In this document: piece after piece, positions 1 to 64,000 of the stretch
Layout of the letters: every line of letters starts with the position of its first letter
Numbering within the stretch: the first letter of the stretch is position 1
From: Parvibaculaceae bacterium PLY_AMNH_Bact1
GTDB lineage: Bacteria > Pseudomonadota > Alphaproteobacteria > Parvibaculales > Parvibaculaceae
Direction: 5' to 3'
DNA: 64,000 nt
Assembly (NCBI GenBank): GCA_032881465.1
Contig: CP126168.1
Span: forward strand, 1,488,001-1,552,000
Notes under the pieces: generated by a model
Database searches by the model: none
Seen by the model: the letters and a program-made list of their open reading frames with translations, nothing else
What the model was told of the DNA's origin: nothing
Made by a program: the position numbers and the translations under genes

Positions 1-2
1 AA

Positions 3-1352
<1,350 letters not shown>

Positions 1353-1355
1353 TCC

Positions 1356-2132
1356 ATGTCTAGCGATGCGCAATACCAGCGGGACATTAATCTCGCGACG
1401 CGCATCGCGTTTCATGAGGACTACACAGAACCCTATGTGGATTTTTCGTATTGGGTTCTGGACAAACTGCCACTACCTGACGGCGCAAGGGTGCTTGAGC
1501 TTGGCTGTGGCAACGGAGAGTTTTGGGCCAGAAATGTAACCCGGATTCCTAAAGGTCTGGACCTCGTTCTGACCGACAGTTCCGCTGGCATGGTGGAGGC
1601 GGCAGAACAAAAGCTCTCCGCCGCTGGTATCGCTGCTACCTATCAAGTTGCATCTGCAGAAGATGTTCCGGCAGACGAGGAAGGCTTCGATCTCATCCTC
1701 GCCAAACACATGCTTTACCATGTGGCTGATCGACCCAAGGCCCTGTCAGTGGCGAACAGCCTGCTTAAACCCAGCGGCTATTTTTGTGCGACGACCAACA
1801 GCAGTTCCTACATGCAACAGCTGCAGGCCCTAATGACAGACCAAGGACTTGAGTGGTTCTCGAGTTTCACTGATGAGTTCACACTCGAAAATGGTGCCGA
1901 ACAACTAGCTCAGCATTTCGGAAGCGTTGAACTTGAAGTGCTTGATGGCCAACTTATTGTTCCAAATGCCAAAGCTATCGTTGAATATATCAAGTCAACT
2001 GCTTCGCTCTTTCCCGAGCCTGACCTTGTTCTTGAAGCCTGCGAGTTGGTCCGGTCGAAGGTACAGGCGGTGATTGAACGCGAAGGCGTTTTCACAATCA
2101 GCAAGCAAGCCGGGGTTTTTCTGTGTCATTGA
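1356..2132 (+). CDS. class I SAM-dependent methyltransferase
   Basis: A 258-residue protein with a Rossmann-type methyltransferase fold. Motif I is VLELGCGNGEF at about residues 45-56, followed by a motif II acidic residue (LVLTDSSAGM) and a motif IV-like stretch FDLILAKHMLYHV. It resembles the UbiE/COQ5-like Methyltransf_11/25 group, but the substrate cannot be read from the sequence. It starts three bases after eno and its end overlaps the next gene by 10 bases, so the three genes look like one transcript. No membrane segment or signal peptide is visible. Confidence 0.85.
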   Translation: MSSDAQYQRDINLATRIAFHEDYTEPYVDFSYWVLDKLPLPDGARVLELGCGNGEFWARNVTRIPKGLDLVLTDSSAGMVEAAEQKLSAAGIAATYQVASAEDVPADEEGFDLILAKHMLYHVADRPKALSVANSLLKPSGYFCATTNSSSYMQQLQALMTDQGLEWFSSFTDEFTLENGAEQLAQHFGSVELEVLDGQLIVPNAKAIVEYIKSTASLFPEPDLVLEACELVRSKVQAVIEREGVFTISKQAGVFLCH

Positions 2133-3331
2133 CAGTTGCCATAGTTGGGGGAGGGCCGGCAGGCTTGATGGCTGCCGAAGCCCTCACGCGCCGCGGCATT
2201 GCAGTCGACTTATTTGACGCCATGCCCTCGCTTGGGCGAAAATTCCTGATGGCCGGGAAGAGTGGTCTCAATCTCACCCACGCTGAGCCCCTTAACGAAT
2301 TTCTCTCGCATTTCGGTGCGGCAAAGCCAGATCTTGAAAACGCTATTGAGCATTTTCCGCCGAACGCCGTGCGAGAATGGGCGAAGGAACTGGGAACAAA
2401 AACCTTTGTGGGCACATCGGGGCATGTCTTTCCCAAAAGCATGAAGGCGGCACCGTTGCTCCGCGCGTGGATTCGTGAGTTGAAGGCGCGCGGGATGAGT
2501 GTCCATGTTCGACACAAATGGATTGGCTGGGACGATTCCGGTGCGCTGGAGTTCGAAACGCCAGAGGGAAGAAAAATTGTGCAGGCGGACGCCACCATTT
2601 TGGCGCTGGGCGGCGCAAGCTGGCCGCAGCTCGGGTCTGATGCCGGCTGGGTCTCATGCATGAACGAGGCAGGTATTGATGTTCAGCCCTTCGAACCTGC
2701 CAATTGCGGTTTTAATGTTGAGTGGTCAGATTATTTCAAAGAGCGTTTCGCTGGTGAGCCCGTAAAATCTGTTGCGCTGACAGCAGACGATGTGCGTCTG
2801 AATGGCGAATGTGTAATCACCGAATATGGCGTTGAAGGCAGTGGTGTCTACCAGCATGCACGCGCGCTGCGGGACGTGATCCAGGAGAAAGGTGAGGCAG
2901 TGCTTCGTCTTGATCTAATGCCCGACGTGTCGCTTGATAAAGTTATTACGCGCCTGTCCAAACCGCGCGGGCCTAAGAGTTTTTCCACTCATTTGAAGAA
3001 GACGGTTTTCCTGTCGGGTGTTAAGGCCAATCTGCTGAGAGAATGCGCACCAGATCGACTAGATGACGTGGAGAAGCTGGCAGAGGCGATCAAAAGCCTG
3101 CCACTCAAACTGACCGGCGCACGCCCGATAGAGGAAGCAATTTCGTCATCAGGAGGCATCGCATTTGAGGAGCTGGATGACGGTTTCATGTTGACTTCCA
3201 TGCCGGGGACATTTTGCACGGGTGAAATGTTGAACTGGGAAGCGCCCACCGGCGGCTATTTGCTGAATGCCTGCATGGCGCTTGGCCGCTCATGCGGTGT
3301 CGCAACAGCCGGCTATTTGAAGTCCCGATAA
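2123..3331 (+). CDS. FAD/NAD(P)-binding oxidoreductase, HI0933/PP_4765-like
   Basis: A 402-residue flavoprotein. The N-terminal dinucleotide-binding motif VAIVGGGPAGLMAAEAL is at residues 5-21. The stretch DAMPSLGRKFLMAGKSGLN is characteristic of the HI0933 (BaiN/YhiN) family, and more specifically of the subgroup named PP_4765. The C-terminal FAD-contact region reads GGYLLNACMALGRSCG. Family members are mostly uncharacterised, so the reaction is unknown. The start is GTG at 2123, inside the end of the methyltransferase gene, which indicates translational coupling. ATG codons further in would remove the FAD motif. Confidence 0.85.
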   Translation: MSLTVAIVGGGPAGLMAAEALTRRGIAVDLFDAMPSLGRKFLMAGKSGLNLTHAEPLNEFLSHFGAAKPDLENAIEHFPPNAVREWAKELGTKTFVGTSGHVFPKSMKAAPLLRAWIRELKARGMSVHVRHKWIGWDDSGALEFETPEGRKIVQADATILALGGASWPQLGSDAGWVSCMNEAGIDVQPFEPANCGFNVEWSDYFKERFAGEPVKSVALTADDVRLNGECVITEYGVEGSGVYQHARALRDVIQEKGEAVLRLDLMPDVSLDKVITRLSKPRGPKSFSTHLKKTVFLSGVKANLLRECAPDRLDDVEKLAEAIKSLPLKLTGARPIEEAISSSGGIAFEELDDGFMLTSMPGTFCTGEMLNWEAPTGGYLLNACMALGRSCGVATAGYLKSR

Positions 3332-3340
3332 AGGTGTGTG

Positions 3341-3766
3341 ATGGCTAGGATACGCATCAACGACAGGATCGAGATAGACGAGGCCGAGCTGGAAGAAACT
3401 TTCATCCAGGCGGGTGGACCGGGTGGGCAGAACGTCAATAAAGTAGCAACAGCAGTTCAGCTTCGCTTTGATGTTGCTGGAACAAAGTCGCTGCCCTCAG
3501 CGACCAAACGACGGCTGGCTAACCTCTCTGGGAGACGGCTTTCTGCCAACGGTACGCTGACCATAACCGCACGGGAACATCGCTCGCAGCAATTGAACAG
3601 AGAGGCGGCACGGGCGCGACTGTTCGATTTGTTGGAGCAAGCCTCAAAACCAGTGAAGTACCGTGTGAAGACTAAGCCCAGCCAAGCTTCCAAGCGCAAG
3701 CGGCTCAACGCTAAGACAAAGCGGGGCGACGTAAAAAAACTCCGCAGCAAACCGACACCGGATTAG
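3341..3766 (+). CDS. arfB: peptidyl-tRNA hydrolase / ribosome-rescue factor ArfB
   Basis: Codon-independent release factor that frees stalled ribosomes by hydrolysing peptidyl-tRNA. The 141-residue protein has the catalytic GGQ within GGPGGQNVNK (GGQ at 28-30). Its Lys/Arg-rich C-terminal tail (about 104-141) is the part that threads into an empty mRNA channel in known ArfB (YaeJ). The RF-1 domain is alone, without a codon-recognition domain, which separates it from PrfA/PrfB. The ATG at 3341 follows a GTG at 3338 and gives the better start. It lies nine bases after the flavoprotein gene and is probably co-transcribed with it. Confidence 0.93.
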   Translation: MARIRINDRIEIDEAELEETFIQAGGPGGQNVNKVATAVQLRFDVAGTKSLPSATKRRLANLSGRRLSANGTLTITAREHRSQQLNREAARARLFDLLEQASKPVKYRVKTKPSQASKRKRLNAKTKRGDVKKLRSKPTPD

Positions 3767-3804
3767 ATGGCGTGTTGCATTGAAGGTCTCAACAATCAGG
3801 CTTC

Positions 3805-4398
3805 TTAAACCATTGCAGCTTGGTTCACAGACGATGGAAGCTCAGGTTTATCAGCTGGTACGCCACATCCGATATCTGCATATTCCATTCGTCGCCAGTT
3901 CACCACGAGGGCCGTGTCGGTAGTGTTCTCCCCGACACTCGAGGTGCTATGATGTGAATGCAAACTGAAAAAGAGTTTGGTCTCTGCATCTCTTGTTTTC
4001 CGCATTGGAAGTGTGACCGTCTCCAGTACGGCACGACTACCATTCTCGAACTCGCTCTCATATACCAGGTAACAACCACACGGCTGGTCTATCATTGTTT
4101 GATGGCCGTCTATTGACGTGGGGCGTTGATCTGCATGAAGGAGGTCGAGGAAGTTTGAGCCAGTTGGGTTGAAACCAAGCCGTTCAACTACTGAATCTCC
4201 CGCAATGCGATAGATGATTTTCCCAGGAGAGTCCCACTCAAGCAGAGTTATGTTGGGCATTACGCTGGCAAGCTGACGCATGGGAAGTGCGTCCTGGCCA
4301 GCTGGCTCAACACCCACCTGTGCGGCCCGATAGCACGAAAAAAAGTTCGAAAATGCCTCTTTTTCGTGCGCTGCTGCGGTTAGTTCGTCGAACGTCAT
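3805..4398 (-). CDS. PAS_5-type domain protein, copy 1
   Basis: A 197-residue protein with the layout of the alphaproteobacterial PAS_5 family (PF07310). An N-terminal helical part containing ALPMRQLASVMPNITLLEW is followed by the core IIYRIAGDSVVERLGFNPTG and then a beta-rich C-terminal half. No output domain is fused, so the role is unknown; in related proteins a PAS domain alone suggests sensing or protein interaction. Two paralogues follow on the same strand (4489-5079 and 5133-5750), all beginning MTFDE. The start at 4398 is chosen from that alignment and an AGGTAGGGAC ribosome site; an ATG at 4422 is possible. Confidence 0.75.
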   Translation of the reverse strand: MTFDELTAAAHEKEAFSNFFSCYRAAQVGVEPAGQDALPMRQLASVMPNITLLEWDSPGKIIYRIAGDSVVERLGFNPTGSNFLDLLHADQRPTSIDGHQTMIDQPCGCYLVYESEFENGSRAVLETVTLPMRKTRDAETKLFFSLHSHHSTSSVGENTTDTALVVNWRRMEYADIGCGVPADKPELPSSVNQAAMV

Positions 4399-4488
4399 GT
4401 CCCTACCTGTTTTCCCCGACATGAAGTCCAGGGCACCAAACAGATTTACATTTTCGCTTTTACAAATGATGAAGGAGAGGACGGCGCC

Positions 4489-5079
4489 TCAATCAGCTGG
4501 TCCATGGACGTGTTGTTCAGCGAAACTTGGCATTTCGGGATGGCCAGAACCTATATCAACAAGTTCTGTCACAATCTCTGATAAGCCAAGAGCTGTTGGC
4601 TCGCCAACCTCGGTAAAGCCGGTGGCTTCGTGATGAACATGGTAAGAGAAGAAGAGAAAAGTGTCCGTTGACGCATCTTTCCTTAGAGGAAAGGTGATAC
4701 TCTCGCTTTTAGCTTTGCGACCTGATTGAAAGACACTCTCATACACAACATACGACCCGCAGGGGTGGTCGATGATCACCTTGTGAAGAGCAACTGCTTC
4801 TTCACGTTTTTCTTGAGCGATGAGGTCCAGTGTATTTCGGCCAGCAGGATTAAAACCCAGTCGGTCTGTTATGTTTTCGCCTGCAATTCGGAAGATGATG
4901 GTGTTGTCGTCCACATACTCAGTCATCGTGATGTTGGCCAGCATGGGCGCGAGTGAACGCATTGGCAAAAGATCTCGGCGACCGATTGAATGATCTGATT
5001 GTGATGCGCGGTAGGCGGAAACAAACGCACCAATCTTGTCGGGTGCCGATGAGAAAGCGACAAGTTCGTCAAACGTCAT
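4489..5079 (-). CDS. PAS_5-type domain protein, copy 2
   Basis: A 196-residue paralogue of the flanking genes. It shares LLPMRSLAPMLANITMTEY, IIFRIAGENITDRLGFNPAG and the Tyr-Val-Val-Tyr-Glu-Ser segment with copy 1. An AAGGA ribosome site lies about eight bases before the ATG. It carries no catalytic motif, membrane segment or effector domain. Spacers of 53 bases to the upstream copy and 90 bases to the downstream copy are compatible with one transcript reading leftward from about 5750. Function unknown; the family name is a reading of the sequence, not a search result. Confidence 0.75.
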   Translation of the reverse strand: MTFDELVAFSSAPDKIGAFVSAYRASQSDHSIGRRDLLPMRSLAPMLANITMTEYVDDNTIIFRIAGENITDRLGFNPAGRNTLDLIAQEKREEAVALHKVIIDHPCGSYVVYESVFQSGRKAKSESITFPLRKDASTDTFLFFSYHVHHEATGFTEVGEPTALGLSEIVTELVDIGSGHPEMPSFAEQHVHGPAD

Positions 5080-5132
5080 CGTTTGTTTCCTTCGGAGGAC
5101 TGCACGGGATCAGGCATCCCACAACTTTCTCA

Positions 5133-5750
5133 TTAGTCTTCAAGCTGAATTTCCAAATGGTCAGGCTGCCTCCGCCCTTGAGATTGTTCCGCCTCTGAAG
5201 TGGCCCGAGGAACACCGAATCCAATATCAACAAAATCCGCTACCACCCAACGGACCCCAAGTGAGGTGCGTGCGCCCAGGCCGTAGCTGTCTGTTCTTTG
5301 GTGATGGATATGGTAGCCGAATATGAGATTAACCGTGCTTCCAGAGGTTTTTGACATCGGCAGCATAAGGCTCTCGCTCATCATGCGGCGTCCGGATTCG
5401 TATTCGTTTTCGTAAACAGCGTAGTGTCCACATCGCTCTTCCAAGCCGGCTTTATTTGTGAGCGCTGTTTCTTGGCGGACCGAGGGGGCAATAAGGTCCA
5501 AAAAATTGTGTCCCGTGGGGTTGAAGCCAAGGCGCGCAACGATTGCCTCGCCAGCAATCCGATAGACGATGCTATTCTCGTCAATGCGCTCCATGAGTGT
5601 CACGTGAGGAAGAAGAGGGGCCATGGCTCGCATCGGCAGCAGATCCTGAGCGGCGATAGAATTGCCATTCTGTGCCTGTTGATAGGCATTGAAGGCGCTT
5701 TGTAACGTCTCCGGGGCGAGTGATTGCGCGATCACCTCATCAAACGTCAT
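5133..5750 (-). CDS. PAS_5-type domain protein, copy 3
   Basis: A 205-residue protein, first gene of the leftward PAS_5 triplet. The shared blocks are LLPMRAMAPLLPHVTLMER and IVYRIAGEAIVARLGFNPTG, followed by a YAVYENEYESG segment. Its C-terminal tail is longer and differs from the other two. The start at 5750 is preceded by AGGAG at the right distance; an upstream ATG at 5780 has no such site. The gene is divergent from trhO, leaving about 200 bases (5751-5947) for promoters of both directions. Function unknown. Confidence 0.75.
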   Translation of the reverse strand: MTFDEVIAQSLAPETLQSAFNAYQQAQNGNSIAAQDLLPMRAMAPLLPHVTLMERIDENSIVYRIAGEAIVARLGFNPTGHNFLDLIAPSVRQETALTNKAGLEERCGHYAVYENEYESGRRMMSESLMLPMSKTSGSTVNLIFGYHIHHQRTDSYGLGARTSLGVRWVVADFVDIGFGVPRATSEAEQSQGRRQPDHLEIQLED

Positions 5751-5947
5751 AACCACTCCTAAACTTTGGTTTCGGGCCAAAAGCTCTAGATCAGCGTGTC
5801 ACTATCCTTTTTACAAAACATGAAGCTCTCGCGGTCTTGGTTGTCAGAACCGCCGAAAAGCCCAATTTTGCTGTTGATTAAGGGCCTTAGCTTGCAGAAT
5901 TGCGTCGGGAGAGGTAACCAATCTGAAATTTGCGCAGGATGAGAAAG

Positions 5948-6904
5948 ATGAGTACCGAACAAACCTTCACAGTTGCGGCGATGTACAAGTTCACTGCGTT
6001 GCCAGATTTTGAGGCCCTTCAAGGGCCATTGCAGGCCGTTTGCCGGACAAATGGCGTGATGGGCACGATCCTGCTGGCAGGGGAAGGCTTGAACGGTACG
6101 ATCGCAGGGCCTGAAAATGGCATCAAAGCAGCGATTGACCACATTCAATCTGACAACCGTTTTGACGGGATGAGCCTCAAATACTCCTATGCTGAACATA
6201 TGCCGTTTCATCGCATGAAAGTGCGTTTGAAAAAGGAGATCGTGACGCTTGGCAAACCCATTGCGGATCCAAACAGACAGGTCGGTACTTATGTGAAGCC
6301 CGAGGATTGGAACGAACTGATTTCAGACCCAGAAGTCATCGTCGTCGATACACGCAATGACTATGAAGTTGCCATAGGAACCTTCGAAGGCGCTGAGGAC
6401 CCAAAAACCGCGAACTTTCGTGAGTTTCCTGACTGGGTCGAAGCCCTCAAGGCGCGCGCGCATAACACCAAGAAGCCCAAGGTTGCCATGTTTTGCACCG
6501 GCGGTATTCGGTGTGAGAAAGCTAGTTCATACATGAAAGCGGAGGGCTTCGACGACGTCTATCATCTAGAAGGGGGCATTCTGAAATATCTGGAGAATGT
6601 GCCTGAAGACGAAAGTCTCTGGCAGGGCGAGTGTTTTGTGTTCGACCAGCGCGTTTCAGTTGAGCACGGCCTTAAGCCTGGTAACTATGACATGTGCCAT
6701 GCTTGCAGATGCCCTATTTCAGAGGAAGAGAAGACTGCGCCTGAATATGAGCGTGGCGTGAGTTGCCCCCACTGTTTCGATGCATTGAGCCCGGAACAAA
6801 AGGCGCGCTTCTCCTCCCGTCAGAAGCAGATTGATCTCGCAAAGGCGCGCAACGAACAACATTTGGGTGCCAAATACGAGAAGCCGATGCCGTTGAACGA
6901 ATGA
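5948..6904 (+). CDS. trhO: tRNA uridine(34) hydroxylase TrhO (YceA rhodanese)
   Basis: Oxygen-dependent hydroxylase acting on U34 of certain tRNAs, a step towards 5-methoxyuridine-type wobble modification. The 318-residue protein has the N-terminal acylphosphatase-like part with GTILLAGEGLNGTIAG, and a rhodanese domain with VIVVDTRNDYEVAIG and the active-site loop FCTGGIRCEKA. Its Cys-rich tail (CHACRCP ... CPHCFD) is also typical. The ATG at 5948 is preceded by GAGGATGAG; an upstream in-frame start at 5930 lacks conserved residues. The last codons overlap the next gene by four bases. Confidence 0.93.
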   Translation: MSTEQTFTVAAMYKFTALPDFEALQGPLQAVCRTNGVMGTILLAGEGLNGTIAGPENGIKAAIDHIQSDNRFDGMSLKYSYAEHMPFHRMKVRLKKEIVTLGKPIADPNRQVGTYVKPEDWNELISDPEVIVVDTRNDYEVAIGTFEGAEDPKTANFREFPDWVEALKARAHNTKKPKVAMFCTGGIRCEKASSYMKAEGFDDVYHLEGGILKYLENVPEDESLWQGECFVFDQRVSVEHGLKPGNYDMCHACRCPISEEEKTAPEYERGVSCPHCFDALSPEQKARFSSRQKQIDLAKARNEQHLGAKYEKPMPLNE

Positions 6905-7548
6905 CCCAAGACTTACCCATTTTGTATTCGTTTCGGCGCTGTCCGTATGCCATGCGTGCCCGCCTGGCTTTGGCGGTAAGCGGCCAATCAGTGGCCTTGC
7001 GTGAAGTTGTGCTGAGGGACAAACCGCCAGAAATGATTGATGTATCGCCAAAGGCGACAGTGCCGGTTCTCGTTCTTGGAGACGGCACTGTGCTCGAAGA
7101 GAGCCTTGATGTGATGAACTGGGCATTGGCGCAGGCAGATCCGGAAGGGTGGCTGGACGTTGATCGCAACATTGTTGGCGAGCTTGTCGCGGAGAATGAT
7201 GGTCCCTTTAAGCATCATTTGGATCGCTACAAATATGCCAACCGATATGACGGCGCTGTAGCAGAAGCACATAGGGCAGAGGCGTCAAAAACCCTCTCAG
7301 ATCTGAACGCGCGCTTGGAGGATGCCGATTGGCTATGTGGTCCAAGCGCAAGCTTTGCCGACTACGCGATCCTGCCCTTCGTTCGACAATTCGCAAACAC
7401 CGACCGTTCCTGGTTTGATGCGCAGGACTGGCCTCACCTCCGGAGTTGGTTGGAGCGTTTTTTGGCATCAGATCGGTTTCAATCTGTGATGAAAAAATAT
7501 CCTCAGTGGAGCGCCGGTGACCTGGAGCCTATCTTCCCTGAAGCATGA
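6901..7548 (+). CDS. glutathione S-transferase family protein
   Basis: A 215-residue GST-fold protein. The N-terminal thioredoxin-like half starts ILYSFRRCPYAMRARLAL and contains the cis-Pro region ATVPVLVLGDGTVLEESL, including the glutathione-binding Glu-Ser pair. The all-helical C-terminal half contains FADYAILPFVRQFA. The CPYA motif suggests a Cys-type enzyme related to glutaredoxin 2 or omega GSTs rather than a classical conjugating GST; this is an inference. Its ATG overlaps the trhO stop (ATGA), so translation is coupled. Confidence 0.87.
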   Translation: MTQDLPILYSFRRCPYAMRARLALAVSGQSVALREVVLRDKPPEMIDVSPKATVPVLVLGDGTVLEESLDVMNWALAQADPEGWLDVDRNIVGELVAENDGPFKHHLDRYKYANRYDGAVAEAHRAEASKTLSDLNARLEDADWLCGPSASFADYAILPFVRQFANTDRSWFDAQDWPHLRSWLERFLASDRFQSVMKKYPQWSAGDLEPIFPEA

Positions 7549-7650
7549 GTGAGTCCCGGCGGACACACCCCCAACTATTTGGACTCATTGGGGAAATTAC
7601 GAATCATTTCCGCTTGACCAGACGAATCGCTTTGTGATTCTCTCATCTTT

Positions 7651-7980
7651 ATGGAACGTTTTGGTCTCGTCTCAACTCATGAACCTCTCCGGCTTCGGCT
7701 TTTGGTATTGCCGATCCTGTGTGGGCTGTTGTTGACCTACTTTGTCGTGAATGCGGTGAAGGGGGATCAGGGATTGCGCGCTTGGTCTGCTCTGTCTGTT
7801 GAAATCGAGACACTGCGTGGGAACCTGGATGTTGTGAGTGCCGACCGTGCCCGTCTGGAGCATCAGGTCGCGCTCCTGCGTCCTGAAAGCCTGGACCCGG
7901 ACCTGCTTGATGAGCGCGCCCGCGCCTATTTGGGCATCTCTCGACCGGACGAATTGACGATTTATCGTGATCCGAAGTGA
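7651..7980 (+). CDS. ftsB: septum formation initiator FtsB (DivIC family)
   Basis: Small bitopic divisome protein that links FtsQ and FtsL at the inner membrane. The 109-residue product has one membrane segment at about 11-31 (LRLLVLPILCGLLLTYFVV). A coiled coil with spaced hydrophobics follows to about residue 75, and then the short conserved end LDERARAYLGISRPDE. Position between eno and pdhA is the standard order in Alphaproteobacteria, which supports the call in this poorly conserved family. A 100-base spacer before it holds a small hairpin with arms GAATC and GATTC. Confidence 0.88.
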   Translation: MERFGLVSTHEPLRLRLLVLPILCGLLLTYFVVNAVKGDQGLRAWSALSVEIETLRGNLDVVSADRARLEHQVALLRPESLDPDLLDERARAYLGISRPDELTIYRDPK

Positions 7981-8149
7981 TTTCGACGGCCTGGTCGAAA
8001 CTGATTTTCTGTAAAACGCCCATGTTTTGGTAGGTTTAACTGAAATTCAGTTCATCACGAATTTTTTCATACAAATCAAATATTTGGGTCCTATCTTAGG
8101 TGGCGAGTAGAGGCATTTACCCTCAAAAACAACCGAGAGGCCCGGTTAT

Positions 8150-9211
8150 ATGGCGACCAAAAAGGCAGCCCCCAAAAAGACGGCAACCAAGACGTCTGCA
8201 AGTCGAAAGAAAGCCCCTCGGAAACAGCCGGACGTTCCAGCCTTCACAAGCGATGAAGATCTGGAAGCCTACAAGATGATGCTCACCATCCGCCGCTTTG
8301 AAGAGAAGGCAGGGCAGATGTATGGCATGGGGCTCATTGGAGGGTTCTGCCATTTGTACATCGGTCAGGAAGCGGTGGTCGTCGGCGTGCAAATGGCCTC
8401 TGTTGAAGGCGATCAGATGATCACCGGATATCGGGATCACGGCCATATGCTCGCAATGGGCCTCGACCCCAAAGGGGTGATGGCGGAGCTGACCGGCCGT
8501 GAAGGCGGGCTGTCTCGCGGCAAGGGCGGCTCCATGCATATGTTCTCCGCCGATAAGCATTTTTACGGTGGTCACGGCATTGTTGGCGCTCAGGTTGCTC
8601 TGGGCACGGGGCTCGCATTCGCCAATCGCTATCGGGACAATGGAAATGTTGCGTTCGCATATTTCGGCGACGGCGCCGCAAACCAGGGCCAGGTGTATGA
8701 GAGCTTCAACATGGCAGAGCTCTGGGAGCTTCCGGTCGTCTATGTGATCGAGAACAACCAGTACGCGATGGGCACAGCCATCAGCCGGGCGTCAGCGCAA
8801 ACAGATCTTTCCAAACGGGGTGTGAGTTTCAACATTCCAGGTGAACAGGTGAACGGTATGGATGTGCGCGCGGTGAAAGATGCCGCGGCGCGGGCTGCTG
8901 CGTTTTGCCGATCTGGTAAAGGACCTTTCATTCTCGAGATGAATACATACCGATATCGTGGACACTCAATGTCTGACCCGGCGAAATATCGCGCGCGAGA
9001 GGAAGTAAACCGCATGCGCGAAGAGCATGATCCAATTGAGCAGGTTAAAGCGCGGTTGTTGAAATCGAAGAAGATCGACGAAGCGGGCCTAAAGGATATT
9101 GACGCAGACGTTCGAGCCGTTGTCACGGAAGCGGCCAATTTTGCTCAGGAAAGCCCGGAGCCGGATCCATCTGAGCTTTGGACCGACATTACTGAAGAGG
9201 TGCCGGCATGA
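8150..9211 (+). CDS. pdhA: pyruvate dehydrogenase E1 component, alpha subunit
   Basis: Thiamine-diphosphate subunit of the pyruvate dehydrogenase complex (pyruvate to acetyl-CoA). The 353-residue protein has the TPP motif [20 protein letters not shown] and the phosphorylation-loop counterpart [11 protein letters not shown]. The first 25 or so residues are an unusual Lys/Ala/Thr/Pro-rich extension ([20 protein letters not shown]) ahead of the conserved start near [21 protein letters not shown] 169-base upstream spacer probably holds the promoter of the pdhABC-lpd operon. The stop overlaps the pdhB start by four bases. Confidence 0.96.
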
Positions 9212-10587
9212 GCATCGAAATTCTAATGCCCGCCCTTTCGCCGACCATGGAAGAAGGCACGCTCGCCAAATGGATGGTGAAAGAAGGAGATGAAGTCCGT
9301 TCCGGCGATGTGATTGCGGAGATCGAGACCGACAAAGCGACCATGGAGCTTGAGGCGATTGATGAAGGCCGCATCGGTAAGTTGATTGTGGCCGAAGGCA
9401 CGGAAAATGTGCCGGTCAATGATTTGATTGCGGTCCTGCTGCTCGACGGTGAGGAAGCTGTTGAGATTGAAAACGCACCACCGGCTGCGAAAGCAGAAAA
9501 GCCAGCTGCGCCGCCTGTAGAGGCTTCTGTAGATGCCGCCGTTGAGGCCGTTGCGCCTCAGACAGCGGTTGTCGCCTCTGACCCTGAAATCCCTGACGGT
9601 ACAGAGATGCAGTCCACGACGGTGCGTGAGGCATTACGTGATGCCATGGCAGAGGAAATGCGTGGCGACGAGAATGTCTTTGTGATGGGCGAGGAGGTTG
9701 CCGAATATCAGGGCGCCTACAAAGTCACTCAAGGCTTGCTGGATGAATTTGGGCCGCGTCGTGTTGTCGATACGCCGATTACAGAGCATGGCTTTGCAGG
9801 TCTTGCGTCGGGCGCCGCCATGGTGGGCTTGAAGCCCATCGTTGAGTTCATGACGTTTAACTTTGCAATGCAGGCGATTGACCACATCATCAATTCTGCA
9901 GCCAAAACGCGCTACATGTCGGGCGGGCAAATGACATGCCCAATTGTTTTCCGTGGACCCAATGGTCCGGCAGCGCGTGTCGGTGCGCAGCACAGCCAGG
10001 ACTATTCCTCATGGTATGCGCAGGTCCCTGGTTTGAAAGTGGTTGCGCCATATTCAGCTGCAGACGCGAAAGGGCTTTTGAAGGCGGCGATCCGCGATCC
10101 AAACCCTGTCGTCTTTCTTGAAAACGAGATCCTTTATGGTCGCTCTTTCGATGTGCCGGAAACGGATGATTGGGTCGTGCCGATAGGCAAGGCCAAAGTG
10201 CTGCGGGAGGGAACGGATGTCACAATCGTGTCCTTCAGCATGGGACTTACTTATGCGCTCGACGCAGCCGATAAGCTCGCTGAAGAAGGCATTAAAGCTG
10301 AGGTGATCGACTTACGGTCTTTGCGTCCGTTAGACACAGACACCGTCATCGCTTCGGTGCAGAAAACAAACCGTCTTGTTGTAGTGGAAGAAACTTGGCC
10401 CATCTGTGGCATTGGGTCGGAAATTGCGGCGCAGGTTCAGGAGAAGGCATTTGATTATCTTGATGCCCCCATCCTTCGTGTTTCTGGCAAGGACGTGCCA
10501 ATGCCATATGCCGCGAACCTTGAAAAGCTAGCACTGCCGAGTGCACCGGAAGTTGTCGCAGCCGTAAACTCAGTCATGTATCGCTAG
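9208..10587 (+). CDS. pdhB: pyruvate dehydrogenase E1 beta subunit with N-terminal lipoyl domain
   Basis: Partner of PdhA in the heterotetrameric E1. The 459-residue protein begins with a lipoyl domain (about 1-80; lipoylated Lys in [11 protein letters not shown]). An Ala/Pro-rich linker covers about 90-130. The transketolase-like beta domain follows, with [32 protein letters not shown] and GANGP-like contact regions. A lipoyl domain on E1 beta is a known alphaproteobacterial arrangement. The gene overlaps pdhA (ATGA), and pdhC follows after 11 bases. Confidence 0.96.
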
Positions 10588-10598
10588 GGAGGGACGTC

Positions 10599-11858
10599 AT
10601 GCCAATACCAATTCTCATGCCTGCCCTGTCTCCGACTATGGAAGAGGGCACATTGGCCAAATGGCTGGTGAAAGAAGGCGACGAGGTGCGCTCCGGTGAC
10701 CTTATTGCTGAGATTGAAACTGACAAGGCGACCATGGAAGTGGAAGCCGTTGACGAAGGAACGGTGGGCAAGCTCCTCGTTGCAGAAGGCACAGAGGGTG
10801 TGCCGGTCAACGAGACCATCGCCGTAATCCTGGAAGAAGGAGAAGATGCCAGCGCTGCTGAGAATGTGAGGGCACCCACACCAGCACCCACGGCCCCAAC
10901 TGAGGCTGCTGCGGAGGCTGAGCCTGAGAAGGCTGCAGTGCCAATGACAGAGAAAGCAGAGCCTGCTGATGGTCGCATTTTCGCAAGTCCTTTGGCCAAG
11001 CGAATTGCAAAAGACAAAGGTATTGATCTTACGGCTGTCACCGGCAGTGGGCCACGCGGCCGGATTGTGAAAGCCGATATTGAGGCCGCACCCAAAACAC
11101 CCGCGCGGGCGTCTGGAAAAGCGCAAGCACCTATATCTTCAGTTGATGCGCGTGCCTTCTATGAAGCGGGTACCTATGACGAAATCCCGCTTAACTCGAT
11201 GCGTAAAACCATTGCGCGTCGCCTCACGCAATCAAAGCAGGAAATTCCACACTATTACCTCACTATCGATTGTGTTTTGGATGAACTGCTGAAAGTCCGC
11301 AAACATCTGAACACTGAAGGCGCAGATGCAGGTGTAAAACTCTCTGTGAATGATTTTGTCGTTCGTGCAGCTGCGCTGGCTCTGAAGAAGGTACCTGAGG
11401 CCAATGTGAGTTTTGCTGACGACGCACTGCTCCAGCACCATCATTCTGACGTGGGTATTGCAGTGGCGCTCGAAGGCGGCTTGATCACACCGATCATTCG
11501 CAGAGCTGACGAGAAGGGGCTTGCTGAAATTTCCGCCGAGGCAAAAGAACTGGCAGCGCGGGCGAGAGATAAGAAGCTTTCTCCGGCTGAGTTCGAAGGC
11601 GGCAGTTTTTCGGTTTCGAACCTCGGCATGTTTGGCGTCAAGAACTTCACGGCGGTGATCAATCCGCCGCAAGCCGCCATCATGGCCGTGGGGACTGGCG
11701 AGCCGCGTCCCATCATTGTGGACGACGAAGTGAAAGCAGCGACGGTGATGACTGTGACGCTTTCCTGTGATCACAGGGCGATCGATGGAGCGCTGGGTGC
11801 GCAGCTTCTCGCCGCCTTCAAGTCCTACATCGAATATCCACCCTCAATGTTGCTGTGA
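10599..11858 (+). CDS. pdhC: dihydrolipoamide acetyltransferase E2
   Basis: Core of the pyruvate dehydrogenase complex, passing acetyl groups from lipoamide to CoA. In 419 residues it has a lipoyl domain (1-80, [11 protein letters not shown]) and an Ala/Pro/Glu linker. A peripheral-subunit-binding domain (about 125-163) contains ASPLAKRIAKDKGIDL and GSGPRGRIVKADI. The catalytic domain ends with the active-site block SCDHRAIDGALGAQLL. The lipoyl domain is nearly the same as that of PdhB, consistent with an internal duplication. The start at 10599 has GGGAGGGAC upstream. Confidence 0.96.
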   Translation: MPIPILMPALSPTMEEGTLAKWLVKEGDEVRSGDLIAEIETDKATMEVEAVDEGTVGKLLVAEGTEGVPVNETIAVILEEGEDASAAENVRAPTPAPTAPTEAAAEAEPEKAAVPMTEKAEPADGRIFASPLAKRIAKDKGIDLTAVTGSGPRGRIVKADIEAAPKTPARASGKAQAPISSVDARAFYEAGTYDEIPLNSMRKTIARRLTQSKQEIPHYYLTIDCVLDELLKVRKHLNTEGADAGVKLSVNDFVVRAAALALKKVPEANVSFADDALLQHHHSDVGIAVALEGGLITPIIRRADEKGLAEISAEAKELAARARDKKLSPAEFEGGSFSVSNLGMFGVKNFTAVINPPQAAIMAVGTGEPRPIIVDDEVKAATVMTVTLSCDHRAIDGALGAQLLAAFKSYIEYPPSMLL

Positions 11859-11867
11859 GGAACGACA

Positions 11868-13265
11868 ATGGCTGAAAAAACATATGACGTTGTTGTTGTT
11901 GGCTCCGGGCCTGGCGGTTATGTGGCGGCAATCCGTGCATCACAACTTGGACTTAAATCAGCAGTGGTGGAACGCTCGGAGATTGGCGGGATCTGCCTCA
12001 ACTGGGGCTGCATCCCAACAAAGGCTCTCCTTAGATCCGCTGAGATCTATCACAACATGGAGCGCGCAGAAGAGTTCGGCTTGAAAGTGGAAGGCCTCTC
12101 TTTTGACGGGACGAAGATTGTCGAACGCTCTCGCGCCGTCGCGGGACAGCTGTCGCAAGGTGTTCAGTTCTTGCTCAAGAAAAACAAGGTCGATGTCATC
12201 GTCGGCGCCGGAAGCTTAGCCGGAAAGGGCAAGCTGAAAGTCGAGACCGACGGCAAGACAAGTGAAATTACTGCGAAGAACATCATTCTGGCGACCGGCG
12301 CGCGGGCACGGACCTTGCCGGGTCTCGAACCGGATGGCGACACTGTTTGGTCTTACCGCGAAGCCATGGTGCCAAAATCCATTCCAAAGTCGGTTCTCGT
12401 AATCGGCTCCGGTGCCATAGGGATCGAGTTTGCGAGTTTCTATAAAACCTTCGGAGCCGACGTCACAGTGGTGGAACTGCTGGACCGTGTTCTTCCGGTG
12501 GAAGACGAAGAGATTTCAGCCTTCGCAGCAAAGGCTTTCAAGAAGCAGGGCATGAACCTGCTGACAGGGGCGAAGGTCACGGACCTTAAAAAATCAAAGT
12601 CGGGTGTGACCGCGACTATCGATATTGGTGGAAAGACCGAGACCCTAAAAGCCGAAAAGGTGATCTCTGCGGTCGGCATAACCGGCAACATTGAAGACAT
12701 TGGCCTGGAAAAAGCCGGCGTGAAGACGGACCGTGGTCACGTCACAGTGAATGAATGGTGTGAAACCGGCGTGCCGAACGTTTATGCGATCGGTGATCTG
12801 GTTGGGCCTCCTTGGCTCGCCCACAAGGCAAGCCATGAAGGCGTCATGGTCGCAGAGCGAATCGCGGGCGTCGAAGGCGCGCATCCCATGGACACGAGCA
12901 AAATCCCAGGCTGCACCTATTGTCACCCGCAGGTTGCGAGTGTCGGCCTGACTGAGGCCGCGGCAAAAGACGCTGGACATGAGGTGAAGGTCGGGCGTTT
13001 TCCCTTCATCGGAAATGGCAAGGCCATTGCGCTGGGCGAGGCAGAGGGGCTGATTAAGACGGTTTTTGATGCCAAAACCGGTGAATTGTTGGGTGCCCAT
13101 ATGGTGGGCGCAGAAGTCACGGAGCTGATACAGGGTTACACAATAGCCCGCCAGCTGGAGACCACCGAAGCAGATTTGATGGCAACGGTATTCCCTCATC
13201 CGACATTGAGTGAAATGATGCATGAATCCGTGCTAGACGCTTTCGGGCGTGCTTTGCACATCTGA
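11868..13265 (+). CDS. lpdA: dihydrolipoyl dehydrogenase E3
   Basis: Flavoprotein that reoxidises dihydrolipoamide with NAD+. The 465-residue protein has an FAD motif (VVVVGSGPGGYVAAIRASQ) and the redox-active pair in GGICLNWGCIPTK. It also has an NAD motif (VLVIGSGAIGIEFASFY), the second FAD contact NVYAIGDLVG, and the catalytic His-Glu region FPHPTLSEMMHESV at the dimer interface. It lies nine bases behind pdhC and completes the operon. The Trp in the disulfide loop (CLNWGC) marks the PDH-type E3 branch. Confidence 0.96.
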   Translation: MAEKTYDVVVVGSGPGGYVAAIRASQLGLKSAVVERSEIGGICLNWGCIPTKALLRSAEIYHNMERAEEFGLKVEGLSFDGTKIVERSRAVAGQLSQGVQFLLKKNKVDVIVGAGSLAGKGKLKVETDGKTSEITAKNIILATGARARTLPGLEPDGDTVWSYREAMVPKSIPKSVLVIGSGAIGIEFASFYKTFGADVTVVELLDRVLPVEDEEISAFAAKAFKKQGMNLLTGAKVTDLKKSKSGVTATIDIGGKTETLKAEKVISAVGITGNIEDIGLEKAGVKTDRGHVTVNEWCETGVPNVYAIGDLVGPPWLAHKASHEGVMVAERIAGVEGAHPMDTSKIPGCTYCHPQVASVGLTEAAAKDAGHEVKVGRFPFIGNGKAIALGEAEGLIKTVFDAKTGELLGAHMVGAEVTELIQGYTIARQLETTEADLMATVFPHPTLSEMMHESVLDAFGRALHI

Positions 13266-13287
13266 ACCGTAACAGTACCAGAGAGTC

Positions 13288-14028
13288 ATGACTGCACTTC
13301 TGACCGATCCCCAAGTGTGGGCAAGCCTGCTTACGCTCACCTTGCTCGAGGTTGTGCTCGGCATCGACAATCTCATTTTCCTGACGATCCTTGCGTCCCG
13401 CGCGCCAGAACACCAACGTGACGCAGTGCGTCGCTGGGGGCTTGCTGGAGCACTGCTTACGCGGCTTGTCTTGCTGTTTTCCATTGCCTGGGTAGCGAGC
13501 CTCGTGCAGCCGGTCTTCAGTGCCTTCGATATGGATTTTTCCTGGCGGGACATGGTGTTGTTTTTCGGTGGTCTATTTCTGCTGGCAAAAGGCACAACGG
13601 AAATTCATCACACAGTCGAAGGCGAAGACCACGAACCCAGTGCGCGGTCGATGGGCTTTGCTATGGCAATTGCTCAGATTGCTGTCCTGGACATCGTGTT
13701 TTCCCTGGACAGTGTCATCACGGCTGTCGGCATTGCAGAGCATGTTGAGGTAATGGTGGTCGCTATCGTCATTGCCATGGCTGTGATGTTGTTTGCAGCC
13801 GGGCCGGTTGGCGGTTTCGTGGAGCGACATCCGACCGTCAAAATGTTAGCACTTGCTTTCCTGATCTTGGTCGGTGCGTCGCTCATTGCCGATGGCCTCC
13901 ATTTCCATATTCCCCGTGGCTACATCTATTTCGCCATCGCGTTCTCAATCTCTGTTGAGGGACTCAATCTTTGGGCGTCCGCACGGAGAAGACGCAAGCG
14001 CGAAGCTGAGGCAACAGCTGCGCACTAA
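13288..14028 (+). CDS. TerC family integral membrane protein
   Basis: A 246-residue polytopic membrane protein of the TerC/YkoY family. The N-terminal signature LEVVLGIDNLIFLTILASR and the repeat VLDIVFSLDSVITAVG carry the acidic intramembrane residues that define the family. About seven hydrophobic segments can be seen, with a charged C-terminal tail. Family members have been linked to metal-ion (manganese) export and to tellurite resistance; which applies here is unknown. It follows lpdA by 22 bases and separates the lpd and lipA genes that are often neighbours. Confidence 0.88.
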   Translation: MTALLTDPQVWASLLTLTLLEVVLGIDNLIFLTILASRAPEHQRDAVRRWGLAGALLTRLVLLFSIAWVASLVQPVFSAFDMDFSWRDMVLFFGGLFLLAKGTTEIHHTVEGEDHEPSARSMGFAMAIAQIAVLDIVFSLDSVITAVGIAEHVEVMVVAIVIAMAVMLFAAGPVGGFVERHPTVKMLALAFLILVGASLIADGLHFHIPRGYIYFAIAFSISVEGLNLWASARRRRKREAEATAAH

Positions 14029-14047
14029 CTAAGCAAGAGGTCGGTTG

Positions 14048-15586
14048 ATGTCGGAAGACCAGGAACAGCCTGTTTCAACAGGGTCAAAGAACGCCGTCGT
14101 CATCCTACTCGATAGTCTGAACAGGCATATGCTGGGCGCTTATGGCGGCGAGGAATTCCACACCCCCAATCTGGATCGTATTGGTGCTAGGTCCACCAGG
14201 TTCACAAACCACTATGTTGGATCGCTTCCCTGTATGCCTGCGCGGCACGACATCTTGTGCGGCGCCTGGGACTTTCTCTGGCGACCGTGGGGCTCCATTG
14301 AGCTGTGGGAAGATGCCATCACCTATGAACTCTCAAAAGCAGGCGTCACATCGCAGCTGATCTCCGATCATCCGCACCTTTTCGAGACAGGTGGCGAAAA
14401 CTATCATGTTGATTTTTCAGCCTGGGATTATCAGCGCGGTCATGAGGGCGATCTTTGGAAAACGAAGCCCGATCCCAGCTGGGCGGGGGCGCCGAACTTT
14501 GGCCGAGATCACATGCCCTATGATGACAGCAGGGGTTATTTCAAGGGCGAAGCGGATTTTCCAGGACCACGCACCATGCAGGCGGCCGCCACCTGGCTGG
14601 AGGACAATGCCGGGCATCATGATCGCTTCTTTCTGTTTGTAGATGAGTTTGATCCGCACGAACCCTTCGATACGCCCGAGCCCTATGCGTCCATGTATGA
14701 CCCGGATTGGGAAGGTGCCCACATGATCTGGCCGCCCTACATGAAGGGCGCCTTAGCAAAAGGTGTGCTCACAGAACGACAGGCACAACAGATCAGAGCA
14801 TGCTACGGCGCCAAACTCACCATGATTGATCATTGGCTGGGAAAAGTACTCGACGTCATGGATGCCAAGGGCCTTTGGGACGACACGGTCTTTATTCTCT
14901 GTACCGATCACGGACATTACCTGGGGGAGAAAGACCTGTGGGGGAAACCCGGCGTACCGATCTACCAGACGCTCGGACACATCCCATTGATGGTTTCAGC
15001 ACCCGGTGTAGCTCCCGGCACTTGCGATGCGCTGACCACCAGCGTGGACCTGTTTGCCACCCTGGCAGCCTTCTTCGGTATTGAAGACAAAATCCGACAA
15101 CGCACCCATGGTCGCTCCCTCCTGCCGCTTCTGGATGGCAGCCAACCCTCCGTGCGTGATTGGCTCCTCGCCGGTGTGTGGGGCAGGGAGGTGCATCTGA
15201 TTGATGGCAGCCATAAATATGCGCGTGGTGCTGGTGGGACCAATCGTCCCATCTCCATGTTCTCAAACCGCTGGTCGACCATGCCCACCCACTTCCTCCG
15301 CAGGGAGGATGAGTTGCCACTGCCCGACGACAGGGCCGCTTTGGATCGGATGCCCGGCAGCACCGTGCCTGTGATCCGCCAGCCCTGGGGTGAAAATGAC
15401 CGTCTGCCTTATTGGGCACCTCCAATACTTGGGCCCAATCTGCTGTTTGATCTTGAGAATGACCCGTTGGAAGAAAACGATCTGTCAGGCTCCCCGCTCG
15501 CAGGCGAATATGCGGATAGGCTTCACGCCGCCTTGAGAGAGGTTGATGCGCCCGATGACCAATTTGTGCGGCTGGGATACACCTGA
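14048..15586 (+). CDS. sulfatase family protein
   Basis: A 512-residue alkaline-phosphatase-superfamily sulfatase. The N-terminal metal site is VVILLDSLNRHMLGAYG. The formylglycine motif C-x-P-x-R is present as CMPAR with Cys at 62, so it would need a maturation enzyme encoded elsewhere. Metal ligands occur in FLFVDEFDPHEPFD and in TDHGHYLGEKDLWGKPG. No signal peptide is apparent, suggesting a cytoplasmic enzyme. The substrate is unknown; general arylsulfatase and choline-sulfatase-like roles are both possible. A TTG at 14045 precedes the chosen ATG. Confidence 0.85.
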   Translation: MSEDQEQPVSTGSKNAVVILLDSLNRHMLGAYGGEEFHTPNLDRIGARSTRFTNHYVGSLPCMPARHDILCGAWDFLWRPWGSIELWEDAITYELSKAGVTSQLISDHPHLFETGGENYHVDFSAWDYQRGHEGDLWKTKPDPSWAGAPNFGRDHMPYDDSRGYFKGEADFPGPRTMQAAATWLEDNAGHHDRFFLFVDEFDPHEPFDTPEPYASMYDPDWEGAHMIWPPYMKGALAKGVLTERQAQQIRACYGAKLTMIDHWLGKVLDVMDAKGLWDDTVFILCTDHGHYLGEKDLWGKPGVPIYQTLGHIPLMVSAPGVAPGTCDALTTSVDLFATLAAFFGIEDKIRQRTHGRSLLPLLDGSQPSVRDWLLAGVWGREVHLIDGSHKYARGAGGTNRPISMFSNRWSTMPTHFLRREDELPLPDDRAALDRMPGSTVPVIRQPWGENDRLPYWAPPILGPNLLFDLENDPLEENDLSGSPLAGEYADRLHAALREVDAPDDQFVRLGYT

Positions 15587-15663
15587 TTTCAACCGTCGAT
15601 CTTAACTTTTTCGGTCTATACTCCCATATTAGAGACTTCGAGACTTAAGCAGATAGAGACACC

Positions 15664-16641
15664 ATGGTAACGGTCCTCAAAACAGTCGGCGGCGATCAGA
15701 AGCGGCCCAGAGAACGCGCAAGACATCCGGAGAAGGCACACCGGCCAGATACGCCTGTGCTGCGTAAGCCGGACTGGATCCGTGTGAAAGCGCCGGGGTC
15801 ACCGGTCTACGCAGAAACCAAAAAAATTATTCGTGAAAATGGTCTCGTCACCGTGTGTGAGGAGGCAGGCTGTCCGAATGTTGGCGAATGCTGGACCGAG
15901 AAGCACGCCACCATGATGATCATGGGTGGTACCTGTACCCGTGCCTGCGCCTTCTGCAATGTGAGTACCGGTTTGCCAGACGCACTCGACACCGATGAAC
16001 CTGAAAATGTTGCAAACGCGGTTGAGAAGCTCGGCCTGCGTCATGTGGTGATCACATCCGTTGACCGGGATGATCTCGATGATGGTGGCGCGGAACATTT
16101 CGCGCAGACCATCCGGGCTATTCGAAAGCGTATGCCTGAGACAACCATTGAAATCCTGACGCCCGATTTTCTGCGGAAGGAGGGCGCGCTTGAGATTGTC
16201 GTCCAGGCGCGACCCGATGTGTTCAACCACAATCTGGAAACAGTGCCTCGGCTTTACCTCTCGATCCGACCAGGCGCCCGGTATTTTCACTCCATTCGAC
16301 TGCTGCAACGAGTGAAGGAGTTAGACTCGACCATTTTCACAAAGTCGGGTGTCATGGTGGGGCTAGGAGAAACCCGCGAAGAGCTGATGCAGGTGATGGA
16401 CGATATGCGTTCCGCCGATATCGACTTTCTGACCGTGGGGCAATATTTGCAGCCGACCCGCAAGCACGCCGCAGTTGACCGTTTTGTGACCCCAGAGGAG
16501 TTTGAGGGATATGAAACAACCGCTCGGTCCAAAGGTTTTTTGATGGTGTCTGCGACGCCGTTGACGCGCTCGTCCTATCACGCTGATGCAGATTTCGCGG
16601 CATTGCGCGCTGCGCGAGAAGCGCAACTTACCAAAAGCTGA
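15664..16641 (+). CDS. lipA: lipoyl synthase
   Basis: Radical-SAM enzyme inserting two sulfurs into octanoyl groups on lipoyl domains, here presumably those of PdhB and PdhC encoded upstream. The 325-residue protein has the auxiliary-cluster Cys motif [12 protein letters not shown] and the radical-SAM motif [10 protein letters not shown] (C-x3-C-x2-C). The C-terminal RSSYHAD carries the family Ser ligand to the auxiliary cluster. A roughly 30-residue basic N-terminal extension precedes the conserved part. The 77-base spacer upstream is AT-richer and may hold its own promoter. Confidence 0.96.
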
Positions 16642-16646
16642 CTTCC

Positions 16647-17102
16647 TTGCCTGCACACAAAGAAAGCCGTCTCGTCGCGCATCCACCCCAGAAGCTTTAT
16701 GAACTGGTCTCGGATATCGAAAGCTATCCGCAATTTCTGCCTTGGGTGACAGGTGTCCGCGTGCGCAGCCGCGGAACCGCAGGCGATAATCAGGTCATCA
16801 TCGCGGATGTTCTGATCTCGTATAAAATGTTCCGCGAGACATTTCGCAGCAGCGTAACGTTGAATCCCCAGCATCGGACGATTGACGTGGAATATGTCAA
16901 CGGGCCATTCAAACATCTCGACAATCACTGGCGTTTCGAACCTACAGCCGAAGGCACAGAGGTTGATTTCGCAGTCGACTTTGAGTTTAGAAGCCGCGTG
17001 ATGGAGAAGATGATAACGGGCATGTTCGATAAAGCCGTACACAAGATTGTCACGGCATTTTTTGATCGCGCGGATGAGCTCTACGGAGACCCTGAAGAAT
17101 AA
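16647..17102 (+). CDS. ratA: type II toxin-antitoxin RatA/COQ10-like START-domain protein
   Basis: A 151-residue Bet v1/START-fold protein of the coenzyme Q-binding COQ10/RatA family. The start region reads ESRLVAHPPQKLYELVSDIE, followed by YPQFLPWVTGVRV and the C-terminal helix MITGMFDKAVHKIVTAFFDRA. In E. coli RatA binds the 50S subunit; COQ10 homologues bind quinone. Both roles are candidates. The start is a TTG at 16647, five bases after lipA; no in-frame ATG exists before conserved residues. The gene converges on cinA. Confidence 0.87.
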   Translation: MPAHKESRLVAHPPQKLYELVSDIESYPQFLPWVTGVRVRSRGTAGDNQVIIADVLISYKMFRETFRSSVTLNPQHRTIDVEYVNGPFKHLDNHWRFEPTAEGTEVDFAVDFEFRSRVMEKMITGMFDKAVHKIVTAFFDRADELYGDPEE

Positions 17103-17105
17103 AAC

Positions 17106-17606
17106 TCAGCGGTCGATCTGCCGACGGATGAGCTCCAGAGCAGCCTGCACTGCCTGTATCCGTACTTCGTCCCGACCAACATTCCCAAACCGGTAAACCT
17201 CGTGAATGATGCTGTAGCGGAGCCGGGCTGCTGCCATGTGGACAAGGCCCACGGGCTTGAGTGCTGTTCCACCGCCAGGCCCGGCAATACCAGTAATGGA
17301 AACACTCACATGGCCGCGGGATTCTTCCAGGGCCCCTTCGGCCATGGCGCGCGCAACAGGTTCGCTGACCGCACCATGGTCGGCAATCATGTCACCTGGC
17401 ACACCCAGCATGTCCCGCTTGGCTTCGTTGGAATAGGTCACAAAGCCGCGTTCCACCACCGCCGACGACCCAGCGACTTCAGTCAAACAACTTGCGACCA
17501 GGCCACCTGTGCAGCTTTCCGCTGTGACGATCTTCAAGGACTTTTCGCTGGCATCTGCCAGCACGAGTTCTGCCAGTTGGAGAATGGGGCGTGGAAACAA
17601 AGACAT
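17106..17606 (-). CDS. pncC: CinA C-terminal domain protein (nicotinamide-nucleotide amidase PncC)
   Basis: A 166-residue protein equal to the C-terminal domain of CinA, the deamidase of nicotinamide mononucleotide in pyridine-nucleotide salvage. The diagnostic block is VTAESCTGGLVASCLTEVAG, followed by GFVTYSNEAKRDMLGV and SITGIAGPGGGTALKPVG. No N-terminal molybdopterin-binding-like domain is present, as in stand-alone PncC. It directly abuts pgpA on the same strand, and its stop is three bases from the end of convergent ratA. Confidence 0.93.
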   Translation of the reverse strand: MSLFPRPILQLAELVLADASEKSLKIVTAESCTGGLVASCLTEVAGSSAVVERGFVTYSNEAKRDMLGVPGDMIADHGAVSEPVARAMAEGALEESRGHVSVSITGIAGPGGGTALKPVGLVHMAAARLRYSIIHEVYRFGNVGRDEVRIQAVQAALELIRRQIDR

Positions 17607-18071
17607 TCAGAATTCTCCGACGACAAAAACAATCAATGAAACAGCGAGTGCGCCAAATAATCCAGCCGCAACATCGTCCAACATGATACCCCAACCACCC
17701 GAAATGCGCTTATCAATCCAGCTGATCGGCCAAGGCTTCAGCACATCAAAGATGCGAAAGAGGACAAAAGCGGCAAGCCAGCCCAGGAGAGAAAAGGGCG
17801 CAACGGAGAGAACAATCCATTGACCAACGACTTCGTCCACGACGATCTCTCCAGCATCATGTGTGCCGAGAGTCTCACTGTGTCGTGTTGACGCCCAGAC
17901 GCCGACCGGCAGAAGAACCGCACTTGCGACCAGAAGAACGTAAGGACCAGGAAAGAAGGTTAGGATCGCCCATGCAAAAGGGAGCGCCGCGAGCGACCCC
18001 CAGGTGCCCGGTGCTTTAGGCAGGTAGCCAGATCCAAACCATGTTGCAATCAGCTCTGCAAGTCTGGTCAT
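17607..18071 (-). CDS. pgpA: phosphatidylglycerophosphatase A
   Basis: Membrane phosphatase making phosphatidylglycerol from phosphatidylglycerol phosphate. The 154-residue protein has the family start [21 protein letters not shown] and the acidic motif [11 protein letters not shown]. It ends with the [20 protein letters not shown] block, where the conserved Asp pair lies. About four hydrophobic segments are visible. Its ATG overlaps the ispDF stop by four bases, and cinA follows without a gap, so the three are one transcription unit. Confidence 0.94.
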
Positions 18072-19234
18072 TCTACGCCAGCCGATCTAGGCAGCGTCAC
18101 TGTGACAAGTGCCTGCGCCGCAATGCCTTCGCTGCGGCCTGTGAAGCCAAGGCCTTCAGTCGTCGTCGCTTTGACGCTGACCCGATCTGGGGAGACACCA
18201 ACGATCTCTGCGATGGCTGAGCGCATAGCCTGCCTGTGGGGCCCAATCTTGGGCGCTTCACAAATCAGCGTAACATCTAGATTTGAAATTCGGCCGCCTT
18301 GGTCGCTCAGCAATGTCGCTGCATGCTCGAGGAACACCCGCGACGGTGCGCCCTTCCACTCAGGATCAGAGGGTGGGAAATGATCGCCAATGTCTCCGGC
18401 ACCGATTGCGCCGAGCAGAGCATCGGTGATTGCATGCAATCCAACATCAGCGTCAGAATGACCCAAGAGGCTTTGTGAGTGGGGAATGGACAAGCCGCAC
18501 AGTGTGACTTGATCGCCGTCAGTGAAGCGGTGCACATCAAATCCGGACCCTGACCGTGTTTCATGGGAGGCGCTCAAGAAGCGTTCTGCTCTGTCAAAAT
18601 CTTCTGGCGTTGTCACTTTGAAATTGTCCTCTGATCCTTCCACGAGGTGCGTATGAACACCGGTTCTCAATGCAAGCGCCACATCGTCTGTAAACTCCTC
18701 GGATTGATGGGTCCGGTGCGCCTCCAGAATGGCTTTGTAGGCAAAGCCCTGGGGTGTTTGCGCGCGAACAAGTGTGGATCGATCAACCGTCTCTCCGGCT
18801 ATACCGCTCACCTGCTCACGCAGGGTGTCCGTAACCGCCAGGCTGGGCAACACACCTTCATGGTTTTGAAGGCCCGCGACGACGCGGCCGATCAATTCAG
18901 GCGCGGCAAAGGGGCGAGCGCCATCGTGGATCAGCACGTGGCTGGGGTTGATGTCAGCCAATGCCTCCAGGCCCGCAAGTACAGATGCCTGGCGTGTTGA
19001 GCTTCCGGCAGCAGGTGGCAGAAGCTTCGGCAGATCGCTGCTGCATCGTTCGTAGTGCCTGTGATCGTCCGGATGGATGACTGCAAGGACATTCTCGACA
19101 TCCCGATGGCGACAGAATGCACTCAGCGTGCGTGCAAGAATAGGCACGCCGCCAACAGGACGGTATTGCTTCGGCAATCCGTCGCCTGCTCTGGTTCCTC
19201 GACCCGCAGCAACAATAAGGGCAACAACACGCAT
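18068..19234 (-). CDS. ispDF: bifunctional IspD/IspF (MEP isoprenoid pathway)
   Basis: Fusion of 2-C-methyl-D-erythritol 4-phosphate cytidylyltransferase and 2,4-cyclodiphosphate synthase. In 388 residues, the IspD half (about 1-225) shows [19 protein letters not shown] and [10 protein letters not shown]. The IspF half (about 232-388) starts GSGFDVHRF, with the zinc ligands in D-x-H and the [20 protein letters not shown] block. The fusion is common in Alphaproteobacteria. It is the first gene of a leftward operon with pgpA and pncC, divergent from dusB. Confidence 0.96.
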
Positions 19235-19342
19235 ATTCTTCGTTTCGCACCTAAGGAGTGCCTTGGCAAGTGTTGGATTTCCTTCGATTTTGCAGGTTTT
19301 TACGACTTAGACATTGCGTTTGAGGGGCGGGACCGGTACAAA

Positions 19343-19361
19343 TTGCTCAAGAATTGAGCAA
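19343..19361. promoter_or_regulatory. perfect palindrome upstream of dusB-ntrBC
   Basis: Arms TTGCTCAA and TTGAGCAA flank a three-base centre (GAA), 19 bases before the dusB start and within the 146-base divergent spacer to ispDF. An 8+8 perfect inverted repeat at this place suggests an operator or an RNA hairpin close to the ribosome site. It does not match the NtrC consensus (TGCACC-N5-GGTGCA). No T-run follows, so it is not a standard terminator. Confidence 0.45.
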
Positions 19362-19380
19362 CATGAGACATGCCTAAATA

Positions 19381-20382
19381 ATGACCATTTCTGTCGGGGC
19401 GCATATTTACCCAAGTCGGGTCTTTCTGGCTCCCATGTCCGGCGTAACGGATCTGCCATACCGGGTAGCCGTCTCCAAGACGTCTCCAGCTGTTCTCGTG
19501 TCTGAAATGGTTGCGAGTGAACAACTGGCGCGAGCCCGGCCGGATGTCGTACGTCGTGCTGCTGGGAGCGGCGTACTCGATCCGCTGGTGATCCAGCTAG
19601 CGGGGCGAGAAGCCCACTGGATGGCCGAGGGGGCCAAGCTTGCAGAGCAGGCAGGCGCCGACATAATCGATATCAATATGGGGTGTCCGGCGCGCCAGGT
19701 GACATCGGGACTATCAGGCTCAGCTTTGATGCGGGATCTCGATCATGCGCTGACTCTCATAGAGGCGACCGTCGAGGCGACAACGCTGCCAGTCACGCTG
19801 AAAATGCGTCTCGGCTGGGACCACAATTCTCTAAATGCTGCTGAACTCGCATCGCGGGCGGAGGCGGCGGGCGTCAAGCTTGTAACCGTTCATGGGCGAA
19901 CGCGCTGCCAGTTCTACAAAGGGCAGGCCGATTGGAAGGCAATTCGACCAGTGGTCGATGCAGTGAACATACCCGTCATCGCCAATGGCGATATCCTATC
20001 AATTGAAGACGCAGAAGTTTGCCTGCAAGCATCAGGGGCAGACGGTGTCATGGTCGGTCGCGGTGCAAATGGGCGCCCTTGGCTTCTTCATCAAATTGAC
20101 GACGTACTGTCTAACAGGGAAACAACAAAAGCGCCGGATGCTAAAAGCAGATGGGAGATAGTCAGATCCCACTACTTGGGTGCGTTGGAACTCTATGGCG
20201 AACGCCTTGGGAGTCGGATCATTCGCAAACATCTGGGTTGGTATTTAGATGCTGCCGCCGCTGATTGGCAATGCGATGTGGCCCCACTCAAAGCCCAGAT
20301 CCTCCCAAGCGATGATCCGGACTTTGTCTTGAAGGGGCTTGAACGGTTTTTCACACAAGAGGCCGAAAGGATAGCGGCATGA
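19381..20382 (+). CDS. dusB: tRNA-dihydrouridine synthase DusB
   Basis: FMN-dependent enzyme that reduces uridines in the tRNA D-loop. The 333-residue TIM-barrel protein has the opening [15 protein letters not shown] and the active-site block [11 protein letters not shown], where the Cys is the proton donor. The FMN phosphate-binding stretch is [13 protein letters not shown] and then [14 protein letters not shown]. The gene is placed directly before ntrB with an ATGA overlap, the classical nifR3-ntrB-ntrC order of Alphaproteobacteria. Confidence 0.95.
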
Positions 20383-21506
20383 GCGTCCATGAACTGAACG
20401 CCAAGGGCGGCAGCGTATCAACAGACGCTGCGCAGTTGCTTAATGCCATGCCGCATCCAGTGATTTCAGTTGGTGACAATCTACAAGCCAGTTTCGTCAA
20501 CGACGCGGCTGAGCAGTTTTTTGACGCAAGTCGTGCGGTGCTCACGCGATATCCGCTATCTGAATTTGTCTCATTCGGAAGCCCTCTCCTGTCCCTGATC
20601 AGTCAGGTCATGGAGAATAAGGCGTCGGTAAATGAGTATGGTGTGGAGCTTGCCTCGCCTCGTTTTGGCGAGCGCGCCGTCGATATACAGGTTTCGCCTA
20701 TCATTGATGCACCGGGAACAGTTCTGGTCATTCTGCAAGAGCGGACAATGGCCCATAAGATGGACCGCCAACTGACTCACCGGGGGGCTGCGCGGTCAGT
20801 CGCTGGCATGGCGGGCGTGTTGGCCCACGAAATCAAAAACCCGCTCTCAGGTATTCGCGGTGCAGCGCAGTTGCTCGAACAAGCGGCCAGTGAAGATGAT
20901 CGCGCCTTGACGCGGCTGATATGCGACGAAACAGACCGCATCTGTGGGTTGGTTGACCGGATGGAGGTGTTTTCCGACGAAAGGCCGATACCTCGCGTGC
21001 CCACGAACATCCACGTTGTATTGGGCCGGGTAAAGCAGCTGGCTACCAACGGCTTTGCGAGTTCGATCAAGGTTACGGAGGAATATGACCCATCACTGCC
21101 CCCTGTGCCTGGCGATCAGGATCAACTCATCCAGGTGTTTTTAAACTTGGTGAAAAATGCCGCTGAAGCGATTGATAAGCCAGAGGGTGAAATCACGCTA
21201 ACAACAGCCTTTCGACCTGGGGTTCGCCTCTCTGTTCCTGGTAGTCAGGAACGTGTCGGTCTGCCTATTGAGATCTGCATCATCGATAACGGGCCTGGGG
21301 TGCCTGACGATCTGCTGCCCTATCTATTCGATCCCTTCGTCACCACCAAAGCATCGGGTACAGGGTTGGGGTTGGCGCTCGTTGCCAAAATCATCGGGGA
21401 TCATGGCGGCATCATTGAATGCGACAGCCAGCCAAGACGTACCATTTTTCGTGTGTTGCTGCCGATGCACTCGGCAGATGAACCGAGCCAACAGAGAGAA
21501 AGCTAA
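20379..21506 (+). CDS. ntrB: nitrogen regulation histidine kinase NtrB
   Basis: Cytoplasmic sensor kinase/phosphatase for NtrC, normally controlled by PII. The 375-residue protein has an N-terminal PAS domain (about 15-120) and a HisKA domain with [19 protein letters not shown] (phospho-acceptor His near 148). The ATPase domain has an N-box ([10 protein letters not shown]), G1 ([19 protein letters not shown]) and G2 ([12 protein letters not shown]). No membrane segment is present, as expected. It is coupled to dusB by a four-base overlap and followed by ntrC after three bases. Confidence 0.95.
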
Positions 21507-21509
21507 CCC

Positions 21510-22952
21510 ATGCCGTCTGGAACCATTCTCATTGCAGATGATGACGCAGCGATAAGGACAGTCCTGAGTCACGCTCTTGGCCGGGTAGGGTACGATGTGC
21601 GGACCACGTCCAATGCTGCAACACTTTGGCGCTGGGCCAACCAGGGTGAGGGTGATCTGGTCTTTACAGACGTGGTCATGCCCGACGAGAACGGCTTTGA
21701 TCTACTGCCACGGATCAAGAAAGTACGGCCCGAATTACCTGTGATCGTGATGAGCGCGCAGAACACGTTGATGACGGCTATTACCGCAGCTGAACGCGGG
21801 GCTTACGAGTATCTGCCAAAACCGTTCGATCTGAATGAAGTGGTAGCAGTGGCCGAGCGTGCTCTGACAACACCTGGTGCGAGCGCCGTGCCGGCTGCGC
21901 AGCAGGATGATGAAGATAAGATCCCGCTCATCGGCCGGTCGCCAGCGATGCAGGAAATCTATCGAGTTCTTGCGCGCCTTATGCAAACGGATCTGTCCGT
22001 GATGGTTTCAGGCGAAAGCGGAACCGGCAAAGAGCTGGTGGCGAAGGCACTGCATGACTATGGAAAACGGCGGCATGGGCCATTCGTCGCCATCAACATG
22101 GCGGCAATTCCTCGGGAGCTGATCGAAAGTGAACTGTTTGGTCATGAGAAGGGGGCCTTCACGGGCGCCAGCCAAAGAAGCACTGGACGTTTTCAACAGG
22201 CTGAGGGGGGAACACTCTTCCTCGACGAAATCGGCGACATGCCAATGGAAGCTCAAACACGCCTACTGCGTGTGCTCCAAGAGGGTGAATACACAACTGT
22301 GGGCGGACGGACGCCGATCAAAACCGATGTTCGCATCGTTGCGGCGACCAACCGCGATTTGCGGCAACTCATCAATCAGGGTCTGTTTCGCGAGGACCTG
22401 TTTTACCGTCTAAACGTAGTGCCCATTCGTCTGCCACCTTTGCGAGAGCGCACAGAAGATATTCCCGATCTTGTCAGGCACTTTCTGACCTTGGCTCAGG
22501 AAGAAGGGCTGGCGCCCAAAACCGTTGATGCAGACGGCATGGATTTCCTGAAACGCTATCGATGGCCTGGAAATGTGCGCGAGCTTGAAAACCTCGTACG
22601 GCGCTTGGCAGCGCTATACACTGAAGACACGATTGGGGTGTCGGTGCTTCAGTCCGAGTTAACTGAGCCTGCTTTCGGCCCCGTGTCTGAACCTGCTGCG
22701 ATTGACGAAGGTTTGGCGGAAATGGTGGAACGCGTGCTCAGCCGAGAGTTTGCCTCACATGGTGATCAGCTGCCACCCGAAGGTCTCTACGAACGTGTCC
22801 TCAAGGATATTGAGAAACCACTATTCACGATAAGCTTGGCGGCAACCCGGGGAAACCAGATAAAAGCTGCCCAGTTGTTAGGGATAAACCGCAATACACT
22901 CCGCAAAAAAATACGCGAACTGGACGTGCAGGTCGTACGAATGCCCCGTTAA
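21510..22952 (+). CDS. ntrC: nitrogen regulation response regulator NtrC
   Basis: Sigma-54 activator of nitrogen-assimilation genes. In 480 residues it has a receiver domain (acceptor Asp in [13 protein letters not shown]) and a AAA+ domain with Walker A ([15 protein letters not shown]). The sigma-54 contact loop is EKGAFTGAS and Walker B is [13 protein letters not shown] Fis-type helix-turn-helix lies at the end ([20 protein letters not shown]). The GAFTGA loop is intact, unlike in NtrX below, so it should activate sigma-54 promoters. Confidence 0.96.
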
Positions 22953-23051
22953 CCTCCATCGCAACCAGCTTTGCAAACTGATGTAATCCTGCAACATTGT
23001 TGTTGATAGAGCGCGCAACAAGCGCCAGAATGCGCCAATCGTCGATGGTCC

Positions 23052-25427
23052 GTGACCTTGACGACACAGGTTCTGTCCTTGGATAGGCAGAGCAGCAACA
23101 GTTCAGGATGGTTTGAAGCCTCAATGGCGACGCTCGACTACATGACGACTTGGTCCGGCTGGGTGCGGAAGTCCGAATTGGGCAGGCGCCTTCGTCTGGG
23201 CACCGTTTTGCCGATTAGCCTTGTGGTCGTGGCGGTGTTTTTGGGCACCTTCACCTATATGACCTTGACGGGGCTCACGCCGTTCGCGCCGAGCAAGGGT
23301 ATTGTCACCACTCTCTTGTTGGCAAATTTCTTTGTTGCCCTGGTTCTTGCTGGCCTCATTGGTTGGCGGGTCATCAGATTGGTAATGGAGCGGCATAGCG
23401 GCATCGCCGGTGCGAAGCTTCACGCCCGGCTGGTGACCATGTTCTCGCTGATTGCGGTTCTCCCAGCGATCACTGTGGCTGTTTTTGCGGTGGTTACCTT
23501 AGACCGCGGGCTTGATACCTGGTTTAGCGAACGAACCCGGGCCATCATTGATAATGCTTTGCAGGTCGCAGAAGCCTATCTCGATGAGCACCATCAGGTT
23601 CTGCGGTTGGATGTGCTGGCAATGGCGAACGACCTTAATCGCGCTGCCCCTTATCTCACGTCAAACTATCAACGTGGACAGCAACTTCTGGCAACGCAGG
23701 CCGCTCTGCGGTCTCTCCCTGCCGCCTACTTGGTTGATAGAGAAGGCAAAACGGTGCTCCGCGCGACCGCAGCGGTGGCTCCATCTATGGGAATCCCTGG
23801 TCTCGACCAGTTTGATAAGGCGGATGAAGGCTTGGTCGTGCTCTACACGGCGAACGACGGAGACCAAATTCGAGCGCTGGTAAAACTGCCTGCATTTGAC
23901 AATACCTATCTCTACGTTGCCCGTTTTGTTGATGCGCGCGTCCTCGATCACCTCGCCCTCACACAAGCAGCGGTGACTGAATACGAAACGCTTGAAGGCG
24001 GGCTGAGTTCGGTTCAAGTCACCTTCGCGCTGATATACGTGACCTTGGCGCTCGTTGTTTTATTGGCGGCCATTTGGCTGGGGCTCTGGGCGGCAAACCG
24101 AATCGTCTCCCCCATTGGGAGCCTTGTGACTGCTGCTGAATGCGTCAGTGGTGGTGATCTCACGACCCGTGTCGATATTGGGAATAATGACGATGAGATC
24201 GAAACGCTGGGGCGCGCATTCAATCGCATGACGAGCCAAATTGAAAACCAGCAAAACGAATTGGTGACAGCAAACTATGAGCTTGATGATCGCCGCCGTT
24301 TTACGGAAGCGGTGCTCGCGGGCGTGAGTGCAGGTGTGATCGGCCTCGACGCTGATATGCGCGTCAACCACGCCAACCGTGCTGCCCAGGACTTTTTGGG
24401 CCTTGATGAGGCGTCATTGGATGGTCTTCTTTTATCGGAGGCTGCACCTGAGCTCTCCTCTGTTGTCCTTGCTGCAATGACCCAGGTCCGAGGCTCCGCG
24501 AGAGACCAGGTGGTCTTGCTTCGTTCTGGAAGGGAGCGAACGCTCAATGTTCGGGTCACCGGCGAAAAATCTAGTGGTGATCTTCAGGGATATGTTCTGA
24601 CATTTGATGACATTACCGAACTCGTTGCTGCGCAGCGTAATGCGGCTTGGTCTGATGTTGCCAGGCGTATTGCTCATGAAATTAAGAACCCGCTAACTCC
24701 GATCCAGCTTTCGGCCGAACGTTTGCGACGCAAATATGCAGGTGAAGTCGCAAATGATCCTGAAGTATTTCAACAATGTACGGATACAATTATACGCCAG
24801 GTCGGTGATATTGGACGAATGGTAGACGAGTTTTCGTCTTTCGCGCGGATGCCTGAAGCCGTCATGAAAGACGCCGACCTTGGCGAGATTGTCCGCCAGG
24901 CAGTCTTTCTTCAGCGTGTGGCCCATCCGGAAATCGAGTATGTGCTCTCCTTGCAAGAAGCGCCTATCAGCTTTCAAGGGGATGCGCGGCTTATCAGCCA
25001 GGCGCTGACCAATATTCTGAAGAACGCGGCAGAGGCCGTCGACGGTAAAGAGGAAGAATCGGCAGACGGTTCAAACAGGATCGAAACCCGTGTGACTTCC
25101 GATGGCCGCACTATTGAGATATTGGTAACGGACACCGGCCGTGGTCTCCCGAACACCGGCCGGATGCGTTTGACCGAGCCCTACATGACAACGCGGACAA
25201 AAGGCACTGGGCTAGGCTTGGCGATCGTTAAAAAAATCATGGAAGACCATGGCGGGACGCTTGATCTTTTGGATGCACCTAAGGATGAGGGATGGGCGAA
25301 TGGTGCCAGGGTGGTACTCCGTTTCCCGTGTGTCACTCATCAATTGGACGATGTGAGCGACGAAGAGAATAACGAGTCTGTGGCAATGGACCGAATGAGT
25401 TTAGTAGAAACAGGTAGAGGCGGCTGA
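23052..25427 (+). CDS. ntrY: nitrogen regulation sensor kinase NtrY
   Basis: Membrane histidine kinase paired with NtrX. In up to 791 residues it has about four membrane segments: three before residue 150 and one near 325-345. A long extracytoplasmic loop lies between about 155 and 320. HAMP, PAS and kinase domains follow. The phospho-acceptor is in [19 protein letters not shown], the N-box in NILKNAAEAVDG, and G2 is GTGLGLAIVKKI. The given start is a GTG; an ATG at 23124 would lose 24 poorly conserved residues and is equally possible. It overlaps ntrX by one base. Confidence 0.92.
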   Translation: MTLTTQVLSLDRQSSNSSGWFEASMATLDYMTTWSGWVRKSELGRRLRLGTVLPISLVVVAVFLGTFTYMTLTGLTPFAPSKGIVTTLLLANFFVALVLAGLIGWRVIRLVMERHSGIAGAKLHARLVTMFSLIAVLPAITVAVFAVVTLDRGLDTWFSERTRAIIDNALQVAEAYLDEHHQVLRLDVLAMANDLNRAAPYLTSNYQRGQQLLATQAALRSLPAAYLVDREGKTVLRATAAVAPSMGIPGLDQFDKADEGLVVLYTANDGDQIRALVKLPAFDNTYLYVARFVDARVLDHLALTQAAVTEYETLEGGLSSVQVTFALIYVTLALVVLLAAIWLGLWAANRIVSPIGSLVTAAECVSGGDLTTRVDIGNNDDEIETLGRAFNRMTSQIENQQNELVTANYELDDRRRFTEAVLAGVSAGVIGLDADMRVNHANRAAQDFLGLDEASLDGLLLSEAAPELSSVVLAAMTQVRGSARDQVVLLRSGRERTLNVRVTGEKSSGDLQGYVLTFDDITELVAAQRNAAWSDVARRIAHEIKNPLTPIQLSAERLRRKYAGEVANDPEVFQQCTDTIIRQVGDIGRMVDEFSSFARMPEAVMKDADLGEIVRQAVFLQRVAHPEIEYVLSLQEAPISFQGDARLISQALTNILKNAAEAVDGKEEESADGSNRIETRVTSDGRTIEILVTDTGRGLPNTGRMRLTEPYMTTRTKGTGLGLAIVKKIMEDHGGTLDLLDAPKDEGWANGARVVLRFPCVTHQLDDVSDEENNESVAMDRMSLVETGRGG

Positions 25428-26821
25428 TGGCTTCCGAAATACTAATAGTTGACGATGAAGCGGATATTCGCGAACTGATCTCTGGCATCCTGTCTGATGA
25501 AGGCTATGAGACGCGAGTAGCTGCAGACAGTGATGGTGTGCTGCAGGCCTTGGAACAGCGCATGCCAAGTCTTGTGGTGCTCGACATTTGGCTCCAGGGA
25601 AGCCGTCTGGATGGGCTGGAAGTGCTTGATGTCATCTCTGAGCGATATCCAGACCTGCCTGTCGTGATCATCAGTGGTCACGGGAATATTGAGACCGCTG
25701 TGTCGGCAATAAAGAAGGGCGCATATGACTTTGTTGAAAAGCCCTTCAAGGCTGATCGGTTGATCCTGATTATCCGGCGAGCAATAGAGGCCCACCGTCT
25801 TCGCAAGGAGAATGCAGAACTGCGCGTGAAAGTGGGCCAGGAAACGACTCTGATTGGTGCCTCTCCAAACATCAATATCGTGCGGCAAACCGTTGATAAG
25901 GTAGCACCGACAGGAAGTCGGGTGCTGATCTGCGGGCCCTCTGGGTGTGGCAAGGAGGTTGTTGCGCGTTTACTCCATGCGTCATCCAGGCGCGCGAACA
26001 GCCCTTTCGTTGCGATTAATGCGGCGACAATGGCGCCGGACCGGATGGAGATTGAGCTCTTTGGCACAGAAGAGGGCACCGACGGACCACGTAAGGTCGG
26101 GGTATTCGAGCAGGCACATGGTGGGACACTCTTCCTCGATGAAGTCGCAGACATGCCGCTTGAAACTCAGAGCAAAATTCTGCGCGTCCTTGTAGAGCAG
26201 ACTTTTGTGCGTGTTGGGGGGAACAGCAAAGTTAAAGTCGATGTACGCGTTGTCTCTTCATCAAGTAAAGACCTTCGTGAAGAAATCTCAGCGGGACGTT
26301 TCCGCGAAGATCTTTTTCATCGTTTGAACGTTGTACCCATCAATGTGCCTTCATTGGAGCAGCGCAGAGATGATATTCCATTGCTCGTTGATCATTTTGT
26401 TGCGCAGATTTCCAGGTCATCAGGCTTGCCGCCGCGCAGAGTGAGTGAAGATGCAATGGCCGCGTTGCAGTCTTACTCTTGGCCGGGGAATGTTCGGCAG
26501 CTGCGGAACAATATTGAGCGTTTGATGATCCTGACATCGTCGGAATCCAATGCCGTGATTACGGCAGACAAATTGCCGACGGATGAAAGCACCGCACCAT
26601 CCAACGGAATGAACGGGTCAGGTGGCGAGCATATTATGTCGATGCCTTTGCGGGAAGCGCGGGAGACTTTTGAACGAGATTATCTGATTGCGCAGATTGG
26701 TCGTTTTGGGGGAAATATCTCTAGGACAGCAGCCTTTATCGGCATGGAACGATCTGCCCTTCACAGAAAACTGAAGTCGCTTGGCGTCAATACCTCCGAT
26801 CGCACGTCATTGCAGGTCTAG
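25427..26821 (+). CDS. ntrX: nitrogen regulation response regulator NtrX
   Basis: Response regulator of the NtrY/NtrX pair. In 464 residues it has a receiver domain (VVLDIWLQGSRLDGLEVL, with the alphaproteobacterial SRLDG insertion), a AAA+ domain (Walker A GPSGCGKEV, Walker [13 protein letters not shown]) and a Fis-type helix-turn-helix (GGNISRTAAFIGMERSALH). The sigma-54 contact loop GAFTGA is missing: the matching place reads EEGTDGPRKVGVFEQ. This is usual for NtrX and implies it does not work as a classical sigma-54 activator. TGATG overlap with ntrY. Confidence 0.94.
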   Translation: MASEILIVDDEADIRELISGILSDEGYETRVAADSDGVLQALEQRMPSLVVLDIWLQGSRLDGLEVLDVISERYPDLPVVIISGHGNIETAVSAIKKGAYDFVEKPFKADRLILIIRRAIEAHRLRKENAELRVKVGQETTLIGASPNINIVRQTVDKVAPTGSRVLICGPSGCGKEVVARLLHASSRRANSPFVAINAATMAPDRMEIELFGTEEGTDGPRKVGVFEQAHGGTLFLDEVADMPLETQSKILRVLVEQTFVRVGGNSKVKVDVRVVSSSSKDLREEISAGRFREDLFHRLNVVPINVPSLEQRRDDIPLLVDHFVAQISRSSGLPPRRVSEDAMAALQSYSWPGNVRQLRNNIERLMILTSSESNAVITADKLPTDESTAPSNGMNGSGGEHIMSMPLREARETFERDYLIAQIGRFGGNISRTAAFIGMERSALHRKLKSLGVNTSDRTSLQV

Positions 26822-26878
26822 AGATGTGCAGACAATTGGATCAACCTCCATCAACATGTTCAAGAAAGAACAGATGAT

Positions 26879-28255
26879 ATGAAAGTCATCATATGCGGCG
26901 CTGGGCAGGTAGGTTTTGGTATCGCCCGACAACTGGCCGCAGAAAACAACGACGTAACAGTCGTCGATCAGTCTGCAGAGTTAGTTCAACGAGTGTCTGA
27001 TATCCTGGACGTCCGGGCAATTGTGGGGCATGGCGCGCATCCAGATGTGCTTGAACGCGCGGGAGCTCCTGATGCAGATATGCTGATTGCAGTGACGTTC
27101 CATGACGAAGTGAACATGGTCGCCTGCCAGCTCGCACATTCGGTCTTTAATGTGCCCACAAAAATTGCGCGGATCAGGGCGCAGAGCTATCTGCAGGCGG
27201 GGTTCCAGGACCTGTTCGCTCGCGATCATATGCCGATTGATGTGATTATCTCACCAGAACTGGAAGTTGGACGTACAGTGCTTCGTCGATTGGCTGTTCC
27301 TGGTGCTTTTGACATTCTTGAATTCGCTGATGGCGCTGTGAATGTTGTGGGAGTTGCTCTGGACGAAGACTGTCCCATCGTAAACACACCGTTGAGGCAG
27401 CTCACGGAACTGTTCCCGGATCTGAAAGCACGGGTTGTCGGAATTGTCCGCAATGGCAATCTTTTTGTTCCGCATTCAGAAGACCAGATGATTGTGGGCG
27501 ATCAGGTGTATTTCGCTGCTGACAAAGCAGAAGTCCGACGCACTCTGTCGATTTTCGGCCATGAAGAACAGGAGGCGCGCAAAGTTCTGATCGTAGGTGC
27601 TGGCAACATTGGTCTGTATGTGGCTCAAGAGTTGGAGAAACAGCATAGTGGCGTTCGTGTGAAAGTGCTCGAACGAAGTCGGGACCGCGCCATATTCGCA
27701 GCTGATAGGTTACAGCGAGCGATTGTTCTAAACGGTGACGGACTTGACCCGGAGCTGTTGCGTGAAGCTGGCGTCCAGGAGACTGAGACGATCGTGACAT
27801 TGACCAACGATGATCAGGTAAATCTACTGACATGCGTGCTGGCGAAGAGGGAAGGGGCCAGCCGCGCTCTGAGCCTCATTAACAATCAAACCTATTCACC
27901 TCTCATGCAGTCCCTTGGGATTGATGCATTTTTGAACCCGCGCTCGACAACGGTGAGCCACGTGTTACGCCATGTAAGGCGTGGGCGTATTCGAGGACTG
28001 CAGGCGGTACAAGATGGGGCTGCAGAGGTGATCGAGGCAGAAGCATTGGAAACCTCGCCATTGGTAGGACAACCGTTGCGGGAAGTGGAATTGCCTGACG
28101 GTTTGATCGTAGGCGCGATCGCGAGGGAAGGTGAGGTTATTACGCCAAGCGGCGGAACAGAGATTCAATCTGGCGACAAGGTCGTTATGTTTGCGCAGCG
28201 CGATCAGGTCGCGACCGTCGAGCAGATGTTCCGCGTCAGTCTTGAATTTTTCTGA
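26879..28255 (+). CDS. trkA: Trk potassium uptake regulatory subunit TrkA
   Basis: Cytoplasmic NAD(H)-binding gating subunit of the Trk K+ channel. The 458-residue protein has two RCK repeats, each starting with a Rossmann motif: KVIICGAGQVGFGIARQL at the N-terminus and KVLIVGAGNIGLYVAQEL near residue 238. Each is followed by a TrkA_C domain. The gene stands between ntrX and trkH, the common alphaproteobacterial arrangement. Start ATG at 26879 after a 57-base spacer. Confidence 0.96.
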   Translation: MKVIICGAGQVGFGIARQLAAENNDVTVVDQSAELVQRVSDILDVRAIVGHGAHPDVLERAGAPDADMLIAVTFHDEVNMVACQLAHSVFNVPTKIARIRAQSYLQAGFQDLFARDHMPIDVIISPELEVGRTVLRRLAVPGAFDILEFADGAVNVVGVALDEDCPIVNTPLRQLTELFPDLKARVVGIVRNGNLFVPHSEDQMIVGDQVYFAADKAEVRRTLSIFGHEEQEARKVLIVGAGNIGLYVAQELEKQHSGVRVKVLERSRDRAIFAADRLQRAIVLNGDGLDPELLREAGVQETETIVTLTNDDQVNLLTCVLAKREGASRALSLINNQTYSPLMQSLGIDAFLNPRSTTVSHVLRHVRRGRIRGLQAVQDGAAEVIEAEALETSPLVGQPLREVELPDGLIVGAIAREGEVITPSGGTEIQSGDKVVMFAQRDQVATVEQMFRVSLEFF

Positions 28256-28277
28256 TCACGCCAATGCGGGCTGAACC

Positions 28278-29738
28278 ATGAGTTACAGCACTGTCCTACA
28301 CGCCCTCGGTTGGCTTCTCCTGCTTTTGGCTGGGGCAAGTCTGCTGCCATGGGTAATCGCGCTGTATAATGGGGAGAGTCAGTCGGTCATTGCGTTCTCA
28401 CTGTCTCTGCTTCTCATCGGGTTTGTCGGCGGCGCCCTCATCATGGCCTTTCGTGATGTAAAATACCGTCCGTCCAAGTACGATTTGCTGACGCTTGTCG
28501 TCGTGGGATGGCTCGCGATCCCGCTATTTGCAGCAGTCCCATTCTATGTCTCAGGCTTCTTGGGCAATCTGACGGACGCCTATTTTGAGGCGATATCTGG
28601 TTTCACCACAACCGGCGCCTCAGTCATTCCGACACTAGATGATGTTGATAGGGCCATCATTATGTGGCGGGCCGTTCTTCAATGGTTTGGGGGCTGGGCG
28701 AGCATTGTCATGGGAGCGGCCGTCTTGGCACCATTGGGTGTTGGCGGGATGGAACTGCGTGTGTCGCCACTAACGCGGGCTGACAAGTCGCGCGCGCTGG
28801 ATCGGTTTCGTGGGACGGCCGAAGCGGTTGGTGGCATCTACGCGGTCTTTACTGCGGGCGCTTTTCTGTCCATTTGGGCCGGCGGGGTACCGCCTTTCGA
28901 AGCGTTTTGTTTGGCCCTGTCCACTATTTCGACCGGTGGCTTCATGCCGTCAGACACCGCACTTTCAGATTTTAGAGCCCCATGGGCTATGGCGTTCCTC
29001 TTTGTATTTATGGGACTAGGTGCCATCAACTTTGCAACTCATAGGGCGGGCTTTCGTGGAAGGGGGGCTGAGTATCGAGAAGACCCTGAGCTTGTCTATC
29101 TTGGTGCGGCAGTCGCAGCCGCAGGTGTTTTGTTCGCCTTTCTAGCACTTGGTGAGACCGGAGACGTGGTAGCTGCGCTGGGAAACGGACTGTTTCTGGC
29201 GATGAGCCTCATCTCCGGAACAGCCTACATGTCACCGGATCCTTCATTGAATGCAGGACTGTCGAGTGTTTTCGTTATTGGCTTGGTCCTGATGGGCGGT
29301 GCAACGCTTTCGACTGCGGGTGGGATCAAGCTGATGCGGATCGCGCTGCTTGTTAAACAGAGCTCGCGCGAACTAAAGCGCTTAACACATCCCCATGGCA
29401 TTATTCGGACCCATTTCGGCCGACGGTCCATCACTATTCAAATTATGAAGTCCGTCTGGAGTTTTTTCGCTCTGTTTTTGGTGGTTTACGCAATTTTGGC
29501 GTCGCTCTTGGCAGCGTCTGGTCTTGGGTTCGAAGCAGCGTTGGTTGCCGCAGCATCAGCGATCGGAAATGCTGGCCCGGCATACGACCTGGTGAGGTCC
29601 TCGATGCTGGGTGTCAGTCCGCCTTATCCGGAAATGGCAGAGGCCACAAAGTGGATATTGGTAGTTGGGATGGTCCTAGGTCGGTTGGAACTGCTCGCGC
29701 TTGTTGCGCTTTTCAGCCGCGAGCAATGGCAAAGCTGA
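28278..29738 (+). CDS. trkH: Trk potassium transporter membrane subunit TrkH
   Basis: Inner-membrane pore of the Trk K+ uptake system. The 486-residue protein has many hydrophobic segments and the pore-loop (selectivity filter) regions ISGFTTTGASV, LSTISTGGFMPS, LISGTAYMS and AIGNAGPAYDL, one per pseudo-repeat. It follows trkA by 22 bases. The stop is followed within 16 bases by the dat start, so transcription probably continues. Confidence 0.95.
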   Translation: MSYSTVLHALGWLLLLLAGASLLPWVIALYNGESQSVIAFSLSLLLIGFVGGALIMAFRDVKYRPSKYDLLTLVVVGWLAIPLFAAVPFYVSGFLGNLTDAYFEAISGFTTTGASVIPTLDDVDRAIIMWRAVLQWFGGWASIVMGAAVLAPLGVGGMELRVSPLTRADKSRALDRFRGTAEAVGGIYAVFTAGAFLSIWAGGVPPFEAFCLALSTISTGGFMPSDTALSDFRAPWAMAFLFVFMGLGAINFATHRAGFRGRGAEYREDPELVYLGAAVAAAGVLFAFLALGETGDVVAALGNGLFLAMSLISGTAYMSPDPSLNAGLSSVFVIGLVLMGGATLSTAGGIKLMRIALLVKQSSRELKRLTHPHGIIRTHFGRRSITIQIMKSVWSFFALFLVVYAILASLLAASGLGFEAALVAAASAIGNAGPAYDLVRSSMLGVSPPYPEMAEATKWILVVGMVLGRLELLALVALFSREQWQS

Positions 29739-29754
29739 GGGAGGAATTTCTGTT

Positions 29755-30615
29755 GTGACCCGCATTGCCTATGTGAACGGCTGCTACGCGCCCCACGCAA
29801 GCGCCGCAATACATATTGAAGACCGTGGCTTCCAGTTTGCAGACAGCGTGTATGAGGTCTGTGCCGTCGTGAATGGACACCTGATCGATGAGCAATGGCA
29901 TTTCGACAGGCTTCAGAGGTCGCTCGATCAACTGGAAATCCAAATTCCATTTACGTCTGATGTATTGGGAATAATCTACCGTGAAGTTCTCAGGAGAAAT
30001 CGCCTGCGCAATGCGATCATCTACTGCCAGGTGACCCGTGGCGTTGCTCGTCGTGACCATGCGTTCCCAGTAAAGCAGGTGCCTGCAACGGTCGTTGTCA
30101 CGGCAAAACCGATCGATGAGGAAGCTCTCGCCAAACGCCGCTCTGAAGGAGTTGCCGTCGTAACCCGACCGGATGAACGCTGGGCCAGGTGTGACATCAA
30201 ATCGACAGGGTTGCTTGCAAACGTGCTGGCGAAACAAAGTGCCCGAAGTGCTGGGGCTCATGAGGCGTGGCTTGTAGATGGTGACGACAACATCACCGAG
30301 GGAACATCGACAAATGCTTGGATTGTGACAAGCGGCGGAGTCCTGATCACCCGACAGTTGGACAATCATATTCTGGGGGGCGTCACACGCCTGGCACTTC
30401 TGGAATGCGCGACAAGTCTTGGGGTTTCAATAGAAGAACGCGCTTTCTCTAGAACGGAGGCGCTGTGTGCCGCAGAGGCGTTCTCATCTGCGTCGACAGT
30501 GGGTGCTCTGCCTGTCATCTCGATCGACCAGAATCAGATATCAGATGGAAGACCAGGGCCAATGACACAAAAACTGAATGGTCTTTATCGCTCGAGGGCC
30601 GGAAACTTGCCTTAA
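29755..30615 (+). CDS. dat: D-amino-acid transaminase / class IV aminotransferase
   Basis: PLP enzyme of fold type IV, 286 residues. It has the N-terminal family block IEDRGFQFADSVYEV and the PLP-binding Lys in CDIKSTGLLANVLAKQ. The cofactor-contact stretch is EGTSTNAWIV, and ARSAGAHEAWLVDGD is also typical. D-alanine aminotransferase is the customary annotation at this locus between trkH and hfq; branched-chain specificity cannot be excluded. The start is a GTG at 29755 preceded by GGGAGGAATT; longer in-frame versions would run into trkH. Confidence 0.9.
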   Translation: MTRIAYVNGCYAPHASAAIHIEDRGFQFADSVYEVCAVVNGHLIDEQWHFDRLQRSLDQLEIQIPFTSDVLGIIYREVLRRNRLRNAIIYCQVTRGVARRDHAFPVKQVPATVVVTAKPIDEEALAKRRSEGVAVVTRPDERWARCDIKSTGLLANVLAKQSARSAGAHEAWLVDGDDNITEGTSTNAWIVTSGGVLITRQLDNHILGGVTRLALLECATSLGVSIEERAFSRTEALCAAEAFSSASTVGALPVISIDQNQISDGRPGPMTQKLNGLYRSRAGNLP

Positions 30616-30871
30616 CTTAAGGGATTTCGAACTTTAGGCTGCTTGGGTACTGACCGCATCTCGATTTGGCCTATATGATATTGTCAGGGCCAGGTCGGGG
30701 TTGGAGCGATCACAGCGGGATGGTGGCCCTCACCCGCTAAATCAGGAGGAAGGCAGCGTTGATGTGGAAATAGCGCAGCCTTGCTAAATTAGGTGCGTGC
30801 AACGGCCATTTGATGCCAAAGATAGGAAAATCGGCAGAAGATGATACCGGCGCGACCCGGAATGGAAAAAA
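30616..30871. other. 256-base spacer before hfq
   Basis: No gene of normal length is seen. It probably holds the hfq promoter. A strong Shine-Dalgarno-like AGGAGGA at 30744-30750 is followed by a minimal reading frame ATG TGG AAA TAG (30762-30773), which may be chance. No terminator with a T-run is visible after dat. Confidence 0.4.
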
Positions 30872-31114
30872 ATGTCGGATAAACCGCAAAATCTCCAAGA
30901 TACTTTTCTCAACACCGTCCGAAAAAACAAGACGACGCTTACAATCTTTCTTGTGAACGGCGTAAAACTCCAGGGTGTGATAACCTGGTTTGACAATTTC
31001 TGCGTATTGCTGCGCCGGGATGGGCACTCCCAACTCGTATACAAGCATGCAATATCAACGATTATGCCAGGACAACCTGTCTCCCTGTTTGAGGGAGAAG
31101 AAGAGGAAAGTTGA
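30872..31114 (+). CDS. hfq: RNA chaperone Hfq
   Basis: Hexameric Sm-like protein that pairs small RNAs with mRNAs. The 80-residue product has the Sm1 block [19 protein letters not shown] and the Sm2 motif [10 protein letters not shown]. The Lys-His of the proximal U-rich RNA pocket (YKH) is present. The C-terminal tail is short, as usual in Alphaproteobacteria. hflX follows after six bases, reproducing the well-known hfq-hflX pair. Confidence 0.97.
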
Positions 31115-31120
31115 GGTCGC

Positions 31121-32530
31121 TTGACGACTGACCATCCAAAGTGGGGTGACGTGAACGGAACCGAGAGTGGAAAACGCTCTCGGCCCGCTTTTCAGGTCGA
31201 CGACCAACCAGCAACCAAAGCTCTTGTGTTACTCCCATGGCTGAAGCGGGGAGCCGATCAGAGAAGGTCCGCCACCCAACGGCTTGAGGAAGCTGTTGGT
31301 CTTGCTGCGGCAATACACGTGGATATCGTGTCGGCGGATATTGTCCCACTTGATGCGATCAGACCGGCAACGCTTTTGGGGAGCGGAAAGGTTGAAGAGC
31401 TTGGCGGGCTGATTAAGAAGCAGCACGTTGAGCTTGTGATTGTTGATGGGCAACTGTCGCCAGTGCAGCAGCGCAATCTGGAGCGAGCCTGGAAGGTTAA
31501 GGTGCTCGACCGGACCGGATTGATTTTGGAGATATTCGGAGAGCGGGCTCGGACCCGTGAAGGGCGACTACAGGTTGAGCTCGCCCACCTCACCTATCAG
31601 AAAAGCCGCCTGGTGCGTTCTTGGACCCACCTGGAACGCCAGCGCGGCGGTGTAGGGTTTCTGGGCGGCCCCGGTGAAACACAGATTGAAGCAGATAGAC
31701 GGGCGCTACAGGACAAGATCAATCGGCTTGAAAAGGACATTGGCAAGGTCAAGAAGACCCGCGAGCTGCATCGCAAGACCAGAAGGTCTGCGCCTTATCC
31801 CGTCGTCGCTCTTGTTGGCTATACAAATGCCGGGAAATCGACCCTGTTCAACCGGGTCACAGAGTCTGACGTGTTCGCCAAAGACCTGCTCTTCGCAACG
31901 CTGGATCCGACCATGCGGGCGATTGAGCTTCCAAGTGGGCGAAAAGTTATTCTGTCTGACACAGTAGGATTTATCTCTGATCTGCCCACGCACCTGATTG
32001 CGTCTTTCCGGGCGACCTTAGAAGAGGTACTTGAGGCCGAAATTATCCTGCACGTTCGGGATGTCGCCCATGATGAAACAGAAGCCCAGAAATCTGATGT
32101 TGCAGATGTCCTGAAGAGCTTAGGTGTCGACCTTGAGACACGTGACGAAAGCAAATTGATCGAGGTGCTGAACAAATCAGATTTGCTCGACGGTGAAGCT
32201 GCCACTGCTTTCGCCGAATTGGCGGCAAGAGACAGCAACACGATCGTGACTTCTGCACTGAATGGTAACGGGGTGGAAGAGCTTCTGAACCGCCTAGATG
32301 ATCTGCTCAGCAGTGATATGACCAGCCTGACATTAGCGATTGCGCCCAAGGACGGCGAGGCGATCGCCTGGTTGCACCGGCATGGCAATGTCCGTCAGAG
32401 CGTACCGGACGACGAAGGCATAACCCATGTTGATGTCGATCTTGCAGGTCCGGAGATGGGCCGTTTTGAAAAGAAATTCCCGCTGATCCTGCGGGATGCA
32501 ATGTCTGAGTTCGTGGACGCGGCTGAATGA
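31121..32530 (+). CDS. hflX: ribosome-associated GTPase HflX
   Basis: Ribosome-splitting GTPase of the Obg-HflX superfamily. In 469 residues it has the N-terminal HflX domain with a Gly-rich linker (RGGVGFLGGPGETQIE) and the G domain: G1 GYTNAGKSTLFN, G3 DTVGFISDLP, G4 NKSD. The start is probably the TTG at 31121, just behind hfq; a GTG at 31151 is an alternative. Its last codons overlap the next gene by four bases. Confidence 0.95.
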   Translation: MTTDHPKWGDVNGTESGKRSRPAFQVDDQPATKALVLLPWLKRGADQRRSATQRLEEAVGLAAAIHVDIVSADIVPLDAIRPATLLGSGKVEELGGLIKKQHVELVIVDGQLSPVQQRNLERAWKVKVLDRTGLILEIFGERARTREGRLQVELAHLTYQKSRLVRSWTHLERQRGGVGFLGGPGETQIEADRRALQDKINRLEKDIGKVKKTRELHRKTRRSAPYPVVALVGYTNAGKSTLFNRVTESDVFAKDLLFATLDPTMRAIELPSGRKVILSDTVGFISDLPTHLIASFRATLEEVLEAEIILHVRDVAHDETEAQKSDVADVLKSLGVDLETRDESKLIEVLNKSDLLDGEAATAFAELAARDSNTIVTSALNGNGVEELLNRLDDLLSSDMTSLTLAIAPKDGEAIAWLHRHGNVRQSVPDDEGITHVDVDLAGPEMGRFEKKFPLILRDAMSEFVDAAE

Positions 32531-33339
32531 GCGCGGACATGGATCAACTCACTGCCTTGCTCCGTGAGGCGGCTGCCGAGAAGATCCTACCCAGATTCAG
32601 ATCTCTTTCCTCTCAGGATATTGAGGAGAAGAGCAGGGGTGACTTTGTCACTATTGCAGATCGGGAAGCGGAAGCATTTTTAACGCCCCGACTCATGGAG
32701 ATGGTACCTGGCTCGATCGTGGTGGGGGAGGAGGCGACTGCTGCGTCCCCTGAACTTCTCCACAAGTCCGCTGGAGTAGGCCCGACTTGGTATGTGGACC
32801 CGATTGATGGAACGGCTCTCTTCGTCAATGGCGAGCCTGGCTTTGCAACCATGGTCGCACTTGCTGACCAGGGGGAGGTCGTCCAGTCCGCGATTTATTT
32901 CCCCGTTCTCAATGAGCTTTTCCTCGCCGAGAAGGGGGCAGGCGCTCGTTTCATAGGAGCCGACTCTTCGTTGGTGCTTTCCCACAGAACACAGACAGTG
33001 CGTCTTGAAGCGGCGGCGGCTGCCTTCTACACAAAACACTTTCCGGGAGACTGGGAGAAAGGTCTCACGCGTTTAAAGGACCGGGTTGGCAGTACCCAAA
33101 ATGAGATGTGCGCTGCGCGGGAATACACCGATATTGCGAGGGGGACGAAAGATCTCGCATCCTATCACCGCATGCTGCCTTGGGATCATGCGCCCGGTAG
33201 TTTGATCTTAAGCGAGGTGGGGGGCATCGCCCGCAATGTGGAGACGGGCAAAGACTATCAGCCCCGAACGCTTCACGGCCCGCATATTCTGGCAGCCAAT
33301 GAGGGCCTCTGGCGAGCAGCCCAGGAAGTTCTGCTCTAG
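32527..33339 (+). CDS. inositol monophosphatase family phosphatase
   Basis: Mg2+-dependent, Li+-sensitive-type phosphatase of the IMPase/FIG superfamily, 270 residues. Metal ligands are visible in VVGEEA, in WYVDPIDGTALFVNG (the D-P-I-D-G-T signature) and in LPWDHAPGSLILSEVGG. Candidates are histidinol phosphatase, 3'-phosphoadenosine 5'-phosphate phosphatase (CysQ) and inositol phosphatase; the sequence does not decide between them. The start overlaps the hflX stop (ATGA). The gene converges with mazG, overlapping its end by four bases. Confidence 0.88.
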   Translation: MSADMDQLTALLREAAAEKILPRFRSLSSQDIEEKSRGDFVTIADREAEAFLTPRLMEMVPGSIVVGEEATAASPELLHKSAGVGPTWYVDPIDGTALFVNGEPGFATMVALADQGEVVQSAIYFPVLNELFLAEKGAGARFIGADSSLVLSHRTQTVRLEAAAAAFYTKHFPGDWEKGLTRLKDRVGSTQNEMCAAREYTDIARGTKDLASYHRMLPWDHAPGSLILSEVGGIARNVETGKDYQPRTLHGPHILAANEGLWRAAQEVLL

Positions 33340-34148
33340 TCCCCTTTTTCTTGGCGCTTTGCTTGAACCCATAACTCTTCGAGTTGTTGCAGGGACAGGT
33401 CCGCGAGGTCGATGCTCTGCGACCCGGCAGTTTCCTCCATCATGGCGAAACGGCTTCTGAACTTCTGGTTTGCACGGCGCAGGGCGGCATCAGGGTCCAC
33501 TTTAAGATGCCGCGCATAGTTGGCGAGAACAAATAGCAGGTCGCCAAACTCTTCCTCTGTCTTATCTTTATCTTCTGCCGCGACCTCAACGCGCAGCTCG
33601 CCGATTTCTTCCTCAATTTTATCGAGTACCGGCGCAGCGCTGGGCCAGTCGAACCCGATCTTAGCCGCGCGCTTTTGAAGTTTCACGGCCTGCGTGAGGG
33701 AGGGAAGCACCGCCGGCACATCATCCAGCAGGCCTGATGGCTTCTTGCCCTTTGCATCTTTTTCAACCTGCTTGATCTCATCCCATGTTGCTGCGACGCC
33801 CTCAGGCGTGTCAGACGTCCCGTTCGCGAAGACATGCGGGTGTCGTCGCACCATCTTTGAGGAGATCCCCTCAACCACGTCGTCAAAGGCAAACGACCCC
33901 TGCTCCCCAGCCATCTGAGCATGGAAAACCACCTGAAGGAGCAGGTCGCCCAGCTCCTCCTTTAGATCGTCCAGGTCGTTGCGCTCGATAGCATCCGCAA
34001 CTTCGTATGCTTCCTCGAGCGTGTAGGGGGAGATCGTTCGGAAATTCTGCTGCAGATCCCACGGGCATCCTCCATCAGGGTCTCGCAAGGAGGCCATGAT
34101 TTTGAGTAGTGCGTCGATTGACCGGAGGTCTTCCGGAATTTCCTTCAC
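33336..34148 (-). CDS. mazG: nucleoside triphosphate pyrophosphohydrolase MazG
   Basis: House-cleaning enzyme that hydrolyses NTPs to NMP and pyrophosphate. In 270 residues there are two MazG repeats. The first has LRDPDGGCPWDLQQNFRTI and EELGDLLLQVVFHAQMA with its acidic metal site. The second has EIGELRVEVAAEDKDKTEEEFGD in two separated stretches. The start is taken as the GTG at 34148, directly before the conserved KEIPEDLRSIDALL and preceded by AAAGGAC. A longer frame to 34226 would overlap the transporter gene. Confidence 0.94.
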   Translation of the reverse strand: MKEIPEDLRSIDALLKIMASLRDPDGGCPWDLQQNFRTISPYTLEEAYEVADAIERNDLDDLKEELGDLLLQVVFHAQMAGEQGSFAFDDVVEGISSKMVRRHPHVFANGTSDTPEGVAATWDEIKQVEKDAKGKKPSGLLDDVPAVLPSLTQAVKLQKRAAKIGFDWPSAAPVLDKIEEEIGELRVEVAAEDKDKTEEEFGDLLFVLANYARHLKVDPDAALRRANQKFRSRFAMMEETAGSQSIDLADLSLQQLEELWVQAKRQEKGD

Positions 34149-34158
34149 GAAATGTCCT

Positions 34159-35643
34159 TTATTTTGTTGGTGCGTCGGCAACACCGCCGCCTGTTCCCAC
34201 CTGGGTAACAGCGGCGGCGGCATCACTTAACGGATGCTCGTCCAGTTTATGCTGATCGCGCGCGGCAATCCGCTCCCGCAATAGTTTTTGTTCGGCCCTG
34301 TTCAGAGGAAAGTTCCACATCACAGCGGCTGCTGCCAGCATGAACAGGGCTGGGAAACCAACATAGATATAGAGGAGCTGATCCAGCGTTTCCTGTGAGT
34401 TCCCACCGCTCGCATCAAACCCGATCCAGTCAAGGAGTGGGTAGGTGATGCCGATGGCCAGCGCTGCCCCAACCTTTCCTGTCATGGTGAGCAGGGAATA
34501 ATACATACCCGTTCTCTGTTCACCTGTTTCAAGATTGTCATAGTCGGTGACGTCAGCCATGACCGACCGCAGCAGGAAGGAACCCGCACCATAAGCGATG
34601 CCGTAGGCAGTGTTCCCGAAAAACAGCCACCAGAAACTTTCTGTCGGAAAGAAAATGACCATGGGCAATGAAATGGCACCGTAAATCATCGCGTAGGCCA
34701 GTGTCCGGTGTTTGCCCGAGACAGTGGCCAGCTTGATCCACATGGGAATGCCGATAAAGCCCGCGATGAAGTAGACGAGCAAGAGCGTGCTCGCAAATTG
34801 CGGAAGGCCCATTACCTGCGACGCGAAGAAAATGTAGAGGGCGCCGGTAATCGAGGGCCCAATTCCCACCAGCAGGTCAGCCACCAATATTCTCTGGAGC
34901 AACCGATTATTCAGGAGGATCGACAGGGCTTCTCTGGTGTCAAACGCAGCGGGTTTAACCGAAGGTCGTTCCGGTACGAACCAGACCGCAAGGGCGATGG
35001 TAATCGGAAGAAGAATGATGATGAACCAGCCCATGGCAGCAACGCCAGCAGCACCTGATCCTTCACCGGTAATCCCTTCAAGGATCGCAGGCAGGGCGAG
35101 AACGGTGAACATGCCAAAGATCAGCGCAAATTCCCGCCATCCCTGAATAACAGATCTCTCGTCATAGTCTGGGGATAGCTCCGCCCCCCAACTCATGTGG
35201 GAGATCGTGATCAATGTCCATCCAATGTAGAGGATGACCATCCAACAGAGTAGATAGACGGCCATTTCGTTGGGCGTTCCGTCTACAAATGTCCAGATGC
35301 TCGATACCCAGTTGAACATCCCCGTCCCTGTCAGAGGAGTGGTTGGCATGAAAAGCATAAAGGCTGAGATCATTAAAAACGGCGCGGAAATCACAATCCA
35401 ATGTCGCCGGCGGCCCCAACGGCTGGGAATACGGTCGGAGACGATTCCAAGAACTGGGTCGGTGAAAACATCCCAGAGCCGTGCAATCAGAAAGATGGTT
35501 CCCACCAGAGTGAGGGAGAGCCCCATCTCACTGGCATAAAAGGGAGGAAGATAAACAACGATGGGCAAGCCCAGCGCTGAGATTGGAATTGATGGCAAGC
35601 TGAACATTGCGATCCGCCAACGTGGCAGTCGATTGTCACTCAT
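34159..35643 (-). CDS. MFS transporter, glycoside-pentoside-hexuronide (GPH)-like
   Basis: A 494-residue inner-membrane protein with about twelve hydrophobic segments. The loop 2-3 motif LWDVFTDPVLGIVSDRIPSR is characteristic of the MFS_2/GPH sodium:solute symporter branch. A second-half counterpart, MADVTDYDNLETGEQRTGMYY, is also typical. The cargo is unknown; sugars are the usual family substrates. The start at 35643 follows GGGGAGACAC; the longer frame to 35718 has no ribosome site. Ends 11 bases before the mazG start, suggesting co-transcription. Confidence 0.85.
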   Translation of the reverse strand: MSDNRLPRWRIAMFSLPSIPISALGLPIVVYLPPFYASEMGLSLTLVGTIFLIARLWDVFTDPVLGIVSDRIPSRWGRRRHWIVISAPFLMISAFMLFMPTTPLTGTGMFNWVSSIWTFVDGTPNEMAVYLLCWMVILYIGWTLITISHMSWGAELSPDYDERSVIQGWREFALIFGMFTVLALPAILEGITGEGSGAAGVAAMGWFIIILLPITIALAVWFVPERPSVKPAAFDTREALSILLNNRLLQRILVADLLVGIGPSITGALYIFFASQVMGLPQFASTLLLVYFIAGFIGIPMWIKLATVSGKHRTLAYAMIYGAISLPMVIFFPTESFWWLFFGNTAYGIAYGAGSFLLRSVMADVTDYDNLETGEQRTGMYYSLLTMTGKVGAALAIGITYPLLDWIGFDASGGNSQETLDQLLYIYVGFPALFMLAAAAVMWNFPLNRAEQKLLRERIAARDQHKLDEHPLSDAAAAVTQVGTGGGVADAPTK

Positions 35644-35802
35644 TGTGTCTCCCCGGACATTCAATCGTTTTAAGTACAGGTGGTCCGTACTTTTTGACTT
35701 TTTGTCATTTCTTAACAAGGAAGCCTATTCGGGCCGAAATGTCCACCCCACGTTAAGCTTCTAATTCTATCTTACTAGGTGACTGTGTAGACCAATTGGG
35801 GG

Positions 35803-37395
35803 ATGAACGTGACGACGTTCGCCACAGATAAACAAAGCAACGCCACGCCTCTGCGCTGCGTGGGTCTTGATGCGGGGCCCCAAAAGGTGCTGCCGGATCT
35901 GTCGCCTTCCAGACTTGCTGCCCGGGCGTTTGTCGAAGGCTACGCCACGCCGACTCTTGAGGGCGCGAGCTATCTTGAAATTTGTGATCGCCAAGCGGTA
36001 AACCTGACGGCGCACGCACTTGCCTGTCCGCAAGTCTCCTTCACGACGGCATCAACGACTGACAAATCCGAATTTGCAGAGCTTGGCCAAAAGGTGGGCG
36101 CGCAAAACCTCGTGTCAGGCGGCATCAACCTCGCCAATTTCCAAAGCGACAATCTCGGGACGTTTGATTTCGTCACCGCGGCGGACATCTTCTCAACAGC
36201 TGCTACAGCGGAACGCATGGCGCTTCTGGTTTTGACAAAGAAGCACCTGAGCGAGAATGGCGTCGCCTGCATCGGCGTTGATGTCACGCCTGGTTGGGAT
36301 CTGATTGAGGGGCTTCGCGCCCGCTTTTGCGAGGATGTGGACCCAACGGGTGACATGAAAGATCAGGTCGATTTGGTCCGGACCCGTATCACCAACCTTG
36401 CAAAAACAATGTCTGCTGAAAAGGCTAGCGAACAGCGTCAGCTCTTAGGTGAGTTGGTTCGATTGGCGCGTGCCCCAGATTCAGAAATCTATAGGGATCT
36501 GCTCGATCCCCAACATCAATCATTCTCCATTTCCGCATTCCTGGCGATGGCCGACGCCGCCAAGCTAAAGCCAATCGGCGATCTTGATCCGGCAAAATCA
36601 AATCTCGACCGGGTACCCTCCGGCAAGCGTCCCGCTGATCCTTCTGCGCTCAGCATGGCAGACCGGTTTGGTCTGATTGACCAGCACACAAACATAAGGC
36701 AGCGCCAGGTTCTTCTGGTGCATGCGGATCGGTCGAAAGAAGAATTTGATTCGAGCACTACCTTCAATTCGCTCTGCTTTTCCAGCGACCTTGCGCGCGG
36801 CGACAAATCTCTATCGGACAAAGCAATGCTCTCAGGTGTGCCGGTGGCGTTTGTTGGACCGCTGACATATCGAACGGCAAACCCTATTGAAATTGTCGCG
36901 CTTGCGCTGATGGAGCGACACAAATACTTCCCTGTGCGCGGTGACCGCCTGGTTGATCACGTGGTCGCGGCACTAAAGCCGACGGGCATTCAACCCGCAG
37001 ACAATGCTGAAGTGTCGAAGGTTCTGCGTGCGGTAGTGGGAAAACTGCTACCCGCAGGCGCTCTGGTCGCGCACCTATCGGAGAACAGAGCCGTATCCTG
37101 GCTGTCAGAACGTCCCATTCTCGGGCCCCTGGCTCTTTTACAAGCCCGCGGCGGTGCCTCCCATCTCGCAAGCCTCCTGCCGCATTCTATCGCCGTGGAC
37201 ACCACAGCGCGCTTTATTCTCGGCCGGCTGGATGGCACGCAGACAGTGGGTCAGATTGCTCAAGAACTGGCAGAGGCAGTTTCCAGAGGGGAGCTTACGC
37301 TCGCCGCGATTGAGGGCACGCCGGAGGCGAGAGCAAAATCGACGACTATGCGCGTGCTGGGCCATGCCGCCCGAAGTGGACTGCTGGTATCTTAG
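35803..37395 (+). CDS. methyltransferase-like protein with regulatory domain, SAM motif degraded
   Basis: A 530-residue protein whose layout matches class I methyltransferases carrying a MethyTransf_Reg/PKMT-type regulatory region. A Rossmann-like N-terminal part (about 40-165, ending NGVACIGVDVTPGW) is followed by a helical regulatory domain (about 180-330) and a C-terminal winged-helix-like part. The usual motif I, E-L-G-C-G-x-G, is replaced by YLEICDRQAVNL, so the SAM loop is gone. It may be an inactive or scaffold protein. It stands alone between the divergent MFS gene and a convergent MBL gene. Confidence 0.65.
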   Translation: MNVTTFATDKQSNATPLRCVGLDAGPQKVLPDLSPSRLAARAFVEGYATPTLEGASYLEICDRQAVNLTAHALACPQVSFTTASTTDKSEFAELGQKVGAQNLVSGGINLANFQSDNLGTFDFVTAADIFSTAATAERMALLVLTKKHLSENGVACIGVDVTPGWDLIEGLRARFCEDVDPTGDMKDQVDLVRTRITNLAKTMSAEKASEQRQLLGELVRLARAPDSEIYRDLLDPQHQSFSISAFLAMADAAKLKPIGDLDPAKSNLDRVPSGKRPADPSALSMADRFGLIDQHTNIRQRQVLLVHADRSKEEFDSSTTFNSLCFSSDLARGDKSLSDKAMLSGVPVAFVGPLTYRTANPIEIVALALMERHKYFPVRGDRLVDHVVAALKPTGIQPADNAEVSKVLRAVVGKLLPAGALVAHLSENRAVSWLSERPILGPLALLQARGGASHLASLLPHSIAVDTTARFILGRLDGTQTVGQIAQELAEAVSRGELTLAAIEGTPEARAKSTTMRVLGHAARSGLLVS

Positions 37396-37406
37396 GAATC
37401 GCTCTT

Positions 37407-38060
37407 TTAGGCACCAACCGCCATGTCAGAGCAAAACGGATTGCTCTTCTTCTCAAACTCAAATGTCGACATGGGTCCATGACCCGGCACGAAGGCGATC
37501 TCGCCCCCTAGCGGAAAAAGACGTTCGCGAATAGACGAGATGAGCTGCTCGTGATTGCCGCGTGGAAAATCTGTGCGTCCGATAGATCCCTGAAAGATCA
37601 CGTCACCCACAATGGCGAGCTTTGAGGGCTCGTGAATGAAAACCACATGACCTGGCGTATGGCCGGGGCAGTGGCGGACGCGGAGCGTGAGGCCTGCAAG
37701 CTCGACTGTGTCTTCATCCTCTAGCCAGCGGTCAGGCAGAAATGCGTCATAGCTCGGCATGCCATATTTGGCGCCTTGCTCAGGCAACTCATCAATCAGG
37801 AACTGGTCGTCCCGGTGGGGGCCTTCAATGGGCACGCCATGCTTTTTGGCAAGCTCACCAGCCGCCGAAGCATGATCCAGATGCCCATGGGTCAGAAGGA
37901 CCTTTTCAAGTTTCACGCCGGTCTGTTGAAGCGCCCCTTCGATCTTCTCGAGATCACCGCCAGGGTCGGTGACCGCACCCAGCATGTTTTCGTCATTCCA
38001 GATGAGGCAGCAATTCTGCTCAAGCGGTGTCACGGGAATAATCGCAGCTTTAAGAGACAT
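37407..38060 (-). CDS. MBL-fold metallo-hydrolase, glyoxalase II-like
   Basis: A 217-residue single-domain metallo-beta-lactamase protein. Metal ligands are in LTHGHLDHASAAGELAKKH (H-x-H-x-D-H), in VRHCPGHTPGHVVFIHE and in AIVGDVIFQGSIGRTDFPRG. This pattern is typical of the YcbL/GloB-like group (hydroxyacylglutathione hydrolase-related). The C-terminal glutathione-binding domain of true GloB is missing, so the substrate is uncertain. The gene ends 12 bases from the convergent methyltransferase-like gene. Confidence 0.88.
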   Translation of the reverse strand: MSLKAAIIPVTPLEQNCCLIWNDENMLGAVTDPGGDLEKIEGALQQTGVKLEKVLLTHGHLDHASAAGELAKKHGVPIEGPHRDDQFLIDELPEQGAKYGMPSYDAFLPDRWLEDEDTVELAGLTLRVRHCPGHTPGHVVFIHEPSKLAIVGDVIFQGSIGRTDFPRGNHEQLISSIRERLFPLGGEIAFVPGHGPMSTFEFEKKSNPFCSDMAVGA

Positions 38061-38272
38061 GGGGTCACCTTGGAACGGTTCAATAAGGATCAGACTTTAT
38101 AGCGCGATGAATTTGCGAAGGAAAACTGTCAAGGGTCTCAACAGCTTCAAATGTTTGGCTTTTGCACAATGTGTCGCTGCATTTCTAAACGATCAGTTTG
38201 GCGAAATGAAACATTTCGGTTACCTTCTGCGCTGGGGAAACAAAGTAATTTGAGTTCAAGGGGTTCAATAAA

Positions 38273-38695
38273 ATGAAGAAAATGATAGCTGGGCTGATGA
38301 GCCTAGCAATGGTCGGCTGCGCGTCTCATGCTAGTTCCATTGAAGCAAGATATGTAAGTCCAACGATGTATGAAAACTGGTCGTGTGAGCAGCTTGGGGA
38401 AGAACGCCAGCGACTTGCTGCGGAAGCACGGCGTGTCGCCGGACTGCAGGATGAGAATGCTGATGCCGATGCGGCAATGATGGGAGTAGGGCTCATTCTG
38501 TTTTGGCCAGCGCTTATCGGCCTAGCGGCAACAGAAGATCGCGAACAAGAACTCGCCCAATTGAAGGGTGAATACAAAGCTGCGGATCAGGCTGCTCGAA
38601 GGAAAGTTTGTTCACTAGAACCGGTAGTAATTGAAGAAGCTGAAAAAACTGAACCGAATTTGCCGCAACCAGGTGCACCAGGCCGCCGATCATAG
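38273..38695 (+). CDS. small putative lipoprotein
   Basis: A 140-residue protein with a signal peptide and lipobox: MKKMIAGLMSLAMVGCASH, giving Cys at 16. The mature part has a Cys/Arg-rich helical section (CEQLGEERQRLAAEARRVAG), one hydrophobic segment (about 68-84, MMGVGLILFWPALIGLA) and a charged helix. This resembles the small lipoproteins with a glycine-rich inner-membrane-like segment found in many Alphaproteobacteria. No function is known. A strong terminator hairpin follows at 38724-38753. Confidence 0.72.
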   Translation: MKKMIAGLMSLAMVGCASHASSIEARYVSPTMYENWSCEQLGEERQRLAAEARRVAGLQDENADADAAMMGVGLILFWPALIGLAATEDREQELAQLKGEYKAADQAARRKVCSLEPVVIEEAEKTEPNLPQPGAPGRRS

Positions 38696-38723
38696 GTAAA
38701 TATTCAGCCCCACACGCAACTGG

Positions 38724-38753
38724 CATAGTCGGGAAATCATATTCCCGACTATG
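38724..38753 (+). terminator. hairpin terminator after the lipoprotein gene
   Basis: Perfect 12-base-pair stem: arms CATAGTCGGGAA and TTCCCGACTATG around a six-base loop ATCATA. It is followed by a T-rich but broken run (TTATTTAAT). It starts 29 bases behind the stop codon at 38695. Confidence 0.75.
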
Positions 38754-38814
38754 TTATTTAATCTGTGTGAAACAGACTCTCTGGCTGAGAGAATTTTAGG
38801 TCGGGCCCTCTCTT

Positions 38815-38859
38815 TATGTCGACGCTGGAGAAGTTGCCCAGAACATCGTCGCGGTCGCC
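38815..38859 (-). pseudogene. remnant of a glutathione S-transferase gene
   Basis: Read on the - strand directly after the TAG of the next gene, in the same frame, the bases encode GDRDDVLGNFSSVDI. This matches GRDYILGDFSAVDT in the intact GST gene at 39219-39833. The DNA also aligns with that gene (shared words such as ACTTCTCC and GTCGA). Only this short piece is recognisable, so it looks like the scar of a duplicated and deleted GST copy. Confidence 0.45.
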
Positions 38860-39102
38860 CTAATAGCTCTTGTGATCCGGGATCGAGCCAAAATAATGGT
38901 GCATGTGCCGCCCATGCAGCTTGGCGAGATCGGCCATGGCGTTCATGCAGATAAGTGCTGCGGCGTGCTGAACCGATTGAATTCGGTGGGTCATGGTGAT
39001 TTTCACCAGCTCCCCATAGGCCGGACGCATGGCCATCAGGCTGTCATGCCACTCATCCGGGGTCATCCGGTTCTTTTTGCCCTTATATCTGCCTGTCGCC
39101 AT
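38860..39102 (-). CDS. hypothetical protein
   Basis: An 80-residue basic protein starting MATGRYKGKKNRMTPDEWHDS, without a family I recognise. It is helical and carries many His and Met residues near the end (KLHGRHMHHYFGSIPDHKSY). The start at 39102 follows GGAGGGAAGC at good distance; a longer frame to 39132 lacks such a site. It lies between a GST remnant and an intact GST gene, in a stretch that looks rearranged next to dif. Confidence 0.5.
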   Translation of the reverse strand: MATGRYKGKKNRMTPDEWHDSLMAMRPAYGELVKITMTHRIQSVQHAAALICMNAMADLAKLHGRHMHHYFGSIPDHKSY

Positions 39103-39218
39103 CGCTTCCCTCCAACATCTGCTGGTGATCAAAATAGGAACATAGTCCTAGTTCGATCGGAGGGGCAAGAATGAGAAACCGGGGTTTCGGCTGCGTGTGC
39201 GTTGAGGCGATTGCCGGG

Positions 39219-39833
39219 TTAGGCGGACATGGCTTTCTGGAACGCGGGCCGGGTCTCCAAGCGTTCAACATAGGCTTTCAGGTTTGTCATCTCATCAGTC
39301 ACGCAACCCAAGCGATTGGACATGTAGATGGCGTGGCCGAGCATCGTATCGACGGCGGAGAAGTCGCCGAGAATATAGTCGCGACCTTCCATAGCTTCAT
39401 TGACCGGGGCGAGGGCGCGGGTCAGCAGGCGCTGGGCCTGGCCGCGCACGGTTTCGTCCTGACGTTCCGGCGGCAGCAGCAGGGTGTGTACCACGATCGT
39501 GTTGACTGGCGGCATGATCATGCCTTCGCAATAGTGGAACCATTGCAGATATTCCGGATAGATCGGATCGTCCACCGCCGGCTTCAAGCCGCCATTCTTG
39601 TGGCGCTCGAGAATGTATTCCGCAATCGCGCCACTCTCGAAGATGGAGATGTCGCCATCGTCCAAAACTGGAATACGACCAAGGGGATGGCGCGCTTTAT
39701 GATCATCTGACTTCAGGTCCTTGGGGTGGAAATCCATCCGGTTCAACTCGTAAGGGAGACCCAGTTCCTCCAGCAGCCAGAGAGAGCGCTGCGCACGCGA
39801 ATTAGGTGCGAAATGAAGCTTGAGCATGAACAT
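39219..39833 (-). CDS. glutathione S-transferase family protein
   Basis: A 204-residue GST. The thioredoxin-like N-terminal domain has LHFAPNSRAQRSLWLLEELG and the glutathione site PLGRIPVLDDGDISIFESGAI. The helical C-terminal domain has RDYILGDFSAVDTMLGHAIY, the N-capping-box region typical of the fold. It resembles the beta/theta-like GSTs of Proteobacteria; no substrate can be inferred. ATG codons at 39833 and 39827 are both possible; an AGGGGAC ribosome site precedes the first. Confidence 0.88.
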   Translation of the reverse strand: MFMLKLHFAPNSRAQRSLWLLEELGLPYELNRMDFHPKDLKSDDHKARHPLGRIPVLDDGDISIFESGAIAEYILERHKNGGLKPAVDDPIYPEYLQWFHYCEGMIMPPVNTIVVHTLLLPPERQDETVRGQAQRLLTRALAPVNEAMEGRDYILGDFSAVDTMLGHAIYMSNRLGCVTDEMTNLKAYVERLETRPAFQKAMSA

Positions 39834-40078
39834 GTCCCCTGAAGTTCATTTTTGGAATGCGTTTCCAGAACGATGTCTGAGGAGAGGGGGAAGCGCAAGT
39901 ATTTCCAGAAACGCACCGCCGAAACCGCAACAACAAAGCACAGCTTTTTCGCAGCTTTTCATGACGCCAAGGTGGAATGAAGTATGTATTTTTGAGGAAT
40001 GCGGTTCAATCGAAACAACATCGAAGCAAGAGGTCATCAGTCAAACGCTCCGACTATGTCCTTTTAGGGAGGGACCAT
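39834..40078. other. spacer between GST and the trypco2-like gene
   Basis: 245 bases between divergent genes. No supported gene was found. It should contain promoters for both directions; none is distinct enough to call. Confidence 0.4.
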
Positions 40079-40456
40079 ATGACGACTATCAAAGACTTTG
40101 TAAAAGAAACCTTGGCGCACATCACCGCTGCAGTGAAGGAACACAACGAAACTCAAGACAGCGATTACCGAGTGGGGTTTCCAGATGCTGTCAACCAAGA
40201 GGACCTGCGGGCGGCTGGCTATGTGTGGGGCAAAGACCAAATCACAGCAACCATCGAGTTCGATATGGCCATCACAGTAGGAAGCGAGACTAAGGGAGGT
40301 GGCGAAGCATCTCTAAAGGTAGCTGAGATTTTCAAAGTTGGTGGTGATGCCGGAGTACTAAGCCAAAACACATCGGTAAACAGAGTGAAGTTTCCTTTGC
40401 CAATGGTGTTGCCGCGTTTCAAAAGCAAAAAAACAAAGAAGAAGGGCGAAGTATAG
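40079..40456 (+). CDS. trypsin-co-occurring domain 2 (trypco2)-like small protein
   Basis: A 125-residue protein. An N-terminal amphipathic helix (TIKDFVKETLAHITAAVKEH) is followed by a beta-rich part ending NTSVNRVKFPLPMVLP and a Lys-rich tail. The pattern of helix, aliphatic strand pair (ITATIEFDMAIT), Gly-rich turn and RVKFPLP strand resembles the trypco2 family, which is found next to trypsin-like proteases in predicted conflict systems. No protease is encoded here. The ATG follows GGGAGGGACC. It lies just outside the left end of the prophage. Family call is tentative. Confidence 0.5.
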   Translation: MTTIKDFVKETLAHITAAVKEHNETQDSDYRVGFPDAVNQEDLRAAGYVWGKDQITATIEFDMAITVGSETKGGGEASLKVAEIFKVGGDAGVLSQNTSVNRVKFPLPMVLPRFKSKKTKKKGEV

Positions 40457-40511
40457 GTAGGTGATCAACTTAGTCGAGAGCGACATTTGAGGAATCCGTT
40501 CTCACATCTAA

Positions 40512-40542
40512 TTAGCGCATAATTTATAGTATTATGGCCGAG
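40512..40542 (+). other. left attachment site, half dif-like (attL)
   Basis: XerC-type arm TTAGCGCATAA (40512-40522) is followed by TTTATAGTA and then TTATGGCCGAG. The first 14 bases from GCGCAT (40515-40528) are the same as in the right site at 50432-50445. The XerD half is off: TTATGG is shifted by three bases and the outer part does not match. This fits a junction of the host XerC arm with the centre and poor XerD half of a phage attP. Confidence 0.75.
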
Positions 40543-40637
40543 CTGGTTCGCCGGTTGTTCTTCCAACATCTTGAATTAATTGAGAAAAATCGACGCTCTA
40601 TTGTTTTGTTATAACAATGGTGTTCGATCGATTGCCT

Positions 40638-40970
40638 CTATGCGGCCAGCTTCTTTTTACTTGATCGCTTTTCTAAATCGCGGGCGAGTTTTTCATAAAC
40701 TGGCGCTGCTTGCTCATCGGCTCGCCATGCGTTGAGCCACATGAGGCCGACCTCTCTCGGGATGTCGGCAACTTCACAAATCCGCATTACCATGCTGTCT
40801 ACAGGCTTGCGATAGCCTTTACGCCACACGCTGATTTGACCTGCGGCAGTATCCAGTTTCTTGGAAAGCTGGCTGTCGTTTGGGATGTCTGCTGCCGCTT
40901 TCGCCGCATCAAGTAATTCGTTGATGTCCACTAGCTCAACTCCGGGCCATGAGTCGGTTTTACTGATCAT
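40638..40970 (-). CDS. phage Cro/CI-like repressor, DUF3693-type helix-turn-helix
   Basis: A 110-residue protein. The helix-turn-helix region (about 17-62) reads INELLDAAKAAADIPNDSQL and then KKLDTAAGQISVWRKGYRKP, followed by a helical LMWLNAWRADEQAAPVYEKL segment. This layout matches DUF3693 proteins of filamentous and other small phages. It is the only leftward gene at this end and faces the rightward early operon across a 365-base spacer with several inverted repeats. It is therefore the best candidate for the lysogeny repressor. Confidence 0.78.
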   Translation of the reverse strand: MISKTDSWPGVELVDINELLDAAKAAADIPNDSQLSKKLDTAAGQISVWRKGYRKPVDSMVMRICEVADIPREVGLMWLNAWRADEQAAPVYEKLARDLEKRSSKKKLAA

Positions 40971-41023
40971 AGATCAATTTCTCCTTGAAAAAAAAGGGTT
41001 GACGGCATCCCGCCAAATCAGAC

Positions 41024-41058
41024 CTACATGTAGCCATTAGCAGGACGCTAACTGCTAA
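41024..41058. promoter_or_regulatory. candidate operator cluster
   Basis: A perfect 10-base palindrome CTACATGTAG (41024-41033) is followed by TTAGC (41037-41041), GCTAA (41047-41051) and GCTAA (41054-41058). These form two alternative inverted repeats, including TTAGCAG and CTGCTAA. A TTGACG that could be a -35 element lies at 40999-41004. Placement between the repressor gene and the rightward operon suggests repressor binding sites. Confidence 0.5.
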
Positions 41059-41064
41059 ATCTTG

Positions 41065-41119
41065 ATCCCCTCAAGGCCTGGGATCGCGGGCCATATCGGT
41101 CCCAGTGCCTGAGGGGGAT
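41065..41119 (+). repeat. long imperfect hairpin, candidate phage origin
   Basis: Outer arms ATCCCCTCAAGGC and GCCTGAGGGGGAT pair imperfectly. The inner arms CTGGGATCG and CGGTCCCAG pair over nine positions with one T-G, leaving a loop rich in GGGCCATAT. A 55-base structure of this kind in the control region of a Rep-encoding element could be a replication origin or an RNA control element. Confidence 0.45.
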
Positions 41120-41145
41120 TACAGCTTGAAGGGGATGAACAGGCT

Positions 41146-41238
41146 ATGACGCAGACACTCACCAGACATTCAGAATTTTCCCGTGAGGCGGTTGACAGCA
41201 GCCCCACGGGTTTGAGGGCGGGTGCGCCGGGGCTTTAG
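41146..41238 (+). CDS. possible 30-residue leader peptide or small phage protein
   Basis: ATG at 41146 is preceded by GAAGGGG at some distance (about 12 bases). The frame encodes 30 residues beginning MTQTLTRHSEFSREAVDSSP and ending LRAGAPGL. The TAG stop lies inside the perfect hairpin at 41226-41245, and the DUF736-like gene begins 100 bases later. It could be a translated leader or just an open stretch. No family is recognised. Confidence 0.35.
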   Translation: MTQTLTRHSEFSREAVDSSPTGLRAGAPGL

Positions 41239-41245
41239 CCCCGGC
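41226..41245 (+). repeat. perfect GC-rich hairpin
   Basis: Arms GCCGGGGC and GCCCCGGC around TTTA. There is no T-run after it. A second perfect hairpin (GGGCGG, loop CTCG, CCGCCC) stands at 41266-41281. Both precede the first long gene of the rightward operon and may act as attenuator, RNA stabiliser or single-strand origin structures. Confidence 0.55.
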
Positions 41246-41338
41246 CCCCAAACCTCTCTCTTCTGGGGCGGCTCGCCGCCCTTAAAACAAAAAGCTGTCC
41301 CGGCGCGGAGCGCACAACCTCAAACCAAAGGAAAAATG

Positions 41339-41737
41339 ATGGCTAAGAAAATTGGATTTCTGTCAGAGACAGCCAGCAAGGTGACTGGTGAAGTCGGCTA
41401 CATGGGCAAGATTGATGTTGCCGGGATCGAAGGCAAGTGCGCCTTGGTTCCTCAGGCAAAGCGGTCAGAGCGTTCGCCGGACTATGAGGTCCAGATTTAT
41501 CGCAATGGTCGATGGCTGAATTTCGGGGCGGCATGGATCAAAACGCCAACGGTCGGCGGCGAGGATTTTCTATCGCTCACAGTCGATCATGAGTTGATGG
41601 AGAAGGCGGTCTATTGTGCTGCCTTCCCGCCTTCTGAGGAAGATGACGAAGGTCAGTGGGCGATTGTCTGGGGGAGACCCAAGGGCGGGAATGCTCGCGG
41701 TGTTGCTGAAGCCGTTGACGATGAAATCCCGTTCTGA
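41339..41737 (+). CDS. DUF736-like protein with SSB-type acidic C-terminal tip
   Basis: A 132-residue protein. The core resembles DUF736: KIGFLSETASKVTGEVGYMG at the start, then DYEVQIYRNGRWLNFGAAWI and a GEDFLSLTVDH strand. The tail ends EAVDDEIPF, nearly the acidic tip (DDDIPF) by which bacterial single-strand-binding proteins recruit partners. A role as phage SSB in rolling-circle replication is an inference. Of the two adjacent ATG codons (41336, 41339) the second fits the AAAGGA ribosome site. It overlaps the next gene by one base. Confidence 0.7.
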   Translation: MAKKIGFLSETASKVTGEVGYMGKIDVAGIEGKCALVPQAKRSERSPDYEVQIYRNGRWLNFGAAWIKTPTVGGEDFLSLTVDHELMEKAVYCAAFPPSEEDDEGQWAIVWGRPKGGNARGVAEAVDDEIPF

Positions 41738-42096
41738 TGGCAAGTGTCGCTCATGCGGTTGACTGGCCTCCGGTCTCTCTCTGGCAACCTCCCAAACATG
41801 AGACATGGATGGGCGTGCCGGATAGTTCGGTCGTGGCGCTGGTCTTCCGCCTAAGTGGCAATGACGTTGTGATCCGCGCGCCGTTGCATACAGCAATCGA
41901 CATAGCGTCTCACGCCTTCAAGAACGGCCTCGCCGATGATTTCCAGATTGGATCATGGCGATGGCACTCCAAGCGTCTCATGAAGCCACTACAGGCCATG
42001 AGGGACGCCTTCAAAAGAGATCAGGAATTTAGACGGCAGGTATGGCGCGAGCTTGAAGCGTTGGGTCTGCTCGGCAATCCACAAGTGAAAATTTAG
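41737..42096 (+). CDS. hypothetical phage protein
   Basis: A 119-residue protein of unknown family, coupled to the SSB-like gene by a TGATG overlap. It has a Trp-rich start (DWPPVSLWQPPKHETWMG) and a C-terminal helical, basic part (RLMKPLQAMRDAFKRDQEFR). No membrane segment. By position in the early region it may serve replication or its control. Confidence 0.6.
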   Translation: MASVAHAVDWPPVSLWQPPKHETWMGVPDSSVVALVFRLSGNDVVIRAPLHTAIDIASHAFKNGLADDFQIGSWRWHSKRLMKPLQAMRDAFKRDQEFRRQVWRELEALGLLGNPQVKI

Positions 42097-42106
42097 GTCA
42101 GGGGAA

Positions 42107-42430
42107 ATGATGCAAGTTGAGCATTGTTATTTAAACTATCGGTTTCTCAACGAGGCGAATAGGCGCCGCGAGAAAAACCGAAAGGATAGAAATTTGTCAG
42201 ACGATTTGGGTAGTCCTGAGCGCCATCTGATTTGGGTGAATGCATCCAATGATGGTGAGGAAGTTATGGACGGTGAGTTTTCTGTAGATGCAGCAAGTCC
42301 AATGTTGGCACTTCGTGAGCTCTTATTGCGATGGGAGGAAGAGGAAGTGCTAGGCGGCAGTCGCCGTCACTCATCGCTTCATGTGACGGATCGCGTCGAG
42401 TTTGTGATTTCTCTTAAGCCGGATCATTGA
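42107..42430 (+). CDS. hypothetical phage protein
   Basis: A 107-residue charged protein with no recognised family. It contains a basic stretch (NEANRRREKNRKDRN) and an acidic helix (RWEEEEVLGG). Two adjacent ATG codons open the frame, preceded by GGGGAAATG. It lies between the early hypothetical gene and a hairpin upstream of rep. Confidence 0.55.
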   Translation: MMQVEHCYLNYRFLNEANRRREKNRKDRNLSDDLGSPERHLIWVNASNDGEEVMDGEFSVDAASPMLALRELLLRWEEEEVLGGSRRHSSLHVTDRVEFVISLKPDH

Positions 42431-42446
42431 TCCTATTTTGAAAAGC

Positions 42447-42467
42447 GGGGGTGCTTGTAGCACCCCC
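42447..42467 (+). repeat. perfect hairpin upstream of rep
   Basis: Arms GGGGGTGCT and AGCACCCCC around a three-base loop TGT, 22 bases before the rep start. The following bases are CCC TAGG, with no T-run, so it is not a classical terminator. Rolling-circle Rep proteins often nick in a hairpin next to their own gene, which makes this a candidate double-strand origin. Confidence 0.5.
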
Positions 42468-42488
42468 CCCTAGGATTACAGGTGACAC

Positions 42489-43637
42489 ATGGAAATTAGG
42501 AGACTGCATCATGGTCTTGACGGTTTGGACATTACCTTTCAGGGCTGCGTGGGTGTTGCTCTCCTATCTTTGCTGGAGCGCGCCAAAGAAGCTGCTCAGC
42601 AAAGTAAGCAGCCTGAACATGTCTCATATAAGGGATTGGAGTTTGCGGTTCTTCCTGTTGGTGTGTCCGGTTATCGTTTTGTGGTGGACACTGGACCGGA
42701 CGGGGAGAAGTGGTTTTTTGCCAAGTCTTCAAAGCGAGATGGATGGAATGTGCGTGTGTCAGTCGCGTCGATGTCGCTCGCACTGTATGGCTACACGGCT
42801 GTAAAGGATCGCATTTGGGAAAGGCTGGAGCACTTCGGCGCGTACATCCTGGACCATTCCGTATCGCGTGTTGATTATGCCTGTGACTTTGAAGCCCCTG
42901 ACTTTCAGATTAAGCCTGAATGTGTCGTTGCTCATTGGCGCATGACACAACGGGAATACGTCGAGACAGAGAAAAGCGGTGAATTCCACATTGTCCGACA
43001 GTCCCGTAAAATCAATTCATTGACGATAGGTCGAATGCCGGGGCGTCAGGTCATTATCTATAATAAGCGGCGTGAGGTGATTGACCGCAAGAAAACCTAT
43101 TGGTGGGGCATCTGGGATGTTCCCAAAGATACGCAAGTTTGGCGTGTCGAAGTGAGAGCCGGAAAGCGTGAGCTTAAGGACAAGTGGAATATCACAACGC
43201 TAGACGATCTTGAGGGCAACCTTCCTGATATTGTCGGGTCAATGTTGGCTGACATTCGGCTTCATGATGCCGACCAGACGGATAGCAATGTCTCCCGACA
43301 AGAATTACACCCTATGTGGATGGCGGTTACTGAGGCGGCTCTCAAGCCCTTTGCTGAGGACGTGGTAGGGCCAGATCCAGAGCCGATCATTCTCGAAACT
43401 CAATCGCAGATGCAAGACCGTTTCTTCGGCCTTGTGAATGGCCTCACAGCGTCTCTCAGCGTCGTTACGGGTGCAATGGATGGAGACCTGCCGGAAGACC
43501 TTGGTGAGCGTCTCACGGCCTCTATCAACGCCTATGTGAAGGCAAACAAAACCAAATTTATCGACAGTCAGAAGCGAGCGCGAAAGCGCTTGAGATTTGC
43601 GGTGGACCCGGGCGCATGGAGCGTTCCGGCAATGTAG
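42489..43637 (+). CDS. phage replication initiator, Rep_trans/RstA-like
   Basis: A 382-residue protein with the pattern of PF02486-type (Rep_trans) initiators of small phages and plasmids. It has an internal SRVDYACDFE (126-135), then VIIYNKRREVIDR (188-200) with the Y-x-K-x-x-E pattern holding the presumed nicking Tyr 191, and then WRVEVRAGKREL (218-229). The C-terminal 120 residues are specific. Such proteins start rolling-circle replication by nicking one strand at the origin. It may do the job that P12 does in PM2, though relation to P12 is not established here. Confidence 0.72.
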   Translation: MEIRRLHHGLDGLDITFQGCVGVALLSLLERAKEAAQQSKQPEHVSYKGLEFAVLPVGVSGYRFVVDTGPDGEKWFFAKSSKRDGWNVRVSVASMSLALYGYTAVKDRIWERLEHFGAYILDHSVSRVDYACDFEAPDFQIKPECVVAHWRMTQREYVETEKSGEFHIVRQSRKINSLTIGRMPGRQVIIYNKRREVIDRKKTYWWGIWDVPKDTQVWRVEVRAGKRELKDKWNITTLDDLEGNLPDIVGSMLADIRLHDADQTDSNVSRQELHPMWMAVTEAALKPFAEDVVGPDPEPIILETQSQMQDRFFGLVNGLTASLSVVTGAMDGDLPEDLGERLTASINAYVKANKTKFIDSQKRARKRLRFAVDPGAWSVPAM

Positions 43638-43646
43638 GAGGCAGAT

Positions 43647-44075
43647 GTGCCAGAAAGCAAAAAGGACGAAAAGGAAAAGCCGGAGCATCGCCTGTCTGGG
43701 GTCGCAATTGGGCTGATGGATTGCCCGGATTGCGAAACGGAGAAACCCATAAGGGTGAACAGGAACGGCAATGCGTATTTTGACTGCCGGGAGGTGGTCG
43801 ACAGTGAGACAGGCGAGCGGTGTTACTGCTCTCGAAAATGGGGCCGGGTTAGATCGGCTGAAATGATCAAGGATTATGAGGAGGCCAATCGTGGCGAAAC
43901 TTCCCAAGGTGAGCAACAAGACGGCGGGAGTGCGGAAGTCAGCGCCGAAGAAAGCAGCACCCAAAAAACCAGTTCCGAAGAAACCGGAGCCGACGACGAT
44001 GACGATATCGTCGGACAGGGACATGCCGACAACGACGATGGATGTGAAATCCCCGGATTCGCCTTCCTCGCCTGA
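43647..44075 (+). CDS. zinc-finger-like phage protein with acidic tail
   Basis: A 142-residue protein starting at GTG. The N-terminal half carries Cys residues in a ribbon-like pattern, CPDC (26-29), C47 and CYC (59-61), in a basic context, so zinc binding and DNA contact are plausible. The C-terminal half is strongly acidic and Ser/Glu/Asp-rich (GADDDDDIVG). The last 185 bases also encode the start of the next gene in another frame. PM2 likewise encodes small zinc-finger regulators, but homology is not shown. Confidence 0.6.
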   Translation: MPESKKDEKEKPEHRLSGVAIGLMDCPDCETEKPIRVNRNGNAYFDCREVVDSETGERCYCSRKWGRVRSAEMIKDYEEANRGETSQGEQQDGGSAEVSAEESSTQKTSSEETGADDDDDIVGQGHADNDDGCEIPGFAFLA

Positions 44076-44538
44076 CACGTCGCATATAGACGCGATCATT
44101 GCCGATTTGAAAGCAACAGAGCCGGTTGCTCCTATAGGGACGGGTGGGGCGTCGCCTATAGGGATCAATGCAGATGGGTTCATCGGCAAGGATGAATTTT
44201 TCGGCATGTTCCAGTTTGTGTTTATGGCGGGCCACGGGGCGACGCAGCTTCAGTCTCTCAACATTGAAGGCAGCGAGACGGCACGCCCTGCCAGTGATGC
44301 GCTATACGATATTTGCGAGGAAACCCCGTCTCTCCAGTTCTTTATCAAACCGGGTGGCAAGTGGATGCAGCGGGCAGCGGCTATAGGCATGTTCGTGGTT
44401 CCAGTGGCGATGGGTTGTAAGGCGGAACTGGCCGCGCGGAAACAGGCCAAGGTTGCAAAGGATGCACCGGCCCCATCGGCAACAAATGAGCCGTCAAACG
44501 AAGATGCTATGAAGGATTTCGACAATGCAACAGGTTGA
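43891..44538 (+). CDS. phage protein with Lys/Pro-rich N-terminus and hydrophobic segment
   Basis: A 215-residue protein. The N-terminal part is Lys/Pro/Ala-rich (SAPKKAAPKKPVPKKPEP). The middle is Gly/Phe-rich (FIGKDEFFGMFQFVFMAGHG) and a hydrophobic segment lies around 170-185 (AAAIGMFVVPVAMGC). The start is taken as the GTG at 43891 with GAGGAGG six bases before it; an ATG at 43876 has no such site. It overlaps the preceding gene by 185 bases and the ATPase gene by 14. Location next to the ATPase suggests a structural or packaging partner. Confidence 0.6.
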   Translation: MAKLPKVSNKTAGVRKSAPKKAAPKKPVPKKPEPTTMTISSDRDMPTTTMDVKSPDSPSSPDTSHIDAIIADLKATEPVAPIGTGGASPIGINADGFIGKDEFFGMFQFVFMAGHGATQLQSLNIEGSETARPASDALYDICEETPSLQFFIKPGGKWMQRAAAIGMFVVPVAMGCKAELAARKQAKVAKDAPAPSATNEPSNEDAMKDFDNATG

Positions 44539-45160
44539 CCCGAAACGGATTGCCATTTTTGGAGCCAGCGGCACCGGCAAGAGCACCCGTGTGCGCCAGC
44601 TAATAGCCGAACGCGAGCGCGTCATCGTCTACGATGTGCTGCACGAGTACCCGGGGCATGTGGTCGCTACGCTGGTCGATCTGATGGAAGCGATCAAGCT
44701 GAAATGGGATCAACCGTTCAAGCTGATCTACCGGCCCGCTATAGGGACAGACCGCGAGAAAGAACTGCACAACCTGTCTATGGCTCTGTTTCGGGTGCAG
44801 GAGCCCTATAAGGCGGGCAAGTGGCGTGAGCCTATAACGTTGGTCGTTGAGGAAATGAGCACCTGCTACAACGTCTCGATGCGGCCGCCTGAGCGTGATG
44901 GCTTTGGGGAGCTATGTTCCATGGGGCGACATTATGGGATCGGCGTTATAGGGGTCTCTCAGCGTCCCGCGCAGGTCGGCACCAACTTTCGGGGCAATGT
45001 CTCTGAGACCTATGGTTTCCGTCTCGCTGAGAACACCGACATTCAGTATTTCCGACAGAAGTTTGGCAGCGCTGTTGCGGCCTCCATGCCTGATTTGGCT
45101 GTAGGTGAATGTCAGTTCCTTAAAGACGGGAAGGTCGAGCGGGTGCAATTTCAAGCCTGA
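44525..45160 (+). CDS. genome-packaging ATPase, A32/P9 (FtsK-HerA) type
   Basis: A 211-residue P-loop ATPase. Walker A is GASGTGKST (13-21), Walker B is ITLVVEEM (104-111), and the sensor stretch GVIGVSQRPAQV (140-151) carries the Gln-Arg-Pro typical of the packaging ATPases of PRD1 and PM2 and of Zot-like proteins. Size and single-domain layout match P9 of PM2. It should pump the genome into preformed capsids. It precedes two tiny membrane-protein genes and the capsid gene, the order expected for this phage group. Confidence 0.85.
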   Translation: MQQVDPKRIAIFGASGTGKSTRVRQLIAERERVIVYDVLHEYPGHVVATLVDLMEAIKLKWDQPFKLIYRPAIGTDREKELHNLSMALFRVQEPYKAGKWREPITLVVEEMSTCYNVSMRPPERDGFGELCSMGRHYGIGVIGVSQRPAQVGTNFRGNVSETYGFRLAENTDIQYFRQKFGSAVAASMPDLAVGECQFLKDGKVERVQFQA

Positions 45161-45191
45161 AAAACCCTATAGGAATTTCGCTATAGGAATT

Positions 45192-45222
45192 TGGCCCAAG
45201 GGGATTCCCTTTGGGCCATTTT
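45192..45222 (+). terminator. terminator behind the ATPase gene
   Basis: Arms GGCCCAAGGGG and CCCTTTGGGCC (one mismatch) around a short loop, followed by ATTTTTCTG. It would separate the early/packaging genes from the structural genes. Two CTATAGG copies stand directly before it at 45167-45173 and 45181-45187. Confidence 0.65.
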
Positions 45223-45283
45223 TCTGTCGTCCTCATGGCATCTGAGGCGGGTGAGCCGCCACTTCATCAATGAGGCTTTGACA

Positions 45284-45379
45284 ATGAAATCTCTCAATCT
45301 GACAGCCATCGCAACGGGCGCTCTGACGTTCGCCGCTGGCATGTTTTTGTATGAGAAATTCGTCAAGCCGAACCTGTAA
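45284..45379 (+). CDS. 31-residue membrane protein
   Basis: Sequence begins MKSLNLTAIATGALTFAAGM and ends YEKFVKPNL. One hydrophobic segment (about 6-23) is flanked by Lys residues. Very small membrane proteins of this kind make up the inner membrane of PM2-type virions. The ribosome site is weak (GAGGCTTTGACA). It sits between the ATPase and capsid genes and 11 bases before another tiny membrane-protein gene. Confidence 0.55.
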   Translation: MKSLNLTAIATGALTFAAGMFLYEKFVKPNL

Positions 45380-45390
45380 GGGGCGGCTTC

Positions 45391-45528
45391 ATGAACTCTC
45401 TTATTCCAACGGGCAAAATGGTCGTAGGCGGCGTGGTGGCCGTTCTCGCTGTTGGCCTGCTCTTCCGACACTTTGGTGACGCGCCTGTCGTGGCGGACTC
45501 ACGCAAAGGCTTTCAGGGGCTTCTCTAA
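45391..45528 (+). CDS. 45-residue membrane protein
   Basis: Begins MNSLIPTGKMVVGGVVAVLA; the hydrophobic segment runs to about residue 27. It is followed by a soluble tail ending SRKGFQGLL. A GGGGCGG ribosome-like site precedes the ATG. The stop TAA is followed directly by the ATG of the capsid gene, so it is tightly linked to virion production. Likely a component of the virion membrane. Confidence 0.6.
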   Translation: MNSLIPTGKMVVGGVVAVLAVGLLFRHFGDAPVVADSRKGFQGLL

Positions 45529-46356
45529 ATGGGTATCCACTACAATCGAAAATTGCCTGACTTCTCGCCTGTGCAGGCGGGCGCTCAAGCAGCCATTCAG
45601 ATCCCTCGTGGTCCGACCTATCGCACCCTCATTCTGAAATATGCCCGTGGTGGCACTCCTGCCACTGAGGCGCAGTTAAAGTCTGATATTGAACAGGTGC
45701 GCATCAAGGTCAACGGAACAACCCGATGGGCGGCTACCGGCACGCGCTTGGTGGATATTCTCACCAAGTATTACGGCCACACGCTGACCGATGGGCTTTT
45801 GTTCATTGATCTGGCGCGGCACGATCTGGCCACTATCCAGGGCGCGGACAATCTCGCTTGGGGCACCAACAATGTTCAAACGCTGACGCTGGAAGTCGAT
45901 ATCGCTTCAGGTGCGGTCAATCCAGAAATCGAAGCCCATGCGGTGATTGATCCGGTCAAGCGTGACCTGGGCATGATCGTTGAGTGTTGGGAGGTTCCCT
46001 TCAGCACAGCTGTTGGTGGCACGTTTGAAATTTCGACAATTCCCGAAGCGCGAGGGCAGCTATTTGCGATGCATGTTGCTGGAGCGAATGCCACGGGCTT
46101 GGAAGTGGAAATCGACAATGTGATTTTCCAAAACGCGCCTTCTGATGTTCTGAACGCACTCTATGCCCGAGTGCCTTCCGGTCGTGTGCCGCAAGCTGAC
46201 TATCAGCACTATACGCCTACCTATCTTGATCGGTTGGATGATGTGCTGCCTTTGTCCGCTCAAGACTGGCGGTTGAAGGTCGCTATGTCGGCGGCGGGGT
46301 CTGCTGACATCTTCATGGAAACGCTTAATCAGCCGCTTGGTCCGGCTGCGGTTTAG
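45529..46356 (+). CDS. major capsid protein, PM2 P2-like double jelly roll
   Basis: A 275-residue, beta-rich protein. PM2 P2 is 269 residues. The N-terminal half shows the pattern of P2-type coat proteins: VRIKVNGTTRW (57-67), LTKYYGHTLTDGLLFIDLAR (78-97) and NLAWGTNNVQTLTLEVDI (108-125). The second half repeats a beta-rich layout, as expected of two stacked jelly rolls. Trimers of such proteins form pseudo-hexameric capsomers around an internal membrane. The position after the packaging ATPase and membrane genes supports the call. A structure prediction would settle it. Confidence 0.8.
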   Translation: MGIHYNRKLPDFSPVQAGAQAAIQIPRGPTYRTLILKYARGGTPATEAQLKSDIEQVRIKVNGTTRWAATGTRLVDILTKYYGHTLTDGLLFIDLARHDLATIQGADNLAWGTNNVQTLTLEVDIASGAVNPEIEAHAVIDPVKRDLGMIVECWEVPFSTAVGGTFEISTIPEARGQLFAMHVAGANATGLEVEIDNVIFQNAPSDVLNALYARVPSGRVPQADYQHYTPTYLDRLDDVLPLSAQDWRLKVAMSAAGSADIFMETLNQPLGPAAV

Positions 46357-46365
46357 GGGGGCGAC

Positions 46366-46677
46366 ATGACGCCTTTACCTCAACCTCGGCCCAGTGATGG
46401 CGGCGGCATTCTCGATAGCGTCTTTGAATTCGGGAAGGGGGCAATTGATGTCTTCTTCGATTTCAAAGCGTCCCAGAATGAGGCGCAGATTGCTGCTGAC
46501 CTTCGTCAATCAGAAGCTCTGAAGCTTGCTCAAATTCAGCAAGCACAGCAGGGCAGTGCGGTGACGCCTGGTAGCCAGTTTTCGTTTGGCTCAAGTCTGC
46601 CGAGCTGGGTTTGGCCGGTCGCGGTTGCAGGTGGTGTCGGCCTGATGGCGCTGGCCTATTTCAAGCCGGGCAAGTGA
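46366..46677 (+). CDS. phage structural membrane protein
   Basis: A 103-residue protein. A Pro/Gly-rich start is followed by an amphipathic helix rich in Gln and Ala (NEAQIAADLRQSEALKLAQI) and a C-terminal hydrophobic segment (about 80-98, VWPVAVAGGVGLMALAYF) ending in Lys. It lies nine bases behind the capsid gene. The layout fits a protein anchored in the virion membrane with its helical part towards the capsid or DNA. Confidence 0.65.
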   Translation: MTPLPQPRPSDGGGILDSVFEFGKGAIDVFFDFKASQNEAQIAADLRQSEALKLAQIQQAQQGSAVTPGSQFSFGSSLPSWVWPVAVAGGVGLMALAYFKPGK

Positions 46678-46697
46678 AGAAGTCGGGAGGCAGCAAG

Positions 46698-46958
46698 ATG
46701 GACCCGCTTTCACTTTTGACAAGCGGCGGGCTCCCCAACATTACCGGGGGGCCTGCACACTCTGGGGCAGCTGGTGGCACTGCCGACCAATGGTTGCAGC
46801 GGAATGCCCCATTCAACGTCGCGGGCTCTGGTGGTCATGCGTCGTCTTCTGGTGGCCTCTCTGGGTCCAAGGGTATCGGGCAGGGCCTTAACGGCGATGT
46901 GGGCCTGTTGATCCTGTTCGCAATTGTCGGCGTCGGCGTGTTGGTGGCGATCAAATGA
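46698..46958 (+). CDS. Gly/Ser-rich phage membrane protein
   Basis: An 86-residue protein, starting MDPLSLLTSGGLPNITGGPA. Its low-complexity Gly/Ser/Ala-rich middle is followed by a C-terminal hydrophobic segment (about 67-84, GLLILFAIVGVGVLVAI). The ATG at 46698 follows GGGAGGCAGCAAG; a GTG at 46674 that overlaps the previous stop is the alternative start. The last codons overlap the next gene by four bases. Presumably part of the virion membrane. Confidence 0.62.
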   Translation: MDPLSLLTSGGLPNITGGPAHSGAAGGTADQWLQRNAPFNVAGSGGHASSSGGLSGSKGIGQGLNGDVGLLILFAIVGVGVLVAIK

Positions 46959-47353
46959 AAATTCAGCGTGAGGAAAAATGGCACCATGAAGCGAGTGAGC
47001 TTCTATTGCCTGCGCTTGCCCATGATCCGACTACGCGCATTGAGCATCTGATAGAGGATGTGAATTCGCGCGACGTTGGGCTTTTCACCGTGAGACAGGG
47101 AGACCGGATTGATGGTGCATTTACTGCAAGATTTGACGGGCCTGAACTGGTGGTTCCCGCAGTTGGTTCCAGGTCAGGGGCTCCGCTGGTTCGCCATGTA
47201 GTGCCCTATCTGCGCGATATGGCTGGGGCTTATGAGTGCGACTATATCCGCGCCCATGTGCCTGCTGAGCGATGGGAAAAGGTGTTGGCTCGATACGGCT
47301 TTAAACGTGCTGAGACGGTAATGCGTCTGGGGGTGTCTGATGGGCGGACGTAG
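46955..47353 (+). CDS. GNAT-like acetyltransferase-fold phage protein
   Basis: A 132-residue protein. Its C-terminal third reads like the end of a GNAT domain: YIRAHVPAERWEKVLARYGF followed by KRAETVMRLGV. The central strands (GLFTVRQGDRIDGAFTARFD) would fit the same fold, but no clear acetyl-CoA pyrophosphate loop (R/Q-x-x-G-x-G/A) is visible. It may be a structural relative without activity. It is embedded in the structural operon with ATGA and 14-base overlaps on its two sides. Confidence 0.55.
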   Translation: MKIQREEKWHHEASELLLPALAHDPTTRIEHLIEDVNSRDVGLFTVRQGDRIDGAFTARFDGPELVVPAVGSRSGAPLVRHVVPYLRDMAGAYECDYIRAHVPAERWEKVLARYGFKRAETVMRLGVSDGRT

Positions 47354-47720
47354 TTCCTCAAGCTCCCAACAAACGAGCCAAAGTCAAAACTTTGATGAGC
47401 GCATCGCGGCGACTGACAACGCCATTGTGGCACGCGACGGCGGTGTCGTTTACCGGACGACAAACACGCTGGACGGCGGGGCGATTAATCGCGCTTTCGA
47501 TTTTGCTGATGAGATCGGGGGCGGCGCTCTGGATTTTGTCTCTGAGGTGCAGGCCAATTTTGTCGCCGTGACTGAGGCGGCAAACACAACGGCGAATAGA
47601 GCATTCGATTTTGTGACAGAGCAAAACGAAACGGTTGAGCAGAACATTTTGAAATCATTGACGCCGTGGATTGTGGTCGCGGTCGCTGTGGTCGTTATGA
47701 CAAGGCAGGTGAAGCTATGA
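47340..47720 (+). CDS. phage structural membrane protein with Ser-rich N-terminus
   Basis: A 126-residue protein. It begins MGGRSSSSSQQTSQSQNFDE, followed by repeated amphipathic segments that share the words RAFDF and DFV (NRAFDFADEIGGGALDFVSE, NRAFDFVTEQ). A C-terminal hydrophobic segment lies at about 107-121 and ends in a basic tip. The internal near-repeats suggest a coiled or fibrous shape. It overlaps both neighbours, so translation is coupled. Confidence 0.62.
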   Translation: MGGRSSSSSQQTSQSQNFDERIAATDNAIVARDGGVVYRTTNTLDGGAINRAFDFADEIGGGALDFVSEVQANFVAVTEAANTTANRAFDFVTEQNETVEQNILKSLTPWIVVAVAVVVMTRQVKL

Positions 47721-48382
47721 GCAGTAAATCAGCTGGATATAATTCTTTCACGCTCGCTGATGGTGAGAGCGTTCAAATTCCTGCTCATGCCGAGTTTATG
47801 CGCTGCCTAGAAGCAACGGCGGCATTTGAATTCAATATTGATGATGGCGGCTGGCAGTATATGGCCGCTGGAATTAGCTACATCTCCGATGATCCAAGCG
47901 GCTTTGAAACCTTCCGTGTTAGGAACATAAGCGGCGCTGATAACACGCTTGTGCTGGCGCATGGCTGGGGTGAACTTCGGGATGACCGGCTAACGGCCTC
48001 TGGCACGGTGAACGTGCGCCAGACCGAAACCGTGAATGTCCTTGAAACGGGCGACCGCAGCTTATCATCGGATGGCGGCTCTATCACGGAAGTGGGGGCA
48101 ACTCTCTATTCAGGCACGCCCGGTGCTGAGCCGGGTGTTGAGGTTGTGTCAGCCGCAGCAAATACGAATGGAGTGATCATTCGAACTTGCTGCATCAACA
48201 AGGACGCTGTTGGCGTTGCCTATCTAAAGGTTGGGACAAAGATCGTCTTTATTGGGTCAAGCTCTTCGTGGTTTGCGGAAAATCTCACGCGAGAAATCAA
48301 GGTGGACGCGGGCGTTTCAATCTCAGTGGTTGGTGACGGCGGCGCATCCGTGGTCATGACCTACGACATTTTGGGAGCGTAA
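47717..48382 (+). CDS. candidate vertex/spike or minor capsid protein
   Basis: A 221-residue soluble, beta-rich protein without signal peptide or membrane segment. It has many short Gly/Ser/Thr-rich turns, for example TASGTVNVRQTETVNVLETG and a C-terminal strand GASVVMTYDILGA. In the structural operon of a PM2-like phage, the natural candidate role is the penton or spike (P1 in PM2), but there is no motif proof. The ATG at 47717 overlaps the previous stop (ATGA). Confidence 0.55.
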   Translation: MSSKSAGYNSFTLADGESVQIPAHAEFMRCLEATAAFEFNIDDGGWQYMAAGISYISDDPSGFETFRVRNISGADNTLVLAHGWGELRDDRLTASGTVNVRQTETVNVLETGDRSLSSDGGSITEVGATLYSGTPGAEPGVEVVSAAANTNGVIIRTCCINKDAVGVAYLKVGTKIVFIGSSSSWFAENLTREIKVDAGVSISVVGDGGASVVMTYDILGA

Positions 48383-48383
48383 T

Positions 48384-49040
48384 ATGAGCCGTTTTGCAGC
48401 ATTCATCGGGGCTATCGCAACAGCACTCGGCACCTGGGGGCTTATCTCTCGTCCATCGTCAGGTGTGCCCGCAGAAATCCCCGGCGCTCCTAGATCATCA
48501 ACGCCCACCCCGAGGCAGCGACCTGCTGCAACAGTAGCTCCCGCGTCGTTCAACCCTCCCACGCAGTCGGCGCGGGGGCGACTGTCATTCAACGAGGCCA
48601 AGGCTTTGGCGCTCAAAATCACGCGGACATATTTTCCGTCTGTCGATCCAAAAATGTTGGTCGCCATGATGCAGATTGAAAGCTCGTTTGATCCACGGGC
48701 AACGCGCTCAGAGCCGCATGTAAGAAACCGTTTCACGACCAACGGTGACAAATCTTACGGGCTTATGCAGGTGCTCTACACAACGGCGCTTGATCTCTTC
48801 CATAACATGGGTCGAAAGGGATTTAGCGTTGCCACGCCAGACAGACTTTTTGACCCGACTGTGAATGTCTATTTCGGCGCGGCCTATGTCGCATGGCTTC
48901 AAAACTATCGTGGCACGCGGCGCTCAGAAGACTGGATTGTGATGTCGTACAACGGCGGACCCGGTGCCAACAATTCACAAACCCAAAATCATCTCGCGAA
49001 ATATCACGACGCGAAACGAGCACAAGCAGGGGGCTGGTGA
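48384..49040 (+). CDS. lytic transglycosylase (SLT family)
   Basis: A 218-residue protein. Its N-terminal hydrophobic stretch (about 4-21, FAAFIGAIATALGTWGL) is either a signal or a membrane anchor, and a Pro/Ser/Thr-rich linker follows. The SLT domain has VAMMQIESSFDPRA (catalytic Glu 99), KSYGLMQVL (124-131) and VMSYNGGPGANN. It cleaves peptidoglycan between MurNAc and GlcNAc. In membrane-containing phages such an enzyme can be a virion protein used in entry, or the endolysin. It follows the spike candidate by one base. Confidence 0.85.
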   Translation: MSRFAAFIGAIATALGTWGLISRPSSGVPAEIPGAPRSSTPTPRQRPAATVAPASFNPPTQSARGRLSFNEAKALALKITRTYFPSVDPKMLVAMMQIESSFDPRATRSEPHVRNRFTTNGDKSYGLMQVLYTTALDLFHNMGRKGFSVATPDRLFDPTVNVYFGAAYVAWLQNYRGTRRSEDWIVMSYNGGPGANNSQTQNHLAKYHDAKRAQAGGW

Positions 49041-49225
49041 TGATTGTTTTAGCTCCACACATTGTTTCGGGGCTTTGGGCTGTCGCTACAACTGCGACAG
49101 CTGGCTTTGTGTACTTGTCGGTGCAGGAAGGCACAGACGTGGATGATAACATCGCGACGGCCATTAAGTGGGGTGTCGTTGGTGGTGGTCTCTACCTCGC
49201 GGCAAAAGCGGCCAAGGTGATCTGA
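49040..49225 (+). CDS. 61-residue membrane protein
   Basis: Begins MIVLAPHIVSGLWAVATTAT. Two hydrophobic stretches (about 8-25 and 42-55) are separated by an acidic turn (QEGTDVDDN). It overlaps the transglycosylase stop by one base and the next gene by one base. It could be a virion membrane protein or belong to the lysis functions. Confidence 0.6.
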   Translation: MIVLAPHIVSGLWAVATTATAGFVYLSVQEGTDVDDNIATAIKWGVVGGGLYLAAKAAKVI

Positions 49226-49392
49226 TGGACCTTCAGACAACAGCAATTCTCATCGCGGGGGCTGTCGGTTTATTCGGCAACCTTCTTCTGTCGGGCGCGA
49301 TTTATTTTCGTCTCGGCGCTCACTCAGCCCGGCATGATGGTCATGACCGGCGCTTGGCTAAATTGGAGGCACGATCATCATGGATTGGCTGA
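49225..49392 (+). CDS. 55-residue membrane-anchored protein
   Basis: One N-terminal hydrophobic segment (about 6-27, TAILIAGAVGLFGNLLLSGA) is followed by a basic, His/Arg-rich amphipathic helix (RHDGHDRRLAKLEARSS). This anchor-plus-coil layout recalls small spanin- or holin-accessory proteins. The end overlaps the next gene by 13 bases. Confidence 0.58.
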   Translation: MDLQTTAILIAGAVGLFGNLLLSGAIYFRLGAHSARHDGHDRRLAKLEARSSWIG

Positions 49393-49598
49393 AGAAACGG
49401 GCGGCTGAGCCGTCCACATATGCAGGGATTTCCGCAATGACATTTGGTCTCGGGGCGATCCTCAAGATTAACGAAGCTCCGCAGATCGCGGAAGCTATCG
49501 GGCAGGCTGCACCTGCTTTCACGTCTGGTGACTATGTGACTGGTGGTGTTTTTCTCGCATCATCGCTTGCCGCTATCTTCATGAAGGAGCGGAAATAA
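49380..49598 (+). CDS. holin-like membrane protein
   Basis: A 72-residue protein with a basic start (MDWLKKRAAEPSTYAGISAM), two hydrophobic segments (about 14-29 and 50-66) and a charged end (FMKERK). Size, topology and placement after a transglycosylase fit a small phage holin that opens the inner membrane at lysis. A virion membrane role is the alternative. The stop overlaps the next start (TAATG). Confidence 0.6.
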   Translation: MDWLKKRAAEPSTYAGISAMTFGLGAILKINEAPQIAEAIGQAAPAFTSGDYVTGGVFLASSLAAIFMKERK

Positions 49599-49744
49599 TG
49601 GGCTCGCGGAAACGCCGGGCTCAGATCCCCGTTGAAGTGCTCGAAGAGGAAGCCGCGCCGAAACCAAAACGGAAGCGGGCGACCAGGCGCAAGGCGGCTA
49701 CTAAACGGAAGCCGGCCAAAAAGAAGACGGCTCGAAAACGCTGA
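49598..49744 (+). CDS. 48-residue polybasic protein, DNA-condensing candidate
   Basis: Begins MGSRKRRAQIPVEVLEEEAA and continues as an almost uninterrupted run of Lys, Arg, Ala, Pro and Thr to the end. 21 of 48 residues are Lys or Arg and only four are acidic. It resembles small protamine- or J-protein-like packaging proteins of small phages in composition. It is the last gene of the structural operon. Low sequence complexity prevents a family call. Confidence 0.65.
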   Translation: MGSRKRRAQIPVEVLEEEAAPKPKRKRATRRKAATKRKPAKKKTARKR

Positions 49745-49804
49745 CAAAACATTGTCAGGAAAATCGATCTAGAACGGCTCCAATCTGGGGCCGTTTTTTT
49801 TTTT
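49741..49804 (+). terminator. double hairpin terminator of the structural operon
   Basis: A first perfect hairpin (CTGACAA, loop AACA, TTGTCAG; 49741-49758) overlaps the last stop codon. A second (AACGGC ... GCCGTT; about 49773-49794) is followed by a run of eleven T, the strongest rho-independent terminator in the window. The same T-run lies at the end of the convergent - strand gene. Confidence 0.88.
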
Positions 49805-50288
49805 ATGCCCCAATCGGTCGATGGATGCGCGTCGGTGCAAACGTCTTCTGGCGCGTCTGGCGCACGATGCGGGGGATCGAGTTTGGATGAAGGTGTTCAC
49901 CATCGTTGAGCCTCACAACGGCGCTGTGGCGGGCTATGCGCTCATTTGACAGGCCCTTAGAGTGCAGCCGGACGATATGGTCATTGCGCATTTCTCGTTT
50001 GGCTCTGGTGGCCATTCTCTCGCTCATAAAGACCCAACACAGCACGCTGTCGAGCGGGGCCTTCCATTCTCGGGCTATGGTGAGAGCGGCTCCGTATCGG
50101 CTATAGCCAGCGTCCACGCGACGGTTGAATAGGGTGATGGCTTGCTCTTGATGGCTCTCGATGCTGTTTACGGTTTCCGCCTGCCGCCTGTATCGGTCGG
50201 CCTTCGCGCGAAACTTCGCGGACTCGGCTGCCAGATTGTCGGCAACCCGGTCCATGTTTTCAGCTAACAGCAAATATTCAGTGCTCAT
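49803..50288 (-). CDS. coiled-coil and helix-turn-helix phage protein
   Basis: A 161-residue protein. The N-terminal 60 residues are helical and charged (coiled-coil-like: NMDRVADNLAAESAKFRAKA). The C-terminal part contains IVRLHSKGLSNERIARHSAV and then HPNSIPRIVRQTR, the pattern of a recombinase-type helix-turn-helix. There are no catalytic residues of a recombinase. It reads towards the structural operon and lies next to the right dif site, so a regulatory role or a Xer accessory role is possible. Unknown function. Confidence 0.6.
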   Translation of the reverse strand: MSTEYLLLAENMDRVADNLAAESAKFRAKADRYRRQAETVNSIESHQEQAITLFNRRVDAGYSRYGAALTIAREWKAPLDSVLCWVFMSERMATRAKREMRNDHIVRLHSKGLSNERIARHSAVVRLNDGEHLHPNSIPRIVRQTRQKTFAPTRIHRPIGA

Positions 50289-50547
50289 TTTTCGCCCCCG
50301 ATATTTGCCTAGGGTGAAAAAGTTGATTTTTTGTTGTGGCCGGGCGATCTGTCGCGGAAGTAATCGGTTCCGATGAATATTGCACTATTCTTTCTAGCTC
50401 CGCATACGGACGAACCGTCACGAACCAAAAGGCGCATAATTTATATTATGGTAAATAATAGACGTCTTTCCAGTCGACCTGGCCGTAAGCATAGGCTTCT
50501 ATAGAACGTAAGGAATCTGCGAAATTCCACGTCTGGAGGAGACATTT
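50289..50547. other. spacer holding the right dif site
   Basis: 259 bases between the divergent HTH gene and the CDGSH gene. It contains the complete dif-like site (50429-50456) and is AT-rich around it. No gene is seen; promoters for both flanking genes must lie here. Confidence 0.5.
50429..50456 (+). other. dif: complete dif-like XerC/XerD site (attR)
   Basis: XerC arm AAGGCGCATAA (50429-50439), six-base centre TTTATA (50440-50445), XerD arm TTATGGTAAAT (50446-50456). It matches 23 of 28 positions of E. coli dif as I recall it, and the inner halves of the two arms (GCGCATAA and TTATG) are fully kept. Together with the half-site at 40512 it brackets the prophage. Gene orientation flips around this point, as expected near the terminus. 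Confidence 0.85.
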
Positions 50548-50787
50548 ATGGACAAGCCTACTATCGCCGCGAAAGAGCCCGCCCAGGTCGAGGTCAAAGC
50601 TGGTGAAAGCTACTGGTGGTGCCGCTGCGGGAAATCTGCGAACCAGCCTTTCTGTGATGGCTCCCACCAAGGCACGTCGTTTGAGCCCATGGAATACAAA
50701 GCTGAAAAAGACCGCACGCTCTTCTTCTGCCAGTGCAAAGCGACCAAGCGCGAGCCATTCTGCGACGGGGCTCACAATGATCTTTGA
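50548..50787 (+). CDS. CDGSH iron-sulfur domain protein
   Basis: A 79-residue protein with two CDGSH-type motifs: CRCGKSANQPFCDGSH (about 29-44) and CQCKATKREPFCDGAH (about 61-76). Each provides three Cys and one His for a [2Fe-2S] cluster. The tandem arrangement matches the bacterial CDGSH group resembling the mitochondrial MiNT (CISD3) form. It probably acts in electron or cluster transfer. The ATG follows GGAGGAGACATTT. A 16-base direct repeat overlaps its end. Confidence 0.92.
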   Translation: MDKPTIAAKEPAQVEVKAGESYWWCRCGKSANQPFCDGSHQGTSFEPMEYKAEKDRTLFFCQCKATKREPFCDGAHNDL

Positions 50788-50815
50788 ATCTGGGGATCTT
50801 TGAATCTGGGGATCT
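50779..50815 (+). repeat. short tandem repeat at the end of the CDGSH gene
   Basis: Two exact copies of GATCTTTGAATCTGGG (50779-50794 and 50795-50810) followed by a partial third (GATCT). The first copy covers the last codons and the TGA stop, so the repeat looks like slippage duplication of the gene end. Confidence 0.8.
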
Positions 50816-50822
50816 CTGAGCG

Positions 50823-51266
50823 TCAGTTTTTGTTCCGGCGAAGAACCATCACTTTGTCAGCCTCCGGGCTGACGATACGCTCGAAGCCGTATTGCTCGTA
50901 AAGCCCGTGCGCATCATTGGTGCCGAGCATCCAGCGATTGACCTTCGAAAGCGCCGGGTCGCTAGTGACTATTTCCATGAGCCATTTGCCTAGACCTTTG
51001 CCTTGAAGCTTAGGGGCAACAAGTACGTCAGACAGCCAGGCAAACCGCGCCATGTCAGTGACCACGCGGGCAAACCCGACCTGCGCACCATCTGCATCGT
51101 AAAGCCCATAGATGCGCGAGTTTTCCTGGCTGGTCCAGAGTGTCTCAGGCGTGTTGCCGCTGGCCCAGTAGGTTTTGGCGAGAGTTGCCAAAAGCCAATC
51201 CTTGTCGACACGAGCAAGGTCTGTCGAAATCTCAAAACCTTCACGTTTCCAGGTGCTTATCGACAT
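50823..51266 (-). CDS. GNAT family N-acetyltransferase
   Basis: A 147-residue acetyltransferase-fold protein. The acetyl-CoA motif is in APKLQGKGLGKWLMEIV (Q-x-x-G-x-G), preceded by the strand DMARFAWLSDVLV, and the end reads DAHGLYEQYGFERI. The substrate is unknown. It is separated by 26 bases from the MBL hydrolase gene upstream on the same strand and could be the last gene of the rlpA-to-MBL cluster. Confidence 0.88.
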   Translation of the reverse strand: MSISTWKREGFEISTDLARVDKDWLLATLAKTYWASGNTPETLWTSQENSRIYGLYDADGAQVGFARVVTDMARFAWLSDVLVAPKLQGKGLGKWLMEIVTSDPALSKVNRWMLGTNDAHGLYEQYGFERIVSPEADKVMVLRRNKN

Positions 51267-51292
51267 ATTTTTACCTTGTTTCTCACCCTGCT

Positions 51293-52099
51293 CTAATTCT
51301 CAACGGTGATCGTCAATCCGTCATAAGCGGGCTCATGGCCCTCAGGGAGTTCCTTCGCGAGCGTCACATAATCCAGATCCACATGAAGGTTCGTAAGCAC
51401 GCCGTGGGCGACTTTCAGCCGTTCCAGCCATGACAATGTCATCTCCACATGGGCATGGCTTGGATGAGGCTTGTAGCGCAGCGCATCCACAATCCAGTGC
51501 TCAACACCTTCAAGGGCCGCGAAACTCTCTTCCGGCAATCCCACCAGATCGGCTGAGTAGGCAACAGAGCCAATGCGAAAGCCGAGTGATCGGATGTCCC
51601 CGTGGTCCTGATCAAACGGCAGGGCGGTAATGGCGCCCCCTTCCCCGTCAATCGCGACAGGCTCGCCTGGCCGGATCAGATGCGCATTCAGGATCGGCGG
51701 ATAACTAGAGCCTTCAGGCGTCTGGAAGCAATAACCAAACCGGGTCATCAGGGTTTCAGACGTATAGGCGTCCATATAGGTTTCAACCCGCTGCATCCGG
51801 TTGATAGCTACCATGCGCAGATCGTCAATGCCGTGGCTCTGGTCCGCATGGTCATGGGTGAACAGCACCCCGTCGATCCATTGGGTTCCGGTCTTCAGAA
51901 GCTGCTCGCGCATATCCGGCGAGGTATCGATCAGCACCGTCGTCTTTTTCTCTGGATCGTCTTTCCAGCGCTCTACCAGAAGCGAGCAGCGGCTGCGTCG
52001 GTTTTTCGGCTCGTCCGGGTCGCAATTGCCCCAATACCCACCAATGCGCGGCACACCACCAGATGACCCAGAGCCTAGAACTGTAAAGCGGGTGGTCAT
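51293..52099 (-). CDS. MBL-fold metal-dependent hydrolase, PhnP-like
   Basis: A 268-residue metallo-beta-lactamase protein. It starts TVLGSGSSGGVPRIGGYWGN, the phosphodiesterase-type opening of the PhnP/RNase Z-like branch. It has the metal motif LFTHDHADQSHGIDD (H-x-H-x-D) and further ligands in FDQDHGDIRSLGFRIG and PSHAHVEMTL. In Alphaproteobacteria this gene routinely follows metG-tatD. The actual substrate is unknown; a cyclic phosphodiester is plausible from the family. The ATG overlaps the tatD stop (ATGA). Confidence 0.88.
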   Translation of the reverse strand: MTTRFTVLGSGSSGGVPRIGGYWGNCDPDEPKNRRSRCSLLVERWKDDPEKKTTVLIDTSPDMREQLLKTGTQWIDGVLFTHDHADQSHGIDDLRMVAINRMQRVETYMDAYTSETLMTRFGYCFQTPEGSSYPPILNAHLIRPGEPVAIDGEGGAITALPFDQDHGDIRSLGFRIGSVAYSADLVGLPEESFAALEGVEHWIVDALRYKPHPSHAHVEMTLSWLERLKVAHGVLTNLHVDLDYVTLAKELPEGHEPAYDGLTITVEN

Positions 52100-52893
52100 G
52101 TGAGGCGCTCCCGCGAGACCTTGGTGAAGAGCTTAAAGAAATTGTCGGTGGTCGCTGTGGCCAATGCATCGACCTCGATGCCTTGCAGCTCCGCGACCTT
52201 TGCAGCGGTGTGGGCCACAAAGGACGGCTCGTTCCGTTTGCCGCGTTTCGGTACGGGCGCGAGATATGGCGCGTCGGTTTCAACCAGCAGGCGTTCCAGC
52301 GGTACGTCTTTCACGGTGGCTTGAAGGTCCGCTGCGCTCTTAAAGGTCACGATGCCCGAGAGGGAAATATAGAGGCCAAGATCAAGTGCCGTCATCGCAA
52401 GCTCCCGCCCGGAGCTGAAACAATGCAGCAATGCGGGGAACGCGCCCTTCCCCATTTCTTCGGTCAGGATCTCTGCCATGTCCTCATCCGCGTCGCGTGT
52501 GTGGATGACAAGCGGCAGCTGGGTTTCCCGAGAGGCCTCGATGTGCGCCCGGAAATTGGTTTTTTGCGCGTCACGGGGACTGTGTTCGTAGAAATAGTCG
52601 AGCCCTGTCTCACCGATGCCGACGACCTTAGGGTGCTGCGCCAGCTCAACAAGCCGCGCTGTATCTACATCGGGTTCTGCTTCTGCTTCATGTGGGTGGA
52701 TGCCTACCGTGCAGACAATATTGTCGTAGGTTTCCGCAACCTTCAGAACACCCTCAAAGCCGCGCAGCGTTGTGCCGATGGTGACCATCAGGCCGACGCC
52801 CGCCTCGCCCGCGCGCGCAACCACATCATCCAGCTCGCCGTTAAAGTCTTTAAAGTCCAGATGGCAATGGCTGTCGACCAAGCGGGCACTCAT
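52096..52893 (-). CDS. tatD: TatD family metal-dependent DNase
   Basis: A 265-residue TIM-barrel hydrolase. Metal ligands are seen in [12 protein letters not shown], in [12 protein letters not shown], in [12 protein letters not shown] and in ETDAPYLAP, the full TatD signature. It may act as a 3'-5' exonuclease or D-aminoacyl-tRNA-type hydrolase in quality control. It overlaps metG upstream and the MBL gene downstream by four bases each, so the three genes are translated as a unit. Confidence 0.94.
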
Positions 52894-54443
52894 GAAGACG
52901 CCTCCGGCTCCACATAACGAGGAAAGACAGGCTCGGGCTTGGGGAGTTCAGTGCCGGGCCTCAGGCGATGGTCGGATCCACAAAAGGCGAATGTCCGTTC
53001 ATCTTCTGGCACCGACAGCACGTCGAGCAGTTTGGCAGCACCTGCAGGCACAACAGGTTGCGCCAACAGAGCCACATTGCGCACAACCTCAGCGGTTACA
53101 TATAGAACTGTGCCCATGCGATTAGGATCTGTTTTCTTCAATGCCCAGGGCTCTTCACCCGCGAAATAGCGGTTGGCCTCCGCGACAACATCCCAAATGG
53201 CGCCGAGAGCTTTGTGAAGGGCTCGGTCCTCCATATGGCCTCGCGCGAGATCAAGTGCTGCGTCCGCCTGCGCAAGAATGGCTTCGTCTTGCGGCTGCAA
53301 GTCTGCTGGCTCCGGAACGATGCCGCCAAGGTTTTTGTTCAGCATAGAAAGCGAACGCTGCGCAAGATTGCCAAGGTCATTGGCGAGATCTGAATTGATC
53401 CGGTTGATGAGCGCGGTTTTGGAAAAGTCACCATCATTGCCGAACGGCACTTCTCGCAATAGGAAGTAGCGGACCGGGTCGAGCCCATAGGTGTCCACAA
53501 GCTCAAACGGGTCAATCACATTGCCGAGCGACTTAGAAATTTTCTCACCTTCATTCGTCCACCAGCCATGGGCAAATACCTGGGTCGGCAGTTCAATGTC
53601 AGCAGACATAAGGAACGCTGGCCAGTAGACCGTGTGGAACCTCAAGATGTCTTTCCCGATAACGTGGACGTCGGCAGGCCAGAATTTCTTAAACAGCTCA
53701 CTGTCCGCATCGGGATAGCCCGCCGCTGCAATGTAGTTTGTGAGCGCATCGAGCCAGACATAAACAATGTGATCGGGATCGCCAGGCACTGGCACGCCCC
53801 AGTTAAAGGTCGTTCTGGAAATGGAGAGATCCCGGAGGCCGCCTTTGACAAAACTCGCAACTTCGTTGCGCCGGGTTTCCGGTCGGATGAAGCCCGGTTG
53901 TTCATAAAGCTCTAGAAGCTTGTCCTGATAGGCCGAGAGCCGGAAAAAATAGCTTGGCTCCTCGACCCATTCAACAGGTGCACCCGTCGGCGCAATCTTG
54001 TCGCCAGAGGGAGACTCTTTTAGTTCGTCTTCGCCGTAGAAGGCTTCGTCACGGACAGAATACCAACCTGCATAGGAGTCGAGATAGATGTCGCCCTTAT
54101 CAGCCATCCGCGTCCAGATGTCCTGCACCGCTTTGATGTGTCGCTCTTCAGTCGTGCGGATGAAATCATCGATTGAAAAGTTCATCGTCTCCGCAAGAGA
54201 CTGAAAGCGACCCGAAATCTGCGCGCAGAGTTCCTGCGGCGTAATGCCCTGTGCTTCCGCTGACTTCTCTACCTTCTGGCCGTGCTCATCATTTCCGGTC
54301 AGGAAGAGAACGTCATAGCCATCGAGCCGTTTGAAGCGCGCCAACGCATCACACGCGAGCGTCGTATAGGCATGCCCGATATGCGGCACGTCATTGACGT
54401 AGTAGATGGGGGTCGTGATGTAGAAGGATTTTGCGGCGGACAT
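52890..54443 (-). CDS. metG: methionyl-tRNA synthetase
   Basis: Class I aminoacyl-tRNA synthetase, 517 residues. The HIGH-type motif is in [20 protein letters not shown] and the KMSKS-type motif is in [14 protein letters not shown]. The connective part lacks the four-Cys zinc knuckle seen in E. coli MetG, placing it in the shorter MetG group without a C-terminal dimer domain. The ATG at 54443 ([10 protein letters not shown]) is preferred; the frame is open to 54455. It overlaps tatD by four bases. Confidence 0.95.
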
Positions 54444-54499
54444 TTTGAGAAGCACTTTTCAGGATGACATGTGGGAATGGAACGGGTGCAGGCGACAGC

Positions 54500-55615
54500 T
54501 TAGGCCGACATCGTCATGCCGGAAGCAGCCGCCTCGAGCATCGAAAATGCGTTCAAAATCACCAACTTGCGATCCATGTTGAGCGCCTCTGCGCGTGTGG
54601 CCAATTCGCCGATCTTTTCCCACACCTCGACCCAGCGATCAAGGTTTCCGCCATGAACCAGAGTGACCATAGCGGCGGCTTCGCCAGGAATGATCTCAGG
54701 GTTTGGTGGCCCACCGGCGCCCTGGCGTACCGCCCTGGCGACCCAATCGCGCATCAGATCTACTAATATCTCAAAGGTTTGCTCAGCTCCCCGCCTTGCT
54801 GCCTTGTCTGCAAGGGTGTGCATTGCGGCGATGTCGGGCCTTGGCAGCTGGCAGATCAACTCGACCATGGATCGATAGAGTTCTAGGCCGTCGCCGGATG
54901 CAATGGTGAGTGCACGTCCAGCACTTCCTTCGGCCAAAACATCGATAGCTGCGATATCATCAGCGTTGAGATCTGCTCCATTGGCGCCGAGTACTTGATC
55001 CATGGCGCTGCTGCTGAGCGCTGGCATGGGCAGTTGGCGACATCGGGACCGAATGGTCGGCAGCAGCCGTCCGGGCTGATGGCTCACCAGAAAGAACAGG
55101 GACTTTGCCGGAGGTTCTTCCAGGACTTTGAGCAAGGCATTCGCAGAATTTGCATTCATTTCGTCCGCGCTGTCCACAATGCAGACACGCCATCCGCCCG
55201 CCCCTGCGCTCTTTCCAAAAAAGCCAGAGGTCTTGCGCACCTGATCAACAGGGATAACAGACTTGGCTTTCTTCGTCTTCTCATCAACCGGACGGCGAAT
55301 GACCAGCAAGTCAGGGTGTCCTTGAGCAAGAATTTGACGCGCCGCAGGCATGTCCTCGGCGACCGAAAGATCTTCCGCGCCCATAGCCCGTGCCCTATCA
55401 GCATCGGAATAGGTGAGGACAAACTTCGCCATCCTATAGGCAAGTGTCGCCTTCCCGATGCCTTTGGGGCCCGTCAAGAGCCAGGCGTGATGCATCCGCC
55501 CGCTCATGAAGGCATCAAACAGGCTCTTCTCAGCGTGGGCATGCCCATAGAGAACAGAGGTTTCCCTTGGGTGTTTGAAATCGCCAAGGCGGTCAGGTTC
55601 TGGAAGGTCGCTCAT
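54500..55615 (-). CDS. holB: DNA polymerase III delta' subunit
   Basis: Clamp-loader subunit, 371 residues. It has the AAA+ fold with a modified P-loop LLTGPKGIGKATLAYRMA, a DEMN region in VDSADEMNANSANALLKVLE and the SRC motif in IRSRCRQLPM. The P-loop Lys is kept. The C-terminal helical collar domain follows. The usual Cys zinc module of E. coli HolB is not evident. It is placed between tmk and metG, the standard alphaproteobacterial order. Confidence 0.94.
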   Translation of the reverse strand: MSDLPEPDRLGDFKHPRETSVLYGHAHAEKSLFDAFMSGRMHHAWLLTGPKGIGKATLAYRMAKFVLTYSDADRARAMGAEDLSVAEDMPAARQILAQGHPDLLVIRRPVDEKTKKAKSVIPVDQVRKTSGFFGKSAGAGGWRVCIVDSADEMNANSANALLKVLEEPPAKSLFFLVSHQPGRLLPTIRSRCRQLPMPALSSSAMDQVLGANGADLNADDIAAIDVLAEGSAGRALTIASGDGLELYRSMVELICQLPRPDIAAMHTLADKAARRGAEQTFEILVDLMRDWVARAVRQGAGGPPNPEIIPGEAAAMVTLVHGGNLDRWVEVWEKIGELATRAEALNMDRKLVILNAFSMLEAAASGMTMSA

Positions 55616-55666
55616 GGGCCAAGCTTAGCATGGATGCCCTGGTCTGTCAGAGTGTGACAGCGTCTG

Positions 55667-56311
55667 TCAGAGCCCGAAACGCGCCGCTGTTTCAGCCCAG
55701 ATCGCCCGATGAACGGTGTCGATATCGCTTGTTGCATCAATCACTTTGCAGCGGTGAGGCTCATCGGATGCGATGTCCAGGAATGCCTGACGCAGGGTCT
55801 CATGAAATGCTTGTCCCATCTTCTCATACCGGTCTTCACCCTCGCCGCGGGCTCCTGCGCGCGCGAGGCCATCAGCCACCGGAAGGTCGAGGATCAATGT
55901 CAGGTCAGGCATGGTGGTGTTCACTACAAGGTGCGTGAGATCGCGGATTACACTCTTCCCCAACGCCTGTGCGATGCCCTGGTATGCCATGGACGAGTCA
56001 ACGAACCGGTCACAAAGAACCCATTTCCCTTCATTCAGGGCGGGGCGAACGACGCGCTCCAGATGATCTGATCGGGCAGCAAAGTGGAGCAAAACCTCCG
56101 TCAGGCCGGTCCATCGATCACCCTCGCCGGTCACAAGCAGCTTTCTGATTTCTTCAGCACCAGGTGATCCGCCAGGTTCTCGGGTGTGTAACACAGCCTG
56201 TCCGGCCTTCTCCAGTGCCTCACCGAGAAGACGGATCTGAGTTGATTTTCCCGCGCCTTCACCGCCTTCAAAGCTAATGAAGCGTCCTATTTGCGGGGAA
56301 CCGGAGGTCAT
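55667..56311 (-). CDS. tmk: thymidylate kinase
   Basis: Phosphorylates dTMP to dTDP. In 214 residues it has the P-loop ISFEGGEGAGKSTQIRLLGE, the DR-x motif in LCDRFVDSSMAYQG and the lid region ARAGARGEGEDRYE. The E. coli-type (type II) lid Arg residues are present. It lies six bases behind the carboxypeptidase gene on the same strand and 51 bases before holB. Confidence 0.96.
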   Translation of the reverse strand: MTSGSPQIGRFISFEGGEGAGKSTQIRLLGEALEKAGQAVLHTREPGGSPGAEEIRKLLVTGEGDRWTGLTEVLLHFAARSDHLERVVRPALNEGKWVLCDRFVDSSMAYQGIAQALGKSVIRDLTHLVVNTTMPDLTLILDLPVADGLARAGARGEGEDRYEKMGQAFHETLRQAFLDIASDEPHRCKVIDATSDIDTVHRAIWAETAARFGL

Positions 56312-56317
56312 GAGGCC

Positions 56318-57472
56318 TTATTCGCCCGTAACCATCTGGAGCAGCGAACTCATAGCGCGCCCAAACAGGCCGATCTGATCGACATTGGCGCCCGCATAGA
56401 TGGGGAATTGTCGTGTCGGCGCATTGGGCGCCTCGACGATCAAGGTCCCGACCTCCTGCCCGGCTTTGATGGGGGCTGCAATGGGGCCATCCCAGTTTGC
56501 TGAGATTTTCATATCCCGACGTGCTGCACGGGTCAGTGTCAGGCTCACATCTTCAGCGACGACCAGGGGCACAAGGTCGTAGACACCCTGCCAGACTTCG
56601 GCGTTCTCGACGACGTCGCCCGCTGCATACAGGTCATAGGTCTTGAACTCTCGGAAGCCCCAGCGAAGAAGCTTTTCACTTTCTTCAGACCGCTCGCGCT
56701 CGGAATTGAGGCCATTCACCACCAGAATAAGCCGTCGTCCATTCTGTTCACCTGAGGCGACAAGACCATATCCTGAATCTTCGGTATGGCCGGTCTTTAG
56801 ACCATCAGCGTTAAGGTTCATGTACAAAAGAGGATTTCGGTTCGATTGCGTTATGCCGTTCCAGGTGAACTCGCGCTCATTGTAATAGGGGTAGTAGTCG
56901 CTCAAATCATAGATCAGATGGCGTGCGAGCTGAGCAAGCTCCCGGGCGGTCATTCTGTGTTCAGCGTGTGGCCAGCCGGTTGAGTTCCGAAACTCGGCGC
57001 GTGCGAGGCCGAGTTCTCGGCCACGACGCGTCATTTCTTCTGCAAAGGCTTCTTCTGAACCGCTCATGCCCTCGGCAATCGCGATGCAGGCATCATTGCC
57101 AGATTGCACAATCACGCCCCTAATCAGGTCTTCAACCGGAATACGTGAGTTCACCTCAGCGAACATCGTCGATGATCCAGACGCGGCACCTCCGCGCCGC
57201 CAGGCATTTTCGCTAATGCTCATCGTGTCTGTGAGGCTGAGACGCCCTTCTTTCAACGCTTCGAACAAAAGCGTCATAGTCATGAGTTTTGTCATGCTGG
57301 CAGGTGCCATCAGGACGTCACCCTCTTTCTCATAGAGAATATCGCCGGTCTCCCCATCCATCAGGACGGCGAAGGTGGCTTTGGTTTCAAAACCCGCTGC
57401 TGAAGCCGCTGTAAGGGAGCTGGCGACGAACACCAGCGCGATAATGCTGTGAGAAATAAGACGAACGATCAT
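56318..57472 (-). CDS. dacC: D-alanyl-D-alanine carboxypeptidase (DacC/PBP5 family)
   Basis: Periplasmic low-molecular-weight penicillin-binding protein that trims pentapeptides of peptidoglycan. The 384-residue precursor has a signal peptide (first 26 residues, ending TAASAA). The active-site triad motifs are S-x-x-K in APASMTKLMTM, S-x-N in VQSGNDACIAIAEGM and K-T-G in DGLKTGHTEDSGY. A C-terminal PBP5-type beta domain and an amphipathic end follow. It lies between rlpA and tmk, as in related genomes. Confidence 0.95.
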   Translation of the reverse strand: MIVRLISHSIIALVFVASSLTAASAAGFETKATFAVLMDGETGDILYEKEGDVLMAPASMTKLMTMTLLFEALKEGRLSLTDTMSISENAWRRGGAASGSSTMFAEVNSRIPVEDLIRGVIVQSGNDACIAIAEGMSGSEEAFAEEMTRRGRELGLARAEFRNSTGWPHAEHRMTARELAQLARHLIYDLSDYYPYYNEREFTWNGITQSNRNPLLYMNLNADGLKTGHTEDSGYGLVASGEQNGRRLILVVNGLNSERERSEESEKLLRWGFREFKTYDLYAAGDVVENAEVWQGVYDLVPLVVAEDVSLTLTRAARRDMKISANWDGPIAAPIKAGQEVGTLIVEAPNAPTRQFPIYAGANVDQIGLFGRAMSSLLQMVTGE

Positions 57473-57527
57473 TGAGACTCTTCAGATTTTGGGTGTTAAG
57501 GCGTGCAAGCTATCTTGACGCCACGAA

Positions 57528-58520
57528 TTATTCGATGACAACTCTGGCGTTTGTGTGACCACGACCCGTTATTTGTTGCAACATGCTGTTAGCCGCCTGT
57601 GGATCTTGCAGTGGGCCGACACGAACACGATAGAGCTCTGTGCCATTCACATTGATGGGGTTCACATCAACAGGCCCGAGGTCAGAAAGCTGGATTTTGA
57701 GGGCTTCTGCGTTGGCCTGATTTGCAAAGGCACCAGCTTGCACATATGTGCCTGGCAAAGGCGGCGTGGCAACGGTCGAAGACTGCGCAGGTGCGGGCGT
57801 TGCTGCAGGCGCGTCGGGGATTGGCGCCATGTCGGTCGGCAACAATGTGCCCGCTGCTGCGCTCACGGGATAGGTTGGCGTGAGCGATGCGACCTGCACG
57901 GCCTCCGTCGGGGCGGCGATCACATTGTCACGATCTGATGTTTGTTGCGGTGGCGGTGATGTAAATCCGTTTTCGGCGACAACGGACTGGACATCGGAAA
58001 CATCACCCTCCAACGGAGCGCGTCGCAAATATTGAACTCGGACCCGCGCAGTGCCCTGTTTCAAATATCCCAAAAGTTCGGCGGACCGTCTTGAGAGGTC
58101 AATTTCCCGATCAGCGACAAAGGGACCCCGGTCGTTCACCCGGACAACAAGCGACCGCCCATTTTCCAGATTGGTTACCCTTGCATATATGGGCATAGGC
58201 AGCGTTGGGTGGGCTGCCGTTACAAGGTTCTGATCGAACACCTCGCCATTGGCTGTGGGTTTCCCGTGGAAATTCGGCCCATACCAGGACGCAATGCCTT
58301 TCCGGTCATAGTTTTCATCTTCGGCTGGGTGGTACCACTCACCATCAATTTTATAGGGGTTGCCGACTTTGTAGACACCGCCTCCAGTGCCCTGCCCTAG
58401 TGACTTGGCGACATGAGCGCCCAGCTGCGCTTCTGCACATCCGGCGGCGACCAATGGGCTCATCAACAGGCCGACCACGGCCGACAACCGTTTGAGTGAT
58501 GGGCGTTTAGTTTTGGGCAT
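57528..58520 (-). CDS. rlpA: septal ring lytic transglycosylase RlpA (lipoprotein, SPOR)
   Basis: Outer-membrane lipoprotein that cleaves naked glycan strands at the septum. The 330-residue protein has a lipobox in PLVAAGCAEAQ and a double-psi beta-barrel domain with GIASWYGPNFHGKPTANGE and VRVNDRGPFVADREIDLS (catalytic Asp). A variable Pro/Ala-rich linker is followed by a C-terminal SPOR domain (about 255-330, ending RGHTNARVVIE). Start at 58520 chosen because GAGGGA stands nine bases before it; the frame is open to 58577. Confidence 0.92.
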   Translation of the reverse strand: MPKTKRPSLKRLSAVVGLLMSPLVAAGCAEAQLGAHVAKSLGQGTGGGVYKVGNPYKIDGEWYHPAEDENYDRKGIASWYGPNFHGKPTANGEVFDQNLVTAAHPTLPMPIYARVTNLENGRSLVVRVNDRGPFVADREIDLSRRSAELLGYLKQGTARVRVQYLRRAPLEGDVSDVQSVVAENGFTSPPPQQTSDRDNVIAAPTEAVQVASLTPTYPVSAAAGTLLPTDMAPIPDAPAATPAPAQSSTVATPPLPGTYVQAGAFANQANAEALKIQLSDLGPVDVNPINVNGTELYRVRVGPLQDPQAANSMLQQITGRGHTNARVVIE

Positions 58521-58713
58521 GGTGCTCATTCCCTCGCCAATGTGGCGTGTCGTATTGATGGCTCTCAGACTGTCCATGTTCTGCGCTGCCTGCGTATAGC
58601 CGAATCAGATCAAAACCTCTGAATTTCCTTATACCGTCGCAAATATGCGGGCGCTACGAAACTCAACCTGGTTGAGAGAGCACTCATTGCGCCCCTCGCC
58701 TCAGGAGGTCAGT

Positions 58714-60129
58714 ATGACGCCTCAAGCAGCTAGTCAGGGACAGAGCAATATTGTCCCTGTGATTACGAACAAAACCTTTATGAGAGTTCAAGAATTGACC
58801 CATCCGGCACCGTCATTGACCCGCTCTTTGGTGAGCCTGATTAGATCAAAATCAGTAACGGAGGCAGATCTGTCCGCGGCGGCGCTCTTTGTATTGGACG
58901 CAATTGCCAACACCTGTGCCGGTCAGAACTCTGAACCGGGCGAAATTCTGCTCGCTTGGAGCAACGCTGAGGGTGCAGCGAATATGCAGCCCGATACCGG
59001 AAAGCGGGCCTTCCTGCTTGGGGCGCTGACACACATTTTGGAAACAGACGATCTGCACCGCCAGTCCGTCGTTCATCCTGGTTGCGTAGTGGTACCGCCC
59101 GCTTGGATATTGGCCGCGAAACACGGCATTAATGGCCGTGCCTTCCTCACATCAGTACTCCACGGATTTGAGGCAACGACCCGTGTTGGTATGGCGGTGG
59201 GCGCGGAGCACTACCGAATCTGGCACAACACGGCGACCTGCGGTCCTTTCGGGTCTGCCATGGCCGCCGCTGCTCTGTTGGGCTTGGATGAGGACCAGAC
59301 TACCCATGCGCTGGGAAATGCAGGAAGTCAGGCGGCGGGGGTCTGGGAGTTTCTCGAGACCGGTGCGATGACAAAGCACCTCCATGCTGGGCACGCGGCA
59401 GAAGCCGGTGTTCGGGCTGCCGAGCTCGCAAAATTTGGTTTCACGGGCCCGCCAAAAATCCTTGAAGGCGACAAAGGTTTCTTCAAAGCCGCCTGCCCTG
59501 ATGCTGATCCTTCTGCAGTCCTCGCTGATGCAGACGCGCCGTGGCAACTGACAAATACGTCTATCAAACCCTGGCCCTCCTGCAGGCACACCCATCCAGC
59601 AATTGATGCTGCTCAATCTATCCGTGCCGCACTCAAAGAAAAGGGGGAGACATTGACTGACAGTATGATTGAGACAATTGATGTAGGCGTCTACCAGGCT
59701 TCCATCGATGTTTGTGATCGAGTTAGTCCGATGACGGAGTATGAAGCTAAGTTTTCGCTGCACCACACAGTCGCTGCGGGGCTCTTATATGATCAAGTGG
59801 ATTTTGCAGCATTTGGAGAGCGGGCACGAACGGACCTTCAATCCACCAGGACAAAGGTTCGTCCGACCCTTCAGGAACCCTATGCTTCTGCCTATCCTCG
59901 GGCTTGGGGAAGTTCAGTTACCCTGACGCTTAAATCTGGTGAGACCATTGTAGAGACGCGGACTCACGCGAAGGGGGATCCTGAAGCGGCACTTGCGCGC
60001 GAAGAGATGATCGACAAGGCGAGCATGTTACTGAGCCACGCCCAGGAAGGCGACCCAACAAGGTTCATCAATGCAGTGCTGGCACTTGCTGATGATGGAC
60101 AGCTACCGACCCTGCCCAACGGTCTCTAA
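58714..60129 (+). CDS. MmgE/PrpD family protein
   Basis: A 471-residue protein of the 2-methylcitrate dehydratase-like MmgE/PrpD superfamily. Family blocks seen include GALTHILETDDLHRQSVVHP, VLHGFEATTRVGMAVG, FGSAMAAAALLGLDEDQ and TKHLHAGHAAEAGVRAAELA. Family reactions include dehydration and decarboxylation of tricarboxylates (PrpD, cis-aconitate decarboxylase); no prp neighbours are present, so the substrate is open. The start at 58714 is preceded by AGGAGG; the frame is open to 58645. Divergent from rlpA. Confidence 0.87.
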   Translation: MTPQAASQGQSNIVPVITNKTFMRVQELTHPAPSLTRSLVSLIRSKSVTEADLSAAALFVLDAIANTCAGQNSEPGEILLAWSNAEGAANMQPDTGKRAFLLGALTHILETDDLHRQSVVHPGCVVVPPAWILAAKHGINGRAFLTSVLHGFEATTRVGMAVGAEHYRIWHNTATCGPFGSAMAAAALLGLDEDQTTHALGNAGSQAAGVWEFLETGAMTKHLHAGHAAEAGVRAAELAKFGFTGPPKILEGDKGFFKAACPDADPSAVLADADAPWQLTNTSIKPWPSCRHTHPAIDAAQSIRAALKEKGETLTDSMIETIDVGVYQASIDVCDRVSPMTEYEAKFSLHHTVAAGLLYDQVDFAAFGERARTDLQSTRTKVRPTLQEPYASAYPRAWGSSVTLTLKSGETIVETRTHAKGDPEAALAREEMIDKASMLLSHAQEGDPTRFINAVLALADDGQLPTLPNGL

Positions 60130-60143
60130 AGACGGGCAGTTTT

Positions 60144-60410
60144 TTAGACTGCGACGTAGCTCAGATAGGCCTGCGCAGCAGCGCCCACAAGGACAGACCC
60201 CCAGATCCAGCTTGTCCGGACAAGAAAGCCGCTTTTCTGTTTGGCTGCGGCGGACGCGGATGGCTCTGAACCGGCGTCTTCCGTTTCCGCGGGGGCTGGA
60301 GCAACAGGCGCCGGCATTCTGTATTCGCGCAACCCTGCAATGAAAATCCCTGTGCCCAGCACAAGCATAATAATTGCAGGCACCCACCACTGCGTAAAAT
60401 CAATCGCCAT
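60144..60410 (-). CDS. small membrane protein of unknown function
   Basis: An 88-residue protein starting MAIDFTQWWVPAIIMLVLGT, with two hydrophobic segments (about 9-25 and 67-85). An Ala/Pro/Glu-rich middle lies between them. No family is recognised. The start at 60410 gives a membrane segment at the N-terminus; a longer frame to 60524 adds unlikely sequence. Convergent with the MmgE/PrpD gene. Confidence 0.5.
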   Translation of the reverse strand: MAIDFTQWWVPAIIMLVLGTGIFIAGLREYRMPAPVAPAPAETEDAGSEPSASAAAKQKSGFLVRTSWIWGSVLVGAAAQAYLSYVAV

Positions 60411-60615
60411 AAACTCCACCCAACTCGTTCTTTCTTGCAGCGCCCCCTGACGCCGGTCTGTTGCGGCGCATTGTGGCAAACTGCAGGAAACTTGGCAAAG
60501 TCCATTTCTTACAGGTTTATTCACCCGATGAGCGCAAAATCTCTCCCGTTAACCTTGTTTCCTTTGGGTTTGATTAAGCCAGTTTAACCATCAGCGCCAA
60601 ACGGACAGATTCACC

Positions 60616-60975
60616 ATGCCTCATGAAAAACGTGAAATCGTCTTTTCAATGAACGAATTTTTGGAAGCGTTGATGCGCTACAATGAAATGCGTGGCGGCA
60701 TACGGTATCGCGCGCCTCAGATCAGGGGCGTTGGGGTTGACAAGACCGGGAGCGGATCGACCGAGCTCACCTTCGACGATGAAGAGACCATCAGCTTTAC
60801 CGAAACCGACATCGTCGCCTCCCTCATCGCCTATTGCATCGAGAACAAGGTGCCGTTGCCCGCAAGAGCCGGTAAACGCGTTGTCGTGACCGACACTGGC
60901 GTTGAGTTGGCAATTGAGAGCAAGACGGACTGGGTTCAGCCGGTCCCGCTGCCCATCAGCGAGATCAGGCGTTAG
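60616..60975 (+). CDS. conserved-looking hypothetical protein
   Basis: A 119-residue soluble, mixed alpha/beta protein. The N-terminal helix is IVFSMNEFLEALMRYNEM, followed by strands around STELTFDDEETISFTETDIV and a C-terminal strand VELAIESKTDWVQPVPLP. Good codon usage and a free-standing start make it a likely real gene. No function is recognised. A tRNA-Ser gene follows about 100 bases later. Confidence 0.6.
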   Translation: MPHEKREIVFSMNEFLEALMRYNEMRGGIRYRAPQIRGVGVDKTGSGSTELTFDDEETISFTETDIVASLIAYCIENKVPLPARAGKRVVVTDTGVELAIESKTDWVQPVPLPISEIRR

Positions 60976-61071
60976 AAAATTGATGAAGCTTTCTTTTGTG
61001 CCCCGAAGCGATATTTGCTAAATGATCACCGCGCCGGGATAACACCCGGTGAGTCGGCTAAAAGCCCCTGC

Positions 61072-61161
61072 GGAGGGGTGCGAGAGTGGTTGAATCGACC
61101 GGTCTTGAAAACCGGCAGGCGTGCAAGCGTCTCGTGGGTTCGAATCCCACCCCCTCCGCCA
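61072..61161 (+). tRNA. tRNA-Ser (anticodon UGA), CCA encoded
   Basis: A seven-pair acceptor stem GGAGGGG/CCCCTCC, G discriminator and encoded CCA (61159-61161). The anticodon loop CTTGAAA (61104-61110) has TGA at 61106-61108. The long variable arm (GCAGGCGTGCAAGCGTCTC region) marks a class II serine tRNA. The T arm GTGGG/CCCAC encloses TTCGAAT. It reads UCN codons, mainly UCA. Confidence 0.97.
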
Positions 61162-63710
<2,549 letters not shown>

Positions 63711-63758
63711 GTGAGGAAGGTTGGATCGGCTGACCCTGCCTGATCCACGCCACCTATT

Positions 63759-63788
63759 AAAGGCCGCGGCATTTGCTGCGGCCTTTTT
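63759..63788 (+). terminator. terminator after katG
   Basis: Arms AAAGGCCGC and GCGGCCTTT around a ten-base loop, running into TTTTTCTTTG. It lies about 50 bases after the katG stop at 63710 and before the next gene. Confidence 0.9.
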
Positions 63789-63837
63789 CTTTGTTTGATG
63801 GTTGCCAAGGATAAAGCGGCGCTTCTAGGCTGAGCCT

Positions 63838-64000
63838 ATGTCCCAGTACCAGTCCATCATCCTGTGTGCCAATCCTCGAAGCGGCAGCACCATGCTCTGC
63901 GATCTGATGGCGTTTACCGGAGCGCTTGGGCGCCCTGCCTCTTTCTATCGTCCAGAGTCGATCCCTGAATGGGCTAAGCAATTGGGTGTTAATCATGAGC
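63838..64000 (+). CDS. sulfotransferase (Stf0-like), cut by the window end
   Basis: Only the first 54 codons are visible. The start MSQYQSIILCANPRSGSTML carries the PAPS 5'-phosphosulfate-binding loop PRSGST. This is followed by LMAFTGALGRPASFYRPESI, which resembles trehalose 2-sulfotransferase (Stf0)-type proteins. The acceptor cannot be told from this part. Starts about 50 bases after the katG terminator. Confidence 0.72.
   Translation, partial: MSQYQSIILCANPRSGSTMLCDLMAFTGALGRPASFYRPESIPEWAKQLGVNHE

What the first reader, a model, noticed from the sequence alone, without database searches (positions are those of the whole stretch)
41339..41737. DUF736-like protein ending in an SSB-type acidic tip
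The 132-residue early phage protein ends EAVDDEIPF. The last residues copy the partner-binding tip of bacterial SSB (DDDIPF). The body resembles DUF736, a family often found on alphaproteobacterial plasmids and without known function. This suggests that DUF736 proteins, or this branch, are single-strand-binding proteins that recruit host replication factors.
Basis: partly seen in the sequence, partly recalled or inferred. Interest (0 to 1): 0.72.

Follow-up and report, generated by a model that had tools for sequence, protein, structure and literature searches.

The report
Phage barrel protein with SSB tip
A small protein of a membrane-containing phage hidden in a bacterial chromosome belongs to a family of unknown function and ends in a copy of its host's SSB partner-binding tip; its relatives sit where sister phages carry a real single-strand DNA-binding protein, so it may be a stand-in for SSB, which would give an unexplained plasmid family its first testable job.

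Summary
The ORF at 41339-41737 is a DUF736 protein (Pfam E 4.1e-15) ending DDEIPF, the same six residues that end the host's own SSB.

It lies in a 9.9-kb Vinavirales (PM2-like) prophage, two small ORFs upstream of a Rep_trans-like replication gene.

The tip is not a DUF736 trait: 109 of 111 distinct DUF736 proteins lack it; the two exceptions are this protein and its sister-genome homologue. It recurs in a third, 32%-identical phage DUF736 ending DDDIPF, like that host's SSB. In 12,462 ORFs the strict motif occurs 15 times, only in SSBs (12) and phage DUF736 proteins (3).

Of 16 loci with this Rep type, 10 carry DUF736, 3 a true SSB in the same slot, 3 neither; none was seen with both. This suggests that DUF736 replaces SSB in the replication module.

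AlphaFold gives an eight-stranded beta protein with a disordered tail and no significant PDB match; ssDNA binding could not be tested.

Best reading: a replication accessory protein that works like SSB on a non-SSB scaffold.

The parts
41339..41737 (+). DUF736 protein P0001, 132 aa, the finding itself
   Evidence: open frame; PF05284 E 4.1e-15; AlphaFold eight beta strands, mean pLDDT 79
41681..41716 (+). short disordered linker, residues 115-126
   Evidence: pLDDT under 50 for residues 115-132
41717..41734 (+). SSB-type C-terminal tip DDEIPF, last six codons
   Evidence: identical to the last six residues of the host SSB, L155
40638..40970 (-). divergently transcribed phage regulator (HTH type)
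   Evidence: phrog_638 transcriptional regulator E 4.5e-15; homologues in 8 other loci, L055 only at E 0.002
41737..42096 (+). 119-aa protein of unknown function, start overlaps the DUF736 stop (TGATG)
   Evidence: sequence; homologue at the same place in L052; no family hit above cut-off
42107..42430 (+). 107-aa protein of unknown function
   Evidence: open frame; no family hit
42489..43637 (+). Rep_trans-like replication initiation protein
   Evidence: PF02486 E 7.7e-4, below the gathering score; its relative in L185 passes it, 30.4 against 29.6 bits, and matches this Rep at E 9e-48
43876..44538 (+). 220-aa protein upstream of the ATPase, conserved in sister phages
   Evidence: homologues in L050, L052, L053, L150
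44525..45160 (+). packaging ATPase
   Evidence: phrog_2666 E 1.1e-20
45529..46356 (+). [quoted passage not shown]
   Evidence: P2_N E 1.5e-25 and P2_C E 6.2e-19; 34% identical to Vibrio phage fNo16 capsid protein
48384..49040 (+). lytic transglycosylase (SLT domain)
   Evidence: PF01464 E 3.1e-17
40515..40532 (+). left border repeat, dif-like
   Evidence: 18-nt direct repeat, 94% identical, 9,917 bp from the right copy; likeness to dif is recalled
50432..50449 (+). right border repeat, dif-like
   Evidence: a longer 23-nt dif-like pattern matches only this copy, the left one shares just the 18-nt core

Best explanation
P0001 is a phage replication accessory protein that works like SSB on a different scaffold. 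The phage most likely copies its circular genome through a Rep_trans-like initiator, which would expose single-stranded DNA (inferred). The DUF736 barrel would sit on that DNA or at the origin (inferred). Its flexible tail ends in a copy of the host SSB tip (shown), which would dock into the SSB-Ct pockets of host proteins such as PriA, primase DnaG or the Pol III chi subunit and bring them to phage DNA (inferred from known SSB-Ct biology). The gene travels with the replication module and its slot is taken by a true SSB in sister phages (shown by comparison of loci). DUF736 proteins without the tip would cover DNA but leave recruitment to host SSB (inferred).
For: (1) Tip identical to the host SSB tip DDEIPF. 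In G133 the phage DUF736 and the host SSB both end LDDDIPF; in G006 they end EDEIPF and DDEIPF. (2) Strict tip in 15 of 12,462 ORFs, all SSB or phage DUF736. (3) Of 16 loci with this Rep type, DUF736 lies within 0.8 kb upstream of Rep in 8, at the other end of the same element in 2, a true SSB (PF00436) lies within 0.8 kb upstream in 3, neither in 3; none seen with both. Both kinds occur inside one Rep subgroup: L051 and L186 have DUF736; L053, L060 and L149 have SSB. (4) Two of the three slot SSBs also carry the tip. (5) The two best DUF736 profile hits without a capsid match, in G235 and G153, both proved to have this Rep. (6) Sister genome G006 shares DUF736 (95%) and Rep (78%) while the capsid proteins are 31% identical, so the replication module moves as a unit. 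(7) AlphaFold: ordered barrel, disordered tail. (8) SSB-Ct binds more than 14 partners including DnaG, chi, PriA and ExoI (PMC5872125, passages).
Against: Nothing here shows ssDNA binding. Neither model has a significant match to an OB or SSB structure. The first 114 residues of P0001 carry net charge -4. Seven of ten Rep-linked DUF736 proteins lack the strict tip; one of these (G235) ends ADEAGPF, a weak variant. Tip-bearing rows form no supported clade, so the number of origins is open. Three plasmid elements with this Rep type (L151, L152, L153) and four prophages with another Rep type (L057, L058, L059, L148) show neither DUF736 nor SSB. The window Rep itself is below Pfam's gathering score. 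L053 and L186 are cut by contig ends, so the absence of a second gene there is not certain.
Confidence: 0.52

Rival explanations
1. Adaptor without DNA binding: the barrel binds Rep or the small proteins beside it, and the tip recruits a host factor (for example PriA or chi) to the initiation complex. ssDNA is covered by host SSB.
For: Tip is real and close to the host's; close linkage to Rep, directly adjacent in L051, L185, L186 and L201; no OB match; acidic body.
Against: The same slot holds a true SSB in 3 of 16 loci, which an adaptor role does not predict; most DUF736 partners of this Rep lack the strict tip.
Confidence: 0.22
2. Decoy or counter-defence: the tip competes with host SSB for nucleases and repair proteins (ExoI, RecJ, RecQ, RecO), or the phage uses a non-SSB scaffold to avoid defence systems that sense phage SSB.
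For: Several defence systems are triggered by phage SSB (PMC10732053, passages); the authors of PMC9502842 propose escape from unknown defences to explain frequent swaps of Vinavirales replication genes (passages).
Against: Position in the replication module and exchange with SSB fit replication better; no defence target was identified here; three sister phages do keep a normal SSB.
Confidence: 0.14
3. The tip is a chance C-terminus on an ordinary DUF736 protein.
For: Most DUF736 proteins, including most Rep-linked ones, lack it.
Against: Three occurrences, one in a 32%-identical protein, each equal or close to its host's SSB tip; no strict tip in any ORF that is not SSB or phage DUF736 among 12,462; the last five residues are kept between G000 and G006.
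Confidence: 0.04

Closest known systems
DUF736 (PF05284) of alphaproteobacterial plasmids and ICEs
   Same: P0001 passes the family cut-off; eight strands are also predicted for a typical member. In Mesorhizobium ICEs and plasmids with one type of conjugation cluster, DUF736 genes are present on all elements, often in duplicate (PMC8627217, passage).
   Different: Most members aligned here are about 97-123 aa and stop shortly after the last strand without a tip; a few have long tails, also without a tip. P0001 adds a linker and the SSB tip and lies near a Rep_trans-like gene.
Bacterial and phage SSB (PF00436)
   Same: C-terminal tip; disordered linker; SSBs hold the same place before Rep in sister phages L053, L149, L060.
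   Different: No PF00436 match of P0001; no significant OB match; much shorter linker than the host SSB.
Vinavirales clade A prophages (PMC9502842)
   Same: P2-type capsid protein, packaging ATPase, alphaproteobacterial host; the paper shows an example in which the replication gene and two or three short ORFs upstream are replaced (section 3.2 read; passages). A figure legend lists ssb, and another names Rep_trans.
   Different: A term search of its main text finds no DUF736; its supplements were not read.

Membership tests
DUF736 (PF05284) | profile match above the curated cut-off | tested here: met
   56 bits against 22.1, E 4.1e-15; L050, L051, L055, L150, L184, L185 also pass
SSB (PF00436) | profile match to the SSB OB domain | tested here: not met
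   no PF00436 hit up to E 1
SSB (PF00436) | acidic C-terminal tip ending IPF | tested here: met
   DDEIPF, same as host SSB
SSB (PF00436) | OB fold | tested here: inconclusive
   no PDB match at E 0.001 for either model; best VIA Z 5.9 (rmsd 4.5, 96 aligned) and 6.2 (rmsd 3.9, 95 aligned) to other beta proteins
SSB (PF00436) | binds single-stranded DNA | not testable with these tools
   needs a binding assay
Vinavirales clade A prophage (host element) | PM2 P2-type capsid protein | tested here: met
   P2_N E 1.5e-25, P2_C E 6.2e-19
Vinavirales clade A prophage (host element) | packaging ATPase upstream of the capsid gene | tested here: met
   phrog_2666 E 1.1e-20
Vinavirales clade A prophage (host element) | placement in clade A of the capsid protein tree | not tested
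   no capsid tree was built; an alphaproteobacterial host is consistent
Rep_trans (PF02486), for the neighbour gene | match above the gathering score | tested here: not met
   19.6 against 29.6 bits for the window gene; relative in L185 reaches 30.4, so called Rep_trans-like

The most novel reading that the evidence does not exclude
DUF736 is a family of single-stranded DNA-binding proteins on a non-OB barrel, used by phages, small integrative elements and ICEs/plasmids of alphaproteobacteria. The phage branch has gained, possibly more than once, a copy of the host SSB tip that turns it into a full replacement for SSB.
Probability: 0.3. Interest if true: 0.82.

Novelty: new variant of a known kind. 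Interest (0 to 1): 0.62.

Why it matters
A tblastn search with P0001 alone finds DUF736-type matches on 414 plasmid records, and DUF736 genes were on all elements of one Mesorhizobium ICE survey (PMC8627217, passage), yet Pfam lists the family as of unknown function. In the held library only two papers contain the word DUF736, and neither passage gives a function. The phage branch gives a direct hypothesis: a host-like SSB tip plus exchange with SSB beside the replication gene. It can be tested with one purified protein and standard SSB partners. If right, it adds a non-SSB scaffold that has taken on SSB's partner-binding code, and a way for a phage to recruit host replication factors without carrying an SSB that defence systems can sense.

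Tried and rejected
Close relatives in public contigs: P0001 in viral contigs and genome contigs, and the capsid protein, A2, A6 and A4 in viral contigs, gave pattern hits of which none was confirmed. IMG/VR therefore gave no further members. The search of the own genome with PF05284 returned nothing although hmmscan matches P0001; that tool's first look missed it, so absence from its family searches is weak evidence.

Roseobacter plasmid hits aligned by tblastn up to residue 132 looked like conserved tips. The two that I read, in L032 and L033, are 242-aa proteins with two DUF736-like stretches; by coordinates the aligned stretch ends in mid-protein and the protein does not end in a tip. Rejected as support; the other such hits were not read.

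Fold: Foldseek and VIA give only weak matches to barrels (avidin, lipocalin, PilZ, DUF3237). Non-significant rows include the baculovirus ssDNA-binding protein LEF-3 (PDB 7ypo E 0.39; viral model E 0.21) and a phage JSF9 SSB (E 0.89); I give them no weight. No SSB is among the VIA rows shown, which the tool says excludes nothing. One viral model, A0A6J5NJD2 of an uncultured tailed phage, matches at E 2.3e-4, uncharacterised.

The slot protein of L148 looked DUF736-like by eye, but the profile search gave no hit. Not counted. L049, L054 and L056 show no replication gene that I recognised and are left out of the counts.

Tree of 37 DUF736 rows: long branches, the phage label needs 4 changes; neither one nor several origins of the tip is shown. 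L026, later found to be Rep-linked, was labelled as plasmid type there.

SSB near DUF736 in general: 1 of 115 loci and the plasmid fetches, so no SSB link outside the Rep-linked group. A Rep_trans-like ORF was seen in 7 of 144 loci scanned, among them the window and its sister. Loci from the genome search have only about 1.5 kb on each side.

Host SSB tips: of the 10 genomes, 9 host SSBs end in the strict tip; that of G017 is cut by a contig end.

Full report
The observation. The reading frame at 41339-41737 is open, 132 codons, and ends EAVDDEIPF. Pfam assigns it to DUF736 with 56 bits against a cut-off of 22.1. A protein search of its genome finds it once at E 2.6e-89; the next match is at 0.43. 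Its stop overlaps the start of the next ORF (TGATG).

The element. The gene lies in a prophage bounded by an 18-nt direct repeat at 40515 and 50432 (9,917 bp apart) that resembles a dif site (recalled). The element encodes a PM2 P2-type double jelly-roll capsid protein (P2_N E 1.5e-25), a packaging ATPase (phrog_2666 E 1.1e-20), a lytic transglycosylase, a divergent regulator and a Rep_trans-like protein (PF02486 E 7.7e-4, below the gathering score; a relative in L185 passes it). Capsid protein, ATPase and variable replication genes are what PMC9502842 describes for Vinavirales (section 3.2 read; passages). The host belongs to a family that includes Parvibaculum: contig G016:C4 of the same family has the same length, 227,475 bases, as a contig titled Parvibaculum sp. 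EAC77.

The tip and its controls. The host's only SSB match ends PIDDEIPF, so the last six residues of the phage protein equal those of the host SSB. Among 111 distinct DUF736 proteins from 114 loci, 2 end in the tip: P0001 and its 95%-identical homologue in sister genome G006. Of the 109 others one, L026, was later found beside a Rep_trans-like gene; for the remaining 108 no such link was seen. Among the 28 loci L156-L183, one has the strict tip (L156, the DUF736 of G133); 22 of the 28 show no Rep link here and none of the 22 has it. A count over all distinct ORFs of 60 aa or more in 201 sequences gives 15 strict tips in 12,462: 10 host SSBs fetched on purpose, 2 phage SSBs, 3 phage DUF736 proteins. 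A looser rule (PF end, two or more acids in the six residues before it) adds two: the DUF736 of G235, ending ADEAGPF, and one other ORF ending DDRRPF.

Recurrence. The DUF736 of the G133 prophage is 32% identical to P0001 and ends LDDDIPF. The SSB of that host also ends LDDDIPF. For G006, phage and host end EDEIPF and DDEIPF. The tips thus equal or nearly equal the host's own, but three cases are few.

The slot. I took the loci with a capsid match, those with a Rep match in named plasmids, and those with a phage-type DUF736. Sixteen loci, the window included, have the Rep_trans-like protein. DUF736 lies within 0.8 kb upstream of it in eight: window, L052, L055, L051, L150 (Thalassospira marina plasmid, product named DUF736 family protein), L185, L186 and L201. 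In two (L050, L184) DUF736 lies at the far end of the same element. Dif-like direct repeats enclose both genes there (L050: 29 nt at 2805 and 13714; L184: 19 nt at 23 and 10129), so that on the circle DUF736 would come before Rep. In three (L053, L149, L060) a true SSB (PF00436) lies within 0.8 kb upstream of Rep; two of these SSBs end in the tip (DDRIPF, DDEIPF). In three plasmid elements without a detected capsid gene (L151, L152, L153) I found neither. No locus was seen with both; L053 and L186 are cut by contig ends. The Reps fall into two subgroups by mutual score; within one of them both DUF736 (L051, L186) and SSB (L053, L060, L149) occur. Four prophages with another Rep type (L057, L058, L059, L148; PF01446 for L057) have neither. 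Capsid-positive loci L049, L054 and L056 show no replication gene that I recognised and are not counted. L184 and L185 were taken as the two best DUF736 hits without a capsid match; L186 was chosen after reading its sequence, but its Rep link also appears in the unselected control, which finds a Rep_trans-like ORF in 7 of 144 loci fetched mainly for DUF736.

Module exchange. G000 and G006 share DUF736 at 95% and Rep at 78% identity, while their capsid proteins are 31% identical. PMC9502842 shows two near-identical prophages that differ in the replication gene and two or three short ORFs upstream of it (passage). DUF736 or SSB would be one of these ORFs.

Structure. AlphaFold on 25 sequences gives P0001 eight beta strands, mean pLDDT 79, and a disordered tail from residue 115. 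A typical DUF736 also gets eight strands, at pLDDT 88.7. Foldseek finds no PDB match at E 0.001 for either; the best VIA scores are Z 5.9 (avidin permutant) and 6.2 (PevD1), within the range the tool calls common. Sequence searches find no solved relative (best E 0.3). So the fold looks like a small antiparallel barrel and not obviously like OB; this test is inconclusive.

Mechanism. Shown: family, tip, likeness to the host tip, slot, presence of SSB in the slot of sister phages, predicted disorder of the tail. Inferred: that the phage makes single-stranded DNA through Rep, that the barrel binds it, and that the tip recruits SSB partners. SSB-Ct is known to bind DnaG, chi, PriA and ExoI among more than 14 proteins, and in DnaG a conserved arginine is suggested to form a salt bridge with the C-terminal Phe (PMC5872125, passages). 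Rivals are an adaptor without DNA binding and a decoy or counter-defence role; phage SSBs trigger AbpAB, Retron-Eco8, Hachiman, Hna and Nhi (PMC10732053, passages), which would reward a phage for not using a normal SSB.

Verdict. The claim holds, in part, for the phage branch. It does not extend to DUF736 as a family: the plasmid and ICE members examined lack the tip. In the held library only two papers contain the word DUF736 (search listing), and the passages read give no function. It is a new variant of a known kind: an SSB-tip protein on a non-SSB scaffold.

Noticed in passing
L151, L152, L185, L201: Elements with the same Rep_trans-like gene but without a detected capsid gene have other cargo beside it: GajA/GajB (Gabija) matches in L151, type I methyltransferase and specificity subunits plus a PDC-S02 match in L185, an AAA ATPase with weaker matches to several defence ATPases in L152, and a 1467-aa protein without Pfam or PADLOC match in L201. 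They may be phage satellites or defence-carrying integrative elements.
   Followed up: partly
window 41339-46356 and L052 7846-12535: Two sister genomes share the replication module (DUF736 95%, Rep 78%) while the capsid protein is only 31% identical: a capsid/replication swap.
   Followed up: partly
window 40515 and 50432; L050 2805 and 13714; L184 23 and 10129: Dif-like direct repeats enclose three of these prophages, suggesting XerCD/dif integration (recalled mechanism); PMC9502842 calls the integration mechanism of most Vinavirales prophages unclear.
   Followed up: partly
L184 1232-10002: A prophage in G235 has Rep, ATPase, a transglycosylase-like ORF (by eye) and DUF736 (ending ADEAGPF) but no match to the P2 capsid profile; its capsid gene may be very divergent.
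   Followed up: no
L032 5992-6717, L033 5968-6693: Roseobacter plasmids encode 242-aa proteins with two DUF736-like stretches.
   Followed up: no
L148 around 5000-5360; L058 13670-14089; L059 13490-13993: Prophages with the other Rep type have short proteins in the slot before Rep; those of L058 and L059 resemble each other by eye, and that of L148 looks DUF736-like by eye but scores nothing against the profile.
   Followed up: partly
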